The position numbers were made by a program, and so were the translations under genes. Shown here in pieces: positions 1 through 64,000 of a stretch of DNA of 64,000 nucleotides; positions within the stretch are counted from its first letter, which is position 1, and the number at the start of each line of letters is the position of its first letter. The notes beneath the pieces were generated by a model. That model was not told where the DNA came from. It was given only the letters and a program-made list of their open reading frames with translations, and did not search any database. Source of the stretch: a bacterium (GTDB lineage: Bacteria > Armatimonadota > Fimbriimonadia > Fimbriimonadales > Fimbriimonadaceae); the NCBI GenBank assembly GCA_013823945.1, contig PNMZ01000001.1, positions 62,001-126,000 on the forward strand. The letters run 5' to 3'.

Positions 1-884
1 TGGCGATCTTTCATCAGTTAAGACCCGACGCCGTCGTTCTTGAGCTAAACCCCCGCAACATCACTTCTGTCATTTTCCCAAAATTCTTTCGCCGAAAAGG
101 TGCCTCGATAACCTTCTGGGGTCACGGAATTCGTCCTAAGGAACGGATCAAGTCGTTCTACATCAAACAAACAAAATGGTCCGACTCGACCATTCTCTAC
201 TACCCCCAAGGAAAAGAAGAGCTGATCAAGCTTGGTGTCCCTGCAGAAAAACTCTTCGTCGCCTGGAACTCAATAGAAACTGAAGAAATCGCAACTCTCG
301 CCGAACCCTACACGGCCGACCGAAATGAAATCGTCACCGTCTGCCGCCTCACCCCCCTTAAAAAAGTTCCCCTTCTCCTGAATGCCTTTCTCTATGCTAC
401 TGAGCATCTCGGACTAGACGCGAAACTCACCATCATCGGAGATGGCCCCGAGCGAGCAATCCTAGAGAAACTTCGCAATTCTTCTCCACATAAAGATCGC
501 GTCAACATCCTTGGCCCCCTCTGGAAACAGACCGATATTGCCCCCTATTTCAACCGCGCCTACATCTCCGTCTCCGCTGGTCAAGTTGGCCTCAATGCTA
601 TTCATTGCATGGCCTACGGAGTACCCATGATTTGCGCCGACAACGAACCCCACTCCCCCGAAATCATGGCCCTCAAAGAAGGTGAAAACGCCTACTTCTT
701 TCCCGCCAATTCCGTCGAAGCCCTTGCCCAAAAACTTGTTGATACAAAAAATAATCCACACCAGCGAATCGAGTTTAGCAAGAACGCCTACGACTATACC
801 CATGCCAATTTTAGTGCTCAAAAAATGGCTAATAACATCGCTGAAGCAATCATTGCCGGCTACCAAAACAGAAACAAAAAGTAG
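1..884 (+). CDS. Glycosyltransferase family 4-like, C-terminal part (truncated by window edge)
   Basis: The reading frame is open from base 3 to the TAG at 882-884, with no start inside the window, so only the C-terminal ~293 residues are visible. The visible part looks like the second half of a GT-B glycosyltransferase. It has the VCRLTPLKKV segment, LTIIGDGPER (the usual nucleotide-sugar side strand) and LGPLWKQTDIAPYFNRA, and the conserved acidic pair of the EX7E motif has a counterpart near HSPEIMALKEGENAYFF. Such enzymes transfer a sugar from an activated nucleotide donor at the cytoplasmic face during polysaccharide or glycolipid synthesis. The UDP-sugar dehydrogenase and acetyltransferase that follow support a role in envelope polysaccharide assembly. 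Donor and acceptor cannot be told from the sequence. Confidence 0.85.
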   Translation, partial: AIFHQLRPDAVVLELNPRNITSVIFPKFFRRKGASITFWGHGIRPKERIKSFYIKQTKWSDSTILYYPQGKEELIKLGVPAEKLFVAWNSIETEEIATLAEPYTADRNEIVTVCRLTPLKKVPLLLNAFLYATEHLGLDAKLTIIGDGPERAILEKLRNSSPHKDRVNILGPLWKQTDIAPYFNRAYISVSAGQVGLNAIHCMAYGVPMICADNEPHSPEIMALKEGENAYFFPANSVEALAQKLVDTKNNPHQRIEFSKNAYDYTHANFSAQKMANNIAEAIIAGYQNRNKK

Positions 885-1012
885 CCTGTGCCAATTCATG
901 CAAGTTCACTAGCTCGGCAAACTACCTGAATGTATTCTATACTAGTAAATTCTCCCAAATCCTAGCAGGAAATTACCTCAAATCCGTCGTACAATAAGAG
1001 CGTGATTAGCGA

Positions 1013-2470
1013 GTGGCTGATCCGTTTGGAGAAAAAGCGTTGGATAAAAAAATTACCCTCGACGGCGTCCCCGTCCTCAATGGAGCTGGAGTAGTTGACT
1101 CGGCGGTCTTTGAGACCACTCAACAAATTCAACGTGACGACGAGAAAGTCGCCCTCAACCGCACCCGTATAAATCGCACCCTCAATGTCGTGGTAATCGG
1201 TACTGGTTATGTTGGTCTCGTCACCGGTGCAATCCTCGCCGATCAAGGGAGCAACGTCACCTGCGTCGACCGCGACCCCGCTAAACTTGAAGTGATCAAT
1301 CGAGGCGAATCCCCCATTTATGAACCGGGCCTCGAAGAAGTCATTCAAAGCGGTCTCAAAACGGGTCATCTCAAAACATCCACCAGCATTCCTGAATCCG
1401 TCGCTACCGCCGACATCGTATTCATCGCCGTCGGGACACCTCCCAGCGCCGACGGAACCCCAGATCTGACTGCAGTCATGCAGGTCGTGCAAGAAGTCGG
1501 GCGATCTATCAAACAACACATCACCCTCGTCACAAAATCCACCGTCCCCGTCGGAACCGGCAATCTCATCGAGGAAACTCTCGTCCGCATGGGCGTCGAT
1601 CCCAACCTATACGATGTCGTCAGCTGTCCCGAATTCCTCCGTGAAGGATGCGCTGTCGCTGACACCAAAAATCCTGATCGAATCATCATCGGCGTAAACG
1701 ACCCGGGCGCCGAAACAAAACTCCTCAGCCTGTTCAGCCGAAACCGATGCCCCATTCTCGTCATCAATCGAACGTCCGCAGAACTGGTTAAGTACGCCAG
1801 TAACGCGTTCCTTGCCGTTAAAATCAGCTTCATCAACGGCATCAGCCGCATCTGCGAGCAAAGTGGTGCAAACGTAGACGACATCGCTGCCGGAATGGGC
1901 CTCGACCACCGGATCAGCCCCAAATTCCTCCAAGCCGGACTTGGTTGGGGTGGCTCATGTTTCCCCAAAGATGTCCAGGGACTCAGCAAAGTCGGCGAAA
2001 CCATGGGCTTCGACTTTGAGATGCTCAAAGCCGCCGAAAAGATCAATACCGATCAAGTCCTCCACTTCGTCGGCCGCATTCGCGCTGAACTGGGTTCATT
2101 CTCGGGCACACGCGTGGCAATTCTCGGATTGGCTTTCAAGCCCAACACCGATGATATTCGCGACGCAAAATCTCTTGAAATCATTAAAATCCTGAAAGCC
2201 GAGGGCGCAGAGATCATTGTTCACGACCCCGTCGCTATGGACAATGTCAAAGCAATCCACCCCGATCTCACCTACACCAAAACCGGTGAGGAAACGGTCC
2301 ACGACGCTGATGTAACCATCCTCGTAACCGAATGGGCAGAGTATGGTCGCCTCAACATGGATCGTGTCGCTCAGCTCATGCGCGGGAATCTGATCTTCGA
2401 CGGTCGCCGATTCTTCCGCCCTGAAGAAGTCAAATCAGCGGGACTCAAGTACTTTACGATCGGCTCTTGA
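1013..2470 (+). CDS. UDP-glucose/GDP-mannose 6-dehydrogenase family protein
   Basis: This NAD-dependent sugar-nucleotide dehydrogenase oxidises C6 of a UDP- or GDP-sugar to the uronic acid in two steps. The Rossmann motif VIGTGYVGL is at about residues 61-69. The catalytic cysteine lies in GWGGSCFPKD (Cys316), and the C-terminal NAD/UDP domain shows GLAFKPNTDDIRD. Family members usually begin a few residues before the Rossmann motif, so the ~57-residue N-terminal extension is unusual. The GTG at 1013 has no Shine-Dalgarno, but a TACAAT box lies at 990-995. An in-frame TTG at 1040 has GGAG at 1028-1031 and is a credible alternative start giving 476 residues. UDP-glucose is the likeliest substrate, but related UDP-sugars are not excluded. 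Confidence 0.93.
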   Translation: MADPFGEKALDKKITLDGVPVLNGAGVVDSAVFETTQQIQRDDEKVALNRTRINRTLNVVVIGTGYVGLVTGAILADQGSNVTCVDRDPAKLEVINRGESPIYEPGLEEVIQSGLKTGHLKTSTSIPESVATADIVFIAVGTPPSADGTPDLTAVMQVVQEVGRSIKQHITLVTKSTVPVGTGNLIEETLVRMGVDPNLYDVVSCPEFLREGCAVADTKNPDRIIIGVNDPGAETKLLSLFSRNRCPILVINRTSAELVKYASNAFLAVKISFINGISRICEQSGANVDDIAAGMGLDHRISPKFLQAGLGWGGSCFPKDVQGLSKVGETMGFDFEMLKAAEKINTDQVLHFVGRIRAELGSFSGTRVAILGLAFKPNTDDIRDAKSLEIIKILKAEGAEIIVHDPVAMDNVKAIHPDLTYTKTGEETVHDADVTILVTEWAEYGRLNMDRVAQLMRGNLIFDGRRFFRPEEVKSAGLKYFTIGS

Positions 2471-2488
2471 AAAAACAACTAAAACTCG

Positions 2489-3103
2489 TCATTGCCGAAT
2501 CGGCGGGCGGGCCTTGATCACCTTACAAGGATTCCCGCCGCAAATCTGCCACTCCGGCATGTCTTTCGTAACCACACTCCCACTCGCCACAATCGTCCCA
2601 TCCCCAATCGTCACCCCTGGAGCAACAAAACACTTCGCCGCAACCCAAGCTTGATCCCCAATGGTAATCGGAAAAAACACCAGAGGGAAGAGCGGATCTT
2701 CATAATCATGAGTCCCCGTGCAAAGATAGGAGTACTGTGAAACAACACTCATTTTTCCTATTTTGACAGGAGCATAGTTATACACATCAACATCCCAACC
2801 AATCCAGCTCCCATCCCCCATCTCCAAATTCCACGGATATAAAATTTTAACCGTATTGCTAATTTTTACCCCCGCACCAATCTTCGCCCCAAAGGCTCTC
2901 AGCAGAAAATTTCTCCATCCTGTAAAAAATAATCGTGGCGATGGCCGAAAAAACAATGTCCAAACAACCCCCCACAAAATCCGCTTGATGATGATCGCCT
3001 TTGACCATTTCGTTCGGCTCCTTGTCAAATCAAGCTGGCCACTCATATATCTTATTGTGGCTAATCCCCCGAAAAAAGTTCCCCCTTGCTGTTTTGTCCT
3101 CAT
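2489..3103 (-). CDS. WcaF-like sugar O-acetyltransferase (left-handed beta-helix)
   Basis: The 204-residue protein is predicted to acetylate a sugar of an exported polysaccharide using acetyl-CoA. From about residue 80 it carries imperfect hexapeptide repeats of the left-handed parallel beta-helix type (IGAGVKI, MGDGSWIG, IGDQAWVA, IGDGTIVASGSVV). It ends in the signature CGGNPCKVIK, typical of the colanic acid WcaF/maltose acetyltransferase group. The likely catalytic histidine is in TGTHDYED. It lies convergent with the dehydrogenase, leaving only 18 bases between stop codons. The context fits a surface-polysaccharide cluster that continues left of the window. Confidence 0.85.
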   Translation of the reverse strand: MRTKQQGGTFFGGLATIRYMSGQLDLTRSRTKWSKAIIIKRILWGVVWTLFFRPSPRLFFTGWRNFLLRAFGAKIGAGVKISNTVKILYPWNLEMGDGSWIGWDVDVYNYAPVKIGKMSVVSQYSYLCTGTHDYEDPLFPLVFFPITIGDQAWVAAKCFVAPGVTIGDGTIVASGSVVTKDMPEWQICGGNPCKVIKARPPIRQ

Positions 3104-3144
3104 GAGATCCTGGAAATCTCGAATTCAATCTCTCATTATCCCAA

Positions 3145-3213
3145 AGCCCCCCTCTCCGTTTTAATGGAGAGAGCTTGTCCTAGACCTGTTCGGGGAGGGT
3201 TGGGGGTGAGGTG
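3145..3213. repeat. Interspersed palindromic repeat, copy 1
   Basis: The perfect arms CTCTCC and GGAGAG flank TTTTAAT-like loop sequence at 3152-3171. A G-rich tail GGGGAGGGTTGGGGGTGAGG ends near 3212. The same arrangement recurs at 22855 and, shortened, at 34447 and 42531. This copy lies between the acetyltransferase start and the nrnA-like gene, within 33 bases of the latter's GTG. Non-coding, possibly a mobile palindromic element. Confidence 0.75.
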
Positions 3214-3245
3214 CAGAAATCCCGCCCCAAGGTATCCTCAATCTC

Positions 3246-4241
3246 GTGACCGAAGCCTCCCCCAACCAACTGAGCGAGATGTGGCCCGGTCTCCTCGCGG
3301 AAATCCAAGCCGCTAATCACATCCTCCTCGCCAGCCATGTCAATCCAGATGGAGACGCTCTCGGCTCCGCCCTAGCATTTAGTTTCGTCCTCGATCAGCT
3401 CGGCAAATCCCACGAGGTCTTGTTCCACCACCCCGCCCCCAAATACCTCAACTTTCTCCCTGGAATAGAACGAATCACCAACCAACCCTCCGGCAAACCC
3501 GCCGACCTGGCCATCGTCGTAGACTTGGAGGCCATTGGCAGAATTGGCGAAACCATTTACCCCGCCATCGCAGCCGCCAAAAAACTTGTCATCATCGACC
3601 ACCACCAGCCGAACGAGCGCCCGGGAGACATCCGAATTGTCAGCACAAAATCTCCCGCAACCGCCGCAATTCTCGCCGATCTTTGGCTCCCCAACAATAT
3701 CGAAATTTCACCGGAAATCGCTACCCTCCTCCTCGTTGGAATCCTGACCGATACCGGCAATTTCCGCTACCCCAACACAACGCCCCACTCAATGCACGTC
3801 GCTGCCGATCTGCTGGAAGCCGGGGCAAAACTCACCGCGATCAATGAGGCAATCTATCTCACAAAACCCCTCCCCGCCGTCAAGTTATTCGGCAAGGCTC
3901 TGAGCAACCTCCGCCTCGCCGCCGACAACCAAGTCGCCTATACAACTCTCCGCCAATCCGATTTCACAAATTCCGGAGCAATCGAAGAAGACACCGAAGG
4001 ATTTGTCAATGAACTCCTTGCCATCGACACGGTCCGCATGGCGGCAATTCTTCGCGAAAGTGCCTCCGGTCGCATCAAAATCTCGATTCGAAGCCAAGGC
4101 CCTATAGACACAACCCAAGTCGCCAAGCAATTTGGAGGAGGCGGACACATCAACGCATCCGGTGCCCACAGCGACGAGACAATTGAAGTCGCCGCCGAAA
4201 AGTTAGTCGAGGCCATGGTTCAATGTTTGGCATCCTCTTAG
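3246..4241 (+). CDS. nrnA: DHH-family phosphoesterase, NrnA-like nano-RNase/pAp phosphatase
   Basis: Members degrade 2-5 nt RNA oligomers and/or dephosphorylate pAp. The metal-binding motifs are in order: HVNPDGDALGS at residues 31-41, VDLEA, the DHH motif in IIDHHQPN, and TDTGNFRYPN. The C-terminal DHHA1 substrate domain has the GGGGHINASG signature. Length (331 aa) matches the family. The start is GTG at 3246. The 3' end overlaps truB by 19 bases, so the two are almost certainly co-transcribed, an arrangement often seen near rbfA-truB in other bacteria. Whether it acts on nano-RNA, pAp or cyclic-dinucleotide breakdown products is not decided by the sequence. Confidence 0.9.
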   Translation: MTEASPNQLSEMWPGLLAEIQAANHILLASHVNPDGDALGSALAFSFVLDQLGKSHEVLFHHPAPKYLNFLPGIERITNQPSGKPADLAIVVDLEAIGRIGETIYPAIAAAKKLVIIDHHQPNERPGDIRIVSTKSPATAAILADLWLPNNIEISPEIATLLLVGILTDTGNFRYPNTTPHSMHVAADLLEAGAKLTAINEAIYLTKPLPAVKLFGKALSNLRLAADNQVAYTTLRQSDFTNSGAIEEDTEGFVNELLAIDTVRMAAILRESASGRIKISIRSQGPIDTTQVAKQFGGGGHINASGAHSDETIEVAAEKLVEAMVQCLASS

Positions 4242-5107
4242 TCGATAAACCCCTCGGAATCTCGTCGCACGGCGTTATCTCAAGACTCCGCAAAACGCTG
4301 GGGACGCGCCGCATCGGTCATGCTGGCACACTCGACCCACTCGCCACTGGCCTCCTTGTCGTAGCCGTCGGTCCCGCAACCCGATTCCTCCAATATCTCG
4401 ACCTCGAACCAAAAACCTACGTCGTCACTTACAAATTCGGCGAGTCCACGACCACATACGATGCCGAAGGCGAAATCACCGAAACAAAGCCCGTTCCCTC
4501 AAACCTCGCAGACGAAATACAACTGCACCTCCCCCAGTTCCTTGGTCGAATCGCCCAAGTCCCACCTATCTATTCCGCAATCAAGCATCAAGGCAAAAAA
4601 CTGTATGAATACGCCCGATCTGGACAAGAAATTGCAGTTAAAACACGACATATCTTCATCCACTCTTACGAAACCAACTCCGTTTCTGCGACTGAAGCAA
4701 CATTTACGATCGTCTGCTCGGGTGGAACATACATTCGGTCATTGGCCCACGATCTGGGGCAAGCCATTGGTTGCGGAGCACACATTTCCGAACTCCGCCG
4801 CACCGGAGCCGGAGCGTATCAAATCACTGACTCATTCCCGCTCGATCAAATCACTCCGTCCAATCTAATCCCCGTCAAATCCGCTCTCAAACACCTTCCC
4901 TTCGTCGTTCTCAACCCTGATCAAATCTTGCATATTCGCCACGGACGATCGTTTAATCACCCAAATCCGATTGATCATCCAAAAGCCGCACTCTTGACCG
5001 AAGATGGCAACGTCGTTGGCATCGCCAACGTCTCTAATGCAATAACATTGCAACCAGAATGCGTCATACCTGCTGAGGTATTCGACCAAATTACCGCAAA
5101 CTTATGA
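4223..5107 (+). CDS. truB: tRNA pseudouridine(55) synthase TruB
   Basis: TruB isomerises U55 in the T-loop of elongator tRNAs to pseudouridine. The motif GHAGTLDP contains the catalytic aspartate (Asp38). The KxxG-type segment (RIGHAGTLDPLATGLL) and YEYAR tRNA-contact region are present, followed by the SGGTYIRSLAHDLG motif near residues 165-180. The C-terminus is short, with a weak PUA-like region. Length (294 aa) is normal. It overlaps the upstream nrnA-like gene and shares an ATGA overlap with the downstream DUF2752 gene, so the three form one operon. Confidence 0.97.
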   Translation: MFGILLVDKPLGISSHGVISRLRKTLGTRRIGHAGTLDPLATGLLVVAVGPATRFLQYLDLEPKTYVVTYKFGESTTTYDAEGEITETKPVPSNLADEIQLHLPQFLGRIAQVPPIYSAIKHQGKKLYEYARSGQEIAVKTRHIFIHSYETNSVSATEATFTIVCSGGTYIRSLAHDLGQAIGCGAHISELRRTGAGAYQITDSFPLDQITPSNLIPVKSALKHLPFVVLNPDQILHIRHGRSFNHPNPIDHPKAALLTEDGNVVGIANVSNAITLQPECVIPAEVFDQITANL

Positions 5108-5622
5108 CGGAACAGTCTTGGCTCTATGCTCCATCACCCTCTCGGCGAGCTTTGACCGGTCAACTCGTTTGGTTCCTCACTTGGCTTGCTGTTACATTCA
5201 TCGGTTCCGTCATTCTTAAGCCGAGTCCGGCGGGCCACGGAACCCACACCCAACTCGGCCTCCCCAAATGCTACAGCGTTATCATGTTCGACCGCCCCTG
5301 CCCAGGGTGCGGCCTCACGACAAGCTGGACTGCCACCATGCACGGAAATCTTCCCCACGCATTCGCCGCAAATGCTCTCGGCCCCATCATCTATGGTCTG
5401 TTCACTCTCAGCGCACTATTGTGTATCTACGGCTTTGTTCGCCAAATTCGGCTCCGCACCGAAACCAAACTCGCCACCGCCAGCCTGATCGTCATGATCG
5501 TCACGTTTCTTGCGTACGGAATCATTCGATTCACCCAAGTCAAATATAACGACCCCGATCACGTCATCTGGAAAAGCTTCCAAGCTGCAGAAAAATCAAC
5601 TCAGCCAGACAAAAACCGCTGA
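5104..5622 (+). CDS. DUF2752 family membrane protein
   Basis: The 172-residue protein shows the DUF2752 hallmark CPGCGLTTSW followed by a small hydrophilic segment and three or so membrane spans. The first span is near residues 18-38, the others at about 95-115 and 120-140. The CxxC pair may bind metal or form a disulfide, but the family's function is unknown. The start codon overlaps the truB stop (ATGA), so translation is probably coupled. The C-terminal ~35 residues are polar. Confidence 0.8.
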   Translation: MTEQSWLYAPSPSRRALTGQLVWFLTWLAVTFIGSVILKPSPAGHGTHTQLGLPKCYSVIMFDRPCPGCGLTTSWTATMHGNLPHAFAANALGPIIYGLFTLSALLCIYGFVRQIRLRTETKLATASLIVMIVTFLAYGIIRFTQVKYNDPDHVIWKSFQAAEKSTQPDKNR

Positions 5623-5658
5623 CTAGTTGATTTCCATTGAGTCCGTATCCCCCAAACT

Positions 5659-7128
5659 TCACCAGACATTGCTCGACCCACCCAAATTCTGAGAACCACC
5701 GTTCGCCGGAATGATTGGAAAGTCTGAAGGATCAACCTCCGTCCCATCGCCAAGTCCTCCGATAACGCCCGTCGCATGTGCCAAATGTTCCGCTAGCCGG
5801 CCGTGCGTATCGCCAATCACTTCCAGACGATCATCCGTCCCTCCAAAAAGCGACTCGATCATGTCCTGGATCGAACTTCCGTCAAATAAATCCTCTTCCG
5901 GGCGCTCCCCTCTCTCAATCCGACCCATCCGCTCCGACCACTCTTCATAGGTTTCGATTCTGTCATTTAATTCCTGCACATCCTCATACCGATCCCGTGC
6001 CGATCCCCACCATCCCTGGAGCATTGCATAACTAAACTTATACAAATGCAGTGTTTCTGCTGTAGATTTCTTCTTCGTGGGAACTCCCTGCAAAACAAAG
6101 TCAGTCTTCGTACTAACGACCGGCGCACTGAGTCCCGGCCCCGAAATGCGAACCTCTGCCACCTGCAATGCACGCATCTTAGCGTCCTGAGGCAAGACAA
6201 CCGGCTCCACATCCGTGTACTTCAAATCAATTGTGAATCCATCCGCCCACTTCATCTGCGTCACCCGGCGCAACTCATCCCGAACCATCTCCGCCCGGCG
6301 CGGAACAATCACCTCGACCTCAGTCTTGGAATACCCTTGCGGGTCAAATCGAATAAGATATCCACCAGGAGCCAAATTCCATGTACCGCGTGGCACTTCA
6401 GATTTCAATTCTTCTTGAGGCTCCAAAACCGCAAGCCTCTCAAACTCCTCGTATTTTGCGTTCGCTTGCCGATGCAGCCCCCTAATCTTGTTTTCAAATT
6501 CCAAAACAGGCTTCAACTCTTTGCTTGCTTTCCTAAACAAATCATCGGCTGCTCGACCCGCAAAGTAATCCAGCGCCCCATCGGCGAGTAACTTCCCTCC
6601 ATCTTTCCCCATCAACTGCACAAGTGCCCGCTGAGCACCCTCGTTCATATCTTGCGGCTTGACCCGAGCAATCACCGCCCAAATCAAAAGCTGAACATCG
6701 CGCTGCTCAACACTCGGATTCCGCCCGTAACTAGAGAGAAGCTCTCGAACAAAGCCGGACTTCGAGCCCTTCCACGGACCCAAAAGGTAACCCATCCCTT
6801 TTGTCGGACCATAAGTGTATCCCCGGCAACAGAACGACCGAATGGTCATTTTGTACTGCCCGGTACCCAGCATGAAAGTCCCCTTCGCCGTCTTGTCCGC
6901 TTGCCCCAAAACCTTTGCGTCCGCCGAGATTCCCAATCGCTTAAACTCATCCCAACCCATCAAAGGCGCATCCTTGATTGTCATCGTTAAAGGAGCTTCT
7001 CCTCGAATCAAATCCTGAATGGATGGCAACTTGAGGTCGGGTAACTGCCCCCCACCCGGAATCTTGATTTGAGCCTGGGCAACTCCAACCAAAATCAAAA
7101 CCGAACCAAAGACAATCGCACTTCGCAT
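5659..7128 (-). CDS. Secreted protein of unknown function with possible thioester-type domain
   Basis: I do not recognise a named family. Residues 1-20 (MRSAIVFGSV...VAQA) form a clear signal peptide. Residues ~95-155 contain SFCCRGYTYGPTKG (Cys100/101) and, about 45 residues later, DVQLLIWAVI (Gln146). This Cys...Q-x-x-I-W layout resembles bacterial surface thioester domains, where the Cys and Gln side chains join. The rest is a helix-rich, charged region with a RFDPQGYSKTEVEVIVP beta segment near residue 260 and a glycine-rich end. I prefer ATG 7128 over GTG 7146, because it gives a standard signal peptide and has TACACT only 7 bases upstream (7136-7141). It stands alone, convergent with the DUF2752 gene. 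Confidence 0.7.
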   Translation of the reverse strand: MRSAIVFGSVLILVGVAQAQIKIPGGGQLPDLKLPSIQDLIRGEAPLTMTIKDAPLMGWDEFKRLGISADAKVLGQADKTAKGTFMLGTGQYKMTIRSFCCRGYTYGPTKGMGYLLGPWKGSKSGFVRELLSSYGRNPSVEQRDVQLLIWAVIARVKPQDMNEGAQRALVQLMGKDGGKLLADGALDYFAGRAADDLFRKASKELKPVLEFENKIRGLHRQANAKYEEFERLAVLEPQEELKSEVPRGTWNLAPGGYLIRFDPQGYSKTEVEVIVPRRAEMVRDELRRVTQMKWADGFTIDLKYTDVEPVVLPQDAKMRALQVAEVRISGPGLSAPVVSTKTDFVLQGVPTKKKSTAETLHLYKFSYAMLQGWWGSARDRYEDVQELNDRIETYEEWSERMGRIERGERPEEDLFDGSSIQDMIESLFGGTDDRLEVIGDTHGRLAEHLAHATGVIGGLGDGTEVDPSDFPIIPANGGSQNLGGSSNVW

Positions 7129-7135
7129 ACCAAAC

Positions 7136-7141
7136 AGTGTA
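7136..7141 (-). promoter_or_regulatory. TACACT -10 box for a probably leaderless mRNA (secreted protein)
   Basis: Seven bases separate the box from the ATG at 7128. A transcript starting at the usual distance would begin at or next to the start codon. Confidence 0.45.
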
Positions 7142-7165
7142 ACCACCTATACTGCCAAATGCAAG

Positions 7166-7199
7166 CTAAAAAGCCGGGGCTGCATCATCCAGCCCCGGC
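7166..7199 (-). terminator. Rho-independent terminator of the E1 gene
   Basis: A perfect 10-bp stem GCCGGGGCTG/CAGCCCCGGC (7173-7182 with 7190-7199) with a 7-base loop is followed, on the minus strand, by TTTTT. It lies just beyond the stop codon of the E1 gene. Confidence 0.9.
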
Positions 7200-7216
7200 C
7201 CTATTTTAAGAGATGA

Positions 7217-9184
7217 CTATTCCATCGCTATGCGGCAAGCCGCGATCACATCATCCGTGCTCGGCAAAGCCGCGTACTCATAAATAGGGTTATAACCAAT
7301 ATGAACATCCGGTCGAGCAACCAATTGCGGAGAGCTGAACAACAGTCCAAACGTCGCCGGATCAGAGGTGATCTCAGAAATAATGTGCTGCCCAAATCCA
7401 CAAGTCTTTGTATCTTCGTGAACAACGACCAGCCGGCCTGTCTTCTCGAGAGATTGTGCAATCAAATCTTTGTCCATCGGCACGATTGATCGCAAGTCAA
7501 TCACCTCAATACTGACCTCGCCCGCCAACTTCTCCGCCGCTTCATGTGCCAGTTCCAATGTATTCCCAAAGGTAACGATGGTCACGTCTGAACCCTCCCG
7601 AACAACCTTCGCCTTCCCAAATCCAAGTGGCTCCACCGAATCAACCGGAACCCGCTTTCGGAAAATATGCTTCGGAACAAAAACGAAGCACGGATCTTCC
7701 GAGTGAATTGAAGTCCAAAGCAAGCCCGCCGCATCTTCTGGAGTTGAAGGAATCGCAACTTTGAGCCCCGGCGTATGAGCAAAATAAGCCTCATTTGACT
7801 GGCTATGCCAAAGCGACCCCCCTGGCAAATAGGCTCCGTAAGGAGCATAAATCGTCATGGTCGTCGGCCATTCGCCAAAAGAGCGCCAACGCTGAGTGCT
7901 GACGTTGCTCATGATCTGATTCCATGCCGGGCAAAAGAAATCAACAAATTGAAGTTCGAAGACCGGGCGCTTACCGTACATCGCCATCCCGACCGCAACG
8001 CCAATGATCGTTGCTTCCGCGAGCGGTGAATTAAAGACTTGCTTCGGATATTTTTCCGTCAGTCCTTCGGTCAGCTTAAACACTCCGCCCTTCGGGTCTT
8101 CAATATCCTCGCCAAAGAAAATCACATCCGGATCATCCGCCAGCGCCTTGTCAAAGACTTTGTTGATCGCCTCGACCATAGTTTGCGAACCTGACTCAAT
8201 CGGAGGTGTAACCGGAACATCCGGAGCCCCCCACAGGTGATCCATCACTTCCTCAGCCCTCGGATCTTCTGCCAATTCCGCTTCTCGATAAACGCGATCA
8301 ACCTCCTCAATCACTTCTTGTTGAAGTGCTTCAAATGAGGCCTCAGTCAATTCACCCGTCCCAATCAGCTCATCCTTCAAGAGCTTAATCGGGTCTCGAT
8401 CCGCCATCGCCGCAATCTCATCCAGATCACGATAAGTCCGGTGATCATCCGAACTGGTATGGCTGCTTAACCGATCCAAATCAAACCAAAGCAAAGTAGG
8501 GCCATCGCCTCTTCGTGCCTTAGCCACCGCCTTACCCGCACCTTCCAGAACCGAGTCAACCGTCCGGCCATCAACTTTCTCGACAAAGTCCGTGGCAATA
8601 ATCCCTGGCATATTCAAAGCCATGAATTTGGTCGTCGGCGTGGAAATCCCGTACTTGTTATCCTCAATGGCAATAATGAGCGGCAACTTCTCTTGAACCG
8701 CAAATGCCCAGGCTTCATAAAACTCGCCCTGCCGCATCGCCGCATCCCCAACCGTTGCGACAACAACATTGTCTTTGCCATCCAACTTCATGGCCCAAGC
8801 AACTCCTGCTGCCGGCAAAAGTCCTCCACCGGTAGGAGTACAAACGCTCCCCACATTCAGCTTCCGCGAAGAATAGTGCCCGGGCATTTGGCGACCTCCA
8901 CTACTCGAATCACGCTTTGCGAAATATGCCAAAGCTAGCTCTTTCGTCGTCATTCCCCGCGCCATCATCAAACCACGATCACGATAATAAGGGAACAAAT
9001 AATCATCTTCGTTCAGCAAATGCGCCATCGCCCCCACCGCTTCATGACCCATTCCACTCACCTGGAACCACCCCTTACTCTGGCGCAACAAAATCCCCTC
9101 TCGGCGATCCCCTTCCCGCGACACCATCATCATGCGCAGAAAATCTAACTTCACAAGCGGCTTGGTTTGTTCAATCACGGACAT
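7217..9184 (-). CDS. 2-oxoacid dehydrogenase E1, fused alpha and beta subunits
   Basis: The 655-residue protein joins the two chains of a thiamine-diphosphate E1 component. Residues ~1-320 are the alpha chain, with the TPP/Mg motif GDAAMRQGEFYEAWAFA...EDNKYGIS and the phosphorylation-loop-like HTSSDDHRTY. Residues ~335-655 are the beta chain, with FGEDIEDPKGGVF, FNSPLAEATIIG and VVHEDTKTCGFG. It decarboxylates a branched-chain 2-oxoacid or pyruvate and passes the acyl group to a lipoyl E2. The alpha chain most resembles branched-chain E1. No E2 or E3 gene is nearby, so it depends on subunits encoded elsewhere. The start ATG is preceded by a purine-rich AAGAAAGAGAAG stretch. Confidence 0.93.
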   Translation of the reverse strand: MSVIEQTKPLVKLDFLRMMMVSREGDRREGILLRQSKGWFQVSGMGHEAVGAMAHLLNEDDYLFPYYRDRGLMMARGMTTKELALAYFAKRDSSSGGRQMPGHYSSRKLNVGSVCTPTGGGLLPAAGVAWAMKLDGKDNVVVATVGDAAMRQGEFYEAWAFAVQEKLPLIIAIEDNKYGISTPTTKFMALNMPGIIATDFVEKVDGRTVDSVLEGAGKAVAKARRGDGPTLLWFDLDRLSSHTSSDDHRTYRDLDEIAAMADRDPIKLLKDELIGTGELTEASFEALQQEVIEEVDRVYREAELAEDPRAEEVMDHLWGAPDVPVTPPIESGSQTMVEAINKVFDKALADDPDVIFFGEDIEDPKGGVFKLTEGLTEKYPKQVFNSPLAEATIIGVAVGMAMYGKRPVFELQFVDFFCPAWNQIMSNVSTQRWRSFGEWPTTMTIYAPYGAYLPGGSLWHSQSNEAYFAHTPGLKVAIPSTPEDAAGLLWTSIHSEDPCFVFVPKHIFRKRVPVDSVEPLGFGKAKVVREGSDVTIVTFGNTLELAHEAAEKLAGEVSIEVIDLRSIVPMDKDLIAQSLEKTGRLVVVHEDTKTCGFGQHIISEITSDPATFGLLFSSPQLVARPDVHIGYNPIYEYAALPSTDDVIAACRIAME

Positions 9185-9320
9185 ATCAGTTCTTCTCTTT
9201 CTTCGTTGAAAGTCGGTAAAAGTGCGCCTGTTGGACAGGAAACATCAAATCACCGTTCATTCGCAAGTATAGCTAAGGCCTCGTTTGACAAACGTATGCC
9301 ATCCCGGCCCCAAATAGGCC

Positions 9321-9893
9321 TTATTTCAAAATCGAATCAAGCTTAACAACGTTCCCCGAGACCGTCACCGCAAAATTCCCCTCAGGTCGTTTCGGATCAG
9401 GCGCAAGCTGAGCAGGGTTGCCAAACGCATTCCAAGTCAAATCTCGACTGTCAAAAACCAATGGCGTCAAATCAGGCTCCGGAATATCATCCGAATAAAC
9501 CCCCGATGCCACTTCGTTGTAAGCATATCCATAAGCCTGAGGATTCTCCTCCCACAAACTCGGCGACTTCATTTTCCTCTTCGCCTGTTCCTCATCCATA
9601 TCCCCCGTCTGCAACCTTGGCCAAGTCGCGTCCATCCAAGAATCCGCAAATGGTAACTGTCCTTCCGACTCCTGATAAAGCATCAAGGCCGTGTGAATGT
9701 CTTTCAAATTTGTCAGCGAATCCCCTTCATAGGTTCGCTTAATCTCCGGATCAAGAAATCCCTTTTTCTTTGCCGTCAAGAAAAGCGGTCCGATCCAAAT
9801 CCAAACCGCCACAATCACCCCAACCAAAACCCCCAAACATCCAAACATCATGCGACGCCCGCGCGGATTTTTTTCTTCCTCGAGTTTTCCCAT
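9321..9893 (-). CDS. Membrane-anchored pilin-like protein of unknown function
   Basis: The 190-residue protein has a basic N-terminus and one strong membrane helix (about residues 15-38, FGCLGVLVGVIVAVWIWIG). The soluble part has NLKDIHTALMLYQESEGQLP, YAYNEV, VFDSRD, and a final FAVTVSGNVVKLD. This order resembles the soluble part of H-X9-DG/DUF1559-type pseudopilins, but the prepilin cleavage leader is missing. It may be a pilin-derived membrane protein. A TATAAT box and AGGAGG ribosome site overlap directly upstream (9898-9910). It is single and divergent from the desulfhydrase gene. Confidence 0.7.
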   Translation of the reverse strand: MGKLEEEKNPRGRRMMFGCLGVLVGVIVAVWIWIGPLFLTAKKKGFLDPEIKRTYEGDSLTNLKDIHTALMLYQESEGQLPFADSWMDATWPRLQTGDMDEEQAKRKMKSPSLWEENPQAYGYAYNEVASGVYSDDIPEPDLTPLVFDSRDLTWNAFGNPAQLAPDPKRPEGNFAVTVSGNVVKLDSILK

Positions 9894-9897
9894 GTGT

Positions 9898-9910
9898 CCT
9901 CCTAATTATA
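9898..9910 (-). promoter_or_regulatory. Consensus TATAAT (-10) abutting an AGGAGG ribosome-binding site
   Basis: Reading the minus strand, TATAAT occupies 9910-9905 and AGGAGG 9903-9898, five bases before the ATG at 9893. If the box is used, the mRNA leader would be only a few bases and would lose part of the AGGAGG. The box may therefore not be the real -10. No good -35 is visible. Confidence 0.4.
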
Positions 9911-9985
9911 CTTGGCCTTAACAAACCCATTCTTGACCCAAAAATCACAACAACGGCTAAGAAAACAAACCTCTGTCCCAAAAGC

Positions 9986-9991
9986 TAAACT
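9986..9991 (+). promoter_or_regulatory. TAAACT -10 box, leaderless start of the desulfhydrase-like gene
   Basis: TAAACT is followed by 8 bases and then ATG at 10000, with no Shine-Dalgarno. The same word at nearly the same distance precedes trpD and tpiA. Confidence 0.5.
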
Positions 9992-9999
9992 GTCTCACA

Positions 10000-10953
10000 A
10001 TGCTGCCCCGAATTCCTCTGTGCATCCTCCCCACCCCCTGCCACATCCTTCCCAATCTCACCCAAAAACTGGGCTCCGAAATTTGGATCAAACGCGATGA
10101 CCTCACGGGATTCGCCGGAGGCGGCAACAAGGGGCGTAAACTCGAATTCCTCCTCGCCGAAGCCGTCAATATTCGGGCGACTGCGATAGTATCGTGCGGC
10201 GCAACCCAGTCCAATTTCATCCGCCAGCTCGGAGCCGCCGCTATCACCCAAGGCATCAAAACTCACGTCGCCTCGATGCACGCGCCGTTCGAAATTCCCG
10301 ACCGTAAGCCAAACGGCACTCTCTCCCACGGTGGCAATCCCCAACTCGATTCCTTGTTCCAAATCCAACGCCACCACTTTGCCGACGGAACATGGGACGA
10401 ACTCGAATCCCACGCCGACCAGATCCAGCGCGATCTTGAATCCCAAGGCGAAACCGTCTTCCGGATCCCCATCGGCGGGAGCTCCCCAACATCCGTTCAC
10501 GCATTCGTCCTCGCCGCCCAAGAACTCACCCAATCGTTCGATCTCATCATCACCGCTTCCAGCAGTGGCAGTACCCACATGGGACTCGCTCACGCTTTCG
10601 CTGGATCCAATACCAAAATCCTCGGTATTTCCGCCGATCCTGATCCCGAACTCCTCGACGATCTCGTCTCTCTGTCCGAATCCTACGCCCAAGACTTCGC
10701 CTCAACCCCAATCCCAAAAACCAAGATTAACTTCTCCCTCGACTTCGTCGGCCCCGGCTACGGTGTCCCTTCCCCCGACGGCATCCAAGCTCAGATGACT
10801 CTCGCCCAAACCGAAGGCATACTCTTAGACCCTATCTATTCCGCCAAAGCCTTCGCCGCCCTTCTCGATCTCGCCCACCGCAAACAACTCCCCCCTAAAA
10901 CCCTGTTCTGGCACACCGGCGGCCTCCCCACCCTTTTTGCGCATAGGGCCTGA
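10000..10953 (+). CDS. D-cysteine desulfhydrase / ACC deaminase family PLP enzyme
   Basis: The 317-residue fold type II PLP enzyme has the family opening LPRIPLCILPTPCHILPNL, then IKRDDLTGFAGGGNKGRKLEFLL with the PLP lysine (Lys44). The segment CGATQSNFIRQLGAAA binds the substrate carboxylate, and ASSSGSTHMGLAHAFAG is the phosphate-binding region. It ends in LLDPIYSAKAFAAL...FWHTGGLPTLFA, as usual. D-cysteine desulfhydrase (giving pyruvate, H2S and ammonia) is the likelier activity; 1-aminocyclopropane-1-carboxylate deaminases share the fold and differ by few residues. It stands alone, with a -10-like box directly before the ATG. Confidence 0.88.
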   Translation: MLPRIPLCILPTPCHILPNLTQKLGSEIWIKRDDLTGFAGGGNKGRKLEFLLAEAVNIRATAIVSCGATQSNFIRQLGAAAITQGIKTHVASMHAPFEIPDRKPNGTLSHGGNPQLDSLFQIQRHHFADGTWDELESHADQIQRDLESQGETVFRIPIGGSSPTSVHAFVLAAQELTQSFDLIITASSSGSTHMGLAHAFAGSNTKILGISADPDPELLDDLVSLSESYAQDFASTPIPKTKINFSLDFVGPGYGVPSPDGIQAQMTLAQTEGILLDPIYSAKAFAALLDLAHRKQLPPKTLFWHTGGLPTLFAHRA

Positions 10954-11032
10954 ATCCAATTTACAAAAGTCACCCTACTCAATGGAATGGGGAGGGGTTA
11001 ACTTGGAATTTTCCTAGCGTAAACAGTAGCCC

Positions 11033-12103
11033 CTACCCCGCCCGTCGTTCCTTAACCGTCTTGTAAACATAAGCCAAGACTTCCGCCACCGGACCAAACA
11101 AATCACGTGGAACAAAATCCCCCGCCTCACATTGCTTATATAGCGCCCGGGCCAAAGGAACATTCTCCACTATCGGAAGATCACTCCCCGCCGCAATCTC
11201 CCGCATCTTCAACGCCAAATGATCCTGCCCTTTTGCCAAGACCACCGGCGCATGCATCGAATTCCGCTTGTACTTGATCGCCACCGCAAAGTGGGTCGGG
11301 TTCGTAATCAAGACATCCGCCTCCTTCAACTGCTTCGCCATCCCCCCCTTCAAGAGCTGACGCCGCTTTTGGTACTGAGCCGATTTCACTTCTGGAGATC
11401 CCTCCTGCTCCTTCATTTCTTGTTTAAGCTCCTGCTTCGTCATCTTGATCTGCTTCTCCGTTTCTTTCCGCTGAAAAAAGTAATCCAGAGCCGCAATAAT
11501 CAACCAAACCAATGCGATCTTCACAAGCATCGAGTGCAACATTTTGCCGAGTTCAATTGCCCCCTGAGCCGGGTGTAGCCAAATCAATCCAACCAAATTG
11601 CTCCAATCTGCGGCTATCACCGAATAAGCGATATAACCAAAAATCCCAAGTTTCGCAATCGCCTTCACCCCCTCCATCGCCCCCCGCTTTGAAAAAATGC
11701 GCTTGAACCCACTCAACGGATTGATTTTCTCAAATTTTGGAGTGATCGGCTCCGTGGTGAACAAAAGACCGACTTGCCCCAAGTTCGTCATCACCCCCAC
11801 CGTCCCCAATATCAGCATCAAAACCACCGTCCCCATAAACCACGGCATCGCAATCCCCTGCAGAAACCCCATAATCGAATTGGGTGTCAAGTCCCGGGGT
11901 GCCGAACTCATCTGCTTCGCAAACATCGGTACCGCCCCATCGCCAACAATCCCCATGGCAATCGGAATCGCCATTGCCGCCGCAAAGAGCGTCACCGCCC
12001 CTGTCAAGTCTGTCGATTTAGCAACCTGACCCTTCTTCCGCGCATCCTGCTTACGTTTTGGGGTCGGGTCTTCGGTCTTTTCGCCCGATGCTTGCTCCGA
12101 CAT
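11033..12103 (-). CDS. flhB: Flagellar type III export switch protein FlhB
   Basis: FlhB forms part of the flagellar export gate and switches substrate class from hook to filament. The N-terminus (EKTEDPTPKRKQDARKKGQ) is diagnostic, four membrane spans follow, and the cytoplasmic domain carries the autocleavage motif NPTH at residues 268-271. Length (356 aa) is standard. It is the last gene of the minus-strand fliM-to-flhB operon, starting 3 bases after fliR. No flhA or flhF follows, as the next gene is convergent. Confidence 0.97.
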   Translation of the reverse strand: MSEQASGEKTEDPTPKRKQDARKKGQVAKSTDLTGAVTLFAAAMAIPIAMGIVGDGAVPMFAKQMSSAPRDLTPNSIMGFLQGIAMPWFMGTVVLMLILGTVGVMTNLGQVGLLFTTEPITPKFEKINPLSGFKRIFSKRGAMEGVKAIAKLGIFGYIAYSVIAADWSNLVGLIWLHPAQGAIELGKMLHSMLVKIALVWLIIAALDYFFQRKETEKQIKMTKQELKQEMKEQEGSPEVKSAQYQKRRQLLKGGMAKQLKEADVLITNPTHFAVAIKYKRNSMHAPVVLAKGQDHLALKMREIAAGSDLPIVENVPLARALYKQCEAGDFVPRDLFGPVAEVLAYVYKTVKERRAG

Positions 12104-12106
12104 CGC

Positions 12107-12868
12107 CTACCCTCCCAACATCCTTCCCAATTGGGTGAACGTAATATCAACTCCCCGCTGAATCGCAACCACAAAGGCCGGAAGCGCCAAGCTCAAAGCA
12201 AGCAATCCCAATCCGATCTTGGCCGGCAAAGCAAGCAAGAACGGTTGCGTCTGCGGAACTGCCCGGTTGATCAAACCCGCCGCCACATCAATCACCACCG
12301 TAACCGCCACAATCGGAGCCGCAATCTGAATACTCAATACCAACAACTGGCCCAGAAGCAAAGTCCCCGCCGTAACAAAGTCCATCCCCCCCGCCCCGAG
12401 CGGAGAACCTTCCAATCGAAAACTCGCCACAAACGCATGGAACATCGTATGGTGAGCGTTCATCGCCAAGAGCATCACCATCCCCAACCAAAACTTGAAT
12501 TGCCCCAGCGGCGAAGTCTGACCGCCCATTTGAGGATTAAACAGCATCGCGGATCCCAGACCGATCTGCAAGTCGGCAATCGCCCCCGCCATCTGAACCG
12601 CCGCGAGCAAAAATTGCATACACATCCCAATCAACAACCCAAATAAAGCCTCCCGCCCCATCACCATCGCAAGCTCAATCAAATTGCTGACATTAAATTC
12701 CAAAGTTGGGCTAATCACTGGCGTCAAGCTCAAACTGATAATCGCCGCGGCCATAACCCGAATGTTCACCGGAGTCGCTCCTCCATAAAGCGGGCTCGCC
12801 AGCATCATCGCACTACAACGGATGAAAATCGCGATGAAACCCAAAATGAAAGTCGTATCGAGTGACAA
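12107..12868 (-). CDS. fliR: Flagellar export gate protein FliR
   Basis: FliR is an inner-membrane component of the FliPQR pore through which flagellar subunits are exported. The 253-residue protein is almost wholly hydrophobic, with about six membrane segments. It has the family segments FIAIFIRCSAMMLASPLYGG at the start and ALPAKIGLGLLALSLALP near residue 210. It follows fliQ with 3 bases between. Confidence 0.95.
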   Translation of the reverse strand: MSLDTTFILGFIAIFIRCSAMMLASPLYGGATPVNIRVMAAAIISLSLTPVISPTLEFNVSNLIELAMVMGREALFGLLIGMCMQFLLAAVQMAGAIADLQIGLGSAMLFNPQMGGQTSPLGQFKFWLGMVMLLAMNAHHTMFHAFVASFRLEGSPLGAGGMDFVTAGTLLLGQLLVLSIQIAAPIVAVTVVIDVAAGLINRAVPQTQPFLLALPAKIGLGLLALSLALPAFVVAIQRGVDITFTQLGRMLGG

Positions 12869-12871
12869 TCC

Positions 12872-13144
12872 TTAGACTCCCCCCACTCGGGTCGCCATTT
12901 CAAAACAGTGCGTCATAAATGTCACCAGGGTCGAGAGCATCCACCCACCCATAAAAACAATAATCAATCCCGCACCAACCAACTTGGGCAAGTAAGTCAA
13001 AGTCATTTCCTGAATCTGAGTGACGGCCTGGAAAACCGAGACGGCCAAACCAAAGAACAGCGCAACCGCCAAAATTGGCATGGAAACCATCAAACTCACC
13101 ACAATGCCCTGACGGGCCAAATCCATGACTACGGCTTGTTCCAT
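12872..13144 (-). CDS. fliQ: Flagellar export gate protein FliQ
   Basis: The 90-residue protein has two membrane helices and the FliQ core SVFQAVTQIQEMTLTYLPKL between them. It packs with FliP and FliR to form the export pore. The start lies directly after the fliP stop (13145). Confidence 0.95.
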   Translation of the reverse strand: MEQAVVMDLARQGIVVSLMVSMPILAVALFFGLAVSVFQAVTQIQEMTLTYLPKLVGAGLIIVFMGGWMLSTLVTFMTHCFEMATRVGGV

Positions 13145-13951
13145 CTAGGTGTACCCCGCCAAAATCGCCCGAGCCAAAACTGACCACCCATCCGCCAAAA
13201 CGAACACAAGAATCTTTGCCGGAAGCGAGACCACAACCGGAGGCATCATCATCATCCCCATCCCCATCAAAATGCTTGCAACAATCAAATCAATGATGAT
13301 GAATGGTACGAATATATAAAACCCAATGATGAACGCCGTTTTAAGCTCACTGATAACAAACGCCGGAATCAAAGTCATGATATCAACGTCCGCGCGGGTC
13401 GCCGCAGTCTGATTCTTGAAGTCCATAAACATTTTCAAGTCGCTCTCGTACGTGTTTTTGAGCATAAACTCCTTGATCGGAGCCTGAGCTTTTTCCATCG
13501 CTACCTCAAAGCTCATCGTGCTACCTTCCGCCATGTAGGGTTGAAGAGCTTCTTTGTTGATCCTTTCGTAAGTCGGCCCCATCACAAACAACGTCAAAAA
13601 CAGACTGAGTCCAATCAAGACCTGGTTGGGCGGAATATTCTGCGTTCCCAAGGCCGTCCGTGTAAAGCTCAAAATAATCACAATCCGTGTAAAGGCCGTC
13701 GTCAGAATCAGAATCGCCGGCGCAATACTCAAAACCGTGAGCATCGCCAAAATCCGCAATGAAGTCGAAAGTTGCTCCCGATCCGATTCACCGCCAATGC
13801 CCAAATTGATCGAAGGAACGGGCACAGAGCCTGGCCCGCCCGCATTCTGCGCCAAAGCGAACGTCCCCATCAAAACGAGCCCCATGACCAAACAGGATCG
13901 GAACAACGGATGACCCGTGGCCTGGGCGAGTCTGCCGAGCAACTTTCTCAT
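13145..13951 (-). CDS. fliP: Flagellar export gate protein FliP
   Basis: The 268-residue protein begins with a cleavable signal (to about residue 35, GTFALAQ), typical for FliP. It then has the family motifs TAFTRIVIILSFTRTALGTQ, PNQVLIGLSLFLTLFVM and FVPFIIIDLIVASILMGMGM. Five FliP subunits form most of the FliPQR channel. The start overlaps the end of fliO by 4 bases. Confidence 0.97.
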   Translation of the reverse strand: MRKLLGRLAQATGHPLFRSCLVMGLVLMGTFALAQNAGGPGSVPVPSINLGIGGESDREQLSTSLRILAMLTVLSIAPAILILTTAFTRIVIILSFTRTALGTQNIPPNQVLIGLSLFLTLFVMGPTYERINKEALQPYMAEGSTMSFEVAMEKAQAPIKEFMLKNTYESDLKMFMDFKNQTAATRADVDIMTLIPAFVISELKTAFIIGFYIFVPFIIIDLIVASILMGMGMMMMPPVVVSLPAKILVFVLADGWSVLARAILAGYT

Positions 13952-14562
13952 CCCTTCGTAATCCGTTGCAGCTTCTCCAGCCGCGATTTCAAATCATCCC
14001 GCACATCACCAGATTTCGCAGCCCCATAAGCCTTCACGCGAGCGTCAGGCTTCACCTCCGCCGGCTCATCTTCCTGCATCTCAACCACGGCCTTGGTGAC
14101 AATCTTCTGCGGCTTAGGCTCAACCGACTGCTGATCCAAAAGTTCAAAGAAAGCCGGAACCGGATCATCAGGTGCCTTGCTCGGAACTTCAGCCAAGAAA
14201 GTCACTCCCTGCGGAGTTATTGCCAATAGCAAGGACTTCCCACGTACCGTCACCACCTGCAAATTCCCTGTTGCAAAATTCGCACTCTCTTCAAGAGTAA
14301 TCGGCGACCCAAGGGGCGTCGTCAACCGCTTGTTGAATTTCCCAATCATCTTGGGTGCCCAAAACTTTAAGGCAACAAAAGCAATTCCCAAAGCAACCAT
14401 CAAAGTCAGAAACTGACCCATTTGCGGCCCAGCGGTCACACCCTGTGTTCGCGGAACGGAAGTAACAATATCCGCCTTCGTCCCCAAATCTTGTGCCCGC
14501 AAAAATACTGGGGCAAGAAGTATGCCAAGGGCAAGAGCAAGTCGTTTCAGCATCAAATTCAC
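13948..14562 (-). CDS. fliO: FliO-family flagellar biosynthesis protein
   Basis: FliO helps assemble the FliP ring. The 204-residue protein has a signal-like N-terminus, one membrane helix (~residues 48-68) and a small domain with LESANFATGNLQVVTVRGKSLLLAIT-like strands. It ends in a long charged cytoplasmic tail (residues ~130-204). Sequence conservation in this family is low. The assignment rests mainly on the topology and on the position between fliN/Y and fliP, with a 4-base overlap with fliP. Confidence 0.82.
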   Translation of the reverse strand: MNLMLKRLALALGILLAPVFLRAQDLGTKADIVTSVPRTQGVTAGPQMGQFLTLMVALGIAFVALKFWAPKMIGKFNKRLTTPLGSPITLEESANFATGNLQVVTVRGKSLLLAITPQGVTFLAEVPSKAPDDPVPAFFELLDQQSVEPKPQKIVTKAVVEMQEDEPAEVKPDARVKAYGAAKSGDVRDDLKSRLEKLQRITKG

Positions 14563-14569
14563 CTGGCCT

Positions 14570-15478
14570 TTAAGCCACTTCGTTCAGTTTCGCCATCCGC
14601 TCGGCGGGACTCAAAATCTCAGTGATTCGCACCCCAAAGTTGTCTTCAATAACCACAACTTCGCCATGCGCTACCAGCCGACCATTCACCATCACGTCAA
14701 CTGGCTCACCCGCCGCCTTGTCAATTTCAACAATCGAACCCGAACCGAGTTCAATCACATCCTTCACCACCATCCGAACTCGACCCAACTCAACGCTCAC
14801 TTCCAGCGGAATATCATAGAGCAAATCAAGACCAGAATCTTCAAGTCCATTCAAAGACCCACTCGAACCTGTAGCTTTGGAACCACCGCCTTCAACAGAA
14901 AATCCTGGCCGGGCAGCGGAGTTCGACTCCGTATTTGTGAAAATGCTGGCCGTCTCCTCATCCACCAACCAGATCAAACTGCCACTCAAATCTTCACCGC
15001 TAATGCGCAAGTTCGTTCGCAAAACCTGACCTGCCGATTGCATGTTGTTCGGCACACTAAAAATCTGCAATCGCACACTCAGACCACTCGCAACCATGGC
15101 TTCGTTGCGAATATTCCCTGCCGCCAAGCACAAACCTTGGACAATTGCCTCAATCGCATCGCGAATTTCGGAGATTGTGTTTTCGTCCACCGCATCAACA
15201 GATTTGCCCGTCACCGTATTGAAAATGTCAACCAAAGTGTCCTGAGAAATCAAGACAACCTGGTTCGACTCCGGATTATTCGCAAATGCAAACTGAATAA
15301 TCAACTTTGGACTACTCATCTCACCGTACAAGTCGCTGATCTCCGAAGCAATCGTCATCGCATCACTAAAGTTAATGCCGACTCCTGCCGCCTCCGAAAC
15401 CGCTAACGAGACGTTTTGCCAAATGTTCGACTGCAAATTACTGAATTTGCTGACGAGTTCAGGGGAAAGTTGTGCCAT
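14570..15478 (-). CDS. fliY: FliY/FliN-type flagellar switch protein
   Basis: This 302-residue protein is a C-ring component that takes part in motor switching. The C-terminal ~75 residues are a SpoA (FliN) domain: DIPLEVSVELGRVRMVVKDV, LGSGSIVEIDKAAGEPVDV, NGRLVAHGEVVVIEDNFGVRI. The N-terminal ~190 residues resemble a CheC/CheX-like phosphatase domain (EISDLYGEMSSPKL, ENTISEIRDAIEAIVQGLCLAAGN), as in FliY of Firmicutes and Thermotogae, although the E...N catalytic pairs are not clear-cut. It lies between fliM and fliO. Confidence 0.88.
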   Translation of the reverse strand: MAQLSPELVSKFSNLQSNIWQNVSLAVSEAAGVGINFSDAMTIASEISDLYGEMSSPKLIIQFAFANNPESNQVVLISQDTLVDIFNTVTGKSVDAVDENTISEIRDAIEAIVQGLCLAAGNIRNEAMVASGLSVRLQIFSVPNNMQSAGQVLRTNLRISGEDLSGSLIWLVDEETASIFTNTESNSAARPGFSVEGGGSKATGSSGSLNGLEDSGLDLLYDIPLEVSVELGRVRMVVKDVIELGSGSIVEIDKAAGEPVDVMVNGRLVAHGEVVVIEDNFGVRITEILSPAERMAKLNEVA

Positions 15479-15481
15479 GTA

Positions 15482-16528
15482 TTAGTCCTTCTGTTTCACT
15501 CCATTGATATGGAAAGCAATGGAGTTCCCATTCAAGCTCGGTACTCCATGAAATTTGTCCTGATTCGCAACGGTTAACGTCATGTCCTGCTTCACCTTTT
15601 GGTCAAGCCGGATCACATCATTCTTTCGAAGCATCAAGAAATCTTTTACGCTGATTCGGCTTTTCCCCATCCGAATCGCAACATCAACTGGAGCCGCACT
15701 CAACTGATGAGTCAAAGCGGATCGGTGCGCCGCTGTTTGCTTCCGGTTGCTCGTCGCCGCAAACCACTTTTGAGCGCTCAGCTTTGCCGTAATTGGCTTC
15801 AAAACCATGTAAGGAATACAAAGGCTCAGCGCCCCATGTGCTTCCCCGACCCTCACCTCAAATAAAATACTGACCACAATATCACTTGGCGGAGCAATCT
15901 GCACAAACTGTGACGATGTCTCGATCTCCTCAACCGTCGGGTTGACAATAACCACTCCCTCCCAAGCTGATTTCAACGCCAAAAACATCTTTCCAACAAT
16001 CTGGTGGAACAGCGGTTCTTCAATATCCGTCAAATTTTGCCGCTTGACTGTTCGCCCCGGACCACCCAATAGCTTATCAATCATTGTAAAAATGAGATCA
16101 AATTCCATCTCAATCGCCGCCTGCCCACTCAACGGCGGAATCGAGAAAATCGTGAAGACCGAGCTAGAAATACTTCGCAGATACTCTTCATAAGGAACCT
16201 GCTCCAATGAGATCAAATCAATACTCACATTTGTTCGCAATAACCCCGAAAGATTCGTCCCCGCCAAACGACCAAATGTCTCATGCAACATCTGCAGAGT
16301 ACGAAGCTGTTCCTTACTAAACTTGTCCGGACGTCGGAAATCATAGACTTCATAAGCCACCGCGCTTCGCTGTGACCGCTTTGTCAGACTTGAGACCGTT
16401 CCCCCTGCCGCTAATTCCGAAGATCCACCAGAAGAAGACCCGCCGCCAGACGAAGCACCGCCGCCGTCCCCATCCGAGAGGGAACTTAAGAGGGCTTCTA
16501 TTTCATCTTGCGACAGAATGTCTGACAT
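15482..16528 (-). CDS. fliM: Flagellar motor switch protein FliM
   Basis: FliM is the C-ring protein that binds phosphorylated CheY. The N-terminal CheY-binding peptide LSQDEIEALL is at residues 5-14. A glycine/serine-rich linker (~residues 20-45) leads to the middle domain (YDFRRPDKFSKEQLRTLQ, the GG-loop LLGGPGR) and a SpoA domain at the end (AIRMGKSRISVKDFLMLRKN). The frame is open upstream, but ATG 16528 is the right start: it puts the CheY peptide at the N-terminus and has CAGGA 9 bases before it. Length becomes 348. It heads the flagellar operon. Confidence 0.96.
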   Translation of the reverse strand: MSDILSQDEIEALLSSLSDGDGGGASSGGGSSSGGSSELAAGGTVSSLTKRSQRSAVAYEVYDFRRPDKFSKEQLRTLQMLHETFGRLAGTNLSGLLRTNVSIDLISLEQVPYEEYLRSISSSVFTIFSIPPLSGQAAIEMEFDLIFTMIDKLLGGPGRTVKRQNLTDIEEPLFHQIVGKMFLALKSAWEGVVIVNPTVEEIETSSQFVQIAPPSDIVVSILFEVRVGEAHGALSLCIPYMVLKPITAKLSAQKWFAATSNRKQTAAHRSALTHQLSAAPVDVAIRMGKSRISVKDFLMLRKNDVIRLDQKVKQDMTLTVANQDKFHGVPSLNGNSIAFHINGVKQKD

Positions 16529-16656
16529 CCAATTTCGTCCTGAAAACACTGCGGTTTCGACTAACCTGATCAGTGCTCTCAGTTGGGTTATAGGAAATCT
16601 TCCCCGCAATCAACAGGGTATTCATAAAAAAAAGTTGAGAATCTACTTCAACTTTT

Positions 16657-17784
16657 TCACTCAAGCGGCAAAGGCGGATTTTTGACCATCACTTTCTGCC
16701 CGGATTTTGTCTGAATCTTTGCCCAATCACCCTTACGGGAAACTACTTTCGCTCCGCTCACATTTCCCTTCACCAAGGGTATCCAAATCGCTTGACCGCT
16801 TAGTTCTGCCGGAACAACGACTTCCCATTCAGTCCGCTCCTCTGCCGCACTCTTGATCGCTAGTTGCGCATCCTCAGCAACAATCGTGCTCAAGTTCGTA
16901 AACCTGCCGTACATCAAAGTCGGCGCAATTCGACTCAAGTAGGTCGCAATCGATACGTACTCCCAAAATGATTTCTCTGTCCGGCCTTTCAGTAATTCAA
17001 AATTCGGCCCCTTGAGTCCAACCTGCTTCACCCTCGGCTCGACATCACGCTTGTAATAAGCATCAAGCTCCGCCTGCGTCGTCCCCATAGTGTCAGAAGC
17101 ATTGATTTTCCCAGCTCGCATATCATCCCGCAACCATCCGAGAAAAACGCGCTCTCCTAATTCGCCATTAGCATAACTCTCCGGACCCTCGAATCCTCCC
17201 GCCGAAGGCAAAATCGCGTGACCATACTCGTGCGCCAGCTCCCGCGACAAAGTAATGCCACGCTTCGCCGCAAACGCCTGATAAATATTGATAAAGTTCG
17301 TTGGCTTCGGACGATCTTGCTCATCCAGATCAAACGAGTTGTACATCTGGAAATGCTCACCTCCTGGATCACCCTCCTTGCAAAGGTATACATCCACTAA
17401 ACGGCCAAAACGAGGACTATGATCAACATCGCATCGAAAATAGACATAGTTCCACAGCCTCAACATGTACTTTGCTGTCGCTAGACCCAGCTCATCATTC
17501 CCTTCCGACTCTCGCCCTTGAGCAAAAATCCTAAACCGCTGGGTCGGCCCCGGAGCCCGCAATGGCTGCGCCATCGCCACACTGATATGACTGAATCTCC
17601 ATTCCTTGTAGGGTGAGATCCACTCTGTCTCAAGCGGTTGCCAGTAGTGAAATATTTCTAGTGCTTGCTTTGGATTATCCTGCGCCGTCATCTGCACCAT
17701 AATCCCCGCGTTAGATGGCACCCCTTCCTGCGGAGCAACCAACACCGAAGCAACTGCTTTCAATACCACCAGAGACGCAATCAT
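16657..17784 (-). CDS. Secreted zincin-type metallopeptidase-like protein
   Basis: I cannot assign a named family. The 375-residue protein starts with a short signal peptide (residues 1-17). It contains ELAHEYGHAILP, an HExxH zinc-binding helix at about residue 190, preceded by a strand-rich region and followed by GELGERVFLGWL, which could supply the third zinc ligand. The C-terminal ~75 residues look like an SH3-like beta domain (SGAKVVSRKGDWAKIQTKSG). It is transcribed alone from the minus strand, between fliM and trxB. A role in wall or surface protein processing is a guess. Confidence 0.7.
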   Translation of the reverse strand: MIASLVVLKAVASVLVAPQEGVPSNAGIMVQMTAQDNPKQALEIFHYWQPLETEWISPYKEWRFSHISVAMAQPLRAPGPTQRFRIFAQGRESEGNDELGLATAKYMLRLWNYVYFRCDVDHSPRFGRLVDVYLCKEGDPGGEHFQMYNSFDLDEQDRPKPTNFINIYQAFAAKRGITLSRELAHEYGHAILPSAGGFEGPESYANGELGERVFLGWLRDDMRAGKINASDTMGTTQAELDAYYKRDVEPRVKQVGLKGPNFELLKGRTEKSFWEYVSIATYLSRIAPTLMYGRFTNLSTIVAEDAQLAIKSAAEERTEWEVVVPAELSGQAIWIPLVKGNVSGAKVVSRKGDWAKIQTKSGQKVMVKNPPLPLE

Positions 17785-17821
17785 AAGCCTTTCCTTTAGA
17801 CGAACCTAAGCCGCCGAACGT

Positions 17822-18757
17822 TTAGTGTCCGAGCGACTCAAGATACCGTTCCGCATCAATTGCCGCCATACACCCTGTCCCTGCCGCAGAAACTGCTTGA
17901 CGATAGACACTATCCGCAACATCTCCCGAAACGAAAACGCCAGGAATCTTTGTTTTCGTCGAATTCGGTTCGTGAGTCAAGTAGCCGACATCATCATGAT
18001 CCAGTACATCAACAAAAAGATCACTCGTTGGCTTGTGACCAATCGCGATAAACACACCATCAATATCCATATCTTTTGTCTCTCCGGTGACTGTGTCTCG
18101 CAAAGTGACCCCACGAAGCTTCTTGCGAGGCTCCAAATCACCCAAGAAATCAATAATCTCCGAATTCCAAATTACCTCAATCTTTGGATTGTCGAGAACG
18201 CGCTGTTGCATCACCTTGCTTGCCCGGAACGAATCGCGCCTATGAATCACAAAAACCTTCTCCGCATGGCGTGTCAAGTAGTTCGCTTCTTCCATCGCCG
18301 TATCTCCACCCCCAACGACAATCACCTGCTTACCTCGGAAAAAGAATCCGTCGCATGTCGCACAAGCACTCACGCCGTATCCACCAAATGTAACTTCACC
18401 CTCCAAGCCGAGCCACTTCGCAGACGCACCCGTTGAAATGATCACCGTCTCCGCTTCCCAAAGTTCATCCTCGCACCAAATCTTCTTCGGCGTGCTGAGC
18501 AAATCAACTTTTGTGACCGTCTTCTGCTCAACCCGAGCACCAAACCGCTCAGCTTGCTCCCGGAACAGTTTCATCATTTCTGGCCCCATCACCCCCTCTG
18601 GAAAACCCGGATAGTTCTCAACGTCGGTCGTAATCATCAGCTGGCCACCCGGCTCAGGACCGGCAAACACGAGGGGACTCAAGTCCGCCCGCGCCGCATA
18701 AAGAGCAGCCGTATACCCCGCCGGCCCAGTGCCAATAATCACAACTCGTTCCGTCAT
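17822..18757 (-). CDS. trxB: Thioredoxin-disulfide reductase
   Basis: The 311-residue flavoenzyme passes electrons from NADPH via FAD to thioredoxin. It has the FAD motif GTGPAGYTAALYAARA, the redox pair in ACATCDG (Cys132 and Cys135), the NADPH motif VGGGDTAMEEA and the terminal FAD segment GVFVSGDVADSVYRQAVSAAGTG. Length is normal. It is divergent from the PAS-GGDEF gene and may supply reducing power to thiol and selenol redoxins, including the one at 60592-61089 (inference). Confidence 0.97.
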   Translation of the reverse strand: MTERVVIIGTGPAGYTAALYAARADLSPLVFAGPEPGGQLMITTDVENYPGFPEGVMGPEMMKLFREQAERFGARVEQKTVTKVDLLSTPKKIWCEDELWEAETVIISTGASAKWLGLEGEVTFGGYGVSACATCDGFFFRGKQVIVVGGGDTAMEEANYLTRHAEKVFVIHRRDSFRASKVMQQRVLDNPKIEVIWNSEIIDFLGDLEPRKKLRGVTLRDTVTGETKDMDIDGVFIAIGHKPTSDLFVDVLDHDDVGYLTHEPNSTKTKIPGVFVSGDVADSVYRQAVSAAGTGCMAAIDAERYLESLGH

Positions 18758-18838
18758 AACTGTTCCAATCAGGTTACCAGCCGTTCAGTTCCGAAACACC
18801 ACCCATCGGCCCATGTCGTGGGCAGTTCAAGAATTTTC

Positions 18839-21751
18839 ATGGACGACTCTGGAGATTCAATAGCATTAAAACCAATAATCCCATCAGTGGAGCCGGAGAA
18901 CATCCAAACCACCGAGTCCAAAAAAATGGGACACCTAACCAGCTTGCGCATTTGCGCGGCTGGACTTGTCATATCACTTTCAACAATCATCGGATCGCTC
19001 ATCTTAGGTTCAGACTCGGTAATTCCAATCATCGCGACAATTGCTTTAGTACCAATATTTATTTACATCTGCTCCCAAGTTAAGCAGTCATATAAGGCTG
19101 CCGCTCACTCAGATTCAAGACTCCAAGAGCTCATCGCTGAAAACGCTGATCTCATCGAGCGCAGTGCCGAATTCCAGCAACAAAACGCTGAACACGAGGA
19201 ACAAGAGACAGAACTCCGCGAAGCCCTGGAAGTCGCCGAAATCCAAAAGGCCATGCAAGAGCACGCCTCTCGCCGGTTCCAATCTCTCTTCGAAGGGCTA
19301 CCAATTGGAGCTACAACATTCGACAACGAAGGCACCATCTTCGAGTGGAACCAAAAAATGACCGAAGTCATGGAAGTCCCTGCCCACTTCGCCATTCTTC
19401 ACCCGCTCGCTAACGCAATCCACTCCGAAGAAAACCCTGAAATTGTCCTCAATATCCTCGACTCCATATTCGTGAAGGGCGAGATGATCGCCTTTAACCA
19501 CACATTCACTTCCAAAGATAAACAGAAAACCATCGCTCTCAAATTCTTCCCTCTCCGAAACAAAGAGGGAGCAATTCTCGGGGGCATCGGGTGTGGAATT
19601 GATGTCACAGAAGAACTCTCAACTCAACTCCAAATCGCCGCCATGGCCGAGCTTCAACGAGCCGTCCTCGATAGCACAGAATACGCGATCATTTGGTCAA
19701 ATCCCCGATGCGAAGTCATTGGAATGAACCGTGCCGCCGAAGAAATACTCGGGTTCTCCGCAGAAGAATGCATCAACAAAAAAAGCCTCGCTGACTTCCA
19801 CCTACCCACCGAAATTTTCTTGCGTAACGTAGAACTCGAAGCGCAAACCGGTGAGAAAATTGACTCAAATATTGAGCTTTTCGAATACCTTTCCCAAAAT
19901 CCCAAAGAAACGGAGTGGCAATACCTCAGAGCTGACGAAACCGTTGTTGACGTTGGTATGAGCATCTCCGCTTTAACCAATCCCCATGGCGAGCTCACCG
20001 GATTTCTCACCGTTGCCAAAGACATAACTGAGCAAAAATCTAACGCAGAACGGTTAAAAATGCTCAGCATGGTGGCCAAAGAATCCATGAATAGTGTCGC
20101 AATTCTCGACGCAAGCGGACATGTCATCTTTACTAATCCCGCATTTGCCCGACTTACCTCATTCGATTCCGAATCAGTCCTCGGAAAAACTCCATTTGAA
20201 TTCCGAACATCTCCTGAAACAAGCGTTGAAACCCTCAGCGAAATCAAAGAAATCATCCGTAAACAGTCCAGCGGACGAACCGAATTGCGTCTCATTCGAC
20301 CGGATGAAACCGAATACTGGTCAAGCATTACCATTTCCCCGGTCAAAGGCGAGAGTGGATTTTGCACCCACATAGTGATCATCGAAGATGACATCACTGA
20401 AAAAAAACAAACTCAGCTGCTCGTCGAAGAATCTGAATCCCGATTCCGAGACGTTGTAGAAGCCGCCGGAGAATACATATGGGAAGTTGACGCTGACTTC
20501 CGATTCACCTATGCCAGCCCAAAAATTGCTCAAGTGCTTGGCTACACCCCCGAGGATGTACTCGGTCACTCTCCCCTCGATTTCGTCAACAAAGACCAAG
20601 TCAAAGAGGTACAAAACCTCATCGCGTCCTCAGTCTTGGATCGAGATCCTGTGACGAATCTCATCCTGCGAACGACCGGAAAATGGGGGCAACAAGTCTG
20701 GCAAAAATTCAACGCCGTCCCGTTCTTCGATTCACAAAACGAACTAAAAGGCTTCCGAGGTACTGGACTCGATATAACTGACCAAAAAGTTGCGGAAGAC
20801 GCCCTTGACGCCGCAAATACACGCGTCAAAAATATTCTCGAAAGCATTAATGACTCATTCTATTCGCTCAACCCATTTAACCAGTTCACTTACATCAACC
20901 AATCCGCTCTCAATACCATCGGTTGTCAATTGGGAGAAATAATCGGAACGGATATTGAAGCGAGTCACTCCGATGCCCACTGGCAGCCGCTTATCCAAAT
21001 CCTAAACGGAGTCCGGCAATCAGGCGAAGCTGATTCAATTGAGCTCTTCAACGCAACCAAAGCAGAATGGTACGACTACCGCGTCTATCCAAACCAAGAC
21101 GGCGGAGTCAGCGTATTCTTCCAAAACATCACCGAACGCAAAGCCATCCAAAAACAACTCGAAACGCAAATGGCTGAAATCAATGAAGCCAATGTCCAAC
21201 TCGAAATCCAACAGTATAAACTCGAAGAGGCCAACCTAAAGCTCCTCAACCTCGCCTCCACAGACGGACTCACCGGTCTCAAAAATCATAAAACCTTCCA
21301 AGAATTCCTCTCCGACAAAATGGAAATGTCCACAATGACCGGAATTCCCATCGGAGTCATCCTCATGGATGTCGATAAGTTCAAATCTTTCAATGATGAC
21401 TTTGGGCACCTCGCCGGAGATGAAGTCCTCAAGGGAGTCGCCCGAACCCTGCAGCAGTGTATAACCGAACCCCACTTCGTCGCTCGCTATGGTGGAGAAG
21501 AATTTGTAATCGTCGGTGTCGGCCTAGATGAAACAGATATGTACTACCTCGCCGATGAATGCCGCCTCGCCCTAGAAGACCAAGACTGGCCAAATCGACA
21601 AGTTACCGCCAGCTTTGGGGTTGCAATGTTCACTTCGGATGTGCCGGATAAAGCAACCCTGATTGATCGCGCCGACCAAGCCCTCTACGCCTCAAAAGAA
21701 GCAGGACGCAACCGGGTCACTCAGTACGAAAACCTCAAAAAAGCTGCATAG
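18839..21751 (+). CDS. Membrane-bound multi-PAS diguanylate cyclase
   Basis: The ~970-residue protein makes cyclic di-GMP from two GTP in response to signals sensed by PAS domains. Order: two membrane helices (about residues 36-58 and 62-82), a charged coiled coil (~88-140), five PAS-like units with linking PAC segments (to ~760, for example AEEILGFSAEECINK, SPKIAQVLGYTPEDVLG), a second coiled coil, then a C-terminal GGDEF domain. The active-site motif is GGEEF at 885-889. The inhibitory RxxD site expected just before it reads TEPH, so product inhibition is probably absent. The frame is open far upstream into antisense trxB. ATG 18839 is the most likely start, and ATG 18926, directly before the membrane helices, is the alternative. 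Confidence 0.9.
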   Translation: MDDSGDSIALKPIIPSVEPENIQTTESKKMGHLTSLRICAAGLVISLSTIIGSLILGSDSVIPIIATIALVPIFIYICSQVKQSYKAAAHSDSRLQELIAENADLIERSAEFQQQNAEHEEQETELREALEVAEIQKAMQEHASRRFQSLFEGLPIGATTFDNEGTIFEWNQKMTEVMEVPAHFAILHPLANAIHSEENPEIVLNILDSIFVKGEMIAFNHTFTSKDKQKTIALKFFPLRNKEGAILGGIGCGIDVTEELSTQLQIAAMAELQRAVLDSTEYAIIWSNPRCEVIGMNRAAEEILGFSAEECINKKSLADFHLPTEIFLRNVELEAQTGEKIDSNIELFEYLSQNPKETEWQYLRADETVVDVGMSISALTNPHGELTGFLTVAKDITEQKSNAERLKMLSMVAKESMNSVAILDASGHVIFTNPAFARLTSFDSESVLGKTPFEFRTSPETSVETLSEIKEIIRKQSSGRTELRLIRPDETEYWSSITISPVKGESGFCTHIVIIEDDITEKKQTQLLVEESESRFRDVVEAAGEYIWEVDADFRFTYASPKIAQVLGYTPEDVLGHSPLDFVNKDQVKEVQNLIASSVLDRDPVTNLILRTTGKWGQQVWQKFNAVPFFDSQNELKGFRGTGLDITDQKVAEDALDAANTRVKNILESINDSFYSLNPFNQFTYINQSALNTIGCQLGEIIGTDIEASHSDAHWQPLIQILNGVRQSGEADSIELFNATKAEWYDYRVYPNQDGGVSVFFQNITERKAIQKQLETQMAEINEANVQLEIQQYKLEEANLKLLNLASTDGLTGLKNHKTFQEFLSDKMEMSTMTGIPIGVILMDVDKFKSFNDDFGHLAGDEVLKGVARTLQQCITEPHFVARYGGEEFVIVGVGLDETDMYYLADECRLALEDQDWPNRQVTASFGVAMFTSDVPDKATLIDRADQALYASKEAGRNRVTQYENLKKAA

Positions 21752-21778
21752 CCAGCGCGTCAAAGGTAAAACGGGCTC

Positions 21779-22834
21779 ATGAACGTAGAGCTCCTTAAAG
21801 AACTAACCGAAGCCGCCGGAGTCCCCGGACAAGAAGACCTCATCCGACGGATCGTTTACCGCGAGCTCAAAGATGTCTGCGACGAAATCACAACCGATGC
21901 CCTTGGCAACCTGATCTGTATCAAAAAGGGATCCGGGAGCGGCAAAAAACTGATGCTCGCCGCCCACATGGACGAAATCGGCTTTGTTGTCAAGTACATT
22001 GATGACAACGGATTCCTGCGCATCCATCCCCTTGGCGGCTTCGACCCTCGCATGATGGCCGCCCAGCGCGTCATCGTTCACGCGAAGTCCGGCCCCCGCA
22101 ACGGCCTCCTCATGCTCGGTACCAAACCCAAGCACATGCTCAGCCCCACCGAAGCCAATGCCGGCCCCAAACTTGAAGATTACTTCGTGGATACCGGACT
22201 GACCAAAGACGAAGCCAAAGCACAAATCCGAATCGGCGACATGGTGACAATGAACCGAGATTTCCAAACCATGGGCGATCTTTACACCTGTAAATCCATG
22301 GATGACCGATGTGCCGTCTTCGTCATGATCGAAGCCGTCAAAGCCGCCAAATCCCACGATGTTGACGTCTATGCTGTCGCCACAACCCAAGAAGAAATTG
22401 GACTTCGTGGGGCAACCGCCGCCGGAAGCGGTCTCAAGCCCGACTTCTGCGTCGCCCTCGATGTCACCCTCGCCAACGATTTCCCCGGCATTCCTGCTGA
22501 GTATTGCGTTACCAAACTCGGTGAAGGCACCGCGATCAAAGTCCTCGACTCCTCCCTCATTTGTCACCCCAAAATGGTCGAGCACTTCGAAGACCTCGCC
22601 ATCAAAAACAAAATCAAGTACCAACTCGAACTTCTCACCGCTGGAGGAACTGATGCCGGAGGCGTTCAACGCCAAAACGGAGGAGTCCCCAGCTTCACCC
22701 TCTCCATCCCCACCCGGTACATCCACACCGTCAACGAAACCGTCCACAAAGACGATGTCCAAGCCAGCATCGACCTACTGGCCCGCTATATCGAAGACTG
22801 CGGCACCCGCGACTACTCCTTCAAACTCGACTAA
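21779..22834 (+). CDS. M42 family metallopeptidase (aminopeptidase)
   Basis: The 351-residue protein is a cytoplasmic di-zinc aminopeptidase of the M42 (FrvX/YsdC/TET) family, which trims peptides in large tetrahedral assemblies. Metal ligands and motifs: AAHMDEIGF (His, Asp), KSMDDRCAVF (bridging Asp), TTQEEIGLRGA (catalytic Glu and ligand Glu), ALDVTLANDFPG and the terminal RYIHTVNETVHKDDV (His). Length is typical. It follows the cyclase gene by 27 bases and may be co-transcribed. Confidence 0.94.
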   Translation: MNVELLKELTEAAGVPGQEDLIRRIVYRELKDVCDEITTDALGNLICIKKGSGSGKKLMLAAHMDEIGFVVKYIDDNGFLRIHPLGGFDPRMMAAQRVIVHAKSGPRNGLLMLGTKPKHMLSPTEANAGPKLEDYFVDTGLTKDEAKAQIRIGDMVTMNRDFQTMGDLYTCKSMDDRCAVFVMIEAVKAAKSHDVDVYAVATTQEEIGLRGATAAGSGLKPDFCVALDVTLANDFPGIPAEYCVTKLGEGTAIKVLDSSLICHPKMVEHFEDLAIKNKIKYQLELLTAGGTDAGGVQRQNGGVPSFTLSIPTRYIHTVNETVHKDDVQASIDLLARYIEDCGTRDYSFKLD

Positions 22835-22854
22835 CACCCAAAAACTGAAAATGA

Positions 22855-22921
22855 AAGCCCCCTATCCATTTCAATGGAGAGAGCCTGTCCCCGCTGAGTC
22901 GGGGAGGGTTGGGGGTGAGGT
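22855..22921. repeat. Interspersed palindromic repeat, copy 2
   Basis: Same design as the copy at 3145. The left arm is mutated (CTATCC) and the right arm is GGAGAG. A spacer with its own small inverted pair CCCCGCTGAGTCGGGG precedes the tail GGGTTGGGGGTGAGGT. It lies just beyond the M42 stop codon, between convergent genes. Confidence 0.75.
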
Positions 22922-22959
22922 AAACAATTTTCGATTATATATGTTCGGGGAACTCGGTT

Positions 22960-24570
22960 CTACATTCGGAACAAGCTAAACCCAGGCACATCGACCCGCG
23001 CATTCCGCGCCGCTTCAATCCCCAAAGCCACCACCCGCCGAGTATCCACTGGATCAATAATCCCGTCATCCCACAGCCGCGCTGAGGCATAGTAGGCACT
23101 GGCTTCCTCCGCATACTTCGCCAAAGTCGGAGCTTTGAACTCCGCCTGCTCATCCGCCGAGAGTGTCTGACTCGAAGCCGCCAACTGATCCATCTTAACT
23201 GTCAGCAGAACGTTCGCCGCCTGCTCGCCCCCCATAACCGATATCTGAGCGTTCGGCCACATCCAAAGCTGGCGAGGTCCATAAGCTCGCCCGCACATCC
23301 CGTAATTCCCCGCCCCATAAGAACCACCAACAATCACCGTGAATTTCGGCACATTCGCCGTACTCACCGCCGTAACCAGCTTTGCCCCATTCTTGGCAAT
23401 CCCCTCGTTCTCATATTTCCGCCCCACCATGAACCCAGTGATGTTCTGCAAAAACAAAATCGGGATCTCCCTCTGACAGCACAACTCAATAAAATGCGCC
23501 CCCTTCAAAGCACTCTCACTAAACAAAATCCCGTCGTTCGCCAAGATTCCCACCAGATGCCCATGCATCCGTGCAAATCCACAAATGAGCGTCGTCCCAT
23601 ACCGAGCCTTGAACTCATGGAACCGACTCCCGTCTGTAATCCTCGCCAAGATTCCCCGCATGTCCATCGGCGTCTTACTGTCCGCTGGAACCAAAGAATA
23701 CAAATCTTCCACCGGATAAATCGGATCTTCGCCCGCAACTGGATCACTCAAACTCAAACCTGATCGTCCTCCCAAATTCTCCACGATATTCCGAACAATC
23801 TCTAAGGCATGGTGATCATCTTCCGCAAAGTGATCCGCCACCCCGCTTAGCCGTGTATGAACATCCGCCCCTCCCAAATCCTCTGCCGAAACTTCCTCCC
23901 CCGTTGCTGCTTTCACGAGTGGCGGGCCACCCAAGAAGATCGTCGCCTGATCCCGCACCATGACCGTCTCGTCGCTCATCGCCGGCACATAAGCTCCCCC
24001 CGCGGTACAACTCCCCATAACCGCCGCAATCTGAGGAATCCCTCGGGCCGAAAGATTCGCTTGGTTATAGAAAATGCGTCCAAAGTGCTCTTTATCTGGA
24101 AAAACTTCAGCTTGCAATGGCAAAAATGCCCCGCCACTATCCACCAGATAAATGCACGGCAAGTGGTTCTCCAGCGCGATCTCTTGCGCTCGCAAATGCT
24201 TCTTCACAGTAATCGGAAAATAAGTTCCTCCCTTGACCGTCGCATCATTCGCAACAATCACACACTCCCGCCCATGGATCCGTCCAATCCCCGTAACCAC
24301 CCCCGCCCCCGGAGCCGCATCCCCATACAACCCCCAAGCCGCAAAACTTGAAAATTCCAAGAACGGAGCCCCGGAATCAACCAGCGCATCAATCCGCTCA
24401 CGCGCCAACAATTTTCCGCGACTCTTATGCTTGGCTACCGCATCTGTCCCACCCCCCTGCATAACCTGCGCCAGACGACCTCGATAATCCGCCATCACAC
24501 CGTCCATCACCGCTCGGTTCGCCTTGTGCGCCGCATCCCCCACATTCACATTCGACTGGATCACTTCCAT
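22960..24570 (-). CDS. Acyl-CoA carboxylase, carboxyltransferase (beta) subunit
   Basis: The 536-residue protein moves the carboxyl group from carboxybiotin to an acyl-CoA. Both crotonase-like halves are seen. The N-terminal half has [21 protein letters not shown] and the acyl-CoA pocket segment [10 protein letters not shown]. The C-terminal half has [31 protein letters not shown] and the end segment WDDGIIDP. The pattern fits methylcrotonyl-CoA carboxylase (leucine breakdown) best, with propionyl- or geranyl-CoA as alternatives. The biotin-carrying alpha subunit is not in the window; the BirA that would biotinylate it is at 57.1 kb. Confidence 0.92.
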
Positions 24571-24596
24571 AAGCCAAATTTGATCTTACCGCCAAC

Positions 24597-25823
24597 TCAA
24601 GGAGCGAGCAAAACCGCCACTTCCGAACAGAAGTGGCGACCTACTTGCGTGAGCTCCAGACGATCATCTTGCATCCTCAGCCATCCACGGCTCATTGCCA
24701 AAACCATTCCGAGATCATCCACGTTAACTGATTGAAGTTCCAAACCACTATTCAGCCGAATCCCCATCATAATCCGTTCAAAATTTCGATCCTCTTCACT
24801 CAAAACCTCACTTTCAAAATGCAAATCCCGTCCCTCTTCAACCGCCGACGAATACCCCTCGGGATGCTTCAAATTCGTATACCGGTACCGCCCATCTTCC
24901 CGATCAAAACATCCCACCGCCCCCGGCCCATAAGCCAAATACTCCGCCGACCGCCAATATGCCAAGTTGTGCCGACTCTCCCGCCCCGGTCTCCCAAAAT
25001 TCGAGATTTCATACTGCTGCAGCCCCGCCGCCTCGCACCTCTCTACCGCCAAGTCATACATTGCCGTCTGCCGCTCATCATCCGGCAACGCCAGCATCCC
25101 CCTCAAATTCTGGCGATAAAAGCGAGTATTTTGCTCAATAGTTAAACAATACAAGCTCAAATGTTCTGTCCCCAAAGCCAGAGCCGTCTCCAAATTAGTC
25201 TCCCATGCTTTGAGAGATTGACCGGGCAAAGCAAACATTAAGTCGAGATTCACATTGTCAAACCCCGCTCGCCTCGCCTTTTGCACTGCCTCCGCAATGT
25301 GCGTCGGCGCATGAACTCGCCCCAGCTGAATCAAATCATGAGTCTGGAAAGACTGCGCCCCCAGGGACAGGCGATTAAATCCCGCCGCCCGCATCGCCTC
25401 AAATTTCGGAAAATCAATCGTCCCCGGATTCGCCTCACTCGTGATCTCACAGTCGTCCACTGGCGGATGAACCTCTATCACCGCCTCCAAAATCGCCACC
25501 AACTGCTCCGTTGGCAAAAAAGTGGGCGTCCCTCCCCCCACGAAAATCGTCTTTGCCGGTCGCCCCGCATGCGGACTCTCCCGAATCTCCCGCACCGTCG
25601 CCGCCGTCGTCCGCACCATGATCTCCCCGCTCATTGCATAACTATTAAAATCGCAATACCCGCACTTACTCGGACAAAACGGCGTGTGAATGTAAACGGC
25701 AACGGGTGACTGGTCGATACCTCCATTATCCCTGAGCGAACCAATTTCCTTCCCGAAGTTTGGAGTGAGCTTGCCCTTTGCTCGAACTGGGGATGGCCCA
25801 AACGGCTGGGAGGATTGATACAA
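24597..25823 (-). CDS. hemW: Radical SAM haem chaperone HemW (HemN-like)
   Basis: The protein has the radical-SAM CxxxCxxC cluster motif at residues 50-57 (CPSKCGYC), then GGGTPTFLP, SLGAQSF, NLDLMFALPGQ and the HemN C-terminal domain. Lack of further coproporphyrinogen-oxidase residues and the length of ~400 point to HemW, which hands haem to respiratory enzymes. No ATG, GTG or TTG lies in frame between TTG 25823 and the cluster motif. That TTG is the only standard start, and the first ~30 residues are encoded by sequence resembling the interspersed repeat. A start at an unusual codon near ATC 25704-25706, beside a GGAGGT, cannot be ruled out. Confidence 0.88.
   Translation of the reverse strand: MYQSSQPFGPSPVRAKGKLTPNFGKEIGSLRDNGGIDQSPVAVYIHTPFCPSKCGYCDFNSYAMSGEIMVRTTAATVREIRESPHAGRPAKTIFVGGGTPTFLPTEQLVAILEAVIEVHPPVDDCEITSEANPGTIDFPKFEAMRAAGFNRLSLGAQSFQTHDLIQLGRVHAPTHIAEAVQKARRAGFDNVNLDLMFALPGQSLKAWETNLETALALGTEHLSLYCLTIEQNTRFYRQNLRGMLALPDDERQTAMYDLAVERCEAAGLQQYEISNFGRPGRESRHNLAYWRSAEYLAYGPGAVGCFDREDGRYRYTNLKHPEGYSSAVEEGRDLHFESEVLSEEDRNFERIMMGIRLNSGLELQSVNVDDLGMVLAMSRGWLRMQDDRLELTQVGRHFCSEVAVLLAP
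25745..25818. repeat. Diverged interspersed repeat overlapping the hemW N-terminus
   Basis: GGAGTGAGCTTGCCC...GGGGATGGCCCAAACGGCTGGGAGG parallels GGAGAGAGCTTGTCC...GGGGAGGG of copy 1 and the GGGGAGGGTGGCCCGAAGGG element at 25889. It runs antisense through codons ~3-28 of hemW. Confidence 0.5.
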
Positions 25824-26115
25824 AGACTTCCAAATCTGGGGAATTCAAAACCGCAAAGTCCAATCAAACGATTTCCCTACCCAAATATGGGGAGGGTGGC
25901 CCGAAGGGCTGGGAGGGGTTGAACTAAGACGAGCCTGTAGTAATGCTTCGAAATACAGCAACGTTAGAGGAGCATCCATTCCTCATAAACTTATAGATAA
26001 CCCAAACGATGCGGGGCTACTTTTTGCTACCATCTGCACAATCCGCACTTTGACCATTCTGTAGGCCCCCCGCAACCTCCCACTCTCAAATCAAGTCCCA
26101 TACTCAAGAGCAAGC
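25824..26115. other. Intergenic region upstream of hemW and the DUF4870 gene
   Basis: Nearly 300 bases lie between the divergent genes. At 25889-25920 it contains a GC-rich element (GGGGAGGGTGGCCCGAAGGG followed by CTGGGAGGGG) with the small inverted pair GGCCCGAAGGGCT. This is related to the repeat overlapping the hemW start. I see no convincing ORF or RNA gene in the rest. Confidence 0.55.
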
Positions 26116-26565
26116 ATGGCCCTCCAACCCAACGGCCCCGAAACCACCCAGTCCGAGCGCAACACTGCCGCTCTGATCCATATCATTAGCATCTTTACCC
26201 CGCTTTGGGTGCCCGCCATCGCGTGGTTCTTGCACCGCAATACTTCCCGTTTCATCGCCGCCCATTCATGGCAAGAAATCGTGGATGGCATCCTCTGGAA
26301 AGCCCTTCTCCTCCTCGTCATGCTGGGCGGACTCGGCGTCACCATCTCCCGCCTCGTCTACCACTATCAAACCAACTGGGAAACCTTTACCTGGCAAGAA
26401 ATCATCATCCGCCTCGCAATCAGTCTCACGTTGTTCGTTGTCCTCTTCACCTGGAACCTCATCCAAGCTTTGAACCAGGCGCGCAAAGCCCGCGCCGGAA
26501 TCTGGCCCAAACGCGAACTCAAAAAACTCGCCCGCGCCAACCCCACTCAAACTCCACTCCCGTAA
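26116..26565 (+). CDS. DUF4870 (Tic20-like) small membrane protein
   Basis: The 149-residue protein opens with SERNTAALIHIISIFTPLWVP and has IAAHSWQEIVDGILW after the first span, the pattern of DUF4870. Three membrane helices follow the family layout, and the C-terminus is short and basic. The family's function is unknown. It stands alone. Confidence 0.8.
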   Translation: MALQPNGPETTQSERNTAALIHIISIFTPLWVPAIAWFLHRNTSRFIAAHSWQEIVDGILWKALLLLVMLGGLGVTISRLVYHYQTNWETFTWQEIIIRLAISLTLFVVLFTWNLIQALNQARKARAGIWPKRELKKLARANPTQTPLP

Positions 26566-26720
26566 AAAGCCTCGTCCGCCCTATATTCGTTCAGGGCTAA
26601 AGATGTCTGAGAAGGTGGGTTCGCCGTTTCCAAAGGCCTCCCCTTCATAAATTTATTTGGGAAAGTGAGAATGGAGGAGGTGGGTCAGCCGCTTTAGCGT
26701 GTAGAAGACCCACAAATCCT

Positions 26721-27068
26721 CTACTCTACAGTTCCGGAAAACTGGTGCTCTTGGCCCCCAATAAGATACACACCCGTGACTTGAGTACCCTTCGCTTCAA
26801 ATTTCAATTCACGAAGACCCTGATTCATACAGGCATCCTTGTCCTCACGACTGTCAGTAAGAAACCACGTTTTTCTGTCCTTAAACTCAGATAGGGTCAA
26901 CCCCTCTTGAGCGTAAAATTCCCTCATTGCAACGCTACATCTGCCACGCCGCAAGTCGGAACTAAACATCAAGTACAGAGTTATTAGACTGACAGCAACG
27001 CAAACGCCAATAAACGATAGAATCCCGAAAATCAAAATCCACTTTTTCCTACTATTCCCCGCTTTCAC
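26721..27068 (-). CDS. Hypothetical single-span membrane protein
   Basis: The 115-residue protein has one N-terminal membrane helix (about residues 10-32, WILIFGILSFIGVCVAVSLI). A small soluble domain follows with two cysteines (RGRCSVAM, DACMNQG) that could form a disulfide outside the membrane. It starts at a GTG overlapping the purD stop (GTGA) and is probably translated together with purD. No family recognised. Confidence 0.65.
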   Translation of the reverse strand: MKAGNSRKKWILIFGILSFIGVCVAVSLITLYLMFSSDLRRGRCSVAMREFYAQEGLTLSEFKDRKTWFLTDSREDKDACMNQGLRELKFEAKGTQVTGVYLIGGQEHQFSGTVE

Positions 27069-28312
27069 AAACCAATATCCTTCCGATAAACCATCCCCTG
27101 AAACCGCACCCCTCCCACTCCTGCATAAGCCTTCGCCCGCGCCTCTTCCGCATCCGCACCCGTCGCCGAAACTGCAACCACCCGCCCCCCACTCGTCAAA
27201 AGCTCATCATTCACAATCGCCGTCCCCGCATGGAACACTTCCACCCCGTCCAACAGCTCGCCAATCTCTATCGCCCGACCCTTTTCATATTCTCCCGGAT
27301 ACCCTTCACTCGCCACGACAACCGTACAAACGGCCCCATCCAGAACCGGAACCTCCGGAATCGCCTCAGCCTTCGCACACGCAAGCAGAGCCTCTGCGAA
27401 ACCATCCCCCAACCGACGCACCACACTCTGCGTCTCCGGATCACCAAACCGCACATTGTATTCAAGGCAAATCGGCTCCCCATCCACCACCATCAACCCA
27501 CTGAACAACACTCCCCGATACTCAATTTCCAAATCTGCAAGTGAAGCCAGTATTGGCCGAACAACCTCATCCTCCGCCTTCCGAACAAGCTCATCAGAAA
27601 CCCAATCCACCGGCGAATACGTCCCCATACCCCCTGTGTTCAGCCCTGTATCTCCATCGCCAATTCGCTTATAGTCTTGCGCTACCGGAAGGCTCAAAAT
27701 TTCTTGACCACTCACCAGTGTCAATAGCGAAAATTCCTGTCCCGTAAGCCGCTCTTCAACCACAATCGTCCGCCCCGCTTCCCCAAATTCCATCCCCACC
27801 AACATCCCATCAATCGCCACATTAGCGTCTTCCGCCGAATCACAAAGAATCACACCCTTCCCCAAAGCCGCACCGCTCGCCTTCACAACGACTGAGCGAC
27901 CTGCCCCATACTCCGCGCTAACGTATTCTTTAGCCGCGCCCGGATCACTAAAACTCTGGTAACGAGCCGTAGGAATCCCCGCTCGCTTCATCATATCCTT
28001 ACTAAACGACTTGCTTCCTTCGAGCCGCGCCGCCGATTGATCCGGCCCAAAGACCGCAAATCCATGCTCCCGAAACATGTCTCCCATTCCTGCAATTAAC
28101 GGATCTTCCGGCCCAATCACAATCAAATCTGGCTGGGCTTGGTTCGCCGCATCCAAAAGCGCTTTCCGATCATTCACCGCCACCGGAAATACGTGCGCGA
28201 CCTCATGAATTCCCGGATTCCCCGGTGCACAAAAAACCTCATGCCCTTCCTGGTCAAACTTCCAACAGAGCGCATGTTCGCGTCCACCACCACCAATCAC
28301 AAAAATCTTCAT
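27065..28312 (-). CDS. purD: Phosphoribosylamine-glycine ligase PurD
   Basis: PurD joins glycine to phosphoribosylamine with ATP, the second step of purine synthesis. The 415-residue sequence starts MKIFVIGGGGREHAL, has FGPDQSAARLEGSKSFSKDMM, the ATP-grasp segment VVKASGAALGKGV, and the signature LEYNVRFGDPETQ near residue 290. The ATG is 4 bases behind the recR stop, so the order recR-purD is one operon. Confidence 0.97.
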   Translation of the reverse strand: MKIFVIGGGGREHALCWKFDQEGHEVFCAPGNPGIHEVAHVFPVAVNDRKALLDAANQAQPDLIVIGPEDPLIAGMGDMFREHGFAVFGPDQSAARLEGSKSFSKDMMKRAGIPTARYQSFSDPGAAKEYVSAEYGAGRSVVVKASGAALGKGVILCDSAEDANVAIDGMLVGMEFGEAGRTIVVEERLTGQEFSLLTLVSGQEILSLPVAQDYKRIGDGDTGLNTGGMGTYSPVDWVSDELVRKAEDEVVRPILASLADLEIEYRGVLFSGLMVVDGEPICLEYNVRFGDPETQSVVRRLGDGFAEALLACAKAEAIPEVPVLDGAVCTVVVASEGYPGEYEKGRAIEIGELLDGVEVFHAGTAIVNDELLTSGGRVVAVSATGADAEEARAKAYAGVGGVRFQGMVYRKDIGL

Positions 28313-28316
28313 TGTT

Positions 28317-28910
28317 CTAAATCTCCCTTCTGTATTCTAGTGCACTCAACAGCGTCGCTGTGTCCGCATAATCCAATTCCCCACCGACCGGCATTCCATG
28401 CGCCAACCGCGTGACCTTGATCTCCAACGGCTTGATCAGTTTTGCTAAATAGAACGCCGTCGTATCCCCTTCCACTGTCGGATTTGTCGCAACAATCACT
28501 TCCGAGACACCGTTGGCAAGTCGCTGAATAAGCTCCCGCACTTTCAATTGCTCCGGACCAATCCCATCTATCGGATTCAAAAGTCCATGCAACACGTGGT
28601 ACTTCCCTCGGAACTCATTGAGTCGCTCCATCGCCGTAATGTCCCTGGCTTCACCTACCACGCAGATCACATCGTCTGTCCGTCTCGGGTCAGAACATAT
28701 CTCACATCGCTCCCCTTCGCTGATGTTCTGACACACATCGCACAGCCGCAGACTTCGCTTCGCTACTAGCAAACTTTCGCTCAATCGTCGGACATCGTCA
28801 TCCGCCATTCGCAAAATGTGAAAAGCCAAGCGCTGAGCCGATTTCGGCCCAACACCTGGCAACTTCTCAAGCTGAGCAATCAACTCCGCCAACGGGCGGG
28901 CAAACTGCAT
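28317..28910 (-). CDS. recR: Recombination mediator RecR
   Basis: RecR works with RecO and RecF to load RecA at gaps. The helix-hairpin-helix LEKLPGVGPKSAQRLAFHIL is at the N-terminus, followed by a four-cysteine zinc finger (Cys57, 60, 69, 72). The TOPRIM domain has VVGEARDI and VIVATNPTVEGDTTA. The 197-residue length is standard. It lies in the classic dnaX-ybaB-recR order with short gaps. Confidence 0.97.
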   Translation of the reverse strand: MQFARPLAELIAQLEKLPGVGPKSAQRLAFHILRMADDDVRRLSESLLVAKRSLRLCDVCQNISEGERCEICSDPRRTDDVICVVGEARDITAMERLNEFRGKYHVLHGLLNPIDGIGPEQLKVRELIQRLANGVSEVIVATNPTVEGDTTAFYLAKLIKPLEIKVTRLAHGMPVGGELDYADTATLLSALEYRREI

Positions 28911-28915
28911 TCCTA

Positions 28916-29251
28916 TTAAAACCCGAGCTTGTCCAGACCCGGCACGTTGGGCATGATCTCTTTCACTTTTGAGTCTCGAGATTCAGTTGCCTTTGCAAAG
29001 CCATCCTTCACTGCCGCAACTATCATGTCTTCCAAAAGCTCAAGATCATCCGGATCAACGACAGACTTGTCAATCTTCAACGACTGCAATTCACCCAATC
29101 CGTTGAACGTGCACTTGACCCCATTCTTATCAACATCAAACCGCTCTTCGGCCAGTTCCGCATCCAAGTTTTGCGCCCGCGCCATTGCCTCTTGTGCCTG
29201 GGCCATCATGTTGCCCATGCTTTGTCCACCAAAATTCTTCGGGAGTTTCAT
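28916..29251 (-). CDS. YbaB/EbfC nucleoid-associated protein
   Basis: The 111-residue DNA-binding protein has a glycine/methionine-rich start (GGQSMGNMMAQAQEAMARAQ), a central strand region (VKCTFNGLGELQSLKID) and the helix DDLELLEDMIVAAVKDGFAKA that forms the dimer. Its start overlaps the dnaX stop (ATGA), supporting coupling. Confidence 0.93.
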   Translation of the reverse strand: MKLPKNFGGQSMGNMMAQAQEAMARAQNLDAELAEERFDVDKNGVKCTFNGLGELQSLKIDKSVVDPDDLELLEDMIVAAVKDGFAKATESRDSKVKEIMPNVPGLDKLGF

Positions 29252-30915
29252 GCTGTGTTTTCCGTATCGTCCGACACCGTGCCAAAGATCCGCTTCGCGG
29301 CCTCTGCCAACCGGTCACCTTCTAGCGGAGATTCTACCGAAACCCCTTCCATTGTTGGGGCCGACTTACTCCGATTCCCCATCGCCACAAATTCAAAATC
29401 TACTTCTTCGCCAGTGAATTTCCGCCACGACTCCCGAATCGCCTGGATGAGCGGCTTCTTACCCTTCACCCAATCCGCATTCACTTGCGTTTTGCAACCA
29501 ACCCGAACAACATTCCCAACCAATTCTAACCCCTGACTCTTTGCCAAGTGAATTGCCGCGGTCTTCGAAATCCCACTAATTTCCCGACTCACTTTTTGCC
29601 AATTCCCATTAACGAGTGCGACCCCGTCCGAGTCTCCTTCGCCAACATCGCTATCCGGCGGCTCACCTCCGCGACCACCGATTTCAGAATCAGTCTGGAC
29701 GGGAACGCTCATCTCAGCCTCAGCAACCGGAGTCGCTACCGCAACCGTCTCAACTTTCTGTTCAACTACAGCCGCCTTGACCGCTTCCCGCACAACTCCT
29801 GGTTCCCGTTTCACCGCGACCGCTACCGGTGTGCGCAAATCCAGCGCGATCTTCAATAACTCCGCCTCCAACCACACCCTCGGAATCGTGACATCCTTCA
29901 CTCCCTTGAGCCGACCCGATACCTCAGCCCGCAAGCGCAAAAGCAAGTCTTGACCAATCCGTGCCCCCGTTGCCGCCAAAGCCGCATCAACTGCCGCATC
30001 ACCCGAGCCAGTCCCTGCCGAAAGTACCGCCCGTGTCAAATCCGCCAGCCGGTACATCAAGCTCTCCAAAATCGCCAAAGGGTCTCGGCCCCGCTGATAA
30101 ATCGACTCCAATTGATTCACAACCGACCCCAAATCACCTCTCGCTACTGCCTGGAGTAATTCGTCCGTCACCTCATCAGAAATCAGTCCCAACTGGTGAT
30201 ATACATGATCCAAGGTCAGCGGCCCATCGGTCGTAATCACCGCCTGCTCAAGCAGCGTCAACGAATCGCGATACCCCCCATCACTCAACCTGGCGATTGC
30301 CGTTATTGCCGCCGGCTCTGCTGCAATTCCTTCTGCCGCAATCACATGATTCAGTTGCTTAACCAAGTTCGCAATGCTTCCCCGGTGGAACTCATACTTC
30401 TGGCAGCGACTTCTGATCGTAGGCGGAACCTTATGGAACTCTGTCGTCGCTAAAATGAAAATCGCATGGGCGGGTGGCTCCTCAATTGTCTTCAGCAAGG
30501 CGTCAAACGCCTTGGCACTCAAATCGTGAACTTCATCTATGATGAACACCCGATAACGACAATTCGCTGGCTGATATTCACTCGCCTCAACAATATGCTC
30601 ACGAACTTTCTCGACTCCCGCCTCACTCGCCGCATCCATCTCCAATACATCCATACAATTTCCAGCAGTAATTTCTGCACAGATCGGACAATCAGGAGGA
30701 AGGTCGGTGCTCGGCCCACCCGTACAATTCAATGCCTTAGCAAGGAGCCTTGCCGTCGAAGTCTTGCCCGTTCCTCGCGGTCCAGTAAACAAGTAGGCCT
30801 GAGCTATCTTCCCTTTCGCAATCGAATTCCGCAAGGTCTGGACAACATGATCTTGCCCGACCAAGTCGTCAAACGACTGACTCCGATATTTGCGAAAAAG
30901 CGCTTGGTAACTCAC
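29248..30915 (-). CDS. dnaX: DNA polymerase III subunit gamma/tau DnaX
   Basis: This is the clamp-loader ATPase of the replisome. Residues 1-20 (MSYQALFRKYRSQSFDDLVG) are typical. Walker A is GPRGTGKTSTARLLAKALNC, the zinc knuckle is PDCPICAEITAGNC, and Walker B is FIIDEVHDLS, with sensor 1 in ILATTEFHKVP. The C-terminal third is a charged linker and a shorter domain. At 555 aa it is in the usual range. I did not find a clear frameshift site for a short gamma form. The SRP RNA gene lies directly upstream on the same strand. Confidence 0.96.
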   Translation of the reverse strand: MSYQALFRKYRSQSFDDLVGQDHVVQTLRNSIAKGKIAQAYLFTGPRGTGKTSTARLLAKALNCTGGPSTDLPPDCPICAEITAGNCMDVLEMDAASEAGVEKVREHIVEASEYQPANCRYRVFIIDEVHDLSAKAFDALLKTIEEPPAHAIFILATTEFHKVPPTIRSRCQKYEFHRGSIANLVKQLNHVIAAEGIAAEPAAITAIARLSDGGYRDSLTLLEQAVITTDGPLTLDHVYHQLGLISDEVTDELLQAVARGDLGSVVNQLESIYQRGRDPLAILESLMYRLADLTRAVLSAGTGSGDAAVDAALAATGARIGQDLLLRLRAEVSGRLKGVKDVTIPRVWLEAELLKIALDLRTPVAVAVKREPGVVREAVKAAVVEQKVETVAVATPVAEAEMSVPVQTDSEIGGRGGEPPDSDVGEGDSDGVALVNGNWQKVSREISGISKTAAIHLAKSQGLELVGNVVRVGCKTQVNADWVKGKKPLIQAIRESWRKFTGEEVDFEFVAMGNRSKSAPTMEGVSVESPLEGDRLAEAAKRIFGTVSDDTENTA

Positions 30916-30992
30916 AACTCCATCCTCAGTTTTACTTCAAATCCGCGCGTACCCCATTAAATCTCTCCCCAATTAAATGAACAAAAAGCCAA

Positions 30993-31088
30993 GTGCCGGG
31001 AATTCCGTGTCACCCAGTCCTTTGATTTACCGCTGCTGCCTTCCGGCCCTGACGGGGTTCACCAAATTCCTGCCGCACAGCTCCCGGC
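30993..31088 (-). ncRNA. ffs: Signal recognition particle 4.5S-type RNA
   Basis: On the minus strand the central hairpin shows GTCAGGGCCGGAAGGCAGCAGC, the Ffh-binding domain with its GGAA tetraloop region and symmetric bulge. The ends GCCGGGAG and CTCCCGGC-like GAATTCCCGGC can pair, giving a small (~96 nt) bacterial SRP RNA without the Alu domain. Location next to dnaX is common in bacteria. Ends are estimated to within about 5 bases. Confidence 0.92.
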
Positions 31089-31111
31089 GGCAGAGTTCAA
31101 ACCCTGCCGCC
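31086..31111 (-). promoter_or_regulatory. Perfect 8-bp hairpin at the 5' edge of the SRP RNA
   Basis: GGCGGCAG (31111-31104, minus strand) pairs with CTGCCGCC (31093-31086) around a 10-base loop. It follows the stop codon of the TPR gene, has no T-run, and its last bases overlap the presumed SRP 5' end. It could be a processing site or a weak terminator. Confidence 0.55.
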
Positions 31112-31145
31112 AAAAGGCACTCAGCTTGTCAGACCAAAGGTCAGC

Positions 31146-32516
31146 TTACTGACCTTCTTGGACGTCGTTCCGCAGACCCGGAACATTGATCACTTCTTCG
31201 GTATTGCGTGCCCCCGTCGGAATAAATCCAATGGTCCGCTTGACCGGCGTCCGCGTTGCCCATTCACCCTGGCGGAGCAACTCATCACGAGAAATCTCCA
31301 ATTGAGCATAAATCACTCGCTGACCATCCCGGACTTCCGTGTTCAAGTAATTCTTATCCGTCATTCCCTCGCCATTAAAGCCAAATCGGTCTTGAATGTG
31401 CGGCGGAGCCGATCGCGGATTGTAGTAGAACTCAATCACATAATTGTCCGAGTTAAACGGATACATCGTCGGGTCGCGAGCCATGTCAATCCTGCGGAAG
31501 AATGCCTGGTTTTTCACAAACAAACCATCCTGCATGAATGTCATGTCCTTCTCCGGTTCCAAATCAACCGAGGTGCCCTGATCCCACTTCAACGCCGCCG
31601 GCCGCAAATTAGGCTTATCCTTATCGCGCAAAACGATTCGAACCCGAGTCCCGACAGGCTGAACGTTCCAAGTTCCTTCAACCCGCAAAATCTTCGAGTC
31701 TTCAACTGTCACCTGAGCCGTGAATCCAACATCGTAAGGTGGTCGCGTGTCGTAGTCGTACTGGTCGTAAGTACCGTTTTCAATCGCAAAGTTGCCCCGC
31801 TGTGCCAACCGCACCAACAGGTTGTCCAAGTTCACTTCAAGCGTGTCAACATTCTGGCGCGCTTGGAAGTCATTCGGATTCTTCGCAAAGTTATCGCGGG
31901 CCGTATTCCAAAGCTCTTCGTAATGCTCAATTGCCCCCGACATATTGCCATCGCGCAGATAAGCCATCGCCAGGATGTTCTTCCGGGCGGTTTGCATATC
32001 CTTGCGCTTGTTCGCTTCTTCCCACCACTTCGCCGCGTTGGAATAATCGTCGTCAATCTTGTGGTACCAAAGCCAACCTGTTTCGAAGAACAACTCATAG
32101 GTGTAATCGTTGTTCTTCGATCCTTCGGCTCCCAGCGCCAAAGCTGACGGAATGTAGCGCCTGTCAGACCGACTCTGCTCATCCGTAAAGTTGTAGGCGA
32201 TATGCCACATCCCCGTTGCATAGACATCGATCTGCTTCGGGTCAAGCATCGTAACCAGGCGAATAATCGGCAGAATGGCGTCGTAGTTCCCTTCGTCAAA
32301 GAACGTGTCCGCACGAACCCAAAGGATCCCTGCAACCATCTCGCGGAAACCCGCCAAAGCAATCAAAAGCTGATCGCCGCTCAATCCGCGAAGGTCACTG
32401 TCCTTTCTCGGCGAAAAGTTTTCTTGCCAAAGCGGGTAGTTCATGCGGTTGACAATCGCGCCACCCGCAATACAGACCGCAAGGCCCGCCAACATCAAAC
32501 TTCGATTCATTCGCAT
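31146..32516 (-). CDS. TPR-containing membrane-anchored protein of unknown function
   Basis: The 456-residue protein has an N-terminal membrane anchor (residues ~5-23). TPR-like helices follow at ~80-230 (ARADTFFDEGNYDAILPIIRL, NAAKWWEEANKRKD, NMSGAIEHYEELWNTARDNF). A beta-rich part at ~245-440 looks adhesive or structural. The last residues are polar. It follows the ABC-2 permease by 6 bases on the same strand, so it probably works with that exporter, for example as its extracytoplasmic partner. No family name can be given. Confidence 0.75.
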   Translation of the reverse strand: MRMNRSLMLAGLAVCIAGGAIVNRMNYPLWQENFSPRKDSDLRGLSGDQLLIALAGFREMVAGILWVRADTFFDEGNYDAILPIIRLVTMLDPKQIDVYATGMWHIAYNFTDEQSRSDRRYIPSALALGAEGSKNNDYTYELFFETGWLWYHKIDDDYSNAAKWWEEANKRKDMQTARKNILAMAYLRDGNMSGAIEHYEELWNTARDNFAKNPNDFQARQNVDTLEVNLDNLLVRLAQRGNFAIENGTYDQYDYDTRPPYDVGFTAQVTVEDSKILRVEGTWNVQPVGTRVRIVLRDKDKPNLRPAALKWDQGTSVDLEPEKDMTFMQDGLFVKNQAFFRRIDMARDPTMYPFNSDNYVIEFYYNPRSAPPHIQDRFGFNGEGMTDKNYLNTEVRDGQRVIYAQLEISRDELLRQGEWATRTPVKRTIGFIPTGARNTEEVINVPGLRNDVQEGQ

Positions 32517-32522
32517 CGCTTC

Positions 32523-33314
32523 TTAAACCTCTTTACGGTCGAAAATCATCATTCCCGCAATCAAGAACGCAGCAATGTAGAACAACGCGTAAACCACGAT
32601 CTGAACGTAATACAACTCAATTGAGCGCAGTTCCGGACCTTGATTGATAATCCCGCCTTGGATGTTGTACTGAGCAAAGTTCGGCACAATCGAGTGAATC
32701 ACCGTCGCCGCTCCCTTGACTGCCGCTGGCAAAGTCTGGTTGTTACTCAAGTCTTGGAAGACCGGACTGAACAACGTTCCAACCAGATAAACACCACCCG
32801 ACAAGAAGAAGTTCACGATCGGAGAAACAAATGTCGAGAAGAACATTGCAACCGCCGCCAGCAAACTCATCTGAACAAAGAAGAAGATCGGTGCCGTCGC
32901 CAACTGCAAAACATCGTCCATTGAAGCCTGTTGCTGCATGATCCGGAAGACCAACACCAAAACCGTTGACATCAACAGCATCATCATCCCGAGCGCGCCA
33001 ACCGCACCGAGATACTTCCCAAGAAGGAAGTGCCATCGATAAACTGGCTTACTCAGAATCGTATAGATCGTCCGCCGCTCCACTTCGTTTGGAAGCAAAT
33101 AGACCGTCAAAACAATCGCAATGACCGCACTGGTCAGTTGGATAACCCCCAGCGTAAAGCTCGTCAAAACCGTGTAGTTTTGTCGCAAAGACAAAACGCT
33201 CAAACCCGGTGCAATGACCAAGAACAAAACGCCGACCAAAAGAATGACCAGCAGAACCCGTCGGCGAATCGCTTCGCCAATTGTAGTTTTCGCAATTGAA
33301 AGAATCGCACCCAT
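32523..33314 (-). CDS. ABC-2 type transporter permease
   Basis: The 263-residue protein has about six membrane helices. The N-terminal helix IAKTTIGEAIRRRVLLVILL is the interfacial helix common to ABC-2 permeases, and the segment NEVERRTIYTILSKPVYRWHFLLGKYLG is the coupling-helix region typical of this family. It starts 1 base after the ATPase gene stops. The substrate is not indicated. Confidence 0.88.
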   Translation of the reverse strand: MGAILSIAKTTIGEAIRRRVLLVILLVGVLFLVIAPGLSVLSLRQNYTVLTSFTLGVIQLTSAVIAIVLTVYLLPNEVERRTIYTILSKPVYRWHFLLGKYLGAVGALGMMMLLMSTVLVLVFRIMQQQASMDDVLQLATAPIFFFVQMSLLAAVAMFFSTFVSPIVNFFLSGGVYLVGTLFSPVFQDLSNNQTLPAAVKGAATVIHSIVPNFAQYNIQGGIINQGPELRSIELYYVQIVVYALFYIAAFLIAGMMIFDRKEV

Positions 33315-33315
33315 C

Positions 33316-34311
33316 TTAGTTCGCCCCCTCTTCCGTCGTCACTTCTACTGCCTCAGCCGCGTTGTGGTCGTCTGTCATCTTGCTCATCTTCCGACCCTTC
33401 AAGACGTTATCTCCTGCAACTGATTCAAGGAACAAGTCTTCAAGCCGCTTTCGTCGCGGAATCACGCTCACGATGTCACCATTCGCCGCTCGGATCGCAT
33501 CCAGCATTTCGCCCGGATGAGCCGAATCAGGAATGTCCGCAATCAAACGTCCATTCTTAAAGCTAACCGTGAAGTCATCACCTCGGAATTTATTCGCAAT
33601 TTCTTCGGTCAAATTGTCAGCTGTGATCTCAATCCGACCACCGCTCAACAACTGATCCAAACGACCCTGGTGAACCAATTCACCCTTATTAATGATCGCC
33701 ACTCGGTCACAAATCCGCTCAACATCGCTCAACTCGTGCGAGCTAATGAAAACGGTTCGCCCTTCATCGCGGAACTTCAAAATCAAGTCCCGGATTTCAA
33801 TGTGCGCGATCGGGTCAAGTCCGCCCGTCGGCTCGTCCAAGAACAACAGCTCCGGATCATTCAAGAGGCTCTGCGCCAATCCAATCCGCTGCTGCATCCC
33901 CTTGGAATACTGGCTGATCGGCCGGTTCATATCGTTGCCCAGGTTCACTCGGTTCAACAATCGCTCGCAAAGATCTCGATCCTTAATGCCGAAAAGAGAT
34001 GCATAAAACTGCATGATCTCAACCCCGGTCATGTGCTCGTAGTAATACGGCTTCTCCGGAAGATAGCTCAGCTTCTTGTGACTCTCGATATCGCCCGCTG
34101 GGTTGCCAAGAACGCTGGCCTCCCCACTGGTCGAGTCAATAATCCCAAGCAGGATCTTGATGGTCGTTGTCTTCCCTGCCCCGTTAGGGCCAAGAAATCC
34201 GAAAATTTCGCCACGCTCGACCTGCAAATCCAAATTCTTAACCACACTCTGTGGGCCAGAACTCGTTTTGTAGGTTTTCGTTAAATCTTTTGTTTCAATT
34301 GCCAGGTTCAA
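33316..34311 (-). CDS. ABC-2 type transporter ATP-binding protein
   Basis: The 331-residue ATPase has Walker A GPNGAGKTT, the signature motif YSKGMQQRIGLAQ, Walker B LLFLDEPTGGLDP and the switch SSHELS. The C-terminal ~100 residues form the small regulatory domain usual for ABC-2 exporters, ending in a charged tail. The frame could start at TTG 34320. A GGAGG lies only 1 base from that codon but 9-10 bases from the next TTG at 34311, which I take as the start. TATAAT is at 34344-34349. Forms an exporter operon with the permease and the TPR protein. Confidence 0.92.
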   Translation of the reverse strand: MNLAIETKDLTKTYKTSSGPQSVVKNLDLQVERGEIFGFLGPNGAGKTTTIKILLGIIDSTSGEASVLGNPAGDIESHKKLSYLPEKPYYYEHMTGVEIMQFYASLFGIKDRDLCERLLNRVNLGNDMNRPISQYSKGMQQRIGLAQSLLNDPELLFLDEPTGGLDPIAHIEIRDLILKFRDEGRTVFISSHELSDVERICDRVAIINKGELVHQGRLDQLLSGGRIEITADNLTEEIANKFRGDDFTVSFKNGRLIADIPDSAHPGEMLDAIRAANGDIVSVIPRRKRLEDLFLESVAGDNVLKGRKMSKMTDDHNAAEAVEVTTEEGAN

Positions 34312-34343
34312 AGGACGCAAGCCTCCAGGAAAATTGCGATGCG

Positions 34344-34349
34344 ATTATA
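34344..34349 (-). promoter_or_regulatory. Consensus TATAAT -10 box of the ABC exporter operon
   Basis: It reads TATAAT on the minus strand, about 32 bases before the TTG start. No clear -35 at standard spacing. The GGAGG ribosome site lies between box and start. Confidence 0.5.
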
Positions 34350-34446
34350 CCAATGACTCACACCGCCGACGTGCCAATCGCCCGTCGCCACGTTAATCAA
34401 CGCAACTCCCACACAATTCATTCCCAAAGCTCTAGAAAAATATCTT

Positions 34447-34490
34447 CTCCCCCTCTCCGTTTTAATGGAGAGGGGGCCGGGGGGTGAGGC
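34447..34490. repeat. Interspersed palindromic repeat, copy 3 (short form)
   Basis: CCCCCTCTCC and GGAGAGGGGG flank GTTTTAAT, followed by CCGGGGGGTGAGG. It is the short version without the second spacer. It lies between the ABC operon promoter and the end of trpF. Confidence 0.75.
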
Positions 34491-34504
34491 ATCGGAATGA
34501 GAAA

Positions 34505-35170
34505 CTACCATCCGTTCCGAAAAACCGCCGCCTCATCCCACAAATCCTGCTGCGACCGCCCATGCACTTCAATCAAACCCGCCCACGCCTCCCGAACATA
34601 TTCTCCAACTTTGTCCAAATCTTTGACCCCCGGTGAAACCTCAAGTCGACTGCTCGCATCCACTCCAAATGGCTTCACAACCCGAATCGCCTGCCGAACA
34701 TTCTCTGGTCCCAATCCGCCCGCTAAAATAACTTTTCCTGAAAATTCTTCTACAAATCGTGCCGCTAATTCCCAGTTAACCGTCTCCCCTGTCCCCCCCG
34801 CCATTCCCGCATGAAACGGATCGAGCAAACACCAATCCCACCCCCTCGTTTCCGCCAACCACTCTTCAACCTCCATATCAGTACGAGGTCGAAAAACCGG
34901 CATCCACGATTTTCCAATTCTTTGATCACAGCCAAACGCTTGAACAATCTGAATAAGTCGCAGAATATCGACACTCAGTCCAGCCCTATACTCACCCATC
35001 ACGCCGACCATAGAAACTCCGCCTAAACTCCTAATTAGATACCATGGTTTCGCACCTACGAAACGTGGGCTACTTGGCTCAAAAATCCATCCGCATGCAT
35101 CTGCTTCCTCATTTGCAGATGCAACGGCATCACTCCATTTTGTCAACCCACAAACCTTTACCCGCCACAT
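34505..35170 (-). CDS. trpF: Phosphoribosylanthranilate isomerase
   Basis: The 221-residue TIM-barrel enzyme carries out the third step from chorismate in tryptophan synthesis (Amadori rearrangement). Visible motifs are VKVCGLTKWSDAV (catalytic Cys), FVEEFSGKVILAGGLGPENVRQA and PFGVDASSRLEVSPGVKD (catalytic Asp). It is the last gene of a trpDCF operon and starts directly after the trpC stop. Confidence 0.94.
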   Translation of the reverse strand: MWRVKVCGLTKWSDAVASANEEADACGWIFEPSSPRFVGAKPWYLIRSLGGVSMVGVMGEYRAGLSVDILRLIQIVQAFGCDQRIGKSWMPVFRPRTDMEVEEWLAETRGWDWCLLDPFHAGMAGGTGETVNWELAARFVEEFSGKVILAGGLGPENVRQAIRVVKPFGVDASSRLEVSPGVKDLDKVGEYVREAWAGLIEVHGRSQQDLWDEAAVFRNGW

Positions 35171-35953
35171 CTAACCCCACCCCATAATCCGACTAACCGC
35201 ACTCTCTATATCATCTTCCCTGCAAAAAGCTGTACCGATCAAAACTGATCGAGCACCCGCATCACCGACCCGCTGAACATCTTCATGTGTCCGAATCGAA
35301 CTCTCGCTCACCAGCAAACAGCCCTCCCCAAACTTCGGCAAAATCGCCTCTGTCGTCCCCAAATTTTCGCCAAATGAATGCAAGTCTCGATTATTCACCC
35401 CCAAGATCTTTGCCCCAATCGAGAGCGCAACCTCTGCCTCGGTCATCGTGTGAACCTCGACCAAAACATCCATCCCCAGTTCCCAAGCCAAATCCTGAAA
35501 ATCCGAAAGCTGCTGCCGCCCCAACCCCGCAACAATGAGCAAAATCGCATCCGCCCCCATCGCCCGCGCTTCATAAACATCATATTCATCCACCGTAAAA
35601 TCTTTCCTGAGCATTGGCAAATCTACTGCCGACCGCACGGCTCGAAAATAATCTTCACTTCCCCCAAACCATTTCTCATCTGTCAAAACGCTCAAACAAT
35701 CCACCCCCGCTGACTGGTAAGCCTTCGCCACACTAACCGGATCAAAGTCCTCTCGAATCACCCCCTGACTCGGACTCATTCGTTTGACTTCCGCAATCAG
35801 TGATGGCTGGTGATGACTCTCCGCCAGCTTCGCTGCGAACCCCCGCACAGAGTCCCCATCCTTCGCCCGGGCTTTCATGTCCGACAAACCAGAACCCTTG
35901 ACCGAAGCAACCCTCGCCCGCTTTGCCGCAAAAATTTCCTCGAGAATGGTCAT
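35171..35953 (-). CDS. trpC: Indole-3-glycerol phosphate synthase
   Basis: The 260-residue TIM barrel closes the indole ring. Motifs: AEVKRMSPSQGVI (catalytic Lys), LSVLTDEKWFGGSEDYF, LRKDFTVDEYDVYEARAMGADAILLI, and GVNNRDLHSF. It overlaps the end of trpD by 4 bases. Confidence 0.95.
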   Translation of the reverse strand: MTILEEIFAAKRARVASVKGSGLSDMKARAKDGDSVRGFAAKLAESHHQPSLIAEVKRMSPSQGVIREDFDPVSVAKAYQSAGVDCLSVLTDEKWFGGSEDYFRAVRSAVDLPMLRKDFTVDEYDVYEARAMGADAILLIVAGLGRQQLSDFQDLAWELGMDVLVEVHTMTEAEVALSIGAKILGVNNRDLHSFGENLGTTEAILPKFGEGCLLVSESSIRTHEDVQRVGDAGARSVLIGTAFCREDDIESAVSRIMGWG

Positions 35954-36954
35954 CGAGCCGCTAATCGGTCAAGCAACCGCCCCGCTTCGCCCGAAGCCAC
36001 CGCCGCCCGCGCTAAATCTGCCCCCTCGCTCACAGAAGAAGCTACTCCTGCCAATACCAAAGTCACCGCCGTGTTCGGTATTAACGCTGCGCTCTTCACG
36101 CTGCGTGATTCCGTCAGCGCCTCTTTCAGTATCTCTGCATTCTCCGCAATCCCATCCCCATGATCCAAATCTGTCGGTGCGAGAGCTTCCATACCAAAAT
36201 CGCTCGGCTGCCAAACCCCTGCCGAAATTTCAGACCCCTTCACTTCGCGATAGTCAGTACCCGCACAAGGAGAAACCTCATCCATTCCATCTTGCCCATG
36301 CACCACAAAAGCGTGCTCTGCCCCCAAAATCTGAAGGGCCTTCGCCACGACATCAAGATTTCTCACATCAAAAACCCCGATCATCTGACGCTTCGCCCCC
36401 GCCGGATTCGCTAGCGGCCCCAGCAAATTAAAGTATGTCCGTACCCCCAAAGCCTTCCGGACTGGCGCAACATGACGCACCGCTGGATGGTGACTCGGAG
36501 CATAGAGAAAAACCAAACCAGTATCAGCAAGCCGTTTTTTCTGCTCTTCCAAATTCCCTTCGATCGGCACCCCTAGTGCTTCGAGAACATCTGCACTCCC
36601 ACACTTACTCGTCACCGCCCTGTTTCCGTGCTTTGCCACCTTTGCCCCACACGCTGCCGCCAAAATCGCCGCCCCCGTACTCAAATTAAAAGTTGCTCGA
36701 CCTCCCCCCGTTCCACAGGTATCGACCAAGTTGTCAACCCCAAAATTAAACTGAACCGCCTGGCGCCGCATGCCTCGGGCAAACCCCGCAAGCTCCTCGC
36801 CTGAAACGCCCTTAACTTGCATCCCCACCAAAAATCCACCGATCACCCCATGATGCACTTCTCCAAGCATCAAATTTGACATCACACGCTCTGCCTCCTC
36901 TGCGGTCAAATTCACCCCGCCAATGATTCGCGTTAACGCTTCTTCAACTCTCAT
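35950..36954 (-). CDS. trpD: Anthranilate phosphoribosyltransferase
   Basis: The 334-residue enzyme joins anthranilate to PRPP. Motifs are DTCGTGGGRATFNLSTGAAI (PRPP loop), KHGNRAVTSKCGSADVLEALG, and FLYAPSHHPAVRHVAPVRKALG. It is first in trpD-trpC-trpF; trpE, trpG, trpA and trpB are not in the window. TAAACT lies 8 bases before the ATG, with no leader long enough for a peptide or T-box attenuator. Confidence 0.96.
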   Translation of the reverse strand: MRVEEALTRIIGGVNLTAEEAERVMSNLMLGEVHHGVIGGFLVGMQVKGVSGEELAGFARGMRRQAVQFNFGVDNLVDTCGTGGGRATFNLSTGAAILAAACGAKVAKHGNRAVTSKCGSADVLEALGVPIEGNLEEQKKRLADTGLVFLYAPSHHPAVRHVAPVRKALGVRTYFNLLGPLANPAGAKRQMIGVFDVRNLDVVAKALQILGAEHAFVVHGQDGMDEVSPCAGTDYREVKGSEISAGVWQPSDFGMEALAPTDLDHGDGIAENAEILKEALTESRSVKSAALIPNTAVTLVLAGVASSVSEGADLARAAVASGEAGRLLDRLAAR

Positions 36955-36962
36955 CAGGACTA

Positions 36963-36968
36963 AGTTTA
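36963..36968 (-). promoter_or_regulatory. TAAACT -10 box of the trp operon (leaderless)
   Basis: Eight bases separate it from the trpD ATG (36954). It faces the divergent nuoA box 23 bases away. The short distance leaves no room for a trp leader peptide. Confidence 0.5.
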
Positions 36969-36991
36969 CATCGCCTCAATTCCTAGCCTGG

Positions 36992-36997
36992 TAACAT
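36992..36997 (+). promoter_or_regulatory. Extended -10 (TGGTAACAT) of nuoA, leaderless
   Basis: TG-G-TAACAT is followed by 7 bases and the nuoA ATG at 37005. No Shine-Dalgarno can fit. Confidence 0.55.
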
Positions 36998-37004
36998 TCA
37001 TCCC

Positions 37005-37463
37005 ATGTTCGGGGAATATCTGCCAATCCTCATGATGATGGGTGTCGCCGCCGTGATCTGTACGGTCATGGTTCTTGGAAGCTACCTCCTTGGCCCGAAA
37101 CGAGTTACAAAATATAAGTCTTCCCCCTACGAATGCGGCGTAGCCCCACTCGGCGATGCTTTTGAGCGAGTCCCCATCAAGTTTTATCTCGTCGCCATCC
37201 TTTTCGTTCTTTTCGATATCGAAGTCGTCTTCCTTTGGTCGTGGCTCACTGTCTTCAAAGACTCCCCGCTCGATTTCAAGATATTCACTGGCGTTGCCCT
37301 TCTCATCTACATGATTCTCTGGATCATCGGCGACGCATACGTCATCAAGGTCGGTGCGATCGAATGGGACGAATCAACCTCACTCGCTCCCGAAAAGCTC
37401 ATTGACTCTAAGCCAATAGCGGTCAATTCGCCCGTCGTTCCCCAGACCATCGAGGCCAAATAA
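37005..37463 (+). CDS. nuoA: NADH-quinone oxidoreductase subunit A
   Basis: The 152-residue membrane subunit of complex I has three helices. The conserved loop [21 protein letters not shown] precedes helix 2, and the acidic [11 protein letters not shown] lies in helix 2. The C-terminal extension (~30 residues) is longer than in most NuoA. It is followed without any gap by nuoC; nuoB, normally between them, is absent here. Confidence 0.96.
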
Positions 37464-38063
37464 ATGAGCGCCGAAACTTCACGACCCGATCTCGATCTCC
37501 TAAATAAAAAATTCAGCAAACTCATCCTCAAGCAGTTTGAGAATCGAGGCGATCAATACATCTGCGTCAAGCCCGCCGACCTACCCTCAATCGTCGAAGC
37601 TCTCAAAAACGACCCTTCAACCAAATACGATTACTTCGTTGAATGTGTTGGAGTGGACTATCTCACCTGGCAACATCCCCGAGACATCGAAGGTCGATTC
37701 GAAGTCGTCTACAACCTCTTCAGTCTGCACATCAACGAACGACTTTTCATCAAAACCGCCGTCAATGAAGGCGAAACAATTCCAACCCTTAAAGAAATTT
37801 TCCTGGGCGCCGAGTATCCAGAACGAGAAATACAAGACCTTTACGGTGTGGTGTTCGCCGGGAACGAGCCCGTCGAAGGTGAACGATTCCTCCTACCTGA
37901 CGATTGGGTCGGCTTCCCCCTCCGCAAGGATGTTGGTCTCGGCGGAGAAGATGTCGTCTTCCATGAAGGAACCGAAGGGCCAGCGGTCGAGGACATTCAA
38001 ATGCCCCACGCAGGGGAAAGCTTCGAGGGAACAACCGGATCGTCCGAAATCTCTGGTCGATAA
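37464..38063 (+). CDS. nuoC: NADH-quinone oxidoreductase subunit C
   Basis: The 199-residue protein is the 30-kDa subunit of the complex I arm, which helps hold the quinone site. Motifs: VDYLTWQHPRDIEGRFEVVYNLFS, and the family signature GAEYPEREIQDLYGVVFAGN followed by DDWVGFPLRKD. The last ~35 residues are an acidic tail. It begins directly after the nuoA stop. A long hairpin with a T-run follows. Confidence 0.95.
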   Translation: MSAETSRPDLDLLNKKFSKLILKQFENRGDQYICVKPADLPSIVEALKNDPSTKYDYFVECVGVDYLTWQHPRDIEGRFEVVYNLFSLHINERLFIKTAVNEGETIPTLKEIFLGAEYPEREIQDLYGVVFAGNEPVEGERFLLPDDWVGFPLRKDVGLGGEDVVFHEGTEGPAVEDIQMPHAGESFEGTTGSSEISGR

Positions 38064-38116
38064 TTTCCCGAATTTTAGGGAACTCATAACTCCCCCTAAC
38101 AAGTAGCTGGGTACGG

Positions 38117-38173
38117 AGACAGTCAGCAATCGGCGCATTTTCAAAATGCACCAATTGTGAGCTGTCTTTTTTT
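38117..38173 (+). terminator. Long imperfect hairpin with T7 tract after nuoC
   Basis: AGACAG...CTGTCT (38117-38122 with 38162-38167) encloses further pairing and the inner stem GCATTTT/AAAATGC. Seven T's follow. It fits a terminator for nuoAC, but may also act as a 5' element for the pseudopilin gene ~130 bases downstream (see the similar hairpin at 48132). Confidence 0.7.
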
Positions 38174-38306
38174 GCGTTTGGCCCAAGACCACTTGGAGTT
38201 CACAGCGAAAGAGGCAGTTCCAATTTCAGATTTTCTGAATTCAAACCGCCCCTCTCAAGTCTGATTCTCAGCGGAATTGCGCCAAACCAATTGGAGCAAT
38301 TATAAA

Positions 38307-39227
38307 ATGAAAAAAGCATTCACATTGATTGAACTGCTGGTCGTAATCGCGATCATCGCAATCCTCGCTGCAATCCTCTTCCCTGTGTTCGCACAAGCAA
38401 AAGAAGCCGCCAAGAAGACTCAAACTCTTAGTAACGCAAAGCAAACAGGCACCTCATTGTTGATCTACTCTGCAGACTACGACGACCTTTTCCCCAATGC
38501 AAACCGCGTGGATGGAATTGCTGGAACGTACACCGCATTCTTCGTCATAGATACACCCGCTGATTGGAGATCCACCAACGCTCGATGGGTTGATGCCGGA
38601 AACAGCGTCTATCCAAACAACGTCTACCCGTACACTAAAAATACTCAAATTCTTGAAGCTGCTGGAGCATCAAAGGAATCCACATTTGCAAGTTCGACGA
38701 CTGGTGCCGCCCGGCTCAAAACACCGACCAATAACAGCCTGACCATGAACGGATTCATGTCTGGCTACAGCCAAACCGCAGTGAACGAGGTCTCAAGAAT
38801 CACCCTGCTTTGGTACGGACTTGGCAAACAAAACGTTGAGGGCTATGCGGTGAGCAACCCAAAACTCGGATGTAGCGGTCCAATTACAAACCCCTGTGTG
38901 TTTAATCCCGGTGGATTGCCAACGCCAACTAGTGCATTCGGAGCAACGTTGGGCGGTGCGACATTCAGCATGTCTGTTCCAAACCCCGTAACGACTTACG
39001 TCCATGGTCAAGGAACAATCAATGTTCGCGCAGATAGTAGTGCCAAATTTACACAGCTAGCACGCCCGAACACCGGACCAAACCTCACGTTTGTTGACCC
39101 CTATGCGTTCTACAACGCAACCGGAGTTGGCTCATCGTTCTATGATTGCCAAATCAGCGCAACCGCCCCCGGATACAGCTGTATCTTCCGGCCCGACTTT
39201 GATTTTAATTACAACAACTGGTTCTAG
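38307..39227 (+). CDS. Pseudopilin-like H-X9-DG/DUF1559-type protein, module 1
   Basis: The 306-residue protein has a type IV prepilin leader, MKKA cleaved before FTLIELLVVIAIIAILAAIL, then FPVFAQAKEAAKKTQ. The body has IYSADYDDLFP, PADWRSTNARWVD, a Cys pair before FNPGG, a second Cys pair, and the end FRPDFDFNYNNWF shared with module 2. It would be processed by a prepilin peptidase and act in a pilus or type II secretion-like fibre. The true start is ATG 38307 with GGAG 10 bases before it, not the upstream in-frame codon. A lipoprotein gene follows after 5 bases. Confidence 0.85.
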   Translation: MKKAFTLIELLVVIAIIAILAAILFPVFAQAKEAAKKTQTLSNAKQTGTSLLIYSADYDDLFPNANRVDGIAGTYTAFFVIDTPADWRSTNARWVDAGNSVYPNNVYPYTKNTQILEAAGASKESTFASSTTGAARLKTPTNNSLTMNGFMSGYSQTAVNEVSRITLLWYGLGKQNVEGYAVSNPKLGCSGPITNPCVFNPGGLPTPTSAFGATLGGATFSMSVPNPVTTYVHGQGTINVRADSSAKFTQLARPNTGPNLTFVDPYAFYNATGVGSSFYDCQISATAPGYSCIFRPDFDFNYNNWF

Positions 39228-39232
39228 ATCAA

Positions 39233-39460
39233 ATGAGGAAACTAAACAAAAGCGCAATTGCATTGACTGTCCTGGGATTCCTCCTGCTCGTTGGAGCAGG
39301 AGGATGCGCCCAGGCGGAACCAGCCTCGGAACCAGCTCCTGAAGTGTCTGAAGAAGCTCGAGAACGACTTCAGCCAAACGCAACACCTGGAACCGAGGCT
39401 AACGCAGCCGCATCAACAAATAGTGCGCCGCCGCCCGCCCCACCCTCAGACGGCAACTAA
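39233..39460 (+). CDS. Small lipoprotein, partner of pseudopilin module 1
   Basis: The 75-residue protein has a signal ending LLLVGAGGC with cysteine at residue 25; the -3 position is Ala rather than Leu, so the lipobox is weak. The rest is a short acidic and Ala/Pro-rich tail ending PPPAPPSDGN, much like the module 2 lipoprotein (PPPADGN). No domain is recognisable. The pairing with a pseudopilin gene recurs four times in this region. Confidence 0.75.
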   Translation: MRKLNKSAIALTVLGFLLLVGAGGCAQAEPASEPAPEVSEEARERLQPNATPGTEANAAASTNSAPPPAPPSDGN

Positions 39461-39804
39461 CCAATCGTTGCTGGGACTCCTCCAAGGTAAGTCCCAGCAT
39501 CAATTGGTCACGCAAACCAGTCGTTGAACAATGATTGAAAGGTGTTCATTAGAACGGATGCCTCCCGTCTTCCCGTTGTTTGCATGCATAGCCAAAAGGC
39601 CTATGATGAACTACTCCTATCCAACTGTTTCTCTCGTTTGAATTCGTATTCATCGCTCAAAACTCGCTCGAGAAACCGCTCTGCGAAAAATCGGGGAACT
39701 TTTCGTTTCCAGATTTCGACATAATACGTAATCCAAGGGAGACCTTGGAGCAATCATTCCGATCGCCTGAGTCAGGGGATCGAATCTGGAGACAGCCAAA
39801 TAAA
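39461..39804 (+). other. 344-base intergenic region with a strong hairpin
   Basis: A hairpin occupies 39461-39508: CCAAT...ATTGG outside and TGCTGGGACT/AGTCCCAGCA inside, with no T-run. Further on I see no gene. ACATAATACG near 39718-39727 could be a -10 region for pseudopilin 2. GGAGACAGCC just before the ATG at 39805 contains the ribosome site. Confidence 0.6.
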
Positions 39805-40695
39805 ATGAAAAAAGCATTTACATTGATTGAACTGCTGGTCGTAATCGCGATCATCGCAATCCTCGCTGCAATCCTCTTCCCTGTGTTCGCACAAGCAAAG
39901 GAAGCAGCAAAGAAAACCCAGTCGCTCTCAAACCTGAAGCAAGCTGGTACATCAAGCATTATCTATGCTTCTGACTACGATGACTTGTTCCCCTTGATGA
40001 CCTACTGGAACGGAACAAACTGGCAAGCCGGTATCGTCCACGACGTTCCTGCTGACTGGCGATCCACCAACGCTGCATGGGTTGATCGAATGGGCACGCG
40101 ATGGGGCAACTCACTTCAGCCGTACATGAAGAACTACGATATGCTTCAGTCCGCTGGTGCACCCAATACAGACCCGTTCAACGGCGGTACTCCCCTCGCT
40201 GGTAAAACCCCGCGAAACATCGGCTACTCCTACAACGGATTGCTGCAAGCGTATTCGCAAACGGCAGTGAACGACGTCTCCCGAACCGCCCTGTTCGTGC
40301 AAGCCACAGGTAAGCAAAACGTTCGCGGATTTGCATACGGTCCTCAACTCCGATGCGCTGGCACCGGAAACTGTGTGTTTAGCCCCGGTGTCATGCCGGA
40401 CGGCGGTGCTGGTACAAACGGTAGCTTCTTCGGCAACGTCAACGGCGGTGCTGCAGCTGCGGTGCACTCTGGCGGAATCATTTACACCCGAACGGATACC
40501 TCGGCAAAGTGGTACAGAATCGCTCAACCGGGTAGCACCAACGTACTCGACTACGTGACGCCATGGGCAAACATTGCTGCAGGATCAGGAACTGGAACTG
40601 CATACTTCATTTGCCGCGAAACAGCAACCACGCCAGTCGGCTACCACTGCTTGTTCCGACCTGACTTCGACTTCAACTACAACAACTGGTTCTAA
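39805..40695 (+). CDS. Pseudopilin-like protein, module 2
   Basis: The 296-residue protein is the closest relative of module 1. Its first ~97 coding bases differ from module 1 by about one base, while the body has diverged. It keeps YASDYDDLFP, PADWRSTNAAWVD, YSYNGLLQAYSQTAVNDVSR, the Cys pair LRCAGTGNCVFSPG and the C-terminus FRPDFDFNYNNWF. Start at ATG 39805 (leader MKKA/FTLIE), with GGAG upstream. Followed after 7 bases by a lipoprotein gene. Confidence 0.85.
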   Translation: MKKAFTLIELLVVIAIIAILAAILFPVFAQAKEAAKKTQSLSNLKQAGTSSIIYASDYDDLFPLMTYWNGTNWQAGIVHDVPADWRSTNAAWVDRMGTRWGNSLQPYMKNYDMLQSAGAPNTDPFNGGTPLAGKTPRNIGYSYNGLLQAYSQTAVNDVSRTALFVQATGKQNVRGFAYGPQLRCAGTGNCVFSPGVMPDGGAGTNGSFFGNVNGGAAAAVHSGGIIYTRTDTSAKWYRIAQPGSTNVLDYVTPWANIAAGSGTGTAYFICRETATTPVGYHCLFRPDFDFNYNNWF

Positions 40696-40702
40696 AAGAA
40701 AA

Positions 40703-40939
40703 ATGAAACGAACACTACAAGTGACCGGAATTATCGTCATTCTCGCTCTCGGAGCACTTCTCGGTGGATGCGCTGCAGAATCCGGTGGAGATGCCGGAGC
40801 CAACGCAAGTCTCGGCGGTGAGAAAGTCAACGAAGAGACAAAAGGGCGACTTCAAGTCGCGGATGACTCAGCAGCAGGCGGAGGCGGAGCTTCTGACTCA
40901 GCATCAGCAGCTACTCCACCACCAGCAGACGGGAACTAA
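40703..40939 (+). CDS. Small lipoprotein, partner of pseudopilin module 2
   Basis: The 78-residue protein has a clear lipobox ALLGGC (Cys23), then a Gly/Ala/Ser-rich, mostly unstructured tail ending PPPADGN. Its true start is ATG 40703, as the longer frame overlaps the pseudopilin. The middle has VNEETKGRLQ, matching VSEEARERLQ in lipoprotein 1. A strong terminator follows. Confidence 0.8.
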   Translation: MKRTLQVTGIIVILALGALLGGCAAESGGDAGANASLGGEKVNEETKGRLQVADDSAAGGGGASDSASAATPPPADGN

Positions 40940-40962
40940 AAGCCTGTTCGTTTGAAGTCAAC

Positions 40963-40995
40963 GAGGCCCAACCTATCCAGGTTGGGCCTCTTTTT
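40963..40995 (+). terminator. Rho-independent terminator between module 2 and nuoD
   Basis: A perfect 12-bp stem GAGGCCCAACCT/AGGTTGGGCCTC with a 4-base loop, followed by TTTTT. It isolates nuoD from the preceding genes. Confidence 0.95.
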
Positions 40996-41022
40996 GCATA
41001 GGAGCCCCCTCGAAGCCTACGG

Positions 41023-41028
41023 TAATAT
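41023..41028 (+). promoter_or_regulatory. TAATAT -10 box of nuoD
   Basis: Ten bases before the nuoD ATG (41039), after the terminator. The downstream bases ACGAAAAGC resemble those of nuoE and nuoF. Confidence 0.5.
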
Positions 41029-41038
41029 ACGAAAAGCA

Positions 41039-42253
41039 ATGAGTCAGACTTTCATCCCCTCAACCGAAACCGTGTTTGAAAAAACCGGCGAGAACACGAT
41101 GATCGTCAACATGGGGCCACAGCACCCTTCCACCCACGGAGTCCTCCGAGTCATCTGTGAACTCGAAGGCGAAACCATCGTCCGCTGTAAATGTGTCATC
41201 GGCTATCTCCACACCGGGATGGAAAAAGAAGCCGAATACCAAACCTATCATAAATGCGTCGTCATGACCGACCGCATGGATTATCTCAACGCCAACGGCA
41301 ACAACCTCGCCCACGCTCTCGCCGTCGAAAAACTCATCGGCTGCGAAGTTCCCAAGCGCGGACAATACCTACGCGTTATCCTTGCCGAGCTGTCCCGAAT
41401 CGCCTCTCACTGCGTCTGGCTCGGAACTGGTGCCCTCGACCTCGGCGCCATGACCCCGTTTTTCTACATCATGCAACAACGCGAAATGATTCTCGACATG
41501 TTCGAGATGTTCAGCGGCGTCCGCATGATGCCCTCCTGGATCGTTCCCGGCGGACTCCGCGGCGACATCCCTCCTGGCCTCGAAACCAAACTCCGTAAAT
41601 TCCTTGTCGAATTCCCGAAAGAACTCAAAGTGATCGAAGACCTCTTGGTCGACAACCCCATCTGGAAGGAAAGAACCCAAGATGTCGGTATCCTTTCCGG
41701 AGCCGAAGCCTTAGCCCTTGGATGCTCGGGGCCGATCGCCCGCGCCTCCGGCGTTCCCTTCGACCTTCGCAAAGCCAAACCCTACTCCAGCTACGATGAC
41801 TTCGATTTTGAAATCCCCGTCGGCTCAGTCGGCGACGTTTACGACCGATTCCTTGTCCGCATTGCTGAAATGAAGGAATCCTGTCGCATCCTTGAGCAAG
41901 CAATCAATGGCCTCCCCGAAGGTCCTTACAACACCATCGACCGAAAAATTGCCCCGCCCCCACGTCAAGAACTCGACAACAGCATGGAGTCGGTCATCCA
42001 CCACTTCAAACTCTACACCGAAGGTTTTCGCGCTCCCGCCGGAGAGGCCTACGCTGGAATCGAAGGTTCAAAAGGCGAACTCGGCTTCTATGTCATCGGC
42101 GACGGATCGAACCGTCCATACCGATGGCACGAACGCCCATCAAGCTTCATGAACCTCAAATCCCTCGAAGTCCTCTCCGTCGGCCGCATGATCGCAGACG
42201 TCATCGCCATCATCGGATCTATCGACATCGTTCTCGGCGAAATTGACCGATAG
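41039..42253 (+). CDS. nuoD: NADH-quinone oxidoreductase subunit D
   Basis: The 404-residue 49-kDa subunit forms the quinone pocket of complex I. Motifs: MGPQHPSTHGVLR (quinone-binding loop), GYLHTGMEKEAEYQTY, RIASHCVWLGTGALDLGA and, near the end, KGELGFYVIGDGSNRPYR. The true start is ATG 41039. It stands as its own unit between a terminator and the GNAT gene. Confidence 0.97.
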   Translation: MSQTFIPSTETVFEKTGENTMIVNMGPQHPSTHGVLRVICELEGETIVRCKCVIGYLHTGMEKEAEYQTYHKCVVMTDRMDYLNANGNNLAHALAVEKLIGCEVPKRGQYLRVILAELSRIASHCVWLGTGALDLGAMTPFFYIMQQREMILDMFEMFSGVRMMPSWIVPGGLRGDIPPGLETKLRKFLVEFPKELKVIEDLLVDNPIWKERTQDVGILSGAEALALGCSGPIARASGVPFDLRKAKPYSSYDDFDFEIPVGSVGDVYDRFLVRIAEMKESCRILEQAINGLPEGPYNTIDRKIAPPPRQELDNSMESVIHHFKLYTEGFRAPAGEAYAGIEGSKGELGFYVIGDGSNRPYRWHERPSSFMNLKSLEVLSVGRMIADVIAIIGSIDIVLGEIDR

Positions 42254-42296
42254 ATCACCAAGAATTCCAACTAATTCATGGAGTGATGCAACGAGC

Positions 42297-42896
42297 GTGA
42301 CTCAACCGCATATCCGACCTGCAACTCCCTCAGACGCACCTCACATCGCAACCATTAAGCTCGAATCGTGGCGCGAAGCCTATGCCCACTTCCTCCGCCC
42401 CGAAACCCTAGCCCGCCTAAATCTTCAAGAAGAAACCGCAAAACAACTGGATCGCATCCACAGCCAGGAGCATATCTTCGTTTCAACAACACCACAAAAT
42501 ACTCCCGTCGCGTACGCCCACTGGATACAACTCCCCTTCTCCGCGCAAGTGGAGAGGGGGTCGGGGGGTGAGGTCAAACAATCCATCATCCAAACCGACT
42601 GGCCCTACCTCAACATTCTCGCCGCCCTCTATGTTCACCCCAACAACTACCGCCAAGGCCACGGAACCGCTCTCATTGCAGCATGTGCCCAGCTTGCCAA
42701 GAACCGTGGCCACCAAGGAATGATGATCGGCGTTTTCCGGGCCAACACTCGCGCACATGAGCTCTATTCCAAACTCGGAGCAGCCCTCTTCCGTACCGGA
42801 CACTACGAAGTGGATGGCACGCCCTATCCCGACTTCCTCCTCCAATTCGATAACTTGCCCTTTCTCGCTAATTTGAACCACTCTCCCCAAAAATAG
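42297..42896 (+). CDS. GNAT N-acetyltransferase with in-frame repeat insertion
   Basis: The ~199-residue protein acetylates an unknown amine using acetyl-CoA. It has the family start IRPATPSDAPHIATIKLESW, the strand LNILAALYVHPNNYRQGHGTALI with the Q-x-x-G-x-A/G pyrophosphate loop, and an ARAHELYSKLGA end. Between YAHWIQ and QSIIQTDWPYL it contains ~15 residues, LPFSAQVERGSGGEV. These are encoded by a copy of the interspersed palindromic repeat inserted without breaking the frame. GTG 42297 is chosen as start, behind a distant GGAG. It lies 43 bases behind nuoD. Confidence 0.85.
   Translation: MTQPHIRPATPSDAPHIATIKLESWREAYAHFLRPETLARLNLQEETAKQLDRIHSQEHIFVSTTPQNTPVAYAHWIQLPFSAQVERGSGGEVKQSIIQTDWPYLNILAALYVHPNNYRQGHGTALIAACAQLAKNRGHQGMMIGVFRANTRAHELYSKLGAALFRTGHYEVDGTPYPDFLLQFDNLPFLANLNHSPQK
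42531..42575. repeat. Interspersed palindromic repeat, copy 4, inside a coding gene
   Basis: CTCCCCTTCTCC and GGAGAGGGGG are separated by GCGCAAGT, followed by TCGGGGGGTGAGGT, as in the short form at 34447. At about 45 bases it adds 15 codons to the acetyltransferase and keeps its frame. Confidence 0.75.
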
Positions 42897-42925
42897 TTGC
42901 TCTTCACAACAATTTGTGATAAAGT
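42897..42925 (+). promoter_or_regulatory. Sigma-70 type promoter for PEP-CTERM gene 1
   Basis: TTGCTC (42897-42902), a 17-base spacer and TAAAGT (42920-42925). A leader of ~45 bases with AAAGGAG follows. Confidence 0.5.
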
Positions 42926-42982
42926 GATCGAGCAGGGAGATTAAACCGAATTGGTTTGTCCTGCAATTGGAAAGGAGCACAA

Positions 42983-43831
42983 ATGAATAAATTCACAGTC
43001 ACGGGCCTCGCGCTCGCATTGGCCGTCGTCGGCAGCGCACAAGTTTTCTCTAACAACGGAGGAACGGGCGACAACTTCACTAATGCCGGAGGATCAAACC
43101 AAGGTCAACTCGTCGGAACGACCGGTTGGGCCTATAACAACGTTCGTAACAATGGCAGCGTCGGAATCTCGACCGCAAACCCATACAACGGCAACGGTTC
43201 TGTTCGGTTCGAAGGAACCCAAGGTCCAGGCAGTCCAAGTTCAAAGTCCGATATTGAATATCTCGTCAACCCAGTCGAATTTGGTGGAAACTACTTCTCT
43301 ACCGGAACCCTTGGCAAACTCAACGACCTTGTTGGAATGAGCTACCGCTACTACCGCGACAGTTCTAGCACCAACGATCCCGGTCAAATGGTCGCAGCCC
43401 GCATCCTGATTGATGCCGACGGTGACCTGAGCACCACTACCGACCGCGGAGGTCTTGTTTGGGAACTTGCTTACAACGGTGGGGGAGCTGCTCCCCTCGA
43501 CCAATGGGTTCTCATGGGCCTTGGCGGAAACACCAATGTTTGGAATTTTGGTGCTGGTATGGGCACAGCAACGGGCGGGTACAACGTAACACTTAATCAG
43601 TGGAAAGCTGGAAACGGCACCGTCAACGGCAACTCGGCAATCATCGGCTTCAGCTATGGAGTCGGTTCCGGATGGGGCCCCAACCTCATGTTCCTCGATG
43701 ACGCTGCGTGGCAACTCGATAACGGAATCACTAACCAAACTACCATGAGCAACTTCGAGGTGGTCCCAGAACCAATGACCATGACCGTCCTTGCTCTTGC
43801 CGCCCTCGTTGCAAAACGAAAACGAAAGTAA
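42983..43831 (+). CDS. PEP-CTERM sorted extracellular protein 1
   Basis: The 282-residue protein has a signal peptide (residues ~1-20, ALAVVGSAQ) and a Gly/Asn-rich beta-sandwich-like body. It ends in the sorting signal VPEPMTMTVLALAALVAKRKRK (PEP, hydrophobic helix, basic tail), recognised by exosortase in other bacteria. No exosortase is in the window. The start ATG 42983 has AAAGGAG 7-8 bases upstream. A strong terminator follows. Surface or biofilm role is inferred from the family only. Confidence 0.9.
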   Translation: MNKFTVTGLALALAVVGSAQVFSNNGGTGDNFTNAGGSNQGQLVGTTGWAYNNVRNNGSVGISTANPYNGNGSVRFEGTQGPGSPSSKSDIEYLVNPVEFGGNYFSTGTLGKLNDLVGMSYRYYRDSSSTNDPGQMVAARILIDADGDLSTTTDRGGLVWELAYNGGGAAPLDQWVLMGLGGNTNVWNFGAGMGTATGGYNVTLNQWKAGNGTVNGNSAIIGFSYGVGSGWGPNLMFLDDAAWQLDNGITNQTTMSNFEVVPEPMTMTVLALAALVAKRKRK

Positions 43832-43852
43832 AAGTAAAAATAACCAAATCTA

Positions 43853-43891
43853 GTTAAGCCCCGTTGAAATCGAGATTCAACGGGGCTTAAC
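43853..43891. terminator. Strong hairpin terminator after PEP-CTERM gene 1
   Basis: A perfect 16-bp stem GTTAAGCCCCGTTGAA/TTCAACGGGGCTTAAC with a 7-base loop. No T-run, but length and position just past the stop fit a terminator. Confidence 0.8.
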
Positions 43892-44025
43892 TATTAGAAT
43901 TCGAGGCGCAAAAGACGATTTGAACAAAAAGAAAAATCTTAACACACTGGCGCAAGATTCTCTGATACCATAGGGGAAGTGCAAGTGGGCAGGTTATGCC
44001 CGGCACCAAGTTGGAAAGGAGCAAA

Positions 44026-44943
44026 ATGAATATCTACAAAATCGGAGCCCTTCTGGGCCTCGCAACCATCAGTGTCGCGGCCCAAGCCGTCTCAACCCTC
44101 TCAGAAAATTTTGACTCATGGAACGATGGTTCCGGAAATCAAAATGGCTGGGCTGCCTACGGCAATAGTGCCATCAACACGAACGTTCAAAGCGTAGTCC
44201 GCCGAGGGCCCAACGGAAAAGCTGTCGAACTTAGATCACACCCAACCGATCAATCGGGTCTTCAAGGCGTAATCAATGGCTATCACTCTGCATTTGTGGA
44301 CTATGCCGGAGAAAGCACAATCAGTCAAGGAACTGCTGCCTATGATAGACTCAATGTTAGTTTCTGGTATCGGACACCAGACAACAATGCCCTAACCACA
44401 ACCAGCTGGGGCGGAATCCTCGAACTCAACCCAAGCTTTGATACTAATCGCTACGGCTGGGTCGGCCTGATTGACGGCGCAAAAGATACGACGGGCTTTT
44501 ACAACGCCGGTGATGGGCTGGTTTTCGAACTCGATACCATCCTCAATCTCAACGACACAAATGCGTCGTATGATCCAATCGCGAAGAATCTCAGCTATGC
44601 CACTTGGTACAGATTGCAGTACAACATTCAATTCGTAGACGGTATTAACGGTGACGAATCACCAAACGACATCATGACTGTGTCCGTTTTTGATGAAAGC
44701 AATATGCTCCTAGGATCCGTAACTGGCTCAACCTGGGAATCCGGATTCCGAGGAGCTTATGCATTCGGTAATCCCGGCCCCCACGGTGTCAATGGTATGG
44801 ACTTCCGCGCTCGAGTCTTTAACAATGACGCAAACTTGGGCTACATAGATGACTTCTACATGGAAGCCGTCCCCGAACCCATGACAATGACCGTCCTTGC
44901 CCTTGCCGCCCTCGTTGCAAAACGAAAACGCAAGCAAAAGTAA
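44026..44943 (+). CDS. PEP-CTERM sorted extracellular protein 2
   Basis: The 305-residue protein has a signal peptide (residues ~1-20, ISVAAQA), a jelly-roll-like body starting STLSENFDSWNDGSG, and a C-terminal anchor VPEPMTMTVLALAALVAKRKRK nearly identical to protein 1. The upstream sequence TTGGAAAGGAGCAAA is also nearly the same as for protein 1, so the pair shares ends but not middles. The starting motif (NFDSW...GW) is common in secreted adhesins and carbohydrate-binding domains. No catalytic residues seen. Confidence 0.88.
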   Translation: MNIYKIGALLGLATISVAAQAVSTLSENFDSWNDGSGNQNGWAAYGNSAINTNVQSVVRRGPNGKAVELRSHPTDQSGLQGVINGYHSAFVDYAGESTISQGTAAYDRLNVSFWYRTPDNNALTTTSWGGILELNPSFDTNRYGWVGLIDGAKDTTGFYNAGDGLVFELDTILNLNDTNASYDPIAKNLSYATWYRLQYNIQFVDGINGDESPNDIMTVSVFDESNMLLGSVTGSTWESGFRGAYAFGNPGPHGVNGMDFRARVFNNDANLGYIDDFYMEAVPEPMTMTVLALAALVAKRKRKQK

Positions 44944-44960
44944 GCCACACCTAACCTAGA

Positions 44961-44995
44961 AAAGCCCCGGTAAGAACAAAAGTCTCCGGGGCTTT
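44961..44995 (+). terminator. Hairpin terminator after PEP-CTERM gene 2
   Basis: AAAGCCCCGG pairs with CCGGGGCTTT across a 15-base loop. It lies between the PEP-CTERM gene and nuoE. Confidence 0.8.
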
Positions 44996-45027
44996 CCCAC
45001 GCCCAAAACTTCCCCAATCAAAAACAG

Positions 45028-45033
45028 TAGAAT
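45028..45033 (+). promoter_or_regulatory. TAGAAT -10 box of nuoE
   Basis: The sequence GTAGAATAAGAAAACCG directly before ATG 45044 is nearly the same before nuoF (GTAGAATAAGAAACCG). Both probably start transcription within a few bases of the ATG. Confidence 0.6.
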
Positions 45034-45043
45034 AAGAAAACCG

Positions 45044-45655
45044 ATGAGCGACCTGATTCAACTCGGAGCCGTAAACGAACGGCCAAAAGCACCCCGACCC
45101 GAAGAACTCGAACTCAAGTTCTCCCAAACCGCCGTCGATCAGCTCGAAGCCCTCAAAACCCACTACCCCAACGATAAAGCCTGTATCCTCCCTTGCCTCT
45201 GGATCGCTCAGAGAGAATACGACGGATACCTCAGTAGCAATGCGATCGCCGAAGTCGCCCATCGGCTCAGCCGCTCCTACGCCGAAATCGAAGGCGTCGC
45301 CACGTTCTACAGCATGTACAACACCGCCCACAGCGTCGGCAAACATATGATCGAAGTCTGTACATGTCTGACCTGCCATATGTGCGGAGCTTACAGAATC
45401 GGCGATTATCTCAAAGAAAAACTCGGAGTGGACTTCGGCGAAACCACCCCGGACGGACTGTTCACCCTCCACGAAGTCGAATGCCTAAACGCCTGCGATC
45501 GAGCCCCATTGCTCCAAGTCGGCGATCAATACCACGGCCCCGTTGACCACGCATACGTCGATAACCTCCTCGCCGAACTCAAAACCCAAGAGTCAACCGT
45601 TACCAAACTCGCTGACGAAATTGTCAAAGTCCATCTGCAAGATGGTCACAAATAA
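45044..45655 (+). CDS. nuoE: NADH-quinone oxidoreductase subunit E
   Basis: The 203-residue 24-kDa subunit carries the [2Fe-2S] cluster N1a in a thioredoxin-like fold. The cluster cysteines are in VCTCLTCHMCGAYRI and ECLNACDRAP. The first segment has extra cysteines beyond the usual C-x4-C. The N-terminal helical part has GVATFYSMYNTAH. It is its own unit, with a promoter like nuoF's and a shared bidirectional terminator at the end. Confidence 0.96.
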   Translation: MSDLIQLGAVNERPKAPRPEELELKFSQTAVDQLEALKTHYPNDKACILPCLWIAQREYDGYLSSNAIAEVAHRLSRSYAEIEGVATFYSMYNTAHSVGKHMIEVCTCLTCHMCGAYRIGDYLKEKLGVDFGETTPDGLFTLHEVECLNACDRAPLLQVGDQYHGPVDHAYVDNLLAELKTQESTVTKLADEIVKVHLQDGHK

Positions 45656-45689
45656 AAGGCTTCCGAATCGCCATTGACTCAGAAGCCTT
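45656..45689. terminator. Bidirectional terminator between nuoE and lipoprotein 3
   Basis: AAGGCTTC/GAAGCCTT with an 18-base loop, directly after the nuoE stop and 20 bases before the convergent lipoprotein stop. Confidence 0.7.
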
Positions 45690-45708
45690 AATCGTCGTTG
45701 GCGGGAAA

Positions 45709-45933
45709 CTACCTGCCGCGCTCTCCGGCCGTGTTTGCTGATCCTTTTCCAGATCCTAGAGCTGGTGCTTCTGCAGTGCCAACCGCCCCATCAGCTCCTA
45801 CCGGAGCACCAACAGACGGATTGTCCGAAGCTGTTGGGCCCGACGGCTCATAAGGTTCCTCTTTCTCACCACATCCAATGAGGCCCGCACTCAAGCAGGC
45901 CATCAAAGTTGCAATCAAGATTAATCGAGGCAT
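45709..45933 (-). CDS. Small lipoprotein, partner of pseudopilin module 3
   Basis: The 74-residue protein has lipobox SAGLIGC (Cys21) and a short tail EEPYEPSGPTASDN...GERGR that is Pro/Gly/Ala-rich and unlikely to fold. Start ATG 45933 lies one base after the pseudopilin stop (TGAGATG), so translation is coupled. No sequence similarity to known families beyond the lipobox. Confidence 0.78.
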   Translation of the reverse strand: MPRLILIATLMACLSAGLIGCGEKEEPYEPSGPTASDNPSVGAPVGADGAVGTAEAPALGSGKGSANTAGERGR

Positions 45934-45934
45934 C

Positions 45935-46846
45935 TCAGTATTGATCTCGATCCGGTCGGAAGTAGCACCAATACTGAACACCAGATGTTGTTCCAGGTGC
46001 AAAGCAAGGATAGAACGACCACTCAATTCCAACATTGTCGTATGTCGCGAACGGGTCACCAAATGGATTGTTGTTTCCAACAGTTCGGCTTGGTGAACCA
46101 ACCCGGATATTCCTTACCGAAGAATCCGTTCGAACAATCGGGTAACCCTTGGCATAGATCCAGTAAGTGTAATCGCCGCCGTTATCGGTGTACCACATGG
46201 CCCCGCTCATCAAGCCTGTAGTCTGGCCCTGAGGTCCAGCTCCCGGGCTGAACCGACAACCCAAAGTTGTCGAAAAACATGCAAGATAAGGACTTGAGTA
46301 GGCAATACCTGTGTGATTCGCACTCCCATGTGCCGGCCAAAGGAGAGGAACAATGGAAACATCGCCAATCGCAGTTCCAGAGTACGTATGGAGCAAGCCG
46401 TTCATACCCATAGAAATTTTGTTTGGTTGTGGCCCACCTACACGCTGAGTCGTAAACGATGCACGACCTTCCGTTGGTACACCAGCAAACTCGGTGATCT
46501 GCGGGTTTTTGCGGTACGGTTCAGTGCTGTTTGACCAGTGGAAGAAGTCCTCATCATCTCGGTAAAAACCGTTGTTACACCACCCAGTCGGATACGCACC
46601 GCCATAGCCAACCCACAAACCTTGCTGAGTACCATTCCTTCGGGAATAGGCACTTGGCATCAAGTCATCGTAGTCAGCCATGTAAATCATGAAGCCGGTA
46701 GCTGTTTGCTTCAGGTTACTGACTGATTGAGTTTTCTTTGCCGACGTTTTTGCTTGCGCAAAAACCGGGAACAGAATTGCCGCCAAGATCGCAATGATCG
46801 CAATCACGACCAGCAATTCAATCAATGTGAATGCAGTTCGTTTCAT
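45935..46846 (-). CDS. Pseudopilin-like protein, module 3
   Basis: The ~303-residue protein has the leader MKRTA/FTLIELLVVIAIIAILAAIL, IYMADYDDLMPSA, MGMNGLLHTYSGTAIGDVSI, a Cys pair ACFSTTLGCRFSPG, a second pair PCFAP...YWC and the shortened end FRPDRDQY. Start at ATG 46846 with AGGA 10 bases upstream, not the earlier in-frame codon. It faces away from nuoF, in the opposite orientation to modules 1 and 2. Confidence 0.83.
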   Translation of the reverse strand: MKRTAFTLIELLVVIAIIAILAAILFPVFAQAKTSAKKTQSVSNLKQTATGFMIYMADYDDLMPSAYSRRNGTQQGLWVGYGGAYPTGWCNNGFYRDDEDFFHWSNSTEPYRKNPQITEFAGVPTEGRASFTTQRVGGPQPNKISMGMNGLLHTYSGTAIGDVSIVPLLWPAHGSANHTGIAYSSPYLACFSTTLGCRFSPGAGPQGQTTGLMSGAMWYTDNGGDYTYWIYAKGYPIVRTDSSVRNIRVGSPSRTVGNNNPFGDPFATYDNVGIEWSFYPCFAPGTTSGVQYWCYFRPDRDQY

Positions 46847-46964
46847 CTGAAATAAATCCTCGAAGGCATTCAAAAACGACTGCCTCCAAAATTACTATAT
46901 CAGACTTTAGGCCCAAATGTCGAACTTTTTTAAAATGGTCATTCTAGACGCGCATGGTTTTTCA

Positions 46965-46999
46965 GATGGGGTTGATTCAATAAGCAAATCAACCCCATC
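46965..46999. terminator. Hairpin after lipoprotein 4
   Basis: A perfect 13-bp stem GATGGGGTTGATT/AATCAACCCCATC with a 9-base loop, just past the stop of the module 4 lipoprotein. No T-run on either side. Confidence 0.7.
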
Positions 47000-47006
47000 C
47001 ACAGGC

Positions 47007-47198
47007 TTAACCGCCTTCGGTCAATCCGCTTTCAGTCTGAACAGGAGCCGCTTCAGCTTTTGTTCGTCCTTCTCGACCCGGAACACTCTCGGAGGTCTTG
47101 TAACTGCCCTCTTCTGCAGGCTTATAGTCACCTGCTGGCTCAGATTGAGCACAGCCAATCAGGCCAACGACTACGACGAGCGCAACGATCCACTTCAT
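47007..47198 (-). CDS. Small lipoprotein, partner of pseudopilin module 4
   Basis: The 63-residue protein has lipobox VGLIGC (Cys16) and a charged tail (SVPGREGRTKAEAAPVQ) ending TEGG. Its ATG overlaps the pseudopilin stop (TAATG), a clear sign of coupled translation. Confidence 0.78.
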   Translation of the reverse strand: MKWIVALVVVVGLIGCAQSEPAGDYKPAEEGSYKTSESVPGREGRTKAEAAPVQTESGLTEGG

Positions 47199-48085
47199 TA
47201 AAAGAACACCGGGGTCCCGAAGTTTTGGAAGTCAAAGTCAGGCATAAAAAGAAGCGTATGGCAGAAGTTCGAATCTTGCCATTCATTCCATCGAGCCACA
47301 CCGTTCGCATTGTATGCCGCCCAGAAGTCATTTCGGAAATCACTGGCGTTAGTCGCCCCACCAGCTACTCGGGTGAACTTTGCATGGCTGTCAGCGTAAG
47401 TCGCGTTCATCCCTTGACCAAACAACCACATACTCGCACCATTCGGATTGCTGAGCTCACTCCAAGTTCCATTTGATCCATTGCAAGTAGGTGAACTCGG
47501 CACAAAACGGCATGGCCCAGCTGCTGAGCACCGCAAACGGCTCCCCGGTCGAGCATATCCGTCAAAATTGCGGTTACCGTACGGGTTGGTGATGACCCGC
47601 AACTTGGCAACGTCAGCAACTGCAGTCGCCGAGTACTCGGTGAGCAGTGTATTGTAAGCGTAACCAACAAACGATCGCGTCTTTGTCGCCGAAGCATACG
47701 GGGCACCAGCGACTTGAAAGTTATTCGCACCTGGCGATGCCAAGATTTGTTCGTTTTTCAAGTATGGTCGAACGTTGTTCGGCCAAGCTGCGTTCATAGC
47801 GGCCTGTGTGACCGCCGTGTCAGCACCGTTCCAATCGCCCGGGACGTTGACAAAACTGAGCCAGCTAAAGCCCGTACCAAGCCAAGGATATGCCAATGGG
47901 TAGTTATCGTCGTAGTCGCTCAAGTAGATTTGCAACGCCGTACCCATGTTCTTTTGGTTAGAAAGATCCTGAGTCTTTTTCGCCGCAACCTTCGCCTGCG
48001 CAAAGACCGGGAACAAAATTGCTGCCAAGATCGCGATAATTGCAATCACGACCAGCAGTTCAATCAATGTAAATGCTTTCTTCAT
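47198..48085 (-). CDS. Pseudopilin-like protein, module 4
   Basis: The ~295-residue protein has leader MKKA/FTLIE, FAQAKVAAKKTQDLSN, IYLSDYDDNYPLAYPW, VGYAYNTLLTEYSATAVADV, the Cys pair RCSAAGPCRFVPSS and an end MPDFDFQNFG. It is the most diverged of the four. ATG 48085 has AAGGA 9 bases before it; the longer frame is spurious. Its 5' region carries an 18-bp hairpin. Confidence 0.83.
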   Translation of the reverse strand: MKKAFTLIELLVVIAIIAILAAILFPVFAQAKVAAKKTQDLSNQKNMGTALQIYLSDYDDNYPLAYPWLGTGFSWLSFVNVPGDWNGADTAVTQAAMNAAWPNNVRPYLKNEQILASPGANNFQVAGAPYASATKTRSFVGYAYNTLLTEYSATAVADVAKLRVITNPYGNRNFDGYARPGSRLRCSAAGPCRFVPSSPTCNGSNGTWSELSNPNGASMWLFGQGMNATYADSHAKFTRVAGGATNASDFRNDFWAAYNANGVARWNEWQDSNFCHTLLFMPDFDFQNFGTPVFF

Positions 48086-48131
48086 GTGAATAAGTCCTTT
48101 TTGCCTCAGACCGAAGCCAGAAACAAAAGGA

Positions 48132-48176
48132 CAGCCGGGGCACGTAGGTAAAGAACCTACGAGCCCAGGCTGTCTC
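48132..48176 (-). promoter_or_regulatory. Long 5' hairpin upstream of pseudopilin 4
   Basis: GACAGCC/GGCTGTC, GGGC/GCCC and CGTAGGT/ACCTACG stack into an 18-bp stem with two single mismatches and a 5-base loop. On the minus strand it is followed by CTTTTG. No minus-strand gene precedes it, so it is probably in the pseudopilin leader rather than an ordinary terminator. Confidence 0.6.
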
Positions 48177-48283
48177 ACCACTCAGTACCATCAGCCCCAC
48201 CCCGAACGGTTCCCTCATTTTTACTTTTTCATCGAAGCTCCCCAGACCCACCCCCCACGCCAACTCAATCCACCGGTCCCGAG

Positions 48284-48289
48284 TAGAAT
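48284..48289 (+). promoter_or_regulatory. TAGAAT -10 box of nuoF
   Basis: Nine bases before ATG 48299, with the same flanks as the nuoE box. Confidence 0.6.
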
Positions 48290-48298
48290 AAGAAACCG

Positions 48299-49627
48299 AT
48301 GGCCGAATACAAGCTTCTATTCGAACACTCCCACGACCCCGAATTCAAAACCCTCAAAGGCTACCAAGCCAAAGGCGGATACAAGGGGCTCGAAAAAGCC
48401 TTCCGAATGGAACGCCAAGCCATCATCGATGAAATCAAAGCCTCCGGCCTGCGCGGACGCGGCGGAGCCGGATTCCCCACCTGGATCAAGTGGAACGGCA
48501 TCCCCAAAGAAAAAACCCAAACCCACTACGTCCTCTGCAACGCCGACGAAGGCGAACCTGGCACGTTCAAAGACAAGCAAATCATGGAAACAACCCCTTT
48601 TGTTCTCATCGAAGGGATGACCATCGCCGCATTTGCAACGCAAGCCGAAGTCGGCTACATCTATGTCCGCGCTGAATTCGTTGACGCCTGCCGCTCCCTC
48701 CGCCAAGCCATTGATGAAGCCTACGCGGGCGGATTTCTCGGCAAAAACATCCAAGGCTCCGGATTCGATTTCGACCTCTACCTCCACCTTGGTGCCGGCT
48801 CCTACGAGTGCGGTGAAGAATCCGCCCTCATGAGCTCCCTCATGGGCGAACGAGGAATGCCTCGCCTCAAATTCCCCCACGCCCCCCTCCCCACGATCAG
48901 TGGTCTTTTTGAGCGACCAACCGTTATCAACAACGTCGAATCTTACGCCTGCGCCCCCTATATCATCGAAAAAGGCGGCGAGTGGTACGCCACCCTCGGT
49001 GCATCCACCAAAAATTCCCGTGGAACCAAGCTTTTCAGCGTCTCTGGACACGTCAACAAGCCCGGAAACTATGAAATCGAGTTCGGCACCACCCTCACCG
49101 AACTCCTGGAACTCTCCGGCGGAATGAAAGGCGGCAAGCTCAAAGCTTGCGTCCCCGGCGGATCATCCGTCCCCATCATCAATGCCGAAGCTGTGGGCAA
49201 AGCCATCATCGGCTACGAAGAAATGGCCGAAGTCCAATCCATGGTGGGCTCCGGGGCTTGCATGTTCCTTAACGAGCACACCTGCATCGTCAGCTTCATC
49301 TGGCGCACCGCTTACTTCTATGCCATGGAATCATGCGGAAAATGCACCCCCTGCCGCGAAGGCACCAAGTGGATGGAGCAAATCCTCCGCCGTATCATCA
49401 TGGGTAACGGTCAACCCGGCGACATGGATCTCCTCCTCCAAATCACCCAACAAATTGACGGACGCAGCTTCTGTGGACTCGGTGACGCCGCCGCCTGGCC
49501 CGTCGCCGCCGCCATCCGCGTCTTCCCTGAAGAGTTCGAGTACTACATCAAGCACGGTAAATCAATGGTCAACACCTCCGAAGCCCGCGCACTCGCCCCA
49601 TCTTGGCAACAACCTGTCCTGGCATGA
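48299..49627 (+). CDS. nuoF: NADH-quinone oxidoreductase subunit F
   Basis: The 442-residue 51-kDa subunit binds NADH, FMN and a [4Fe-4S] cluster. Motifs: GLRGRGGAGFPTWIKW (NADH), CNADEGEPGTFKDK (FMN), GAGSYECGEESALMSSLMG, and the cluster cysteines ESCGKCTPCREG plus SFCGLGD near the end. It has its own promoter. nuoG does not follow, as the next gene is an unrelated small ORF. Confidence 0.97.
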   Translation: MAEYKLLFEHSHDPEFKTLKGYQAKGGYKGLEKAFRMERQAIIDEIKASGLRGRGGAGFPTWIKWNGIPKEKTQTHYVLCNADEGEPGTFKDKQIMETTPFVLIEGMTIAAFATQAEVGYIYVRAEFVDACRSLRQAIDEAYAGGFLGKNIQGSGFDFDLYLHLGAGSYECGEESALMSSLMGERGMPRLKFPHAPLPTISGLFERPTVINNVESYACAPYIIEKGGEWYATLGASTKNSRGTKLFSVSGHVNKPGNYEIEFGTTLTELLELSGGMKGGKLKACVPGGSSVPIINAEAVGKAIIGYEEMAEVQSMVGSGACMFLNEHTCIVSFIWRTAYFYAMESCGKCTPCREGTKWMEQILRRIIMGNGQPGDMDLLLQITQQIDGRSFCGLGDAAAWPVAAAIRVFPEEFEYYIKHGKSMVNTSEARALAPSWQQPVLA

Positions 49628-49628
49628 A

Positions 49629-49961
49629 ATGACCGATGCTGAGCTGACCGCTTTGATAGTTAAGTTAAATAAACTCTATCAGGCATGTGGACACGGCGAG
49701 TCATATCGAAATTTACTTCGGGATTTCCAGAACCCAACAGATGACGGATTCCGTGAGAGGTGGCAATTCGTCAAATTCTCCGGGATGGGTGGACTCGATG
49801 ACGAGTATTTGCCAACGAATAGATTGGAAAAAGTCGAATTCTATTTGCTCGCCGCAGAACTCTTCGACGAGCTCATCCGCCGAGGTATTCGTCCACCAGA
49901 ATCAGCAAGAGTCTCCAAGCAATTGCGAGAAATGGCTGGTTACATGCGGCACCTGGAATAG
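49629..49961 (+). CDS. Hypothetical 110-residue protein after nuoF
   Basis: The ATG lies 1 base after the nuoF stop (TGA A ATG), so it is likely translated from the nuoF mRNA. The predicted protein is helical and acidic, with MTDAELTALIVKLNKLYQA, a middle segment WQFVKFSGMGG and a C-terminal helix. No membrane segment, signal or family recognised. It could be a real accessory gene; the base composition matches its neighbours. Confidence 0.55.
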   Translation: MTDAELTALIVKLNKLYQACGHGESYRNLLRDFQNPTDDGFRERWQFVKFSGMGGLDDEYLPTNRLEKVEFYLLAAELFDELIRRGIRPPESARVSKQLREMAGYMRHLE

Positions 49962-50127
49962 CTTTCGTAGCGAGACTCCGGACGCAACTAGAGTATCGAA
50001 TCAAGCTGCCTTCTCAGTCGATAATTTATCTTGATCCCTCAGGCAAGGAAATTTCACGATCATTTCACGCATCATTGTTATACTACTTGGAGCTAAAGGC
50101 TCTTCGCCTTTGCTTTCCTGGAGAAAG

Positions 50128-50787
50128 ATGAAAAACAACATCAAGAGCTTAACCGTCGGAGTGCTAGCACTCGCAACCTCCGCTGCATACGCGGTAGACC
50201 TCAATATCGTCAATCACAGCTTCGAAGACCCTGCACTTGGAAGCGGTTCATTCTTCTATTCCCCAACTCCCGTACCCGGATGGACGGCAACTGCAACCGG
50301 TGGAGCAGACCGAGGAATTTGGAACACGGCAGCCTCCGGAAAAGATGGACTGAATATCGCATTCGTCTATGGAGTAAACGCCATCGCCCAGGATTTGACC
50401 CACGCAATCCTCGCCGATACAACCTACACCGTCACTTACCTCGTCGGCCGACCAGGTGGAGGAAACTTCAACTCCAACGTTGAGCTTTGGGCAGGCGGAT
50501 CCGTCGCCAATGGCGCGGTTACTGGCGGAACCCGCATCGCAAATCAAACCGTCGTGGTGCCTGGAATCGGTGATATGATCGAGCATTCGTTTACGTTCAC
50601 ATCTCCCAATTCAGGTGGAGTTGTCGGCCAAAATCTTGCTCTAAGATTTACAGGTCCAGACAATTCAGGTTCGTATGTGAGCTACGACAACTTCCGCATC
50701 TCAACTGAAGCCGTTCCCGAACCCGCAAGCATGACCGTCCTCGGACTCGCAGCAATTGCCGCCTATCGCAAAAAGCGAAAGGCATAA
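50128..50787 (+). CDS. PEP-CTERM sorted extracellular protein 3
   Basis: The 219-residue protein has a signal peptide (to ~residue 23, TSAAYA), a beta-sandwich-like body with NHSFEDPALGSGSFFYSP and PVPGWTATATGG (the DUF642/choice-of-anchor pattern), and the anchor VPEPASMTVLGLAAIAAYRKKRKA. Start ATG 50128 has TGGAGA directly before it; the longer frame is not favoured. A T-rich terminator follows. Confidence 0.88.
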   Translation: MKNNIKSLTVGVLALATSAAYAVDLNIVNHSFEDPALGSGSFFYSPTPVPGWTATATGGADRGIWNTAASGKDGLNIAFVYGVNAIAQDLTHAILADTTYTVTYLVGRPGGGNFNSNVELWAGGSVANGAVTGGTRIANQTVVVPGIGDMIEHSFTFTSPNSGGVVGQNLALRFTGPDNSGSYVSYDNFRISTEAVPEPASMTVLGLAAIAAYRKKRKA

Positions 50788-50809
50788 GCCCGCTCCAAAA
50801 ACAAACTAC

Positions 50810-50841
50810 AGCGAGAGTCCATATGCGGCTCTCGCTTTTTT
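50810..50841 (+). terminator. Rho-independent terminator after PEP-CTERM gene 3
   Basis: AGCGAGAG/CTCTCGCT with an 11-base loop, then TTTTT. Confidence 0.9.
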
Positions 50842-50892
50842 GTCCTAGCCACAAAGAATCCAAATCCAAAGCAAACGCCTCTCCCCATTTAC

Positions 50893-51672
50893 ATGCTCGA
50901 ACTTTTCGGCTGGATCGGAACCTTTCTCGTTGGATTCGTCCTCGGGCTCCTCGGCGGCGGCGGATCCATTCTCATTGTCCCTGTCCTGGTCTACCTGTTT
51001 CGACTCTCTGCCGAAATCAGCACATCTCTCTCCCTCCTCGTCGTCGGCCTTGCCTCCGCAATCGGAATAACTCTCACCCCCGCCAAAAAAGAAATCCACT
51101 GGCCCACCGCCATTGCATTTGCCATTCCCAGCGGCATCGGCGCATTCCTCGCCCGCCGATTCTTTGTCCCCGCCACCCCCGACCCAATCCTAGGCCTCAG
51201 TAAAGATGCCTTCCTCCTTGTTCTCTTCGCTGCCCTGATGCTGATCATCAGCATCAGAATGATCCGCCCCGACAAATCCCCCTCCCCAACCCAAGAGTCC
51301 CCCAAAACCGACTTTCTCAGATCAACCCCCGTGGGACTCGTCGTCGGCACCACCGCTGGCTACCTCGGCGCCGGAGGCGGTTTTCTCATCGTCCCCGCCT
51401 TGACCCAAGTCCTCCGCCTCTCCATCACCGCCGCTATCCCCACCTCTCTAGCGATCATCGCCGCCCAATCTCTCATCGGATTCACCGGAGCCTTCGGCCA
51501 ACCCCTCAACTACCCATTCGGCCTCATGCTCACCACCGTTGCAGTCGTGGGTGTAATCGCTGGATCATATACAAAGTCCAAAATCAACCCCGCCAAGCTC
51601 AAGCCGATATTCGGTTATTTCGTTCTCATCGTTGGCGTTTTCATGCTCATCCAAGAACTCATCCTCAAATAG
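50893..51672 (+). CDS. TauE/SafE family sulfite/organosulfur exporter
   Basis: The 259-residue protein has 7-8 membrane helices in two repeats, each with the family signature: FVLGLLGGGGSILIVPVLVYL in the first and AGYLGAGGGFLIVPALTQVL in the second. TauE/SafE proteins move sulfite, thiosulfate or organosulfonates across the membrane. The next two genes encode a rhodanese and a persulfide-dioxygenase-like protein, so sulfite or thiosulfate is the likely cargo (inference). Confidence 0.92.
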   Translation: MLELFGWIGTFLVGFVLGLLGGGGSILIVPVLVYLFRLSAEISTSLSLLVVGLASAIGITLTPAKKEIHWPTAIAFAIPSGIGAFLARRFFVPATPDPILGLSKDAFLLVLFAALMLIISIRMIRPDKSPSPTQESPKTDFLRSTPVGLVVGTTAGYLGAGGGFLIVPALTQVLRLSITAAIPTSLAIIAAQSLIGFTGAFGQPLNYPFGLMLTTVAVVGVIAGSYTKSKINPAKLKPIFGYFVLIVGVFMLIQELILK

Positions 51673-51728
51673 TCCCAGCCCCCGGAATCCATTTTTCAAC
51701 AACTCGCCTCTCCCCCTACAACACAGCA

Positions 51729-52277
51729 ATGAACATCACACTTCAGCAACTCGACCAGCTCCAAACGAGCCCGACCAAACCGCAACTCATCGACGTACGT
51801 GGCCCTTCCGAATTCGCCGCCGGACACATCCCCGGCGCAATCAACATCCCCATGGATCAAATCGAGTCCCGACTTGCGGACCTTCACGAAGAAGACGTGG
51901 TTCTCGTCTGCCAATCTGGACGCCGCGCCGGGATGACCTGCGAACTGATCCAACACCAACACCCAAAGCTCAAAGTTCTCGATGGCGGAACGGTCGCCTG
52001 GCAAACCGCCAACCGCCCCATCGTCTCCAGCACTCAAACCCGCTGGTCGCTTGATCGCCAAGTTCGCCTCGGTGCCGGACTCCTTATTCTCACCGGAATG
52101 TCCCTCGGCTTCTTCCTCAACCCCGGCTGGTACGGACTCGCCGCATTTGTCGGCGCCGGACTCACTTTTGCCGGTCTAACCGATATCTGCGGCATGGCTT
52201 TTGTCCTCGCTAAACTGCCCTGGAACAAGCCCGCCTCATGTCAAAACCCGACCAACCAAAAGGTACAAAACTCATGA
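51729..52277 (+). CDS. Membrane-bound rhodanese (YgaP-like)
   Basis: The 182-residue protein has an N-terminal rhodanese domain with LIDVRGPSEFAAGHIPGAINIP and the persulfide-carrying cysteine in VCQSGRRAG. A C-terminal DUF2892-type membrane hairpin (LGAGLLILTGMSLGFFLNPGWYG) follows. It transfers sulfane sulfur, probably at the membrane. It overlaps the start of the MBL gene by ATGA. Confidence 0.92.
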   Translation: MNITLQQLDQLQTSPTKPQLIDVRGPSEFAAGHIPGAINIPMDQIESRLADLHEEDVVLVCQSGRRAGMTCELIQHQHPKLKVLDGGTVAWQTANRPIVSSTQTRWSLDRQVRLGAGLLILTGMSLGFFLNPGWYGLAAFVGAGLTFAGLTDICGMAFVLAKLPWNKPASCQNPTNQKVQNS

Positions 52278-53671
52278 TCCTCAAACGATTCTATGACGAA
52301 AAACTCGCCCACGCCAGCTATCTCGTGGGATGCCCTGGTGCTGGCGAAGCCTGTATCATCGACCCCAACCGAGACCTCAACCAGTACATCACCGTCGCTC
52401 AATCCGAAGGCCTTCGTATCACGAAAGTAGCCGAGACGCATATCCATGCCGACTACCTCAGCGGCTCTCAAGAACTCGCCGAAATCACCGGAGCCGAACT
52501 CCTTGTTTCCGACGAAGGCGACGCTGACTGGAAATATGACTCAACCATCAAGGCGACTCTTCTCAAAGAAGGTGATTCCTTCCGAATCGGAGCCCTAAGA
52601 TTCGATATCTGGCACACTCCCGGACACACACCGGAACACATCACCCACATCCTTACCGATGAAGCGACATCTCCCGAGCCCTTTGCCGCCTTCACCGGAG
52701 ACCTTGTCTTTGTCGGAGATGTCGGACGACCTGACCTTTTGGAGGAAGCCGCCGGAATCACCGGAACCGCCGAACCCGGAGCCCGACGCCTTTTCCACAC
52801 CCTCGAACGATTCAAGACCCTTCCCGACCACATCATGATTTGGCCCGCACACGGTGCCGGCTCTGCATGCGGAAAATCACTCGGTGGATCACCCGTGAGC
52901 AGCCTCGGATACGAAAAACTCACCAACTGGGGCCTCCGTCATTCGGTTGAATCTGAGTTCGTCAAAGACGTCCTTGCTGGACAACCGGAACCTCCTGCCT
53001 ACTTCGCGCAAATGAAAGCTCGGAACAAACAGAAGTTCGCGAGTATCACTAATCGATCTCAAGCAACCTTACTGACTGACCCCACCATCGCAGAAGGAAA
53101 AGTCATTCTCGATGTCCGACCCAGCATCAACTACTTGGGCGAGCACATCTACGGGTCGCTCCACGCACCCGTCCAAGCTCAAGGATTCACTACCTGGGCT
53201 GGCTGGTTCGTCCCTTACGACCAACCAATTGTTCTCATCAGCCAATCGCAAGCCGATGCAGAACAAGCCATCAAAGACCTTCGCCAAATTGGACTCGACC
53301 AAGTGGTGGGATACTACCTTCCTTCTTCGATTCCCCATTTTAGCGGTAATGGATCTGAAGTGACCAGCACGATCAGCATTCCCGCCGAAAGTTGCAATAT
53401 CGATCAAGGACACCTTCTCGATATCCGGGGACTCGGCGAATACGTCCTCCACAACCACCCGGCAAGCACTCACATCCCGATGGGATATCTGCGAAAAAAT
53501 CAAGACAAGCTCAAGAAGGAAAGCCAAACCTTTGTGCACTGCCAAGGCGGAACGCGGTCACCCGTTGCAATTTCCGTTCTCGAGCATCTAGGGCACAGAA
53601 ATCTCGTCAATGTCCAAGATGGAATTCTCGGATTCAACTTAACGGTAAACGAACCGACCTGCGCCCGGTAA
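52274..53671 (+). CDS. Persulfide dioxygenase-like MBL-rhodanese fusion (CstB/ETHE1-like)
   Basis: The 465-residue protein combines a metallo-beta-lactamase fold domain (metal ligands His56, His58, Asp60 in THIHADYLSGS, then HTPGHTPEH and FTGDLVFVGDVGRPDL) with two rhodanese-like units. The first (LDVRPSINYLGEH) lacks a catalytic cysteine. The second (LDIRGLGEYVLHN...) has VHCQGGTRSP. Such fusions oxidise persulfide and pass sulfane sulfur on. Start ATG 52274 (ATGA overlap, AAAAGGT before it) is preferred over ATG 52238. A hairpin terminator follows. Confidence 0.93.
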   Translation: MILKRFYDEKLAHASYLVGCPGAGEACIIDPNRDLNQYITVAQSEGLRITKVAETHIHADYLSGSQELAEITGAELLVSDEGDADWKYDSTIKATLLKEGDSFRIGALRFDIWHTPGHTPEHITHILTDEATSPEPFAAFTGDLVFVGDVGRPDLLEEAAGITGTAEPGARRLFHTLERFKTLPDHIMIWPAHGAGSACGKSLGGSPVSSLGYEKLTNWGLRHSVESEFVKDVLAGQPEPPAYFAQMKARNKQKFASITNRSQATLLTDPTIAEGKVILDVRPSINYLGEHIYGSLHAPVQAQGFTTWAGWFVPYDQPIVLISQSQADAEQAIKDLRQIGLDQVVGYYLPSSIPHFSGNGSEVTSTISIPAESCNIDQGHLLDIRGLGEYVLHNHPASTHIPMGYLRKNQDKLKKESQTFVHCQGGTRSPVAISVLEHLGHRNLVNVQDGILGFNLTVNEPTCAR

Positions 53672-53680
53672 AATATGCCC

Positions 53681-53716
53681 GTGCCCCAACTCCGTGAAAG
53701 GAGATGGGGCACTATT
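53681..53716. terminator. Hairpin terminator of the sulfur operon and convergent tpiA
   Basis: GTGCCCCA/TGGGGCAC with a 16-base loop, then TATTTT on the plus strand. It lies between the MBL gene and tpiA, which face each other, and overlaps the tpiA stop region only slightly at 53717. Confidence 0.8.
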
Positions 53717-54511
53717 TTATTCCGCTGCAACTATAATCTGATAGAAGTCTTTGGCAACCATACTCGCACCGCCGACTAATCCACCGTCGATATTAGGCAT
53801 TCGGAACAACTCCGCCGCATTATCAGACTTCACCGAGCCACCGTAGAGAATTCGAATATTCTCCGACGTCTCGTCATCCGCAATCTGGCCCAAACAACCG
53901 CGAATCATTCCGCAAACCCGCTCTGCTTCCGCCGCATCACACACTTGCCCTGTACCAATCGCCCAAACTGGCTCGTAGGCCACTACCAAGCCATACATCT
54001 CCGCTGGTTCAATCCCAACCAATGCTCCCCTGAGCTGGGCCTCAATCACAGAATCTGTCTGCCCTGCTTCCCTTTCCGCCAAAGTCTCCCCAACGCAAAG
54101 TATGGGAGTGACACCCTGATAAAACAACGCCTTCAGCTTCAAATTGATCGTCTCATCCGATTCTGAAAAAAGTCCAACCGTCGACTCCGGAATCTCCAAC
54201 TTTCCAAACTTACCCCTCGTCTCCGAGTGCCCAACAATGCAGTAATCAACATGAAACTCTGCCAACTGAGTTGGGCTGACTTGTCCCGTAAAAGCCCCTT
54301 TGTCCACCCAAAAACAGTTCTGCGCCCCAAGCTTAATTCTCGACCGGCGACACACATCCGCAATCTTCGGTATCGCCAAAAACGATGGACAAATAACAAC
54401 ATCAATCTTAAAGTTCTCGCCCGCCAAATGTAGTATTTCCGTAACCAGAGCCTCGCCCTCCGCCGAGGTCAAGTTCATTTTCCAATTACCAGCAACAAGC
54501 GGACTGCGCAT
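53717..54511 (-). CDS. tpiA: Triose-phosphate isomerase
   Basis: The 264-residue TIM barrel interconverts dihydroxyacetone phosphate and glyceraldehyde 3-phosphate. Motifs: GNWKMNLT (catalytic Lys), VGHSETRG (catalytic His), AYEPVWAIGTGQ (catalytic Glu), ILYGGSVKSDNA and GGLVGGASM (phosphate loops). It stands alone, and TAAACT is 6 bases before the ATG. Confidence 0.97.
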   Translation of the reverse strand: MRSPLVAGNWKMNLTSAEGEALVTEILHLAGENFKIDVVICPSFLAIPKIADVCRRSRIKLGAQNCFWVDKGAFTGQVSPTQLAEFHVDYCIVGHSETRGKFGKLEIPESTVGLFSESDETINLKLKALFYQGVTPILCVGETLAEREAGQTDSVIEAQLRGALVGIEPAEMYGLVVAYEPVWAIGTGQVCDAAEAERVCGMIRGCLGQIADDETSENIRILYGGSVKSDNAAELFRMPNIDGGLVGGASMVAKDFYQIIVAAE

Positions 54512-54517
54512 GGGCAG

Positions 54518-54523
54518 AGTTTA
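54518..54523 (-). promoter_or_regulatory. TAAACT -10 box of tpiA, leaderless
   Basis: Six bases separate it from ATG 54511; no room for a ribosome site. Confidence 0.5.
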
Positions 54524-54554
54524 CGCTAAACCTGCCCACTCGCGCCAATTTCAA

Positions 54555-55010
54555 TCAACCCCGAACAATCGTCGGCTCAACATGAATCGCAACTTTGTCC
54601 CGAACGGCATTCGTGATAATGCAATAAAGATCAGCCTTATGCGCGATCTGGTCAGCCAAAGTCACTTGCTCGTCCGTCGCATCCGCCGCCAAAGTGATCG
54701 TCGGCCGAATCGTGATGGACTTATAAGTGAACTGCGGCCCGTTCTCCTCGACTTCGCCAACAGCATGAGTTTCAATCTTCAAGAATGGCAACCGCCGTGC
54801 CTCGGCAACTATCCCGAATGTAATGCTATAGCACCCCGCAACTGCCTTCGAGAGCAACTCTTCCGGGTTCGTTCCCTGTCCTGGCCCTCCGAATTCTTCC
54901 GGAACGCTGAGCGAACTGCTCACTCCACTCCGGTCACCCTTAACCGTCCCCGCACCACCGCGCGATCCCGCCCATTCCACCGTCACCGGATACTCATGCA
55001 ACTTTGCCAT
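54555..55010 (-). CDS. OsmC family peroxide-reducing protein
   Basis: The 151-residue protein belongs to the OsmC/Ohr family of thiol peroxidases. It has SSLSVPEEFGGPGQGTNPEELLSKAVAGCYSITF with the second reactive Cys. The first Cys of the typical pair, usually ~60 residues before, is not seen here, which suggests the YhfA/OsmC-like subgroup with uncertain activity. TAGAAT is 8 bases before the ATG, overlapping a GGGGAGGT. Confidence 0.85.
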   Translation of the reverse strand: MAKLHEYPVTVEWAGSRGGAGTVKGDRSGVSSSLSVPEEFGGPGQGTNPEELLSKAVAGCYSITFGIVAEARRLPFLKIETHAVGEVEENGPQFTYKSITIRPTITLAADATDEQVTLADQIAHKADLYCIITNAVRDKVAIHVEPTIVRG

Positions 55011-55018
55011 ACCTCCCC

Positions 55019-55024
55019 ATTCTA
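55019..55024 (-). promoter_or_regulatory. TAGAAT -10 box of the OsmC gene
   Basis: Eight bases before ATG 55010, followed by GGGGAGGT that touches the ATG, too close to serve as a normal ribosome site. Confidence 0.45.
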
Positions 55025-55128
55025 CGCAAAACCGTTACCCTCATTCCCAAGACCATCCAAAGTCCGGGACGAGCCTAACCCCAATTCGACCTGAGGGGGC
55101 ATTCCTTAATTGAGAAGCGTTGATCGAA

Positions 55129-55962
55129 TCAAACCCCAGTTTGTTCCCGCCACCGTTCAACCTCTGCCGACATGTCCACACGCCGAAAGCTCCAGGGCCG
55201 CCCCAATCCCTTAAACAATATCTCAGCCCTCCGCCCCGAGCGAGTCAAAACTTCTACGCCATCGTCAATATCCTCAATTGCCTCAATATCCTCCTTCAAA
55301 ATGAGCGAATTACGTTCGCCCCAGCGTGTGTCCATGACCCCAAATTCTCCCAGAATCAATCGTAAAAACAACCGTTGAGCAATAAGTGACCAAACAATGA
55401 AGCCTCCTATATAGATTAAAGTCCCCGAGGTTCCTCGCGTAACAATCTGGGGCCCCAAAATTAATATTAGGAATAAACTAACTGTAACAACTTCAAATCC
55501 GCGTCGTTTGAATACTTCTCCAGAAATAACCGGAACCTTATTGTACAAGAGTACAGTCAAATCAACGCTTGTCGGACTTCTACGAAACATATTGAAATTG
55601 ATGTCGAAAGTTTCTTTAACTGGCCTAACCTTCCAACGACCGTAATAGTTCAAATAAATTTCAAGACTATTTTTGAACACCCGAACACCTGTCATATCGT
55701 CCCAACCAAACACCACCGGATCCTCAAATACTCCCGCAAACCGAACCCCCTCCTCGTTCACCACCAGTCCTGGCTCGGGATTCAAAATCCTCCCCCCAAC
55801 CCGAACTACGAGCCACCCACAAATCCAAGCAAAAACAGAAACAAAAAACCAATCCCGCCCATCCGCACCACTTCGCAAAATATCCGAAGCACTGTACAAA
55901 AACGCAGAAACCACAAATCCAAGCACAACTCCCAACTTCCAGCGCGAATAAAACAACTCCAC
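55129..55962 (-). CDS. Membrane protein with PH-like domains, unknown function
   Basis: The 277-residue protein has two N-terminal membrane helices (about 10-30 and 38-55), a PH-like beta domain (VVNEEGVRFAGVFEDPVVFGWDDMTGVRVF), two more helices (~165-210) and a second small beta domain near the end (ILKEDIEAIEDIDDGVEVLTRSG). This resembles STM3941-type bacterial PH proteins. The start is GTG 55962 with TAGATT 6 bases upstream. It ends ~120 bases beyond the OsmC start. Confidence 0.65.
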   Translation of the reverse strand: MELFYSRWKLGVVLGFVVSAFLYSASDILRSGADGRDWFFVSVFAWICGWLVVRVGGRILNPEPGLVVNEEGVRFAGVFEDPVVFGWDDMTGVRVFKNSLEIYLNYYGRWKVRPVKETFDINFNMFRRSPTSVDLTVLLYNKVPVISGEVFKRRGFEVVTVSLFLILILGPQIVTRGTSGTLIYIGGFIVWSLIAQRLFLRLILGEFGVMDTRWGERNSLILKEDIEAIEDIDDGVEVLTRSGRRAEILFKGLGRPWSFRRVDMSAEVERWREQTGV

Positions 55963-55986
55963 ATCCCAAATCTACCACGAACTCAC

Positions 55987-56022
55987 AAAAAAGCTCCCTG
56001 ATCTCAACCAGATCAGAGAGCT
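55987..56022 (-). terminator. Terminator of tRNA-fMet
   Basis: AGCTCTCTGATC/GATCAGGGAGCT (12 bp with wobble pairs), 7-base loop, then TTTTTT on the minus strand, directly after the CCA end. Confidence 0.9.
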
Positions 56023-56099
<77 letters not shown>

Positions 56100-56136
56100 C
56101 AGGAATGATAGCCCCTAACCATTCCTTAACCCAGGA

Positions 56137-56880
56137 CTATTTCAACTCACCAAACGGGAAATTCGACTCCCGAGGCCCCATATAAAACGGATCGCACGGC
56201 TCAACTCCCATGTGCCGCGACTCATCAAAAACTTCACCCGTCAAATACCGAACCTCCGCTCCAGCCTCGCGGCAAAGCAATATCCCCGCCGCACAGTCAT
56301 AAAGCCGAATCGTCCCCGTCATCAAAGCTCGGTACCGCTGGGTCGCCACAAAGGCACTCTCCACCACAAAGCTCCCAATGTGCCGCATTTTTCCCGGGGT
56401 CTGCCCCAAAAAATGAATCTGGCTATCTGTGTTGCCCAAAAGCTCGGTTTCCGCAATCGCCCCACCTGGAATATCCGCCAACCGTTCCCCATTCAAGTAC
56501 GCCCCACCCCCACGGCTTGCCAAATACATCTCACCCAATTCCGGCAAAAAAATCGCTCCCGATTCGATCACCCCGTTCCGCAAAAAAGCCGCCGTAATTC
56601 CCCAAAGCGGCTGACCGAATGCGAAATTCGATGTCCCATCCACTGGGTCAACTACCCAATAACCCGCCTCTGTCCCCGCTGAATGACCGTACTCTTCCCC
56701 ATAAAACCCAGCCCCTGGAGTCATTTCCAATAGCCTCGGTTTCAAAAACTGCTCAATCGCCCGGTCAACGTTCGTCACGAGCGACGAATCCTTTTTCTGC
56801 TCAACCAAAAGCCCGCGCCGCAACTCCACCGCAATCTCCGCCGCCTCCCGTAACAAAGGCTCCAGGCTGTCGGTGATCAT
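56137..56880 (-). CDS. Inositol monophosphatase family protein
   Basis: The ~247-residue Mg-dependent phosphatase has the family motifs FYGEEYGHSAG (metal Glu), WVVDPVDGTSNFAFGQPLWG and, near the end, the shortened YDCAAGILLCREAGAEV (metal Asp in the C-terminal motif). It may act on inositol phosphate, sugar phosphate or pAp. Start ATG 56880 has a GAAGTGAG stretch upstream; the longer frame is unlikely. Confidence 0.9.
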   Translation of the reverse strand: MITDSLEPLLREAAEIAVELRRGLLVEQKKDSSLVTNVDRAIEQFLKPRLLEMTPGAGFYGEEYGHSAGTEAGYWVVDPVDGTSNFAFGQPLWGITAAFLRNGVIESGAIFLPELGEMYLASRGGGAYLNGERLADIPGGAIAETELLGNTDSQIHFLGQTPGKMRHIGSFVVESAFVATQRYRALMTGTIRLYDCAAGILLCREAGAEVRYLTGEVFDESRHMGVEPCDPFYMGPRESNFPFGELK

Positions 56881-56935
56881 CGCAGTTGAACTCACTTCCC
56901 CATTAAACCCCTTTAGGCCCAACTTGTGGGGCCTG

Positions 56936-56964
56936 TTGCACAAACCAAGAACCTAGGGTATATT
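56936..56964 (+). promoter_or_regulatory. Promoter of tRNA-Gly
   Basis: TTGCAC (56936-56941), a 17-base spacer and TATATT (56959-56964), 12 bases before the tRNA 5' end. Confidence 0.7.
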
Positions 56965-56976
56965 TCTGTCTCCCGA

Positions 56977-57051
56977 GCGGGAATAGCTCAGTGGTAGAGC
57001 ATCTCGTTGCCAACGAGAGGGTCGGGAGTTCGAATCTCCTTTCCCGCTCCA
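56977..57051 (+). tRNA. tRNA-Gly (GCC)
   Basis: The 75-nt cloverleaf has acceptor GCGGGAA/TTCCCGC, anticodon GCC in TTGCCAA, GTTCGAATC T-loop and an encoded CCA. A promoter precedes it and a terminator follows. Confidence 0.96.
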
Positions 57052-57061
57052 AAAAGAATTC

Positions 57062-57083
57062 AACCGGCGCAAGCCGGTTTTTT
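57062..57083 (+). terminator. Terminator of tRNA-Gly
   Basis: AACCGGC GCAA GCCGGTT with six T's. Confidence 0.93.
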
Positions 57084-57097
57084 CATTCTAAGTGTTC

Positions 57098-57808
57098 CTA
57101 GGTCAGCGAATCCGGCCCAAACAAAGCCTCTGCCGCCATCACTGAAGTCGTCTCCCCGTTCACACTCACCAAAAGCTGACCATCCGGACCCACCCCGATC
57201 GCTGTCCCCACCTCCCCGTTCGCCATCTTAAATCGCTTTCCCGGCGTCGCATCAAAGAGCCGCCATGCAGGTTCAAGTTCCCCCCACCCAGTTGGCTCGG
57301 GCGCATCCGCCAGCCGCCGAATTACCTCCCTTCCCAATTCTTCCGCATCCCACTCGTGATCAAACGCCATCCGCAAACTCGTCGCCCGCTCCGCAATCTC
57401 TGCCGGAAACAAAACCTGATTCAAATTGATCCCGATCCCTACCACCGGAATTTTTCCCCCTTCGACTTCAACCATCTCTGTCAAAATCCCTCCCACCTTT
57501 TTCCCTCCAATCACCAAATCATTAGGCCACTGAATCTGAGCGTGTACTGCCCCCGCCACCGCCACCGCCGTACTCATCCCAATGAACCAAGGCTTTAAAC
57601 AATCCGCATATTCCAGAAGAATCACACTCATCGTCAAAGAATCCCCAAACGTTGAAATCCATTCCCGCCCAAACCTCCCCCGCCCTGCCTCCTGATGATG
57701 TGAAAAAATCACTAACGGATTCTCACCGATTTCTAATCGCTCTCGGGCAATATCCTGTGTACTCGCCACGCTCGGATAAACCGCAAACTCTCCCGCGTGC
57801 AGTTTCAT
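57098..57808 (-). CDS. birA: Biotin-[acetyl-CoA-carboxylase] ligase
   Basis: The 236-residue enzyme attaches biotin to carboxylase carrier domains. The adenylate motif is HHQEAGRGRFGREW, followed by IQWPNDLVIGGKKVGGILTE and VGIGINLNQ. It lacks the N-terminal DNA-binding domain of repressor BirA. The first codons overlap nadC by 4 bases. It would serve the acyl-CoA carboxylase whose beta subunit is at 23-24.6 kb. Confidence 0.95.
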   Translation of the reverse strand: MKLHAGEFAVYPSVASTQDIARERLEIGENPLVIFSHHQEAGRGRFGREWISTFGDSLTMSVILLEYADCLKPWFIGMSTAVAVAGAVHAQIQWPNDLVIGGKKVGGILTEMVEVEGGKIPVVGIGINLNQVLFPAEIAERATSLRMAFDHEWDAEELGREVIRRLADAPEPTGWGELEPAWRLFDATPGKRFKMANGEVGTAIGVGPDGQLLVSVNGETTSVMAAEALFGPDSLT

Positions 57809-58662
57809 TCCACTTCCAAGTGCAGACTCAACGCCTTAGCGGAATGAGTAAGCGCTCCCACCGAGATGGCATCAACTCCCGTCTGCGCCACTCCACGCAC
57901 CGTATCAATGGTGATCCCCCCGCTTGCTTCTAGCCGCACTTTCCCTTTGTAAGCTTTCACAATCTCTGCCATCAAGAACGGATCCATGTTATCCAGCATC
58001 ACGATGTCCGCTCCTGCCATCACCGCTTCGTCAACCATCTCCCGGGTTTCGCATTCAACTTCAATCAGCACCATGTGCCCTGCAACTTCCTTAGCCCGCT
58101 TCACCGCTTCGCTGATCGATCCCATCGCCCGAATGTGATTATCTTTCAGCATGATCCCATCGTAAAGCCCCATCCGGTGATTCTGACCGCCCCCGCACCG
58201 AACCGCATACTTCTGCAAATAGCGTAAGCCCGGTGTAGTTTTTCGGGTGTCAACAATCCGACAATCATATTCCGAAACCCGATCAACAAATTGCCGAGTC
58301 AAAGTCGAAATACCACTCAAATGCATCAAGAAATTCAACGCCGTCCGCTCTTTTGTGAGCAAACGCGTCGGTGAAAGTCGGCCCGTAATCACAACATCTC
58401 CCGCCCGAACAAAATCACCGTCGGTTTTGTGGAGTTCGGCAAAACAATCCTCTGGTTCTTCCGCTTCTGGCTGGAGCAAATAGCCAGCAATCCCCACTCC
58501 ACAAATCACCCCATCGGCCTGAGCCTCAATCCGGTAGTTTGCCGTCGACCATTCGGTAAACAACGCCGTCGTAGGATCACCGCTTCCCAAATCCTCCGCC
58601 ATCGCCGCCCACAATTGTTCAATCCACCCCTCCGGCACCGGTTGCTTAAATCCGTCTTTCAT
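57805..58662 (-). CDS. nadC: Nicotinate-nucleotide pyrophosphorylase NadC
   Basis: The 285-residue enzyme makes nicotinate mononucleotide from quinolinate and PRPP. Motifs: AEDLGSGDPTTALF, RTALNFLMHLSGISTLT, VDTRKTTPGLRYLQKYAVRCGGGQNHRMGL and IEVECET. It lies between an unknown gene and birA, with overlaps at both ends. Confidence 0.97.
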   Translation of the reverse strand: MKDGFKQPVPEGWIEQLWAAMAEDLGSGDPTTALFTEWSTANYRIEAQADGVICGVGIAGYLLQPEAEEPEDCFAELHKTDGDFVRAGDVVITGRLSPTRLLTKERTALNFLMHLSGISTLTRQFVDRVSEYDCRIVDTRKTTPGLRYLQKYAVRCGGGQNHRMGLYDGIMLKDNHIRAMGSISEAVKRAKEVAGHMVLIEVECETREMVDEAVMAGADIVMLDNMDPFLMAEIVKAYKGKVRLEASGGITIDTVRGVAQTGVDAISVGALTHSAKALSLHLEVE

Positions 58663-59150
58663 TCCGCAATGATCTCAACGCCGCAACGACCACTCAGTTC
58701 CTCAATCAAAGTCAAAAAAGGAACCTCGATCCCGTTGCGCCGCCAGCCTACCGGAACCCGATATTTCCCCGCCACCAAGTGGGCCACGGGCTTGATCATC
58801 AAACTCCCCCCGTTGTACAGAACTTGGTACCGATCCCCCGCCTTCGCCACAATCTGCCGCACCTGAGAATAATCCACCTTAATCCGTTTGGTCAGATCAA
58901 CAAACTCAAATCCCGCATCAAAAAAATCAACCCGCGTCTCTTCTGCTTGCTTTTGGACAACGCTACCATAGGCCCCCTTTGTCATCGAGATCGCCGCCGT
59001 TGCCGCTTGCTTGAGTCCAGGAATCAAACCCTCTTCATTCGCCGCCCGTGCAATATCCCGAGTTTGCGCCTTCGCCATGGCATTAGTCCGTTTCGATTCA
59101 GTATCGAACCAATGCATCACTTCCGCCGGCTGGTAAGTCACTTGCGCCAT
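58659..59150 (-). CDS. Protein of unknown function encoded with nadC
   Basis: The 163-residue protein is soluble. It has an Ala/Thr-rich helical N-terminal half and a beta-rich C-terminal half (VDLTKRIKVDYSQVRQIVAK, GSLMIKPVAHLVAGKYRVPVG) that may be PH-like. The true start is ATG 59150 behind GAGG; the longer frame overlaps mcsB. The end overlaps nadC by ATGA. No family recognised. Confidence 0.65.
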   Translation of the reverse strand: MAQVTYQPAEVMHWFDTESKRTNAMAKAQTRDIARAANEEGLIPGLKQAATAAISMTKGAYGSVVQKQAEETRVDFFDAGFEFVDLTKRIKVDYSQVRQIVAKAGDRYQVLYNGGSLMIKPVAHLVAGKYRVPVGWRRNGIEVPFLTLIEELSGRCGVEIIAE

Positions 59151-59175
59151 CGTCACAACCTCATACGCAAAACCA

Positions 59176-60192
59176 TCAAACGAGGTTTTCCAATTTCCCT
59201 CGCAAACTGTCCGCCCTCTGCCTCGCCGCAACTTCCGCGCTCTGAGTGCCAAAAACTTCCATTTCGGTGATCCACGCATCTACCTCCCGATGGTTCATCT
59301 CAAATCCGGAAAGATCCATCGCCGCTGCCCAACGCACATAGCCCAGAACAAGGAGAGCATCGCGCATCGTCATCTGCGCCGACATCACAGCAAATTCCGC
59401 CGCGCTCATTGCCTTCTCCCGAATCACATCTCGTGAAACCTCATCTCTCGCCAATCGCTCTTCTCGGATCAAATGTTGACAAGCCCCCACAAACTCACTA
59501 TCACTAATTTTGGTGGCTGAGACTTGAACAAAAGAAGCAACTCCTCGCGATGACTCACCAAATAAACCCCGCGTCGTCACACCCATGTGATGCATGGACT
59601 GAATCATCCTATTGAGTCGTCCCTGGGTTGCCAATCCCACCAAATGAAACAGTGCCGAACGTCGTTTTCCTCCGCCAAGATTGGTCGGACTCGCAGTCAA
59701 AAAACCTAACTCCGCAAGGTATTGAAAAGGAAGTTTCCGTCCCAAGTTCTCGGCAATCCGTTCCCCCTCCCGAACCGCTGTCTGAATAGACCAACCCGCA
59801 CTTACTGCCTGTATACGCAAGTGATCTTCCTCGTTGACCATGATGCTAACCAGTCTCTGTTCATCGAGTAACACCATACGACCCGGCGCCGAATGCTCAA
59901 ACTCCGGCGAAATCAGCCGCGCCCCCAAAAGATAATCTCGCTCGGCCTCCGTCACGTTGGATTGCGTTGAAAGGGCCATCCCATCCACTGCAGATCTCAC
60001 TCGATGGGCAACTTCAACCAAATCCGCATTCTCAGCCCGATGGGGATAGAAAAATCCCACCAAGTTCCGCGCAAGTCGATACCGACTCGATATAACAATA
60101 TCCCCCTCCGGCGCATCCGCCGCAAGCCAAGCCGGCGGTTGCATCGAGCGCAACACCATCTTTTTCCAAGCTTCCGAAGAACCGCCCGACAT
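59176..60192 (-). CDS. mcsB: McsB-like protein arginine kinase, catalytic Cys replaced by Ser
   Basis: The 338-residue ATP:guanido phosphotransferase has SSRYRLARNL, NEEDHLRIQ, LGFLTASPTNLGGGKRRSALFHL and TRGLFGESSRG. In known McsB the middle motif reads CPTNLGTG; here Ser replaces the conserved Cys and G-K replaces T-G. Arginine kinases of this type mark proteins for ClpCP. The mcsA, ctsR and clpC genes usually found beside it are absent. The frame and other motifs are intact, so it is likely active or a specialised form rather than a pseudogene. Confidence 0.88.
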   Translation of the reverse strand: MSGGSSEAWKKMVLRSMQPPAWLAADAPEGDIVISSRYRLARNLVGFFYPHRAENADLVEVAHRVRSAVDGMALSTQSNVTEAERDYLLGARLISPEFEHSAPGRMVLLDEQRLVSIMVNEEDHLRIQAVSAGWSIQTAVREGERIAENLGRKLPFQYLAELGFLTASPTNLGGGKRRSALFHLVGLATQGRLNRMIQSMHHMGVTTRGLFGESSRGVASFVQVSATKISDSEFVGACQHLIREERLARDEVSRDVIREKAMSAAEFAVMSAQMTMRDALLVLGYVRWAAAMDLSGFEMNHREVDAWITEMEVFGTQSAEVAARQRADSLRGKLENLV

Positions 60193-60216
60193 TCACCTTC
60201 ATTATGCCGAACTCAG

Positions 60217-60222
60217 TATCAT
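60217..60222 (+). promoter_or_regulatory. TATCAT -10 box of the VOC gene, leaderless
   Basis: Six bases before ATG 60229, between the divergent mcsB and VOC starts. Confidence 0.45.
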
Positions 60223-60228
60223 CTCGCC

Positions 60229-60591
60229 ATGTTCTCAGCAGGCATCACATTTCTTCCCACCAAAAACCTTGACCTTACAAGCAAATTTTATAAAGAAACC
60301 CTCGGACTTCCCCTCCGCCTAGATCAGGGCTCATGCTACATCTTTCAGATCACTCCAGAATCCCACATTGGATTCTGCACCGGGCTCAAGACAGTTGATA
60401 AACCATACGAAATCATTATCACCCTCTTGACCAATGATGTTGAAGGCGTTTACAAAAGCTTAGTTGAAAAAAGTGCCCAAGCCGATGCCCCGCCGCGCAT
60501 CAACGAACAATTCCAAATCCACCACTTTTTCATTACCGACCCCAACGGATACAGAGTCGAGATCCAAAAATTTCTGGATCCCCGCTGGTAA
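60229..60591 (+). CDS. VOC/glyoxalase family protein
   Basis: The 120-residue protein has the paired beta-alpha-beta-beta-beta units of the VOC fold: TFLPTKNLDLTSKFYKETLGLPLRLDQG and, at the end, HHFFITDPNGYRVEIQKFLD. It resembles glyoxalase-like or bleomycin-resistance members; one expected metal Glu is present (VEIQ). The longer in-frame ORF runs antisense through mcsB and is not real. Substrate unknown. It converges with the selenoprotein gene, with no gap. Confidence 0.85.
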   Translation: MFSAGITFLPTKNLDLTSKFYKETLGLPLRLDQGSCYIFQITPESHIGFCTGLKTVDKPYEIIITLLTNDVEGVYKSLVEKSAQADAPPRINEQFQIHHFFITDPNGYRVEIQKFLDPRW

Positions 60592-61089
60592 TTACACTTC
60601 GCCAAGTGCCAGACCAATCGCATCAACCGATGCCGTATCCCCTGCATCCCTGTCACGATGTTCCCACGTCACCTCCCCTGCTGAATTCAAAACAAAAGTT
60701 CCCGAGAGCTGCAACGGATCACCAACCGGTACCCCCACCCCATGCTTGCCCGCTCGAACCCCCGCTCGCCAAACATTTGGCCCAAAAAGCTGAACTAAAT
60801 TCCCCCGCTTCAATCCAAAAACGTCATACAGCCGCTTATCCGGATCACAGATAAATCTATGGGGAGATTCCATCTTCACCCGAAATTTCTCCGCTTCATC
60901 CGGCGAAGCCATGCAAACAAAAACGATATTCCAATCTGCTTTCTCACGTAGCACCGCCACGTGTTCCCGACAAAACGTTCATCCAAAATGGCGAAGAAAA
61001 ACCAACCCCACTGGTTTTTCAACGGCAATACTCCACAAAGAGACGCTCTCGCCTGAACTCAAAAGAACATCACGATTGTCAAAATTCAC
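60592..61089 (-). CDS. Peroxiredoxin-like selenoprotein (AhpC/TSA_2, SelU-like) with in-frame TGA
   Basis: A frame read through one TGA (60981-60979) gives a 165-residue thioredoxin-fold redoxin. Before the TGA come VEKPVGLVFLRHFG, then U37, then TFCREHVAVLRE. In the family the motif is FLRHFG-C-x-F-C-REHVA, so TGA stands exactly at the first redox Cys, giving U-x-x-C with Cys40. After it come RFICDPDKRLYDVFGL and LSGTFVLNSAGEVTWEHRD, as usual. Immediately after the TGA lies an 8-bp hairpin with a GGU loop, matching the bacterial SECIS pattern. The start is GTG 61089, 9 bases after the rpoD stop. A caller that treats TGA as stop would begin at GTG 60960 and lose the active site. A sequencing error (TGC to TGA) is the main alternative. 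Confidence 0.78.
60945..60963 (-). promoter_or_regulatory. Predicted bacterial SECIS hairpin
   Basis: CACGTGGCGGTGCTACGTG folds into an 8-bp stem (one G-U pair) with loop GGU. It begins 15 bases after the TGA, and the loop is 23 bases after it. Known bacterial SECIS elements have a loop with a G in the first positions at ~16-37 bases from the UGA. Confidence 0.7.
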
Positions 61090-61098
61090 GTCTAACTT

Positions 61099-62004
61099 CT
61101 ACGCAAGCAAAACTCCCGAATCACACTGTTTGAGCTTTTTCAATCCCCGTTGCTCAATCTGCCGCACTCGCTCCCGGGTGATCCGGAGTTGCTTCGCAAC
61201 TTCCTCAAGGGTCAATTGGAGTCCATCTCTCAAACCATAGCGTAGGTTAAGTACCTCGCGCTCTCGGTCATCAAGAATCTCCATCACCTCGCGCACCGTT
61301 TGACGCATGTGAGCCCGCTCCATCGCCACTCCCCCATGATCATCATCCGGAATAACATCCTGCAATGTCGAATCGTCTGTCCCTGTTAGTGGAGACTCTA
61401 ACGACATCGCATCCGGAACCATTTTTAGCATCTCTGCTACTTTGCCAACTTCAATATCCGCCGCCCGAGCAACTTCCTCCGCCGATGGATCACGTCCAAG
61501 CTCCATGGAGAGACGAGCGGCAATACGGCGCACTCTCATCGACCCTTCCACAACATGTACGGGCACCCGAATCAAGCGTGACTGATCACTAATCGCTCGA
61601 CTGATCGCCTGACGGATCCACCACGTCGCATAAGTAGAAAATCGAAACCCTTTATCCGAATCAAACTTCTCAACCGCCCGAATCAGCCCGATATTCCCCT
61701 CTTGGATCAAATCATCCAAACTCATCCCCCGCCCCGAGTATTTCTTCGCAATATTGACTACCAATCGGTAGTTCGCTTCAACCAATTTCCGACGACTGTC
61801 TTGGCACCCTTCGCCAATCGCCTGGGCCAAAACGGCCTCTTGTTCAGCAGTAAGCAAAGGGGTACGCCCCACCGTAGCCAACCACAGTTTCAAACTGTCG
61901 TCAACTTGCCCCCGGTCACCAGCATCGCCAGTCCCTCCATGTCCAACTGCAAATCCATTTGAAGACGCGCTCGTGCCAGTAAATTCACCATGAACCACTG
62001 CCAC
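61099..62004 (-). CDS. rpoD: Sigma-70 family RNA polymerase sigma factor, RpoD/SigA type
   Basis: The 301-residue sigma factor has region 1.2 ([19 protein letters not shown]), region 2 ([31 protein letters not shown]), region 3 (RVPVHVVEG...) and region 4 ([22 protein letters not shown]). Region 1.1 is missing. The place directly behind dnaG, as in the macromolecular synthesis operon, supports the housekeeping factor. The length and missing 1.1 leave a group 2 factor possible. The GTG start at 62004 lacks a strong ribosome site. Confidence 0.88.
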
Positions 62005-62081
62005 CCGATATGTCCCAGAGCAATCAAATGAGTGCCTAAATTGTTATATACACCACAATTATTCAAATTCCAAACAAAAAC

Positions 62082-63848
62082 TTACTCTTTTATCACACCC
62101 TTAATCTTCCGAAGCCGGTTCCCAATAGCCCTCAAAGCATCGTCATCCGAACTATTCCCGACTAACTCGGCTTGTTTCCGCGCCTCCCGTGCCTCAAGTT
62201 CTTTTCCCAAACGATCGACCGCATCCTCCAATGTTCGCCGCTCAATCGGCTCCGGATCCCCCATGCCCAGATCAAGTAGTACCAATTTCACCTCCTCGTC
62301 GGTCACGTCGTGTAGCCACTCAGATCCCGGTCGCGCCGTCCCAACTGCTTTCACAGAATTTGCTATCTTTCTCGCGATCTCCGACTTCATCAAAGGCTCA
62401 TGCCCCGCAAATTGCCACGCTTCTTCAAACAAGCTCGACGAAAACAAGCTCAAGAAGATAATCCGCTCCGCCCCCACCAATTCACTCGTACGCAACGGAA
62501 CCGCACGGTCCTCACGCTCCGGCAATGGCAGCCTCTCAACCCTCTCCGCAACCCCCTTTGATTTCGCCTTCTTCCGCTCAGCCGCAACCATCCTCTCAAG
62601 GGCTTTCGCCGCCGCTTGACGATCACGAATTCCCGGATACTGTGCCGCCACTGGAATCAAATATTTCTGCAATTCGAGGGGTGTTTCTGCCGTCGCAAGT
62701 ACCTGAACCACTTCCGTCCAATACCCATCGTCATCTGCCCCGAGCCGTTCGTTGAGCATCGCCATCCGAAAATCCATCGGGCTAACGCCATGCTCAACCG
62801 CAAGTCGCACCGCCTGCGGCCCTTGATCTCGCAACAGAGTGTCGGGATCCTCACCTTTCGGAGCTAAGGCAATCTTGACCGTCAGTCCCCCTGCTGCCAA
62901 AAGCTGAGCCGCCCGATCCGCCGCCTTTTTGCCTGCGTCATCAGCATCATAAAGCACAACAACCTTGCTGCACCAGCGCTTCAAAAGCCGCACATGTTCT
63001 TCTGCCAATGCTGTCCCTAGGCTTGCAATTGCTTCGGTCACCCCCGCCCGATGACAGGCAATCACGTCAAGATATCCCTCAACCAAAACTGCTTGGTCGT
63101 TCTTAGCAATCGTCTCCTTGGCCCGGTGCATCCCATAAAGAACTCGGCTCTTCGAATAAAGCGGAGTATCCGAACTGTTGATGTATTTGGGATTACCTTG
63201 TCCAACAATCCGCCCCCCAAAAGCGACAAGTTTGCCTCGCTCATCCCGAATGGGAAACATCAACCGACTACGAAATCGGTCATAAAATCCACCGCGCCCA
63301 TCCTGATCAACCAAAAAGAGGCTCTGCCCAAGAGTGAGCGAAATGCCCTTCTTCTTGAGTCGATAGGCCAATGCTTCACCCATACTGGGCCCAAATCCAA
63401 GCTCCCATTCATCAACAACTTTCTGATCAAGCCCCCGTTCCGCCAGGTACTTTTGTGCTTCCGAATCTTCCCGGAGTTGTTCGCGAAAAAACGCCTGGGC
63501 TTCGGCCATTGCCGCCTCCATTTGCTCATTCTCAGACTGGTCAGCTTTCTGAAATTCTGGAAGGTCAACGCCAGTCTGTTGCGCCAAAATCTTGAGTGCC
63601 TCAATGAAGTCAACCCGCTGGGTCTCCATCACCCAATTAAAAACATCACCCTTGGCTCCACAACTCCAACACCGGTAATGCCCGAATTCAGAAGAAACAA
63701 TAAAACTAGGGTTCCTATCATCATGAAACGGGCAGAGACCTTTCCAGTTTCTGCCCGCCTTCTTTAGCGCAACTCGTTGACCAACAAGATCAACCAAGTC
63801 CGCTCGGCGACGAATTTCATCTTTTGCACGATCTAAGTCGCCCGCCAC
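62082..63848 (-). CDS. dnaG: DNA primase DnaG
   Basis: The 588-residue enzyme makes RNA primers for replication. The CHC2 zinc finger (Cys39, His42, Cys60, Cys63) is at the N-terminus. The TOPRIM core has VLVEGYLDVIACHRAG and VVLYDADDAGKKAA. The C-terminal helicase-binding part is of moderate length. The start is GTG 63848, preceded by GGAGGT 14 bases earlier. Followed by rpoD after 77 bases. Confidence 0.96.
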   Translation of the reverse strand: MAGDLDRAKDEIRRRADLVDLVGQRVALKKAGRNWKGLCPFHDDRNPSFIVSSEFGHYRCWSCGAKGDVFNWVMETQRVDFIEALKILAQQTGVDLPEFQKADQSENEQMEAAMAEAQAFFREQLREDSEAQKYLAERGLDQKVVDEWELGFGPSMGEALAYRLKKKGISLTLGQSLFLVDQDGRGGFYDRFRSRLMFPIRDERGKLVAFGGRIVGQGNPKYINSSDTPLYSKSRVLYGMHRAKETIAKNDQAVLVEGYLDVIACHRAGVTEAIASLGTALAEEHVRLLKRWCSKVVVLYDADDAGKKAADRAAQLLAAGGLTVKIALAPKGEDPDTLLRDQGPQAVRLAVEHGVSPMDFRMAMLNERLGADDDGYWTEVVQVLATAETPLELQKYLIPVAAQYPGIRDRQAAAKALERMVAAERKKAKSKGVAERVERLPLPEREDRAVPLRTSELVGAERIIFLSLFSSSLFEEAWQFAGHEPLMKSEIARKIANSVKAVGTARPGSEWLHDVTDEEVKLVLLDLGMGDPEPIERRTLEDAVDRLGKELEAREARKQAELVGNSSDDDALRAIGNRLRKIKGVIKE

Positions 63849-63874
63849 TTCAGTTCTTCAGACCTCCGCTGAGC

Positions 63875-64000
63875 TTAGGTCTTGCCCGCAGCTACAACAA
63901 CGCCTGTTACGACTTGGGGCTTATCCTTCACCAAGCGGCTCAATCGGAATGCAACTCGATCTCGAACGAGGAATCGCACGACCAAGTTATCACCACTCAC
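63875..64000 (-). CDS. C-terminal end of an unidentified gene (cut by window edge)
   Basis: The frame is open from the right edge to TAA at 63877-63875, giving the last 41 residues (...NLVVRFLVRDRVAFRLSRLVKDKPQVVTGV...). The piece is too short to name. The stop lies 26 bases before the dnaG start on the same strand, so it may belong to the dnaG operon. Confidence 0.5.
   Translation of the reverse strand: MSGDNLVVRFLVRDRVAFRLSRLVKDKPQVVTGVVVAAGKT

Follow-up and report, generated by a model that had tools for sequence, protein, structure and literature searches.

Peroxiredoxin-like selenoproteins with a UxxC motif are already established in bacteria, and a SelL-related family is already curated by NCBI (NF040769, SelL_rel_redox). 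A 2026 review of prokaryotic selenoprotein families lists in its Table 1 the peroxiredoxin-like UxxC selenoproteins together with the peroxiredoxin-like family cd02970, whose motif is UxxS (PMC13188914); both belong to the same fold group as the redoxin described here and carry selenocysteine (Sec) at the first motif position. NF040769 does not appear in the table of that review, and Armatimonadota are not named in the paper. SelL proteins are selenoproteins known from fish, from invertebrates and from marine bacteria (PMC2397514, PMC2398784, PMC3316567), the marine bacterial members having been reported in PMC2397514 and PMC2398784, and they contain two Sec residues close together within one redox motif (PMC3316567). 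A eukaryotic relative, human prostamide/PGF synthase (PDB 9us9, 9usa), has its C44 and C47 aligned with residues U37 and C40 of the redoxin, but it is only about 23% identical, is a Cys-only protein and acts on a eukaryotic lipid substrate.

We examined a locus in a 64-kb stretch of DNA from an Armatimonadota genome, all of which is referred to as the window. We consider it very probable that this locus encodes a UxxC selenoprotein redoxin related to SelL, in which Sec37, inserted under the direction of SelB and an mRNA hairpin, would attack the substrate, Cys40 would resolve the intermediate and a thioredoxin-type donor would reduce the enzyme.

The redoxin gene and its in-frame TGA

The gene occupies positions 60592–61089 on the minus strand and consists of 165 codons and a TAA, with one TGA that would be read through. 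When positions 61089–60592 are translated with TGA as U, the product is VNFDNRDVLLSSGESVSLWSIAVEKPVGLVFLRHFG-U-TFCREHVAVLREK...LALGEV, and the only TGA is codon 37 (60979–60981, minus strand), the proposed Sec codon. The TGT codon at 60970–60972 (minus strand) encodes Cys40, the proposed resolving residue, according to the translation and the homologue alignment. GTG 61089 is the probable start codon; it is shared by the nearest relative, Uphvl-Ar1, and lies 9 nt past the stop of a sigma-factor gene in the same frame. The ORF caller reports instead a 122-aa ORF from GTG 60960 (60592–60960, minus strand) without the redox motif, which bears out the warning of an earlier note on this DNA that automated calling would lose the active site.

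The read-through protein matched Pfam AhpC-TSA_2 with 52.3 bits (cut-off 27). Against NF040769 it scored 140.5 bits (cut-off 120) when Sec was replaced by Cys. The latter alignment extends over residues 6–158 of the protein and positions 6–169 of the 173 in the profile, and thus covers both sides of the TGA. The earlier note had described a match that continues without shift for about 165 codons across a TGA at the first redox Cys, and both parts of this description hold. Its assignment to AhpC-TSA_2 also stands, and in place of its SelU-related label we use the SelL-related one, this being the nearest curated family. Both families, including SelU of fish, fall within the broad AhpC-TSA_2 group, and the bacterial model matched here is the curated SelL-related one. 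The match to NF040769 is whole-length, above the curated cut-off and has the motif at the same position, the difference being that the first Cys is Sec here, as it is in 15 of the 201 genomes of the phylum that were sampled. The motif of SelL itself is UxxU. Although SelL shares with the redoxin a peroxiredoxin-like character, Sec in the redox motif and the existence of bacterial members, it has two Sec residues, whereas in the redoxin a single Sec precedes a Cys (UxxC); strict identity with SelL was rejected because the second motif position is TGT.

We compared the 36 codons preceding the TGA with those of the 87%-identical relative and obtained a dN of 0.12 and a dS of 0.83; of the 22 differences, 14 fell at third codon positions. 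Judged from this pattern, the 36 codons are under purifying selection, and the region dropped by the ORF caller is therefore protein-coding. Among 54 long ORFs in the window, 20 end in TGA, and beyond it the next stop follows after a median of 15 codons, which indicates that the codon otherwise works as a normal stop there. A second apparent read-through, an ORF at 17825–18436 on the plus strand that ends in TGA and is followed by 1104 open codons, did not qualify as a selenoprotein, since no Pfam family matched the upstream ORF. The segment 17825–21751 (plus strand) contains a chance 203-aa ORF ending in TGA, in frame with a PAS/GGDEF protein at 18554–21751, which is the real gene.

Selenocysteine machinery and a hairpin downstream of the TGA

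The genome that contains the window is 99.8% complete. Whole-genome searches for the Sec machinery returned selA (433 bits, cut-off 268), selB (350 bits, cut-off 242), selD (355 bits, cut-off 125) and tRNA-Sec (73 bits), the last with the anticodon TCA (UCA) according to ARAGORN. The absence of these genes was what the earlier note had said would speak against a selenoprotein, and all four were found; by this gene content, the organism is able to make selenocysteine. The selD gene (L018, G000:C1:818864-819790) has its own in-frame TGA at the catalytic position (...KCAGUASKLGP...), and this context fits the UxxK motif of Sec-containing selenophosphate synthetase (PMC13188914). Together with the TGA of the redoxin, it brings the genome to at least two candidate selenoproteins.

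A hairpin scan 3′ of the UGA identified a bSECIS-like hairpin, CACGUGGC-GGU-GCUACGUG, at 60945–60963 on the minus strand. Its stem is 8 bp long, the 3-nt loop GGU starts with G and lies 23 nt from the UGA, and the energy is −10.0 kcal/mol. These values lie within the published limits for a bacterial SECIS, namely a loop of 3–9 nt, a stem of 4–16 bp, G in the first two loop positions, a distance of 16–37 nt from UGA to loop and an MFE of at most −7.5 (PMC13188914 Fig. 2). A fixed hairpin scan of the homologues gave a median of −5.1 kcal/mol for the Sec versions versus 0 kcal/mol for the Cys versions (p = 8e-4). The hairpins of the Sec versions were also stronger than those of synonymous recodings of the same peptide (combined p = 1e-6), which was not so for the Cys versions (0.94). 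Eight other Sec genes have a CGC-AGUU-GCG core in common, in which AGCU replaces AGUU in one case, and their loop lies 25–28 nt past the UGA. Covariation of the stem was modest, with 2 of 7 stem pairs changed on both sides and the observed score reached by 7 of 500 shuffles. In 4 of the 15 Sec versions the strict scan detected no unbulged bSECIS hairpin, and one of these four (L026) has a hairpin with a one-base bulge. Among the Rfam SECIS families, the best match at this locus, SECIS_4, scored 17 bits and remained below the gathering score of 38.

Proposed selenocysteine and cysteine forms in Armatimonadota

Homologues are encoded in 62 of the 201 Armatimonadota genomes sampled, and the codon was read in 65 loci. 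Of these, 64 belong to the 62 genomes, from which a few weaker second matches were omitted, and the remaining one lies on a Planctomycetaceae contig. Because the Uphvl-Ar1 record and the G006 locus represent one gene, it was counted once. The codon-37 column contained TGA in 15 loci and a Cys codon, TGC or TGT, in all of the other 50, which is the alternation of TGA and Cys codons that the earlier note had proposed to look for. The same TGA in the same column is found in 14 genomes besides that of the window, among them the nearest relative at 87% identity, Armatimonadetes bacterium Uphvl-Ar1 (Armatimonadota), and all remaining homologues have Cys. Both selA and tRNA-Sec are present in all 15 genomes with the Sec form, whereas the 46 Cys-only genomes have selA in 23 cases and tRNA-Sec in 22 (Fisher p = 4e-4 for selA and 2e-4 for tRNA-Sec, uncorrected for kinship). 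A wider search added 2 candidate genomes with one TGA inside a match, beyond the 15 of 201. In this phylum the form is therefore not rare; the earlier note had supposed rarity for SelU-like selenoproteins in bacteria. Its remark that no case was known from this phylum agrees with our finding no earlier report.

On the tree, the Sec/Cys label changes 13 times, and at least 8 of these changes are forced by well-supported branches, so that the two forms have replaced each other repeatedly. With 13 changes, Sec clusters on the tree no better than shuffled labels do, and we therefore make no claim on a single origin of Sec.

These results bear on three readings of the locus that do not involve selenium. 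A TGA is one base away from TGC or TGT, and half of the relatives with the Cys form have no Sec machinery, so that a sequencing error or a decayed gene, with a mutated or miscalled Cys codon and a dead protein, might be considered. However, the identical TGA occurs in a separately sequenced genome that is 87% identical and in 13 further genomes, there is purifying selection on either side of it, and both the Sec machinery and the hairpin are present; we regard this explanation as extremely improbable. We give just as little credence to a functional short protein that begins at GTG 60960, where the mechanical 122-aa ORF starts, with the upstream frame as a relic, because such a protein would lack the whole redox motif, in which residue 37 is invariant among the 65 homologues, and because the upstream codons are under purifying selection. 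UGA can also be read by near-cognate tRNAs, and a selenium-free protein could in principle arise by reassignment or read-through of TGA as Trp or Cys. This is very unlikely, given that TGA ends 20 of the 54 long ORFs with only short run-ons, that the aligned residue is Cys and never Trp, and that every genome with the TGA form also has selA and tRNA-Sec. Sec insertion and a U-x-x-C centre, as the earlier note had proposed, are supported at the sequence level by the Sec machinery, the TGA/Cys column, the co-occurrence and the bSECIS hairpin.

Proposed redox centre, sigma-70 neighbour and place among known selenoproteins

The AlphaFold model of the protein (pLDDT 94, pTM 0.91) has a helix at residues 38–48, directly after residue 37. 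The closest solved structure by both profile and fold is human prostamide/PGF synthase (profile 1.8e-15; Foldseek TM-score 0.76), and the next matches are mostly peroxiredoxins (PrxQ/Bcp, AhpE), with ResA also among them. Residue 37 is invariant, being Sec or Cys in 65 of 65 homologues, whereas a related pair of genomes, L033 (G046) and L054 (G021), has Ala at residue 40, giving the motifs UxxA and CxxA. The loss of the resolving Cys with the first position kept suggests a one-Cys mechanism in these two. Given that residue 37 is invariant and residue 40 can be Ala, the attack most likely comes from residue 37 and the resolution from Cys40.

The redoxin would thus be an oxidoreductase of the SelL-related type (AhpC-TSA_2, thioredoxin/peroxiredoxin fold) with the redox centre U37-T-F-C40. 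The hairpin 3′ of the UGA would be recognised by SelB with Sec-tRNA-Sec, and selenocysteine would be inserted at the UGA in place of termination. The fold and the human relative suggest that the selenolate of Sec37, located before the first long helix, would attack a peroxide or disulfide substrate. By analogy with the same fold and with prostamide/PGF synthase, Cys40 would resolve the intermediate to a selenenylsulfide, which a thioredoxin-type donor would then reduce. A selenoprotein whose main job is thiol-disulfide exchange, as in thioredoxin, and not peroxide or endoperoxide reduction is a real but less favoured possibility. The CxxC-like motif at the thioredoxin position and the presence of ResA among the profile and fold matches are in line with it. 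On the other hand, prostamide/PGF synthase is the top match and most of the next ones are peroxiredoxins, and the two relatives that lack Cys40 but keep residue 37 fit a one-Cys peroxidase more readily than an enzyme of dithiol exchange. For the UxxC selenoprotein as we read it, the substrate may be a peroxide, an endoperoxide or a disulfide, and the electron donor would presumably be of the thioredoxin type.

The gene directly before the redoxin shares its strand and frame, is separated from it by 9 nt and encodes a 301-aa sigma-70 factor (61099–62004, minus strand). The earlier note had placed the redoxin directly behind rpoD; the sigma-70 neighbour is confirmed, but the name rpoD is doubtful, since another gene of the genome is the best RpoD match (330 bits versus 287 for the adjacent gene). 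The adjacent gene is thus probably not the primary rpoD, as far as these scores indicate. In 28 of the 65 loci, for Sec as well as for Cys forms, the gene immediately upstream on the same strand encodes a sigma-70 factor; this count is a lower bound, since some loci have only a few hundred upstream bases. Linked loci include L021, L022, L027–L029, L032, L035–L037 and others. In Uphvl-Ar1, the gene order dnaG, sigma, redoxin, VOC protein and McsB is kept. In the window, the McsB-like protein arginine kinase (59176–60192, minus strand) scores below the NCBIfam cut-offs and is therefore a divergent member. Because the pair is kept in 28 loci irrespective of the form, the redoxin might be functionally tied to the sigma-70 factor, sensing or reversing oxidation of sigma or RNA polymerase and thereby adjusting transcription to selenium status; we consider this idea speculative and rather unlikely.

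Overall, the case for this small antioxidant-type redoxin as a selenoprotein is convincing, but it is of an ordinary bacterial kind. In the literature searched, which includes few subscription papers, we found no report of a selenoprotein from Armatimonadetes or Fimbriimonas, and this is seemingly the first description of a Sec-containing SelL-related redoxin from Armatimonadota. What appears to be new is the occurrence in this phylum, the at least eight Sec/Cys swaps and the frequent linkage to sigma-70. The analysis restores the active site to a gene which standard ORF calling shortens, and extends the range of lineages having a Sec-containing SelL-related redoxin to Armatimonadota. Close Sec and Cys versions that were repeatedly swapped within one phylum offer a natural set for the gain and loss of selenocysteine at one catalytic position.

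Follow-up and report, generated by a model that had tools for sequence, protein, structure and literature searches.

A probable bacterial SECIS hairpin behind the in-frame TGA of a SelL-related redox protein gene in Armatimonadota

The SelL-related gene and the Sec machinery

In the window, that is, the whole stretch of 64,000 nucleotides that was analysed, a gene for a SelL-related redox protein is located on the minus strand (60592..61089), where it extends over 165 codons from a GTG start with a TGA at codon 37 that is very probably read as selenocysteine (Sec). The TGA (60981-60979, minus strand) occupies the first Cys position of a U-T-F-C redox motif, and the resolving Cys of this UxxC, a motif found in most relatives, is encoded by a TGT codon (60970..60972, minus strand). 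When the TGA is read through, the local peptide is ...FLRHFG-U-TFC-REHVAVLRE..., and the homology of the gene product continues through the TGA. The protein matches NF040769, 'SelL-related redox protein', with 140.8 bits (curated cut-off 120) as well as the Pfam families AhpC-TSA_2 and AhpC-TSA, and its fold class is assigned on the basis of such family profiles; the closest solved structure by sequence is prostamide/prostaglandin F synthase, a weak match (E 0.002). The protein resembles the SelL/Prx-like and AhpC/TSA UxxC selenoproteins in that it scores above the NF040769 cut-off, carries UxxC and belongs to a family in which Sec and Cys forms exchange. The motif of SelL is UxxU, from which the UxxC of the window protein differs. 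A selenoprotein catalogue of 2026 names neither NF040769 nor SelL, and lists a UxxC Prx-like family (PF00578) and a UxxS AhpC/TSA family (PMC13188914). Four of the TGA homologues (L032, L099, L103 and L121) have Ala or Ser at the position of the second Cys of UxxC (UxFA, UxFS), and, judged by these motifs, their Sec would work without the usual resolving Cys.

The SelL-related gene directly follows dnaG and an RpoD-like sigma factor gene (60592-63848; 9 nt gap), and the locus is adjoined by a gene for a protein with an ATP:guanido phosphotransferase C-terminal domain (McsB-like; 59176-60192, minus strand). The order dnaG - sigma factor - SelL-related gene is common to the window and the sister species, Armatimonadetes bacterium Uphvl-Ar1, and dnaG or the sigma gene is found just upstream of the Sec or the Cys form in many genomes of the family (L016, L018-L047). 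As this gene order is common to both forms, the Sec and Cys forms appear to be orthologous within the family.

Homologues were collected from 291 genomes of Armatimonadota and 392 genomes of Planctomycetota, the phylum of a planctomycete relative, yielding 51 genes with TGA and 97 with Cys (47 and 90 after removal of near-duplicates). In the alignment, the column of the TGA holds Cys in 97 homologues and TGA in 50 others, so that one or the other is present in 148 of 148. The TGA might nevertheless be a true stop, either in a pseudogene or between two genes with re-initiation at GTG 60960, from which translation with table 11 yields a separate ORF of 122 amino acids. Against this, the sister gene (87% identical) has kept the TGA, although 30 codons differ between the two genes on its 3' side, 15 of them silently and with third positions predominating (9, 5 and 20 changes at the first, second and third codon position). 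Given also the TGA-or-Cys column, the gene order that both forms have in common in many relatives and the co-occurrence of the TGA with tRNA-Sec, a true stop is considered highly improbable.

The UGA at the Cys position of a redox protein occurs in a genome which encodes a complete Sec pathway, comprising SelA (433 bits), full-length SelB (349.6 bits), SelD (354.8 bits) and a tRNA-Sec with anticodon TCA (UCA; 73.2 bits). The selD gene itself has an in-frame TGA, in ...KCAG-U-ASKLG... (G000:C1:818864-819790, L091), which is followed by a rule-compliant hairpin of 9 bp with the loop GUU 33 nt after the UGA; the genome thus harbours one or more further selenoprotein genes with an element of this kind. 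Among the Armatimonadota, tRNA-Sec was detected in 16 of 17 genomes with the TGA form versus 27 of 55 with the Cys form only (p=7e-4), and among the Planctomycetota in 29 of 34 versus 8 of 36 (p=9e-8), which amounts to 45/51 versus 35/91 for both phyla. It was not detected in 6 of the 51 TGA genomes, at least one of which is only 73% complete. That a reassigned or suppressor tRNA reads the UGA as another residue, such as Trp or Cys, with the hairpin being irrelevant, found no support, the tRNA present being that for Sec; the column is otherwise always Cys, the Sec pathway is complete and hairpins track the TGA (see below), leaving this reading a negligible probability. Pseudogene, stop codon and reassigned code were considered and rejected.

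Shape and chance expectation of the hairpin

On the minus strand, the TGA is followed by a spacer of 15 nt (60978-60964, read from the sequence), the 5' arm of a stem, CACGTGGC (RNA CACGUGGC; 60963-60956), an apical loop GGT (GGU; 60955-60953), which starts 23 nt past the UGA, and the 3' arm GCTACGTG (RNA GCUACGUG; 60952-60945), the arms and the loop being supported by both sequence and folding. The stem of 8 bp includes one G-U pair and is unbroken, exactly as the first-pass annotation had described it, and the isolated hairpin has an MFE of -10.0 kcal/mol (z -3.0). Within a context of 56 nt it is the dominant local structure, while the region as a whole is unremarkable against shuffled sequences (z -1.27).

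Bacterial SECIS (bSECIS) elements are expected to have a loop of 3-9 nt, a stem of 4-16 bp, 16-37 nt between UGA and loop, an MFE of at most -7.5 kcal/mol and a G as the first or second loop nucleotide, usually as G[G/U] (PMC13188914). Compliance was scored with a hairpin scorer that was coded from these published constraints with one defect allowed, and the window element, with its 3-nt loop, 8-bp stem, GG at the loop start, 23-nt distance and -10.0 kcal/mol, lies within every range; the first-pass annotation had stated this for the G of the loop, the distance and the base pairs. With the consensus model behind bSECISearch it shares the site in the coding region, the 8-bp stem, the G[G/U]N-type loop and the distance of 23 nt (PMC13188914). 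It is nowhere outside this model, with the loop at the short end of the size range (3 nt) and a stem free of bulges. The SECIS of the E. coli fdhF type has an upper stem GCA-GGUC-UGC, a bulged U and a loop 18 nt after the UGA; the window element is similar to it in the small G-rich loop, the short stem and the location in coding sequence past the UGA, but differs in its loop, which is 5 nt farther from the UGA, and in its stem sequence. The bulged U of the E. coli-type upper stem is absent from the continuous 8-bp stem of the window element, and the general bSECIS model does not demand it.

The window contains 2495 TGA triplets, 18 of which (0.7%) are followed by a rule-compliant hairpin that is at least as good, and the share among random window positions is likewise 0.7%. 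When the peptide is recoded with synonymous codons, a hairpin this good arises in 0.2% of trials if only perfect stems are counted, in 5% if recoding is GC3-matched and in 9% if one defect is allowed. The hairpin is thus real and moderately unusual; since 0.7% of the TGAs in the window have one as good, it is, taken alone, suggestive of a SECIS element and not proof of one. It might be argued that the hairpin is an accident of a conserved peptide (C-R-E-H-V-A-x-L-R) and of codon usage, and that Sec is inserted at the TGA by means of another structure: the codons that form the hairpin encode conserved residues, and the 9% of recodings that score as well with one defect allowed point in the same direction. 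The comparison with homologues speaks clearly against such an accident, which is accordingly rated as very unlikely.

Hairpins in TGA- and Cys-containing homologues

The MFE of the whole region (48-56 nt past the UGA) was dropped as a discriminator (window z -1.27; TGA versus Cys p=0.007), and, because it discriminates only weakly, the rule-based hairpin score was used. The median score was 18.0 for the 47 TGA genes versus 10.5 for the 90 Cys genes (p=2.9e-12), and a score of at least 16 was reached by 32/47 versus 10/90. When the genes were recoded synonymously, the null expectation was strongly violated in the TGA genes (combined p 3.4e-12) and not in the Cys genes (0.73), in conflict with an accident of peptide and codon usage. 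The two sets differ in GC3 (0.82 versus 0.67), which was handled by GC3-matched recoding (combined p 2.5e-9 for TGA genes, 0.48 for Cys genes) and by using positions within the same gene as a control, where TGA genes again ranked better than Cys genes (p=1.7e-7). The protein tree requires 20 or more switches between Sec and Cys. Among 20 phylogenetically independent TGA/Cys pairs, most of them on weakly supported branches, the hairpin is better on the TGA side in 17 (Wilcoxon 7e-4); if only well-supported branches are used, 5 independent pairs are left, a number too small for significance. Both the scoring function, which was tuned, and the motif-matched comparison described below were chosen after part of the data had been seen, and the planctomycete set, fetched later, agrees. 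The hairpin is weak or placed differently in several TGA relatives, and in L050, L102, L109 and L121 a rule-compliant one is weak or absent.

The hairpin is kept where the gene has TGA and lost where it has Cys (p=3e-12, the synonymous nulls and 17/20 independent pairs). The first-pass annotation had named two outcomes that would refute its SECIS reading, loss of the hairpin in TGA relatives and equal frequency in Cys homologues, and neither was observed. Together, these sequence comparisons indicate that selection for the hairpin is tied to the TGA, beyond what protein sequence and composition account for.

Stem changes, loop register and proposed function

The exact stem of the window is retained in three of the sampled TGA relatives only (L019, L021 and L120), with the loop always 23 nt past the UGA. 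In L019, a U-A pair is changed to U-G and the loop is GGU; in L021 the same U-A to U-G change is accompanied by a GGA loop in place of GGU; and the planctomycete L120 has A-U replaced by C-G, C-G by U-G, and the loop GGA. Most of the TGA relatives with V-A-Q-L-R (Gln-type) have instead GCGC-AGUU-GCGC, a version with an AGNU loop at +25, which corresponds to a shift of 2 nt. Within this shifted class (n=15) the first three pairs do not vary. Pair 5 joins the third position of the codon that precedes GCG to the first position of the codon that follows CGC; it is C-G in 8 genes, G-C in 4 genes and A-U in 1 gene (permutation p=0.002), and pairs 4-8 jointly give a permutation p of 0.0017. Such compensatory changes, which had been proposed as a check, were thus looked for in the TGA homologues and found, and covarying pairs are a further argument against an accidental hairpin.

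The inner three pairs are formed in 16 of 16 TGA genes versus 1 of 8 Cys genes whose A-Q-L-R peptide is identical or almost so. In most of these A-Q-L-R Cys genes the inner stem is impossible because Ala is encoded by GCC or GCT, or because CAA or CTx is used. The doubt raised at first, that conserved residues alone might produce the hairpin, is therefore not borne out, as seven of these eight Cys genes lack the inner stem. The sole exception, L070 (G052), combines TGT with GCGC-AGUU-GCGU where the SECIS would lie, and no tRNA-Sec was detected in its genome; its hairpin is probably a relic of a recent change from Sec to Cys.

Based on these comparisons, the hairpin is very likely a genuine bSECIS element which directs Sec insertion at codon 37. 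The UGA would then encode the catalytic Sec of U-T-F-C in a SelL-related, peroxiredoxin-like oxidoreductase. By analogy to the known pathway, from which we infer SelB binding, the delivery and insertion of Sec and its redox function, SelB with Sec-tRNA-Sec(UCA) and GTP would bind the 8-bp stem and the GGU loop 23 nt downstream and deliver Sec to the A site, whereupon the ribosome would unwind the hairpin and read it as ...REHVAVLRE....

As both the type of element and the protein family are already known, the window hairpin is a good but ordinary example; a literature search of incomplete coverage brought up no earlier description of SECIS elements from Armatimonadota. Reading the TGA as Sec restores a gene that would be cut short by standard annotation, and contributes a SelL-related selenoprotein with UxxC from both Armatimonadota and Planctomycetota. 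In addition, the aligned Sec/Cys set (51 TGA, 97 Cys) allows gain, loss and register shift of SECIS elements to be traced against a fixed protein sequence. The most interesting by-product is the 2-nt register shift tied to the residue encoded under the loop. We see about an even chance that the SECIS loop has been displaced by 2 nt within one orthologous family, with V-A-Q-L-R having AGUU at +25 and V-A-(E/V)-L-R having GGU or GGA at +23 from other pairs, and that a codon swap under the loop forced functional refolding in the new register. If so, the register shift would represent a natural experiment on the flexibility of SelB recognition.

Other hairpins were noticed among the relatives. Some planctomycete TGA genes (L101, L106, L107 and L122) have a third type with the loop 18-19 nt past the UGA, for example GAGAUCG-UGAG-CGAUCUC. 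L114 (G409) has a SECIS-like hairpin, GUGGC-GCA-GGUC-UGC-A-GCCAC, with an A bulged out of its 3' strand, and its upper stem and loop match the E. coli fdhF element (GCA-GGUC-UGC).
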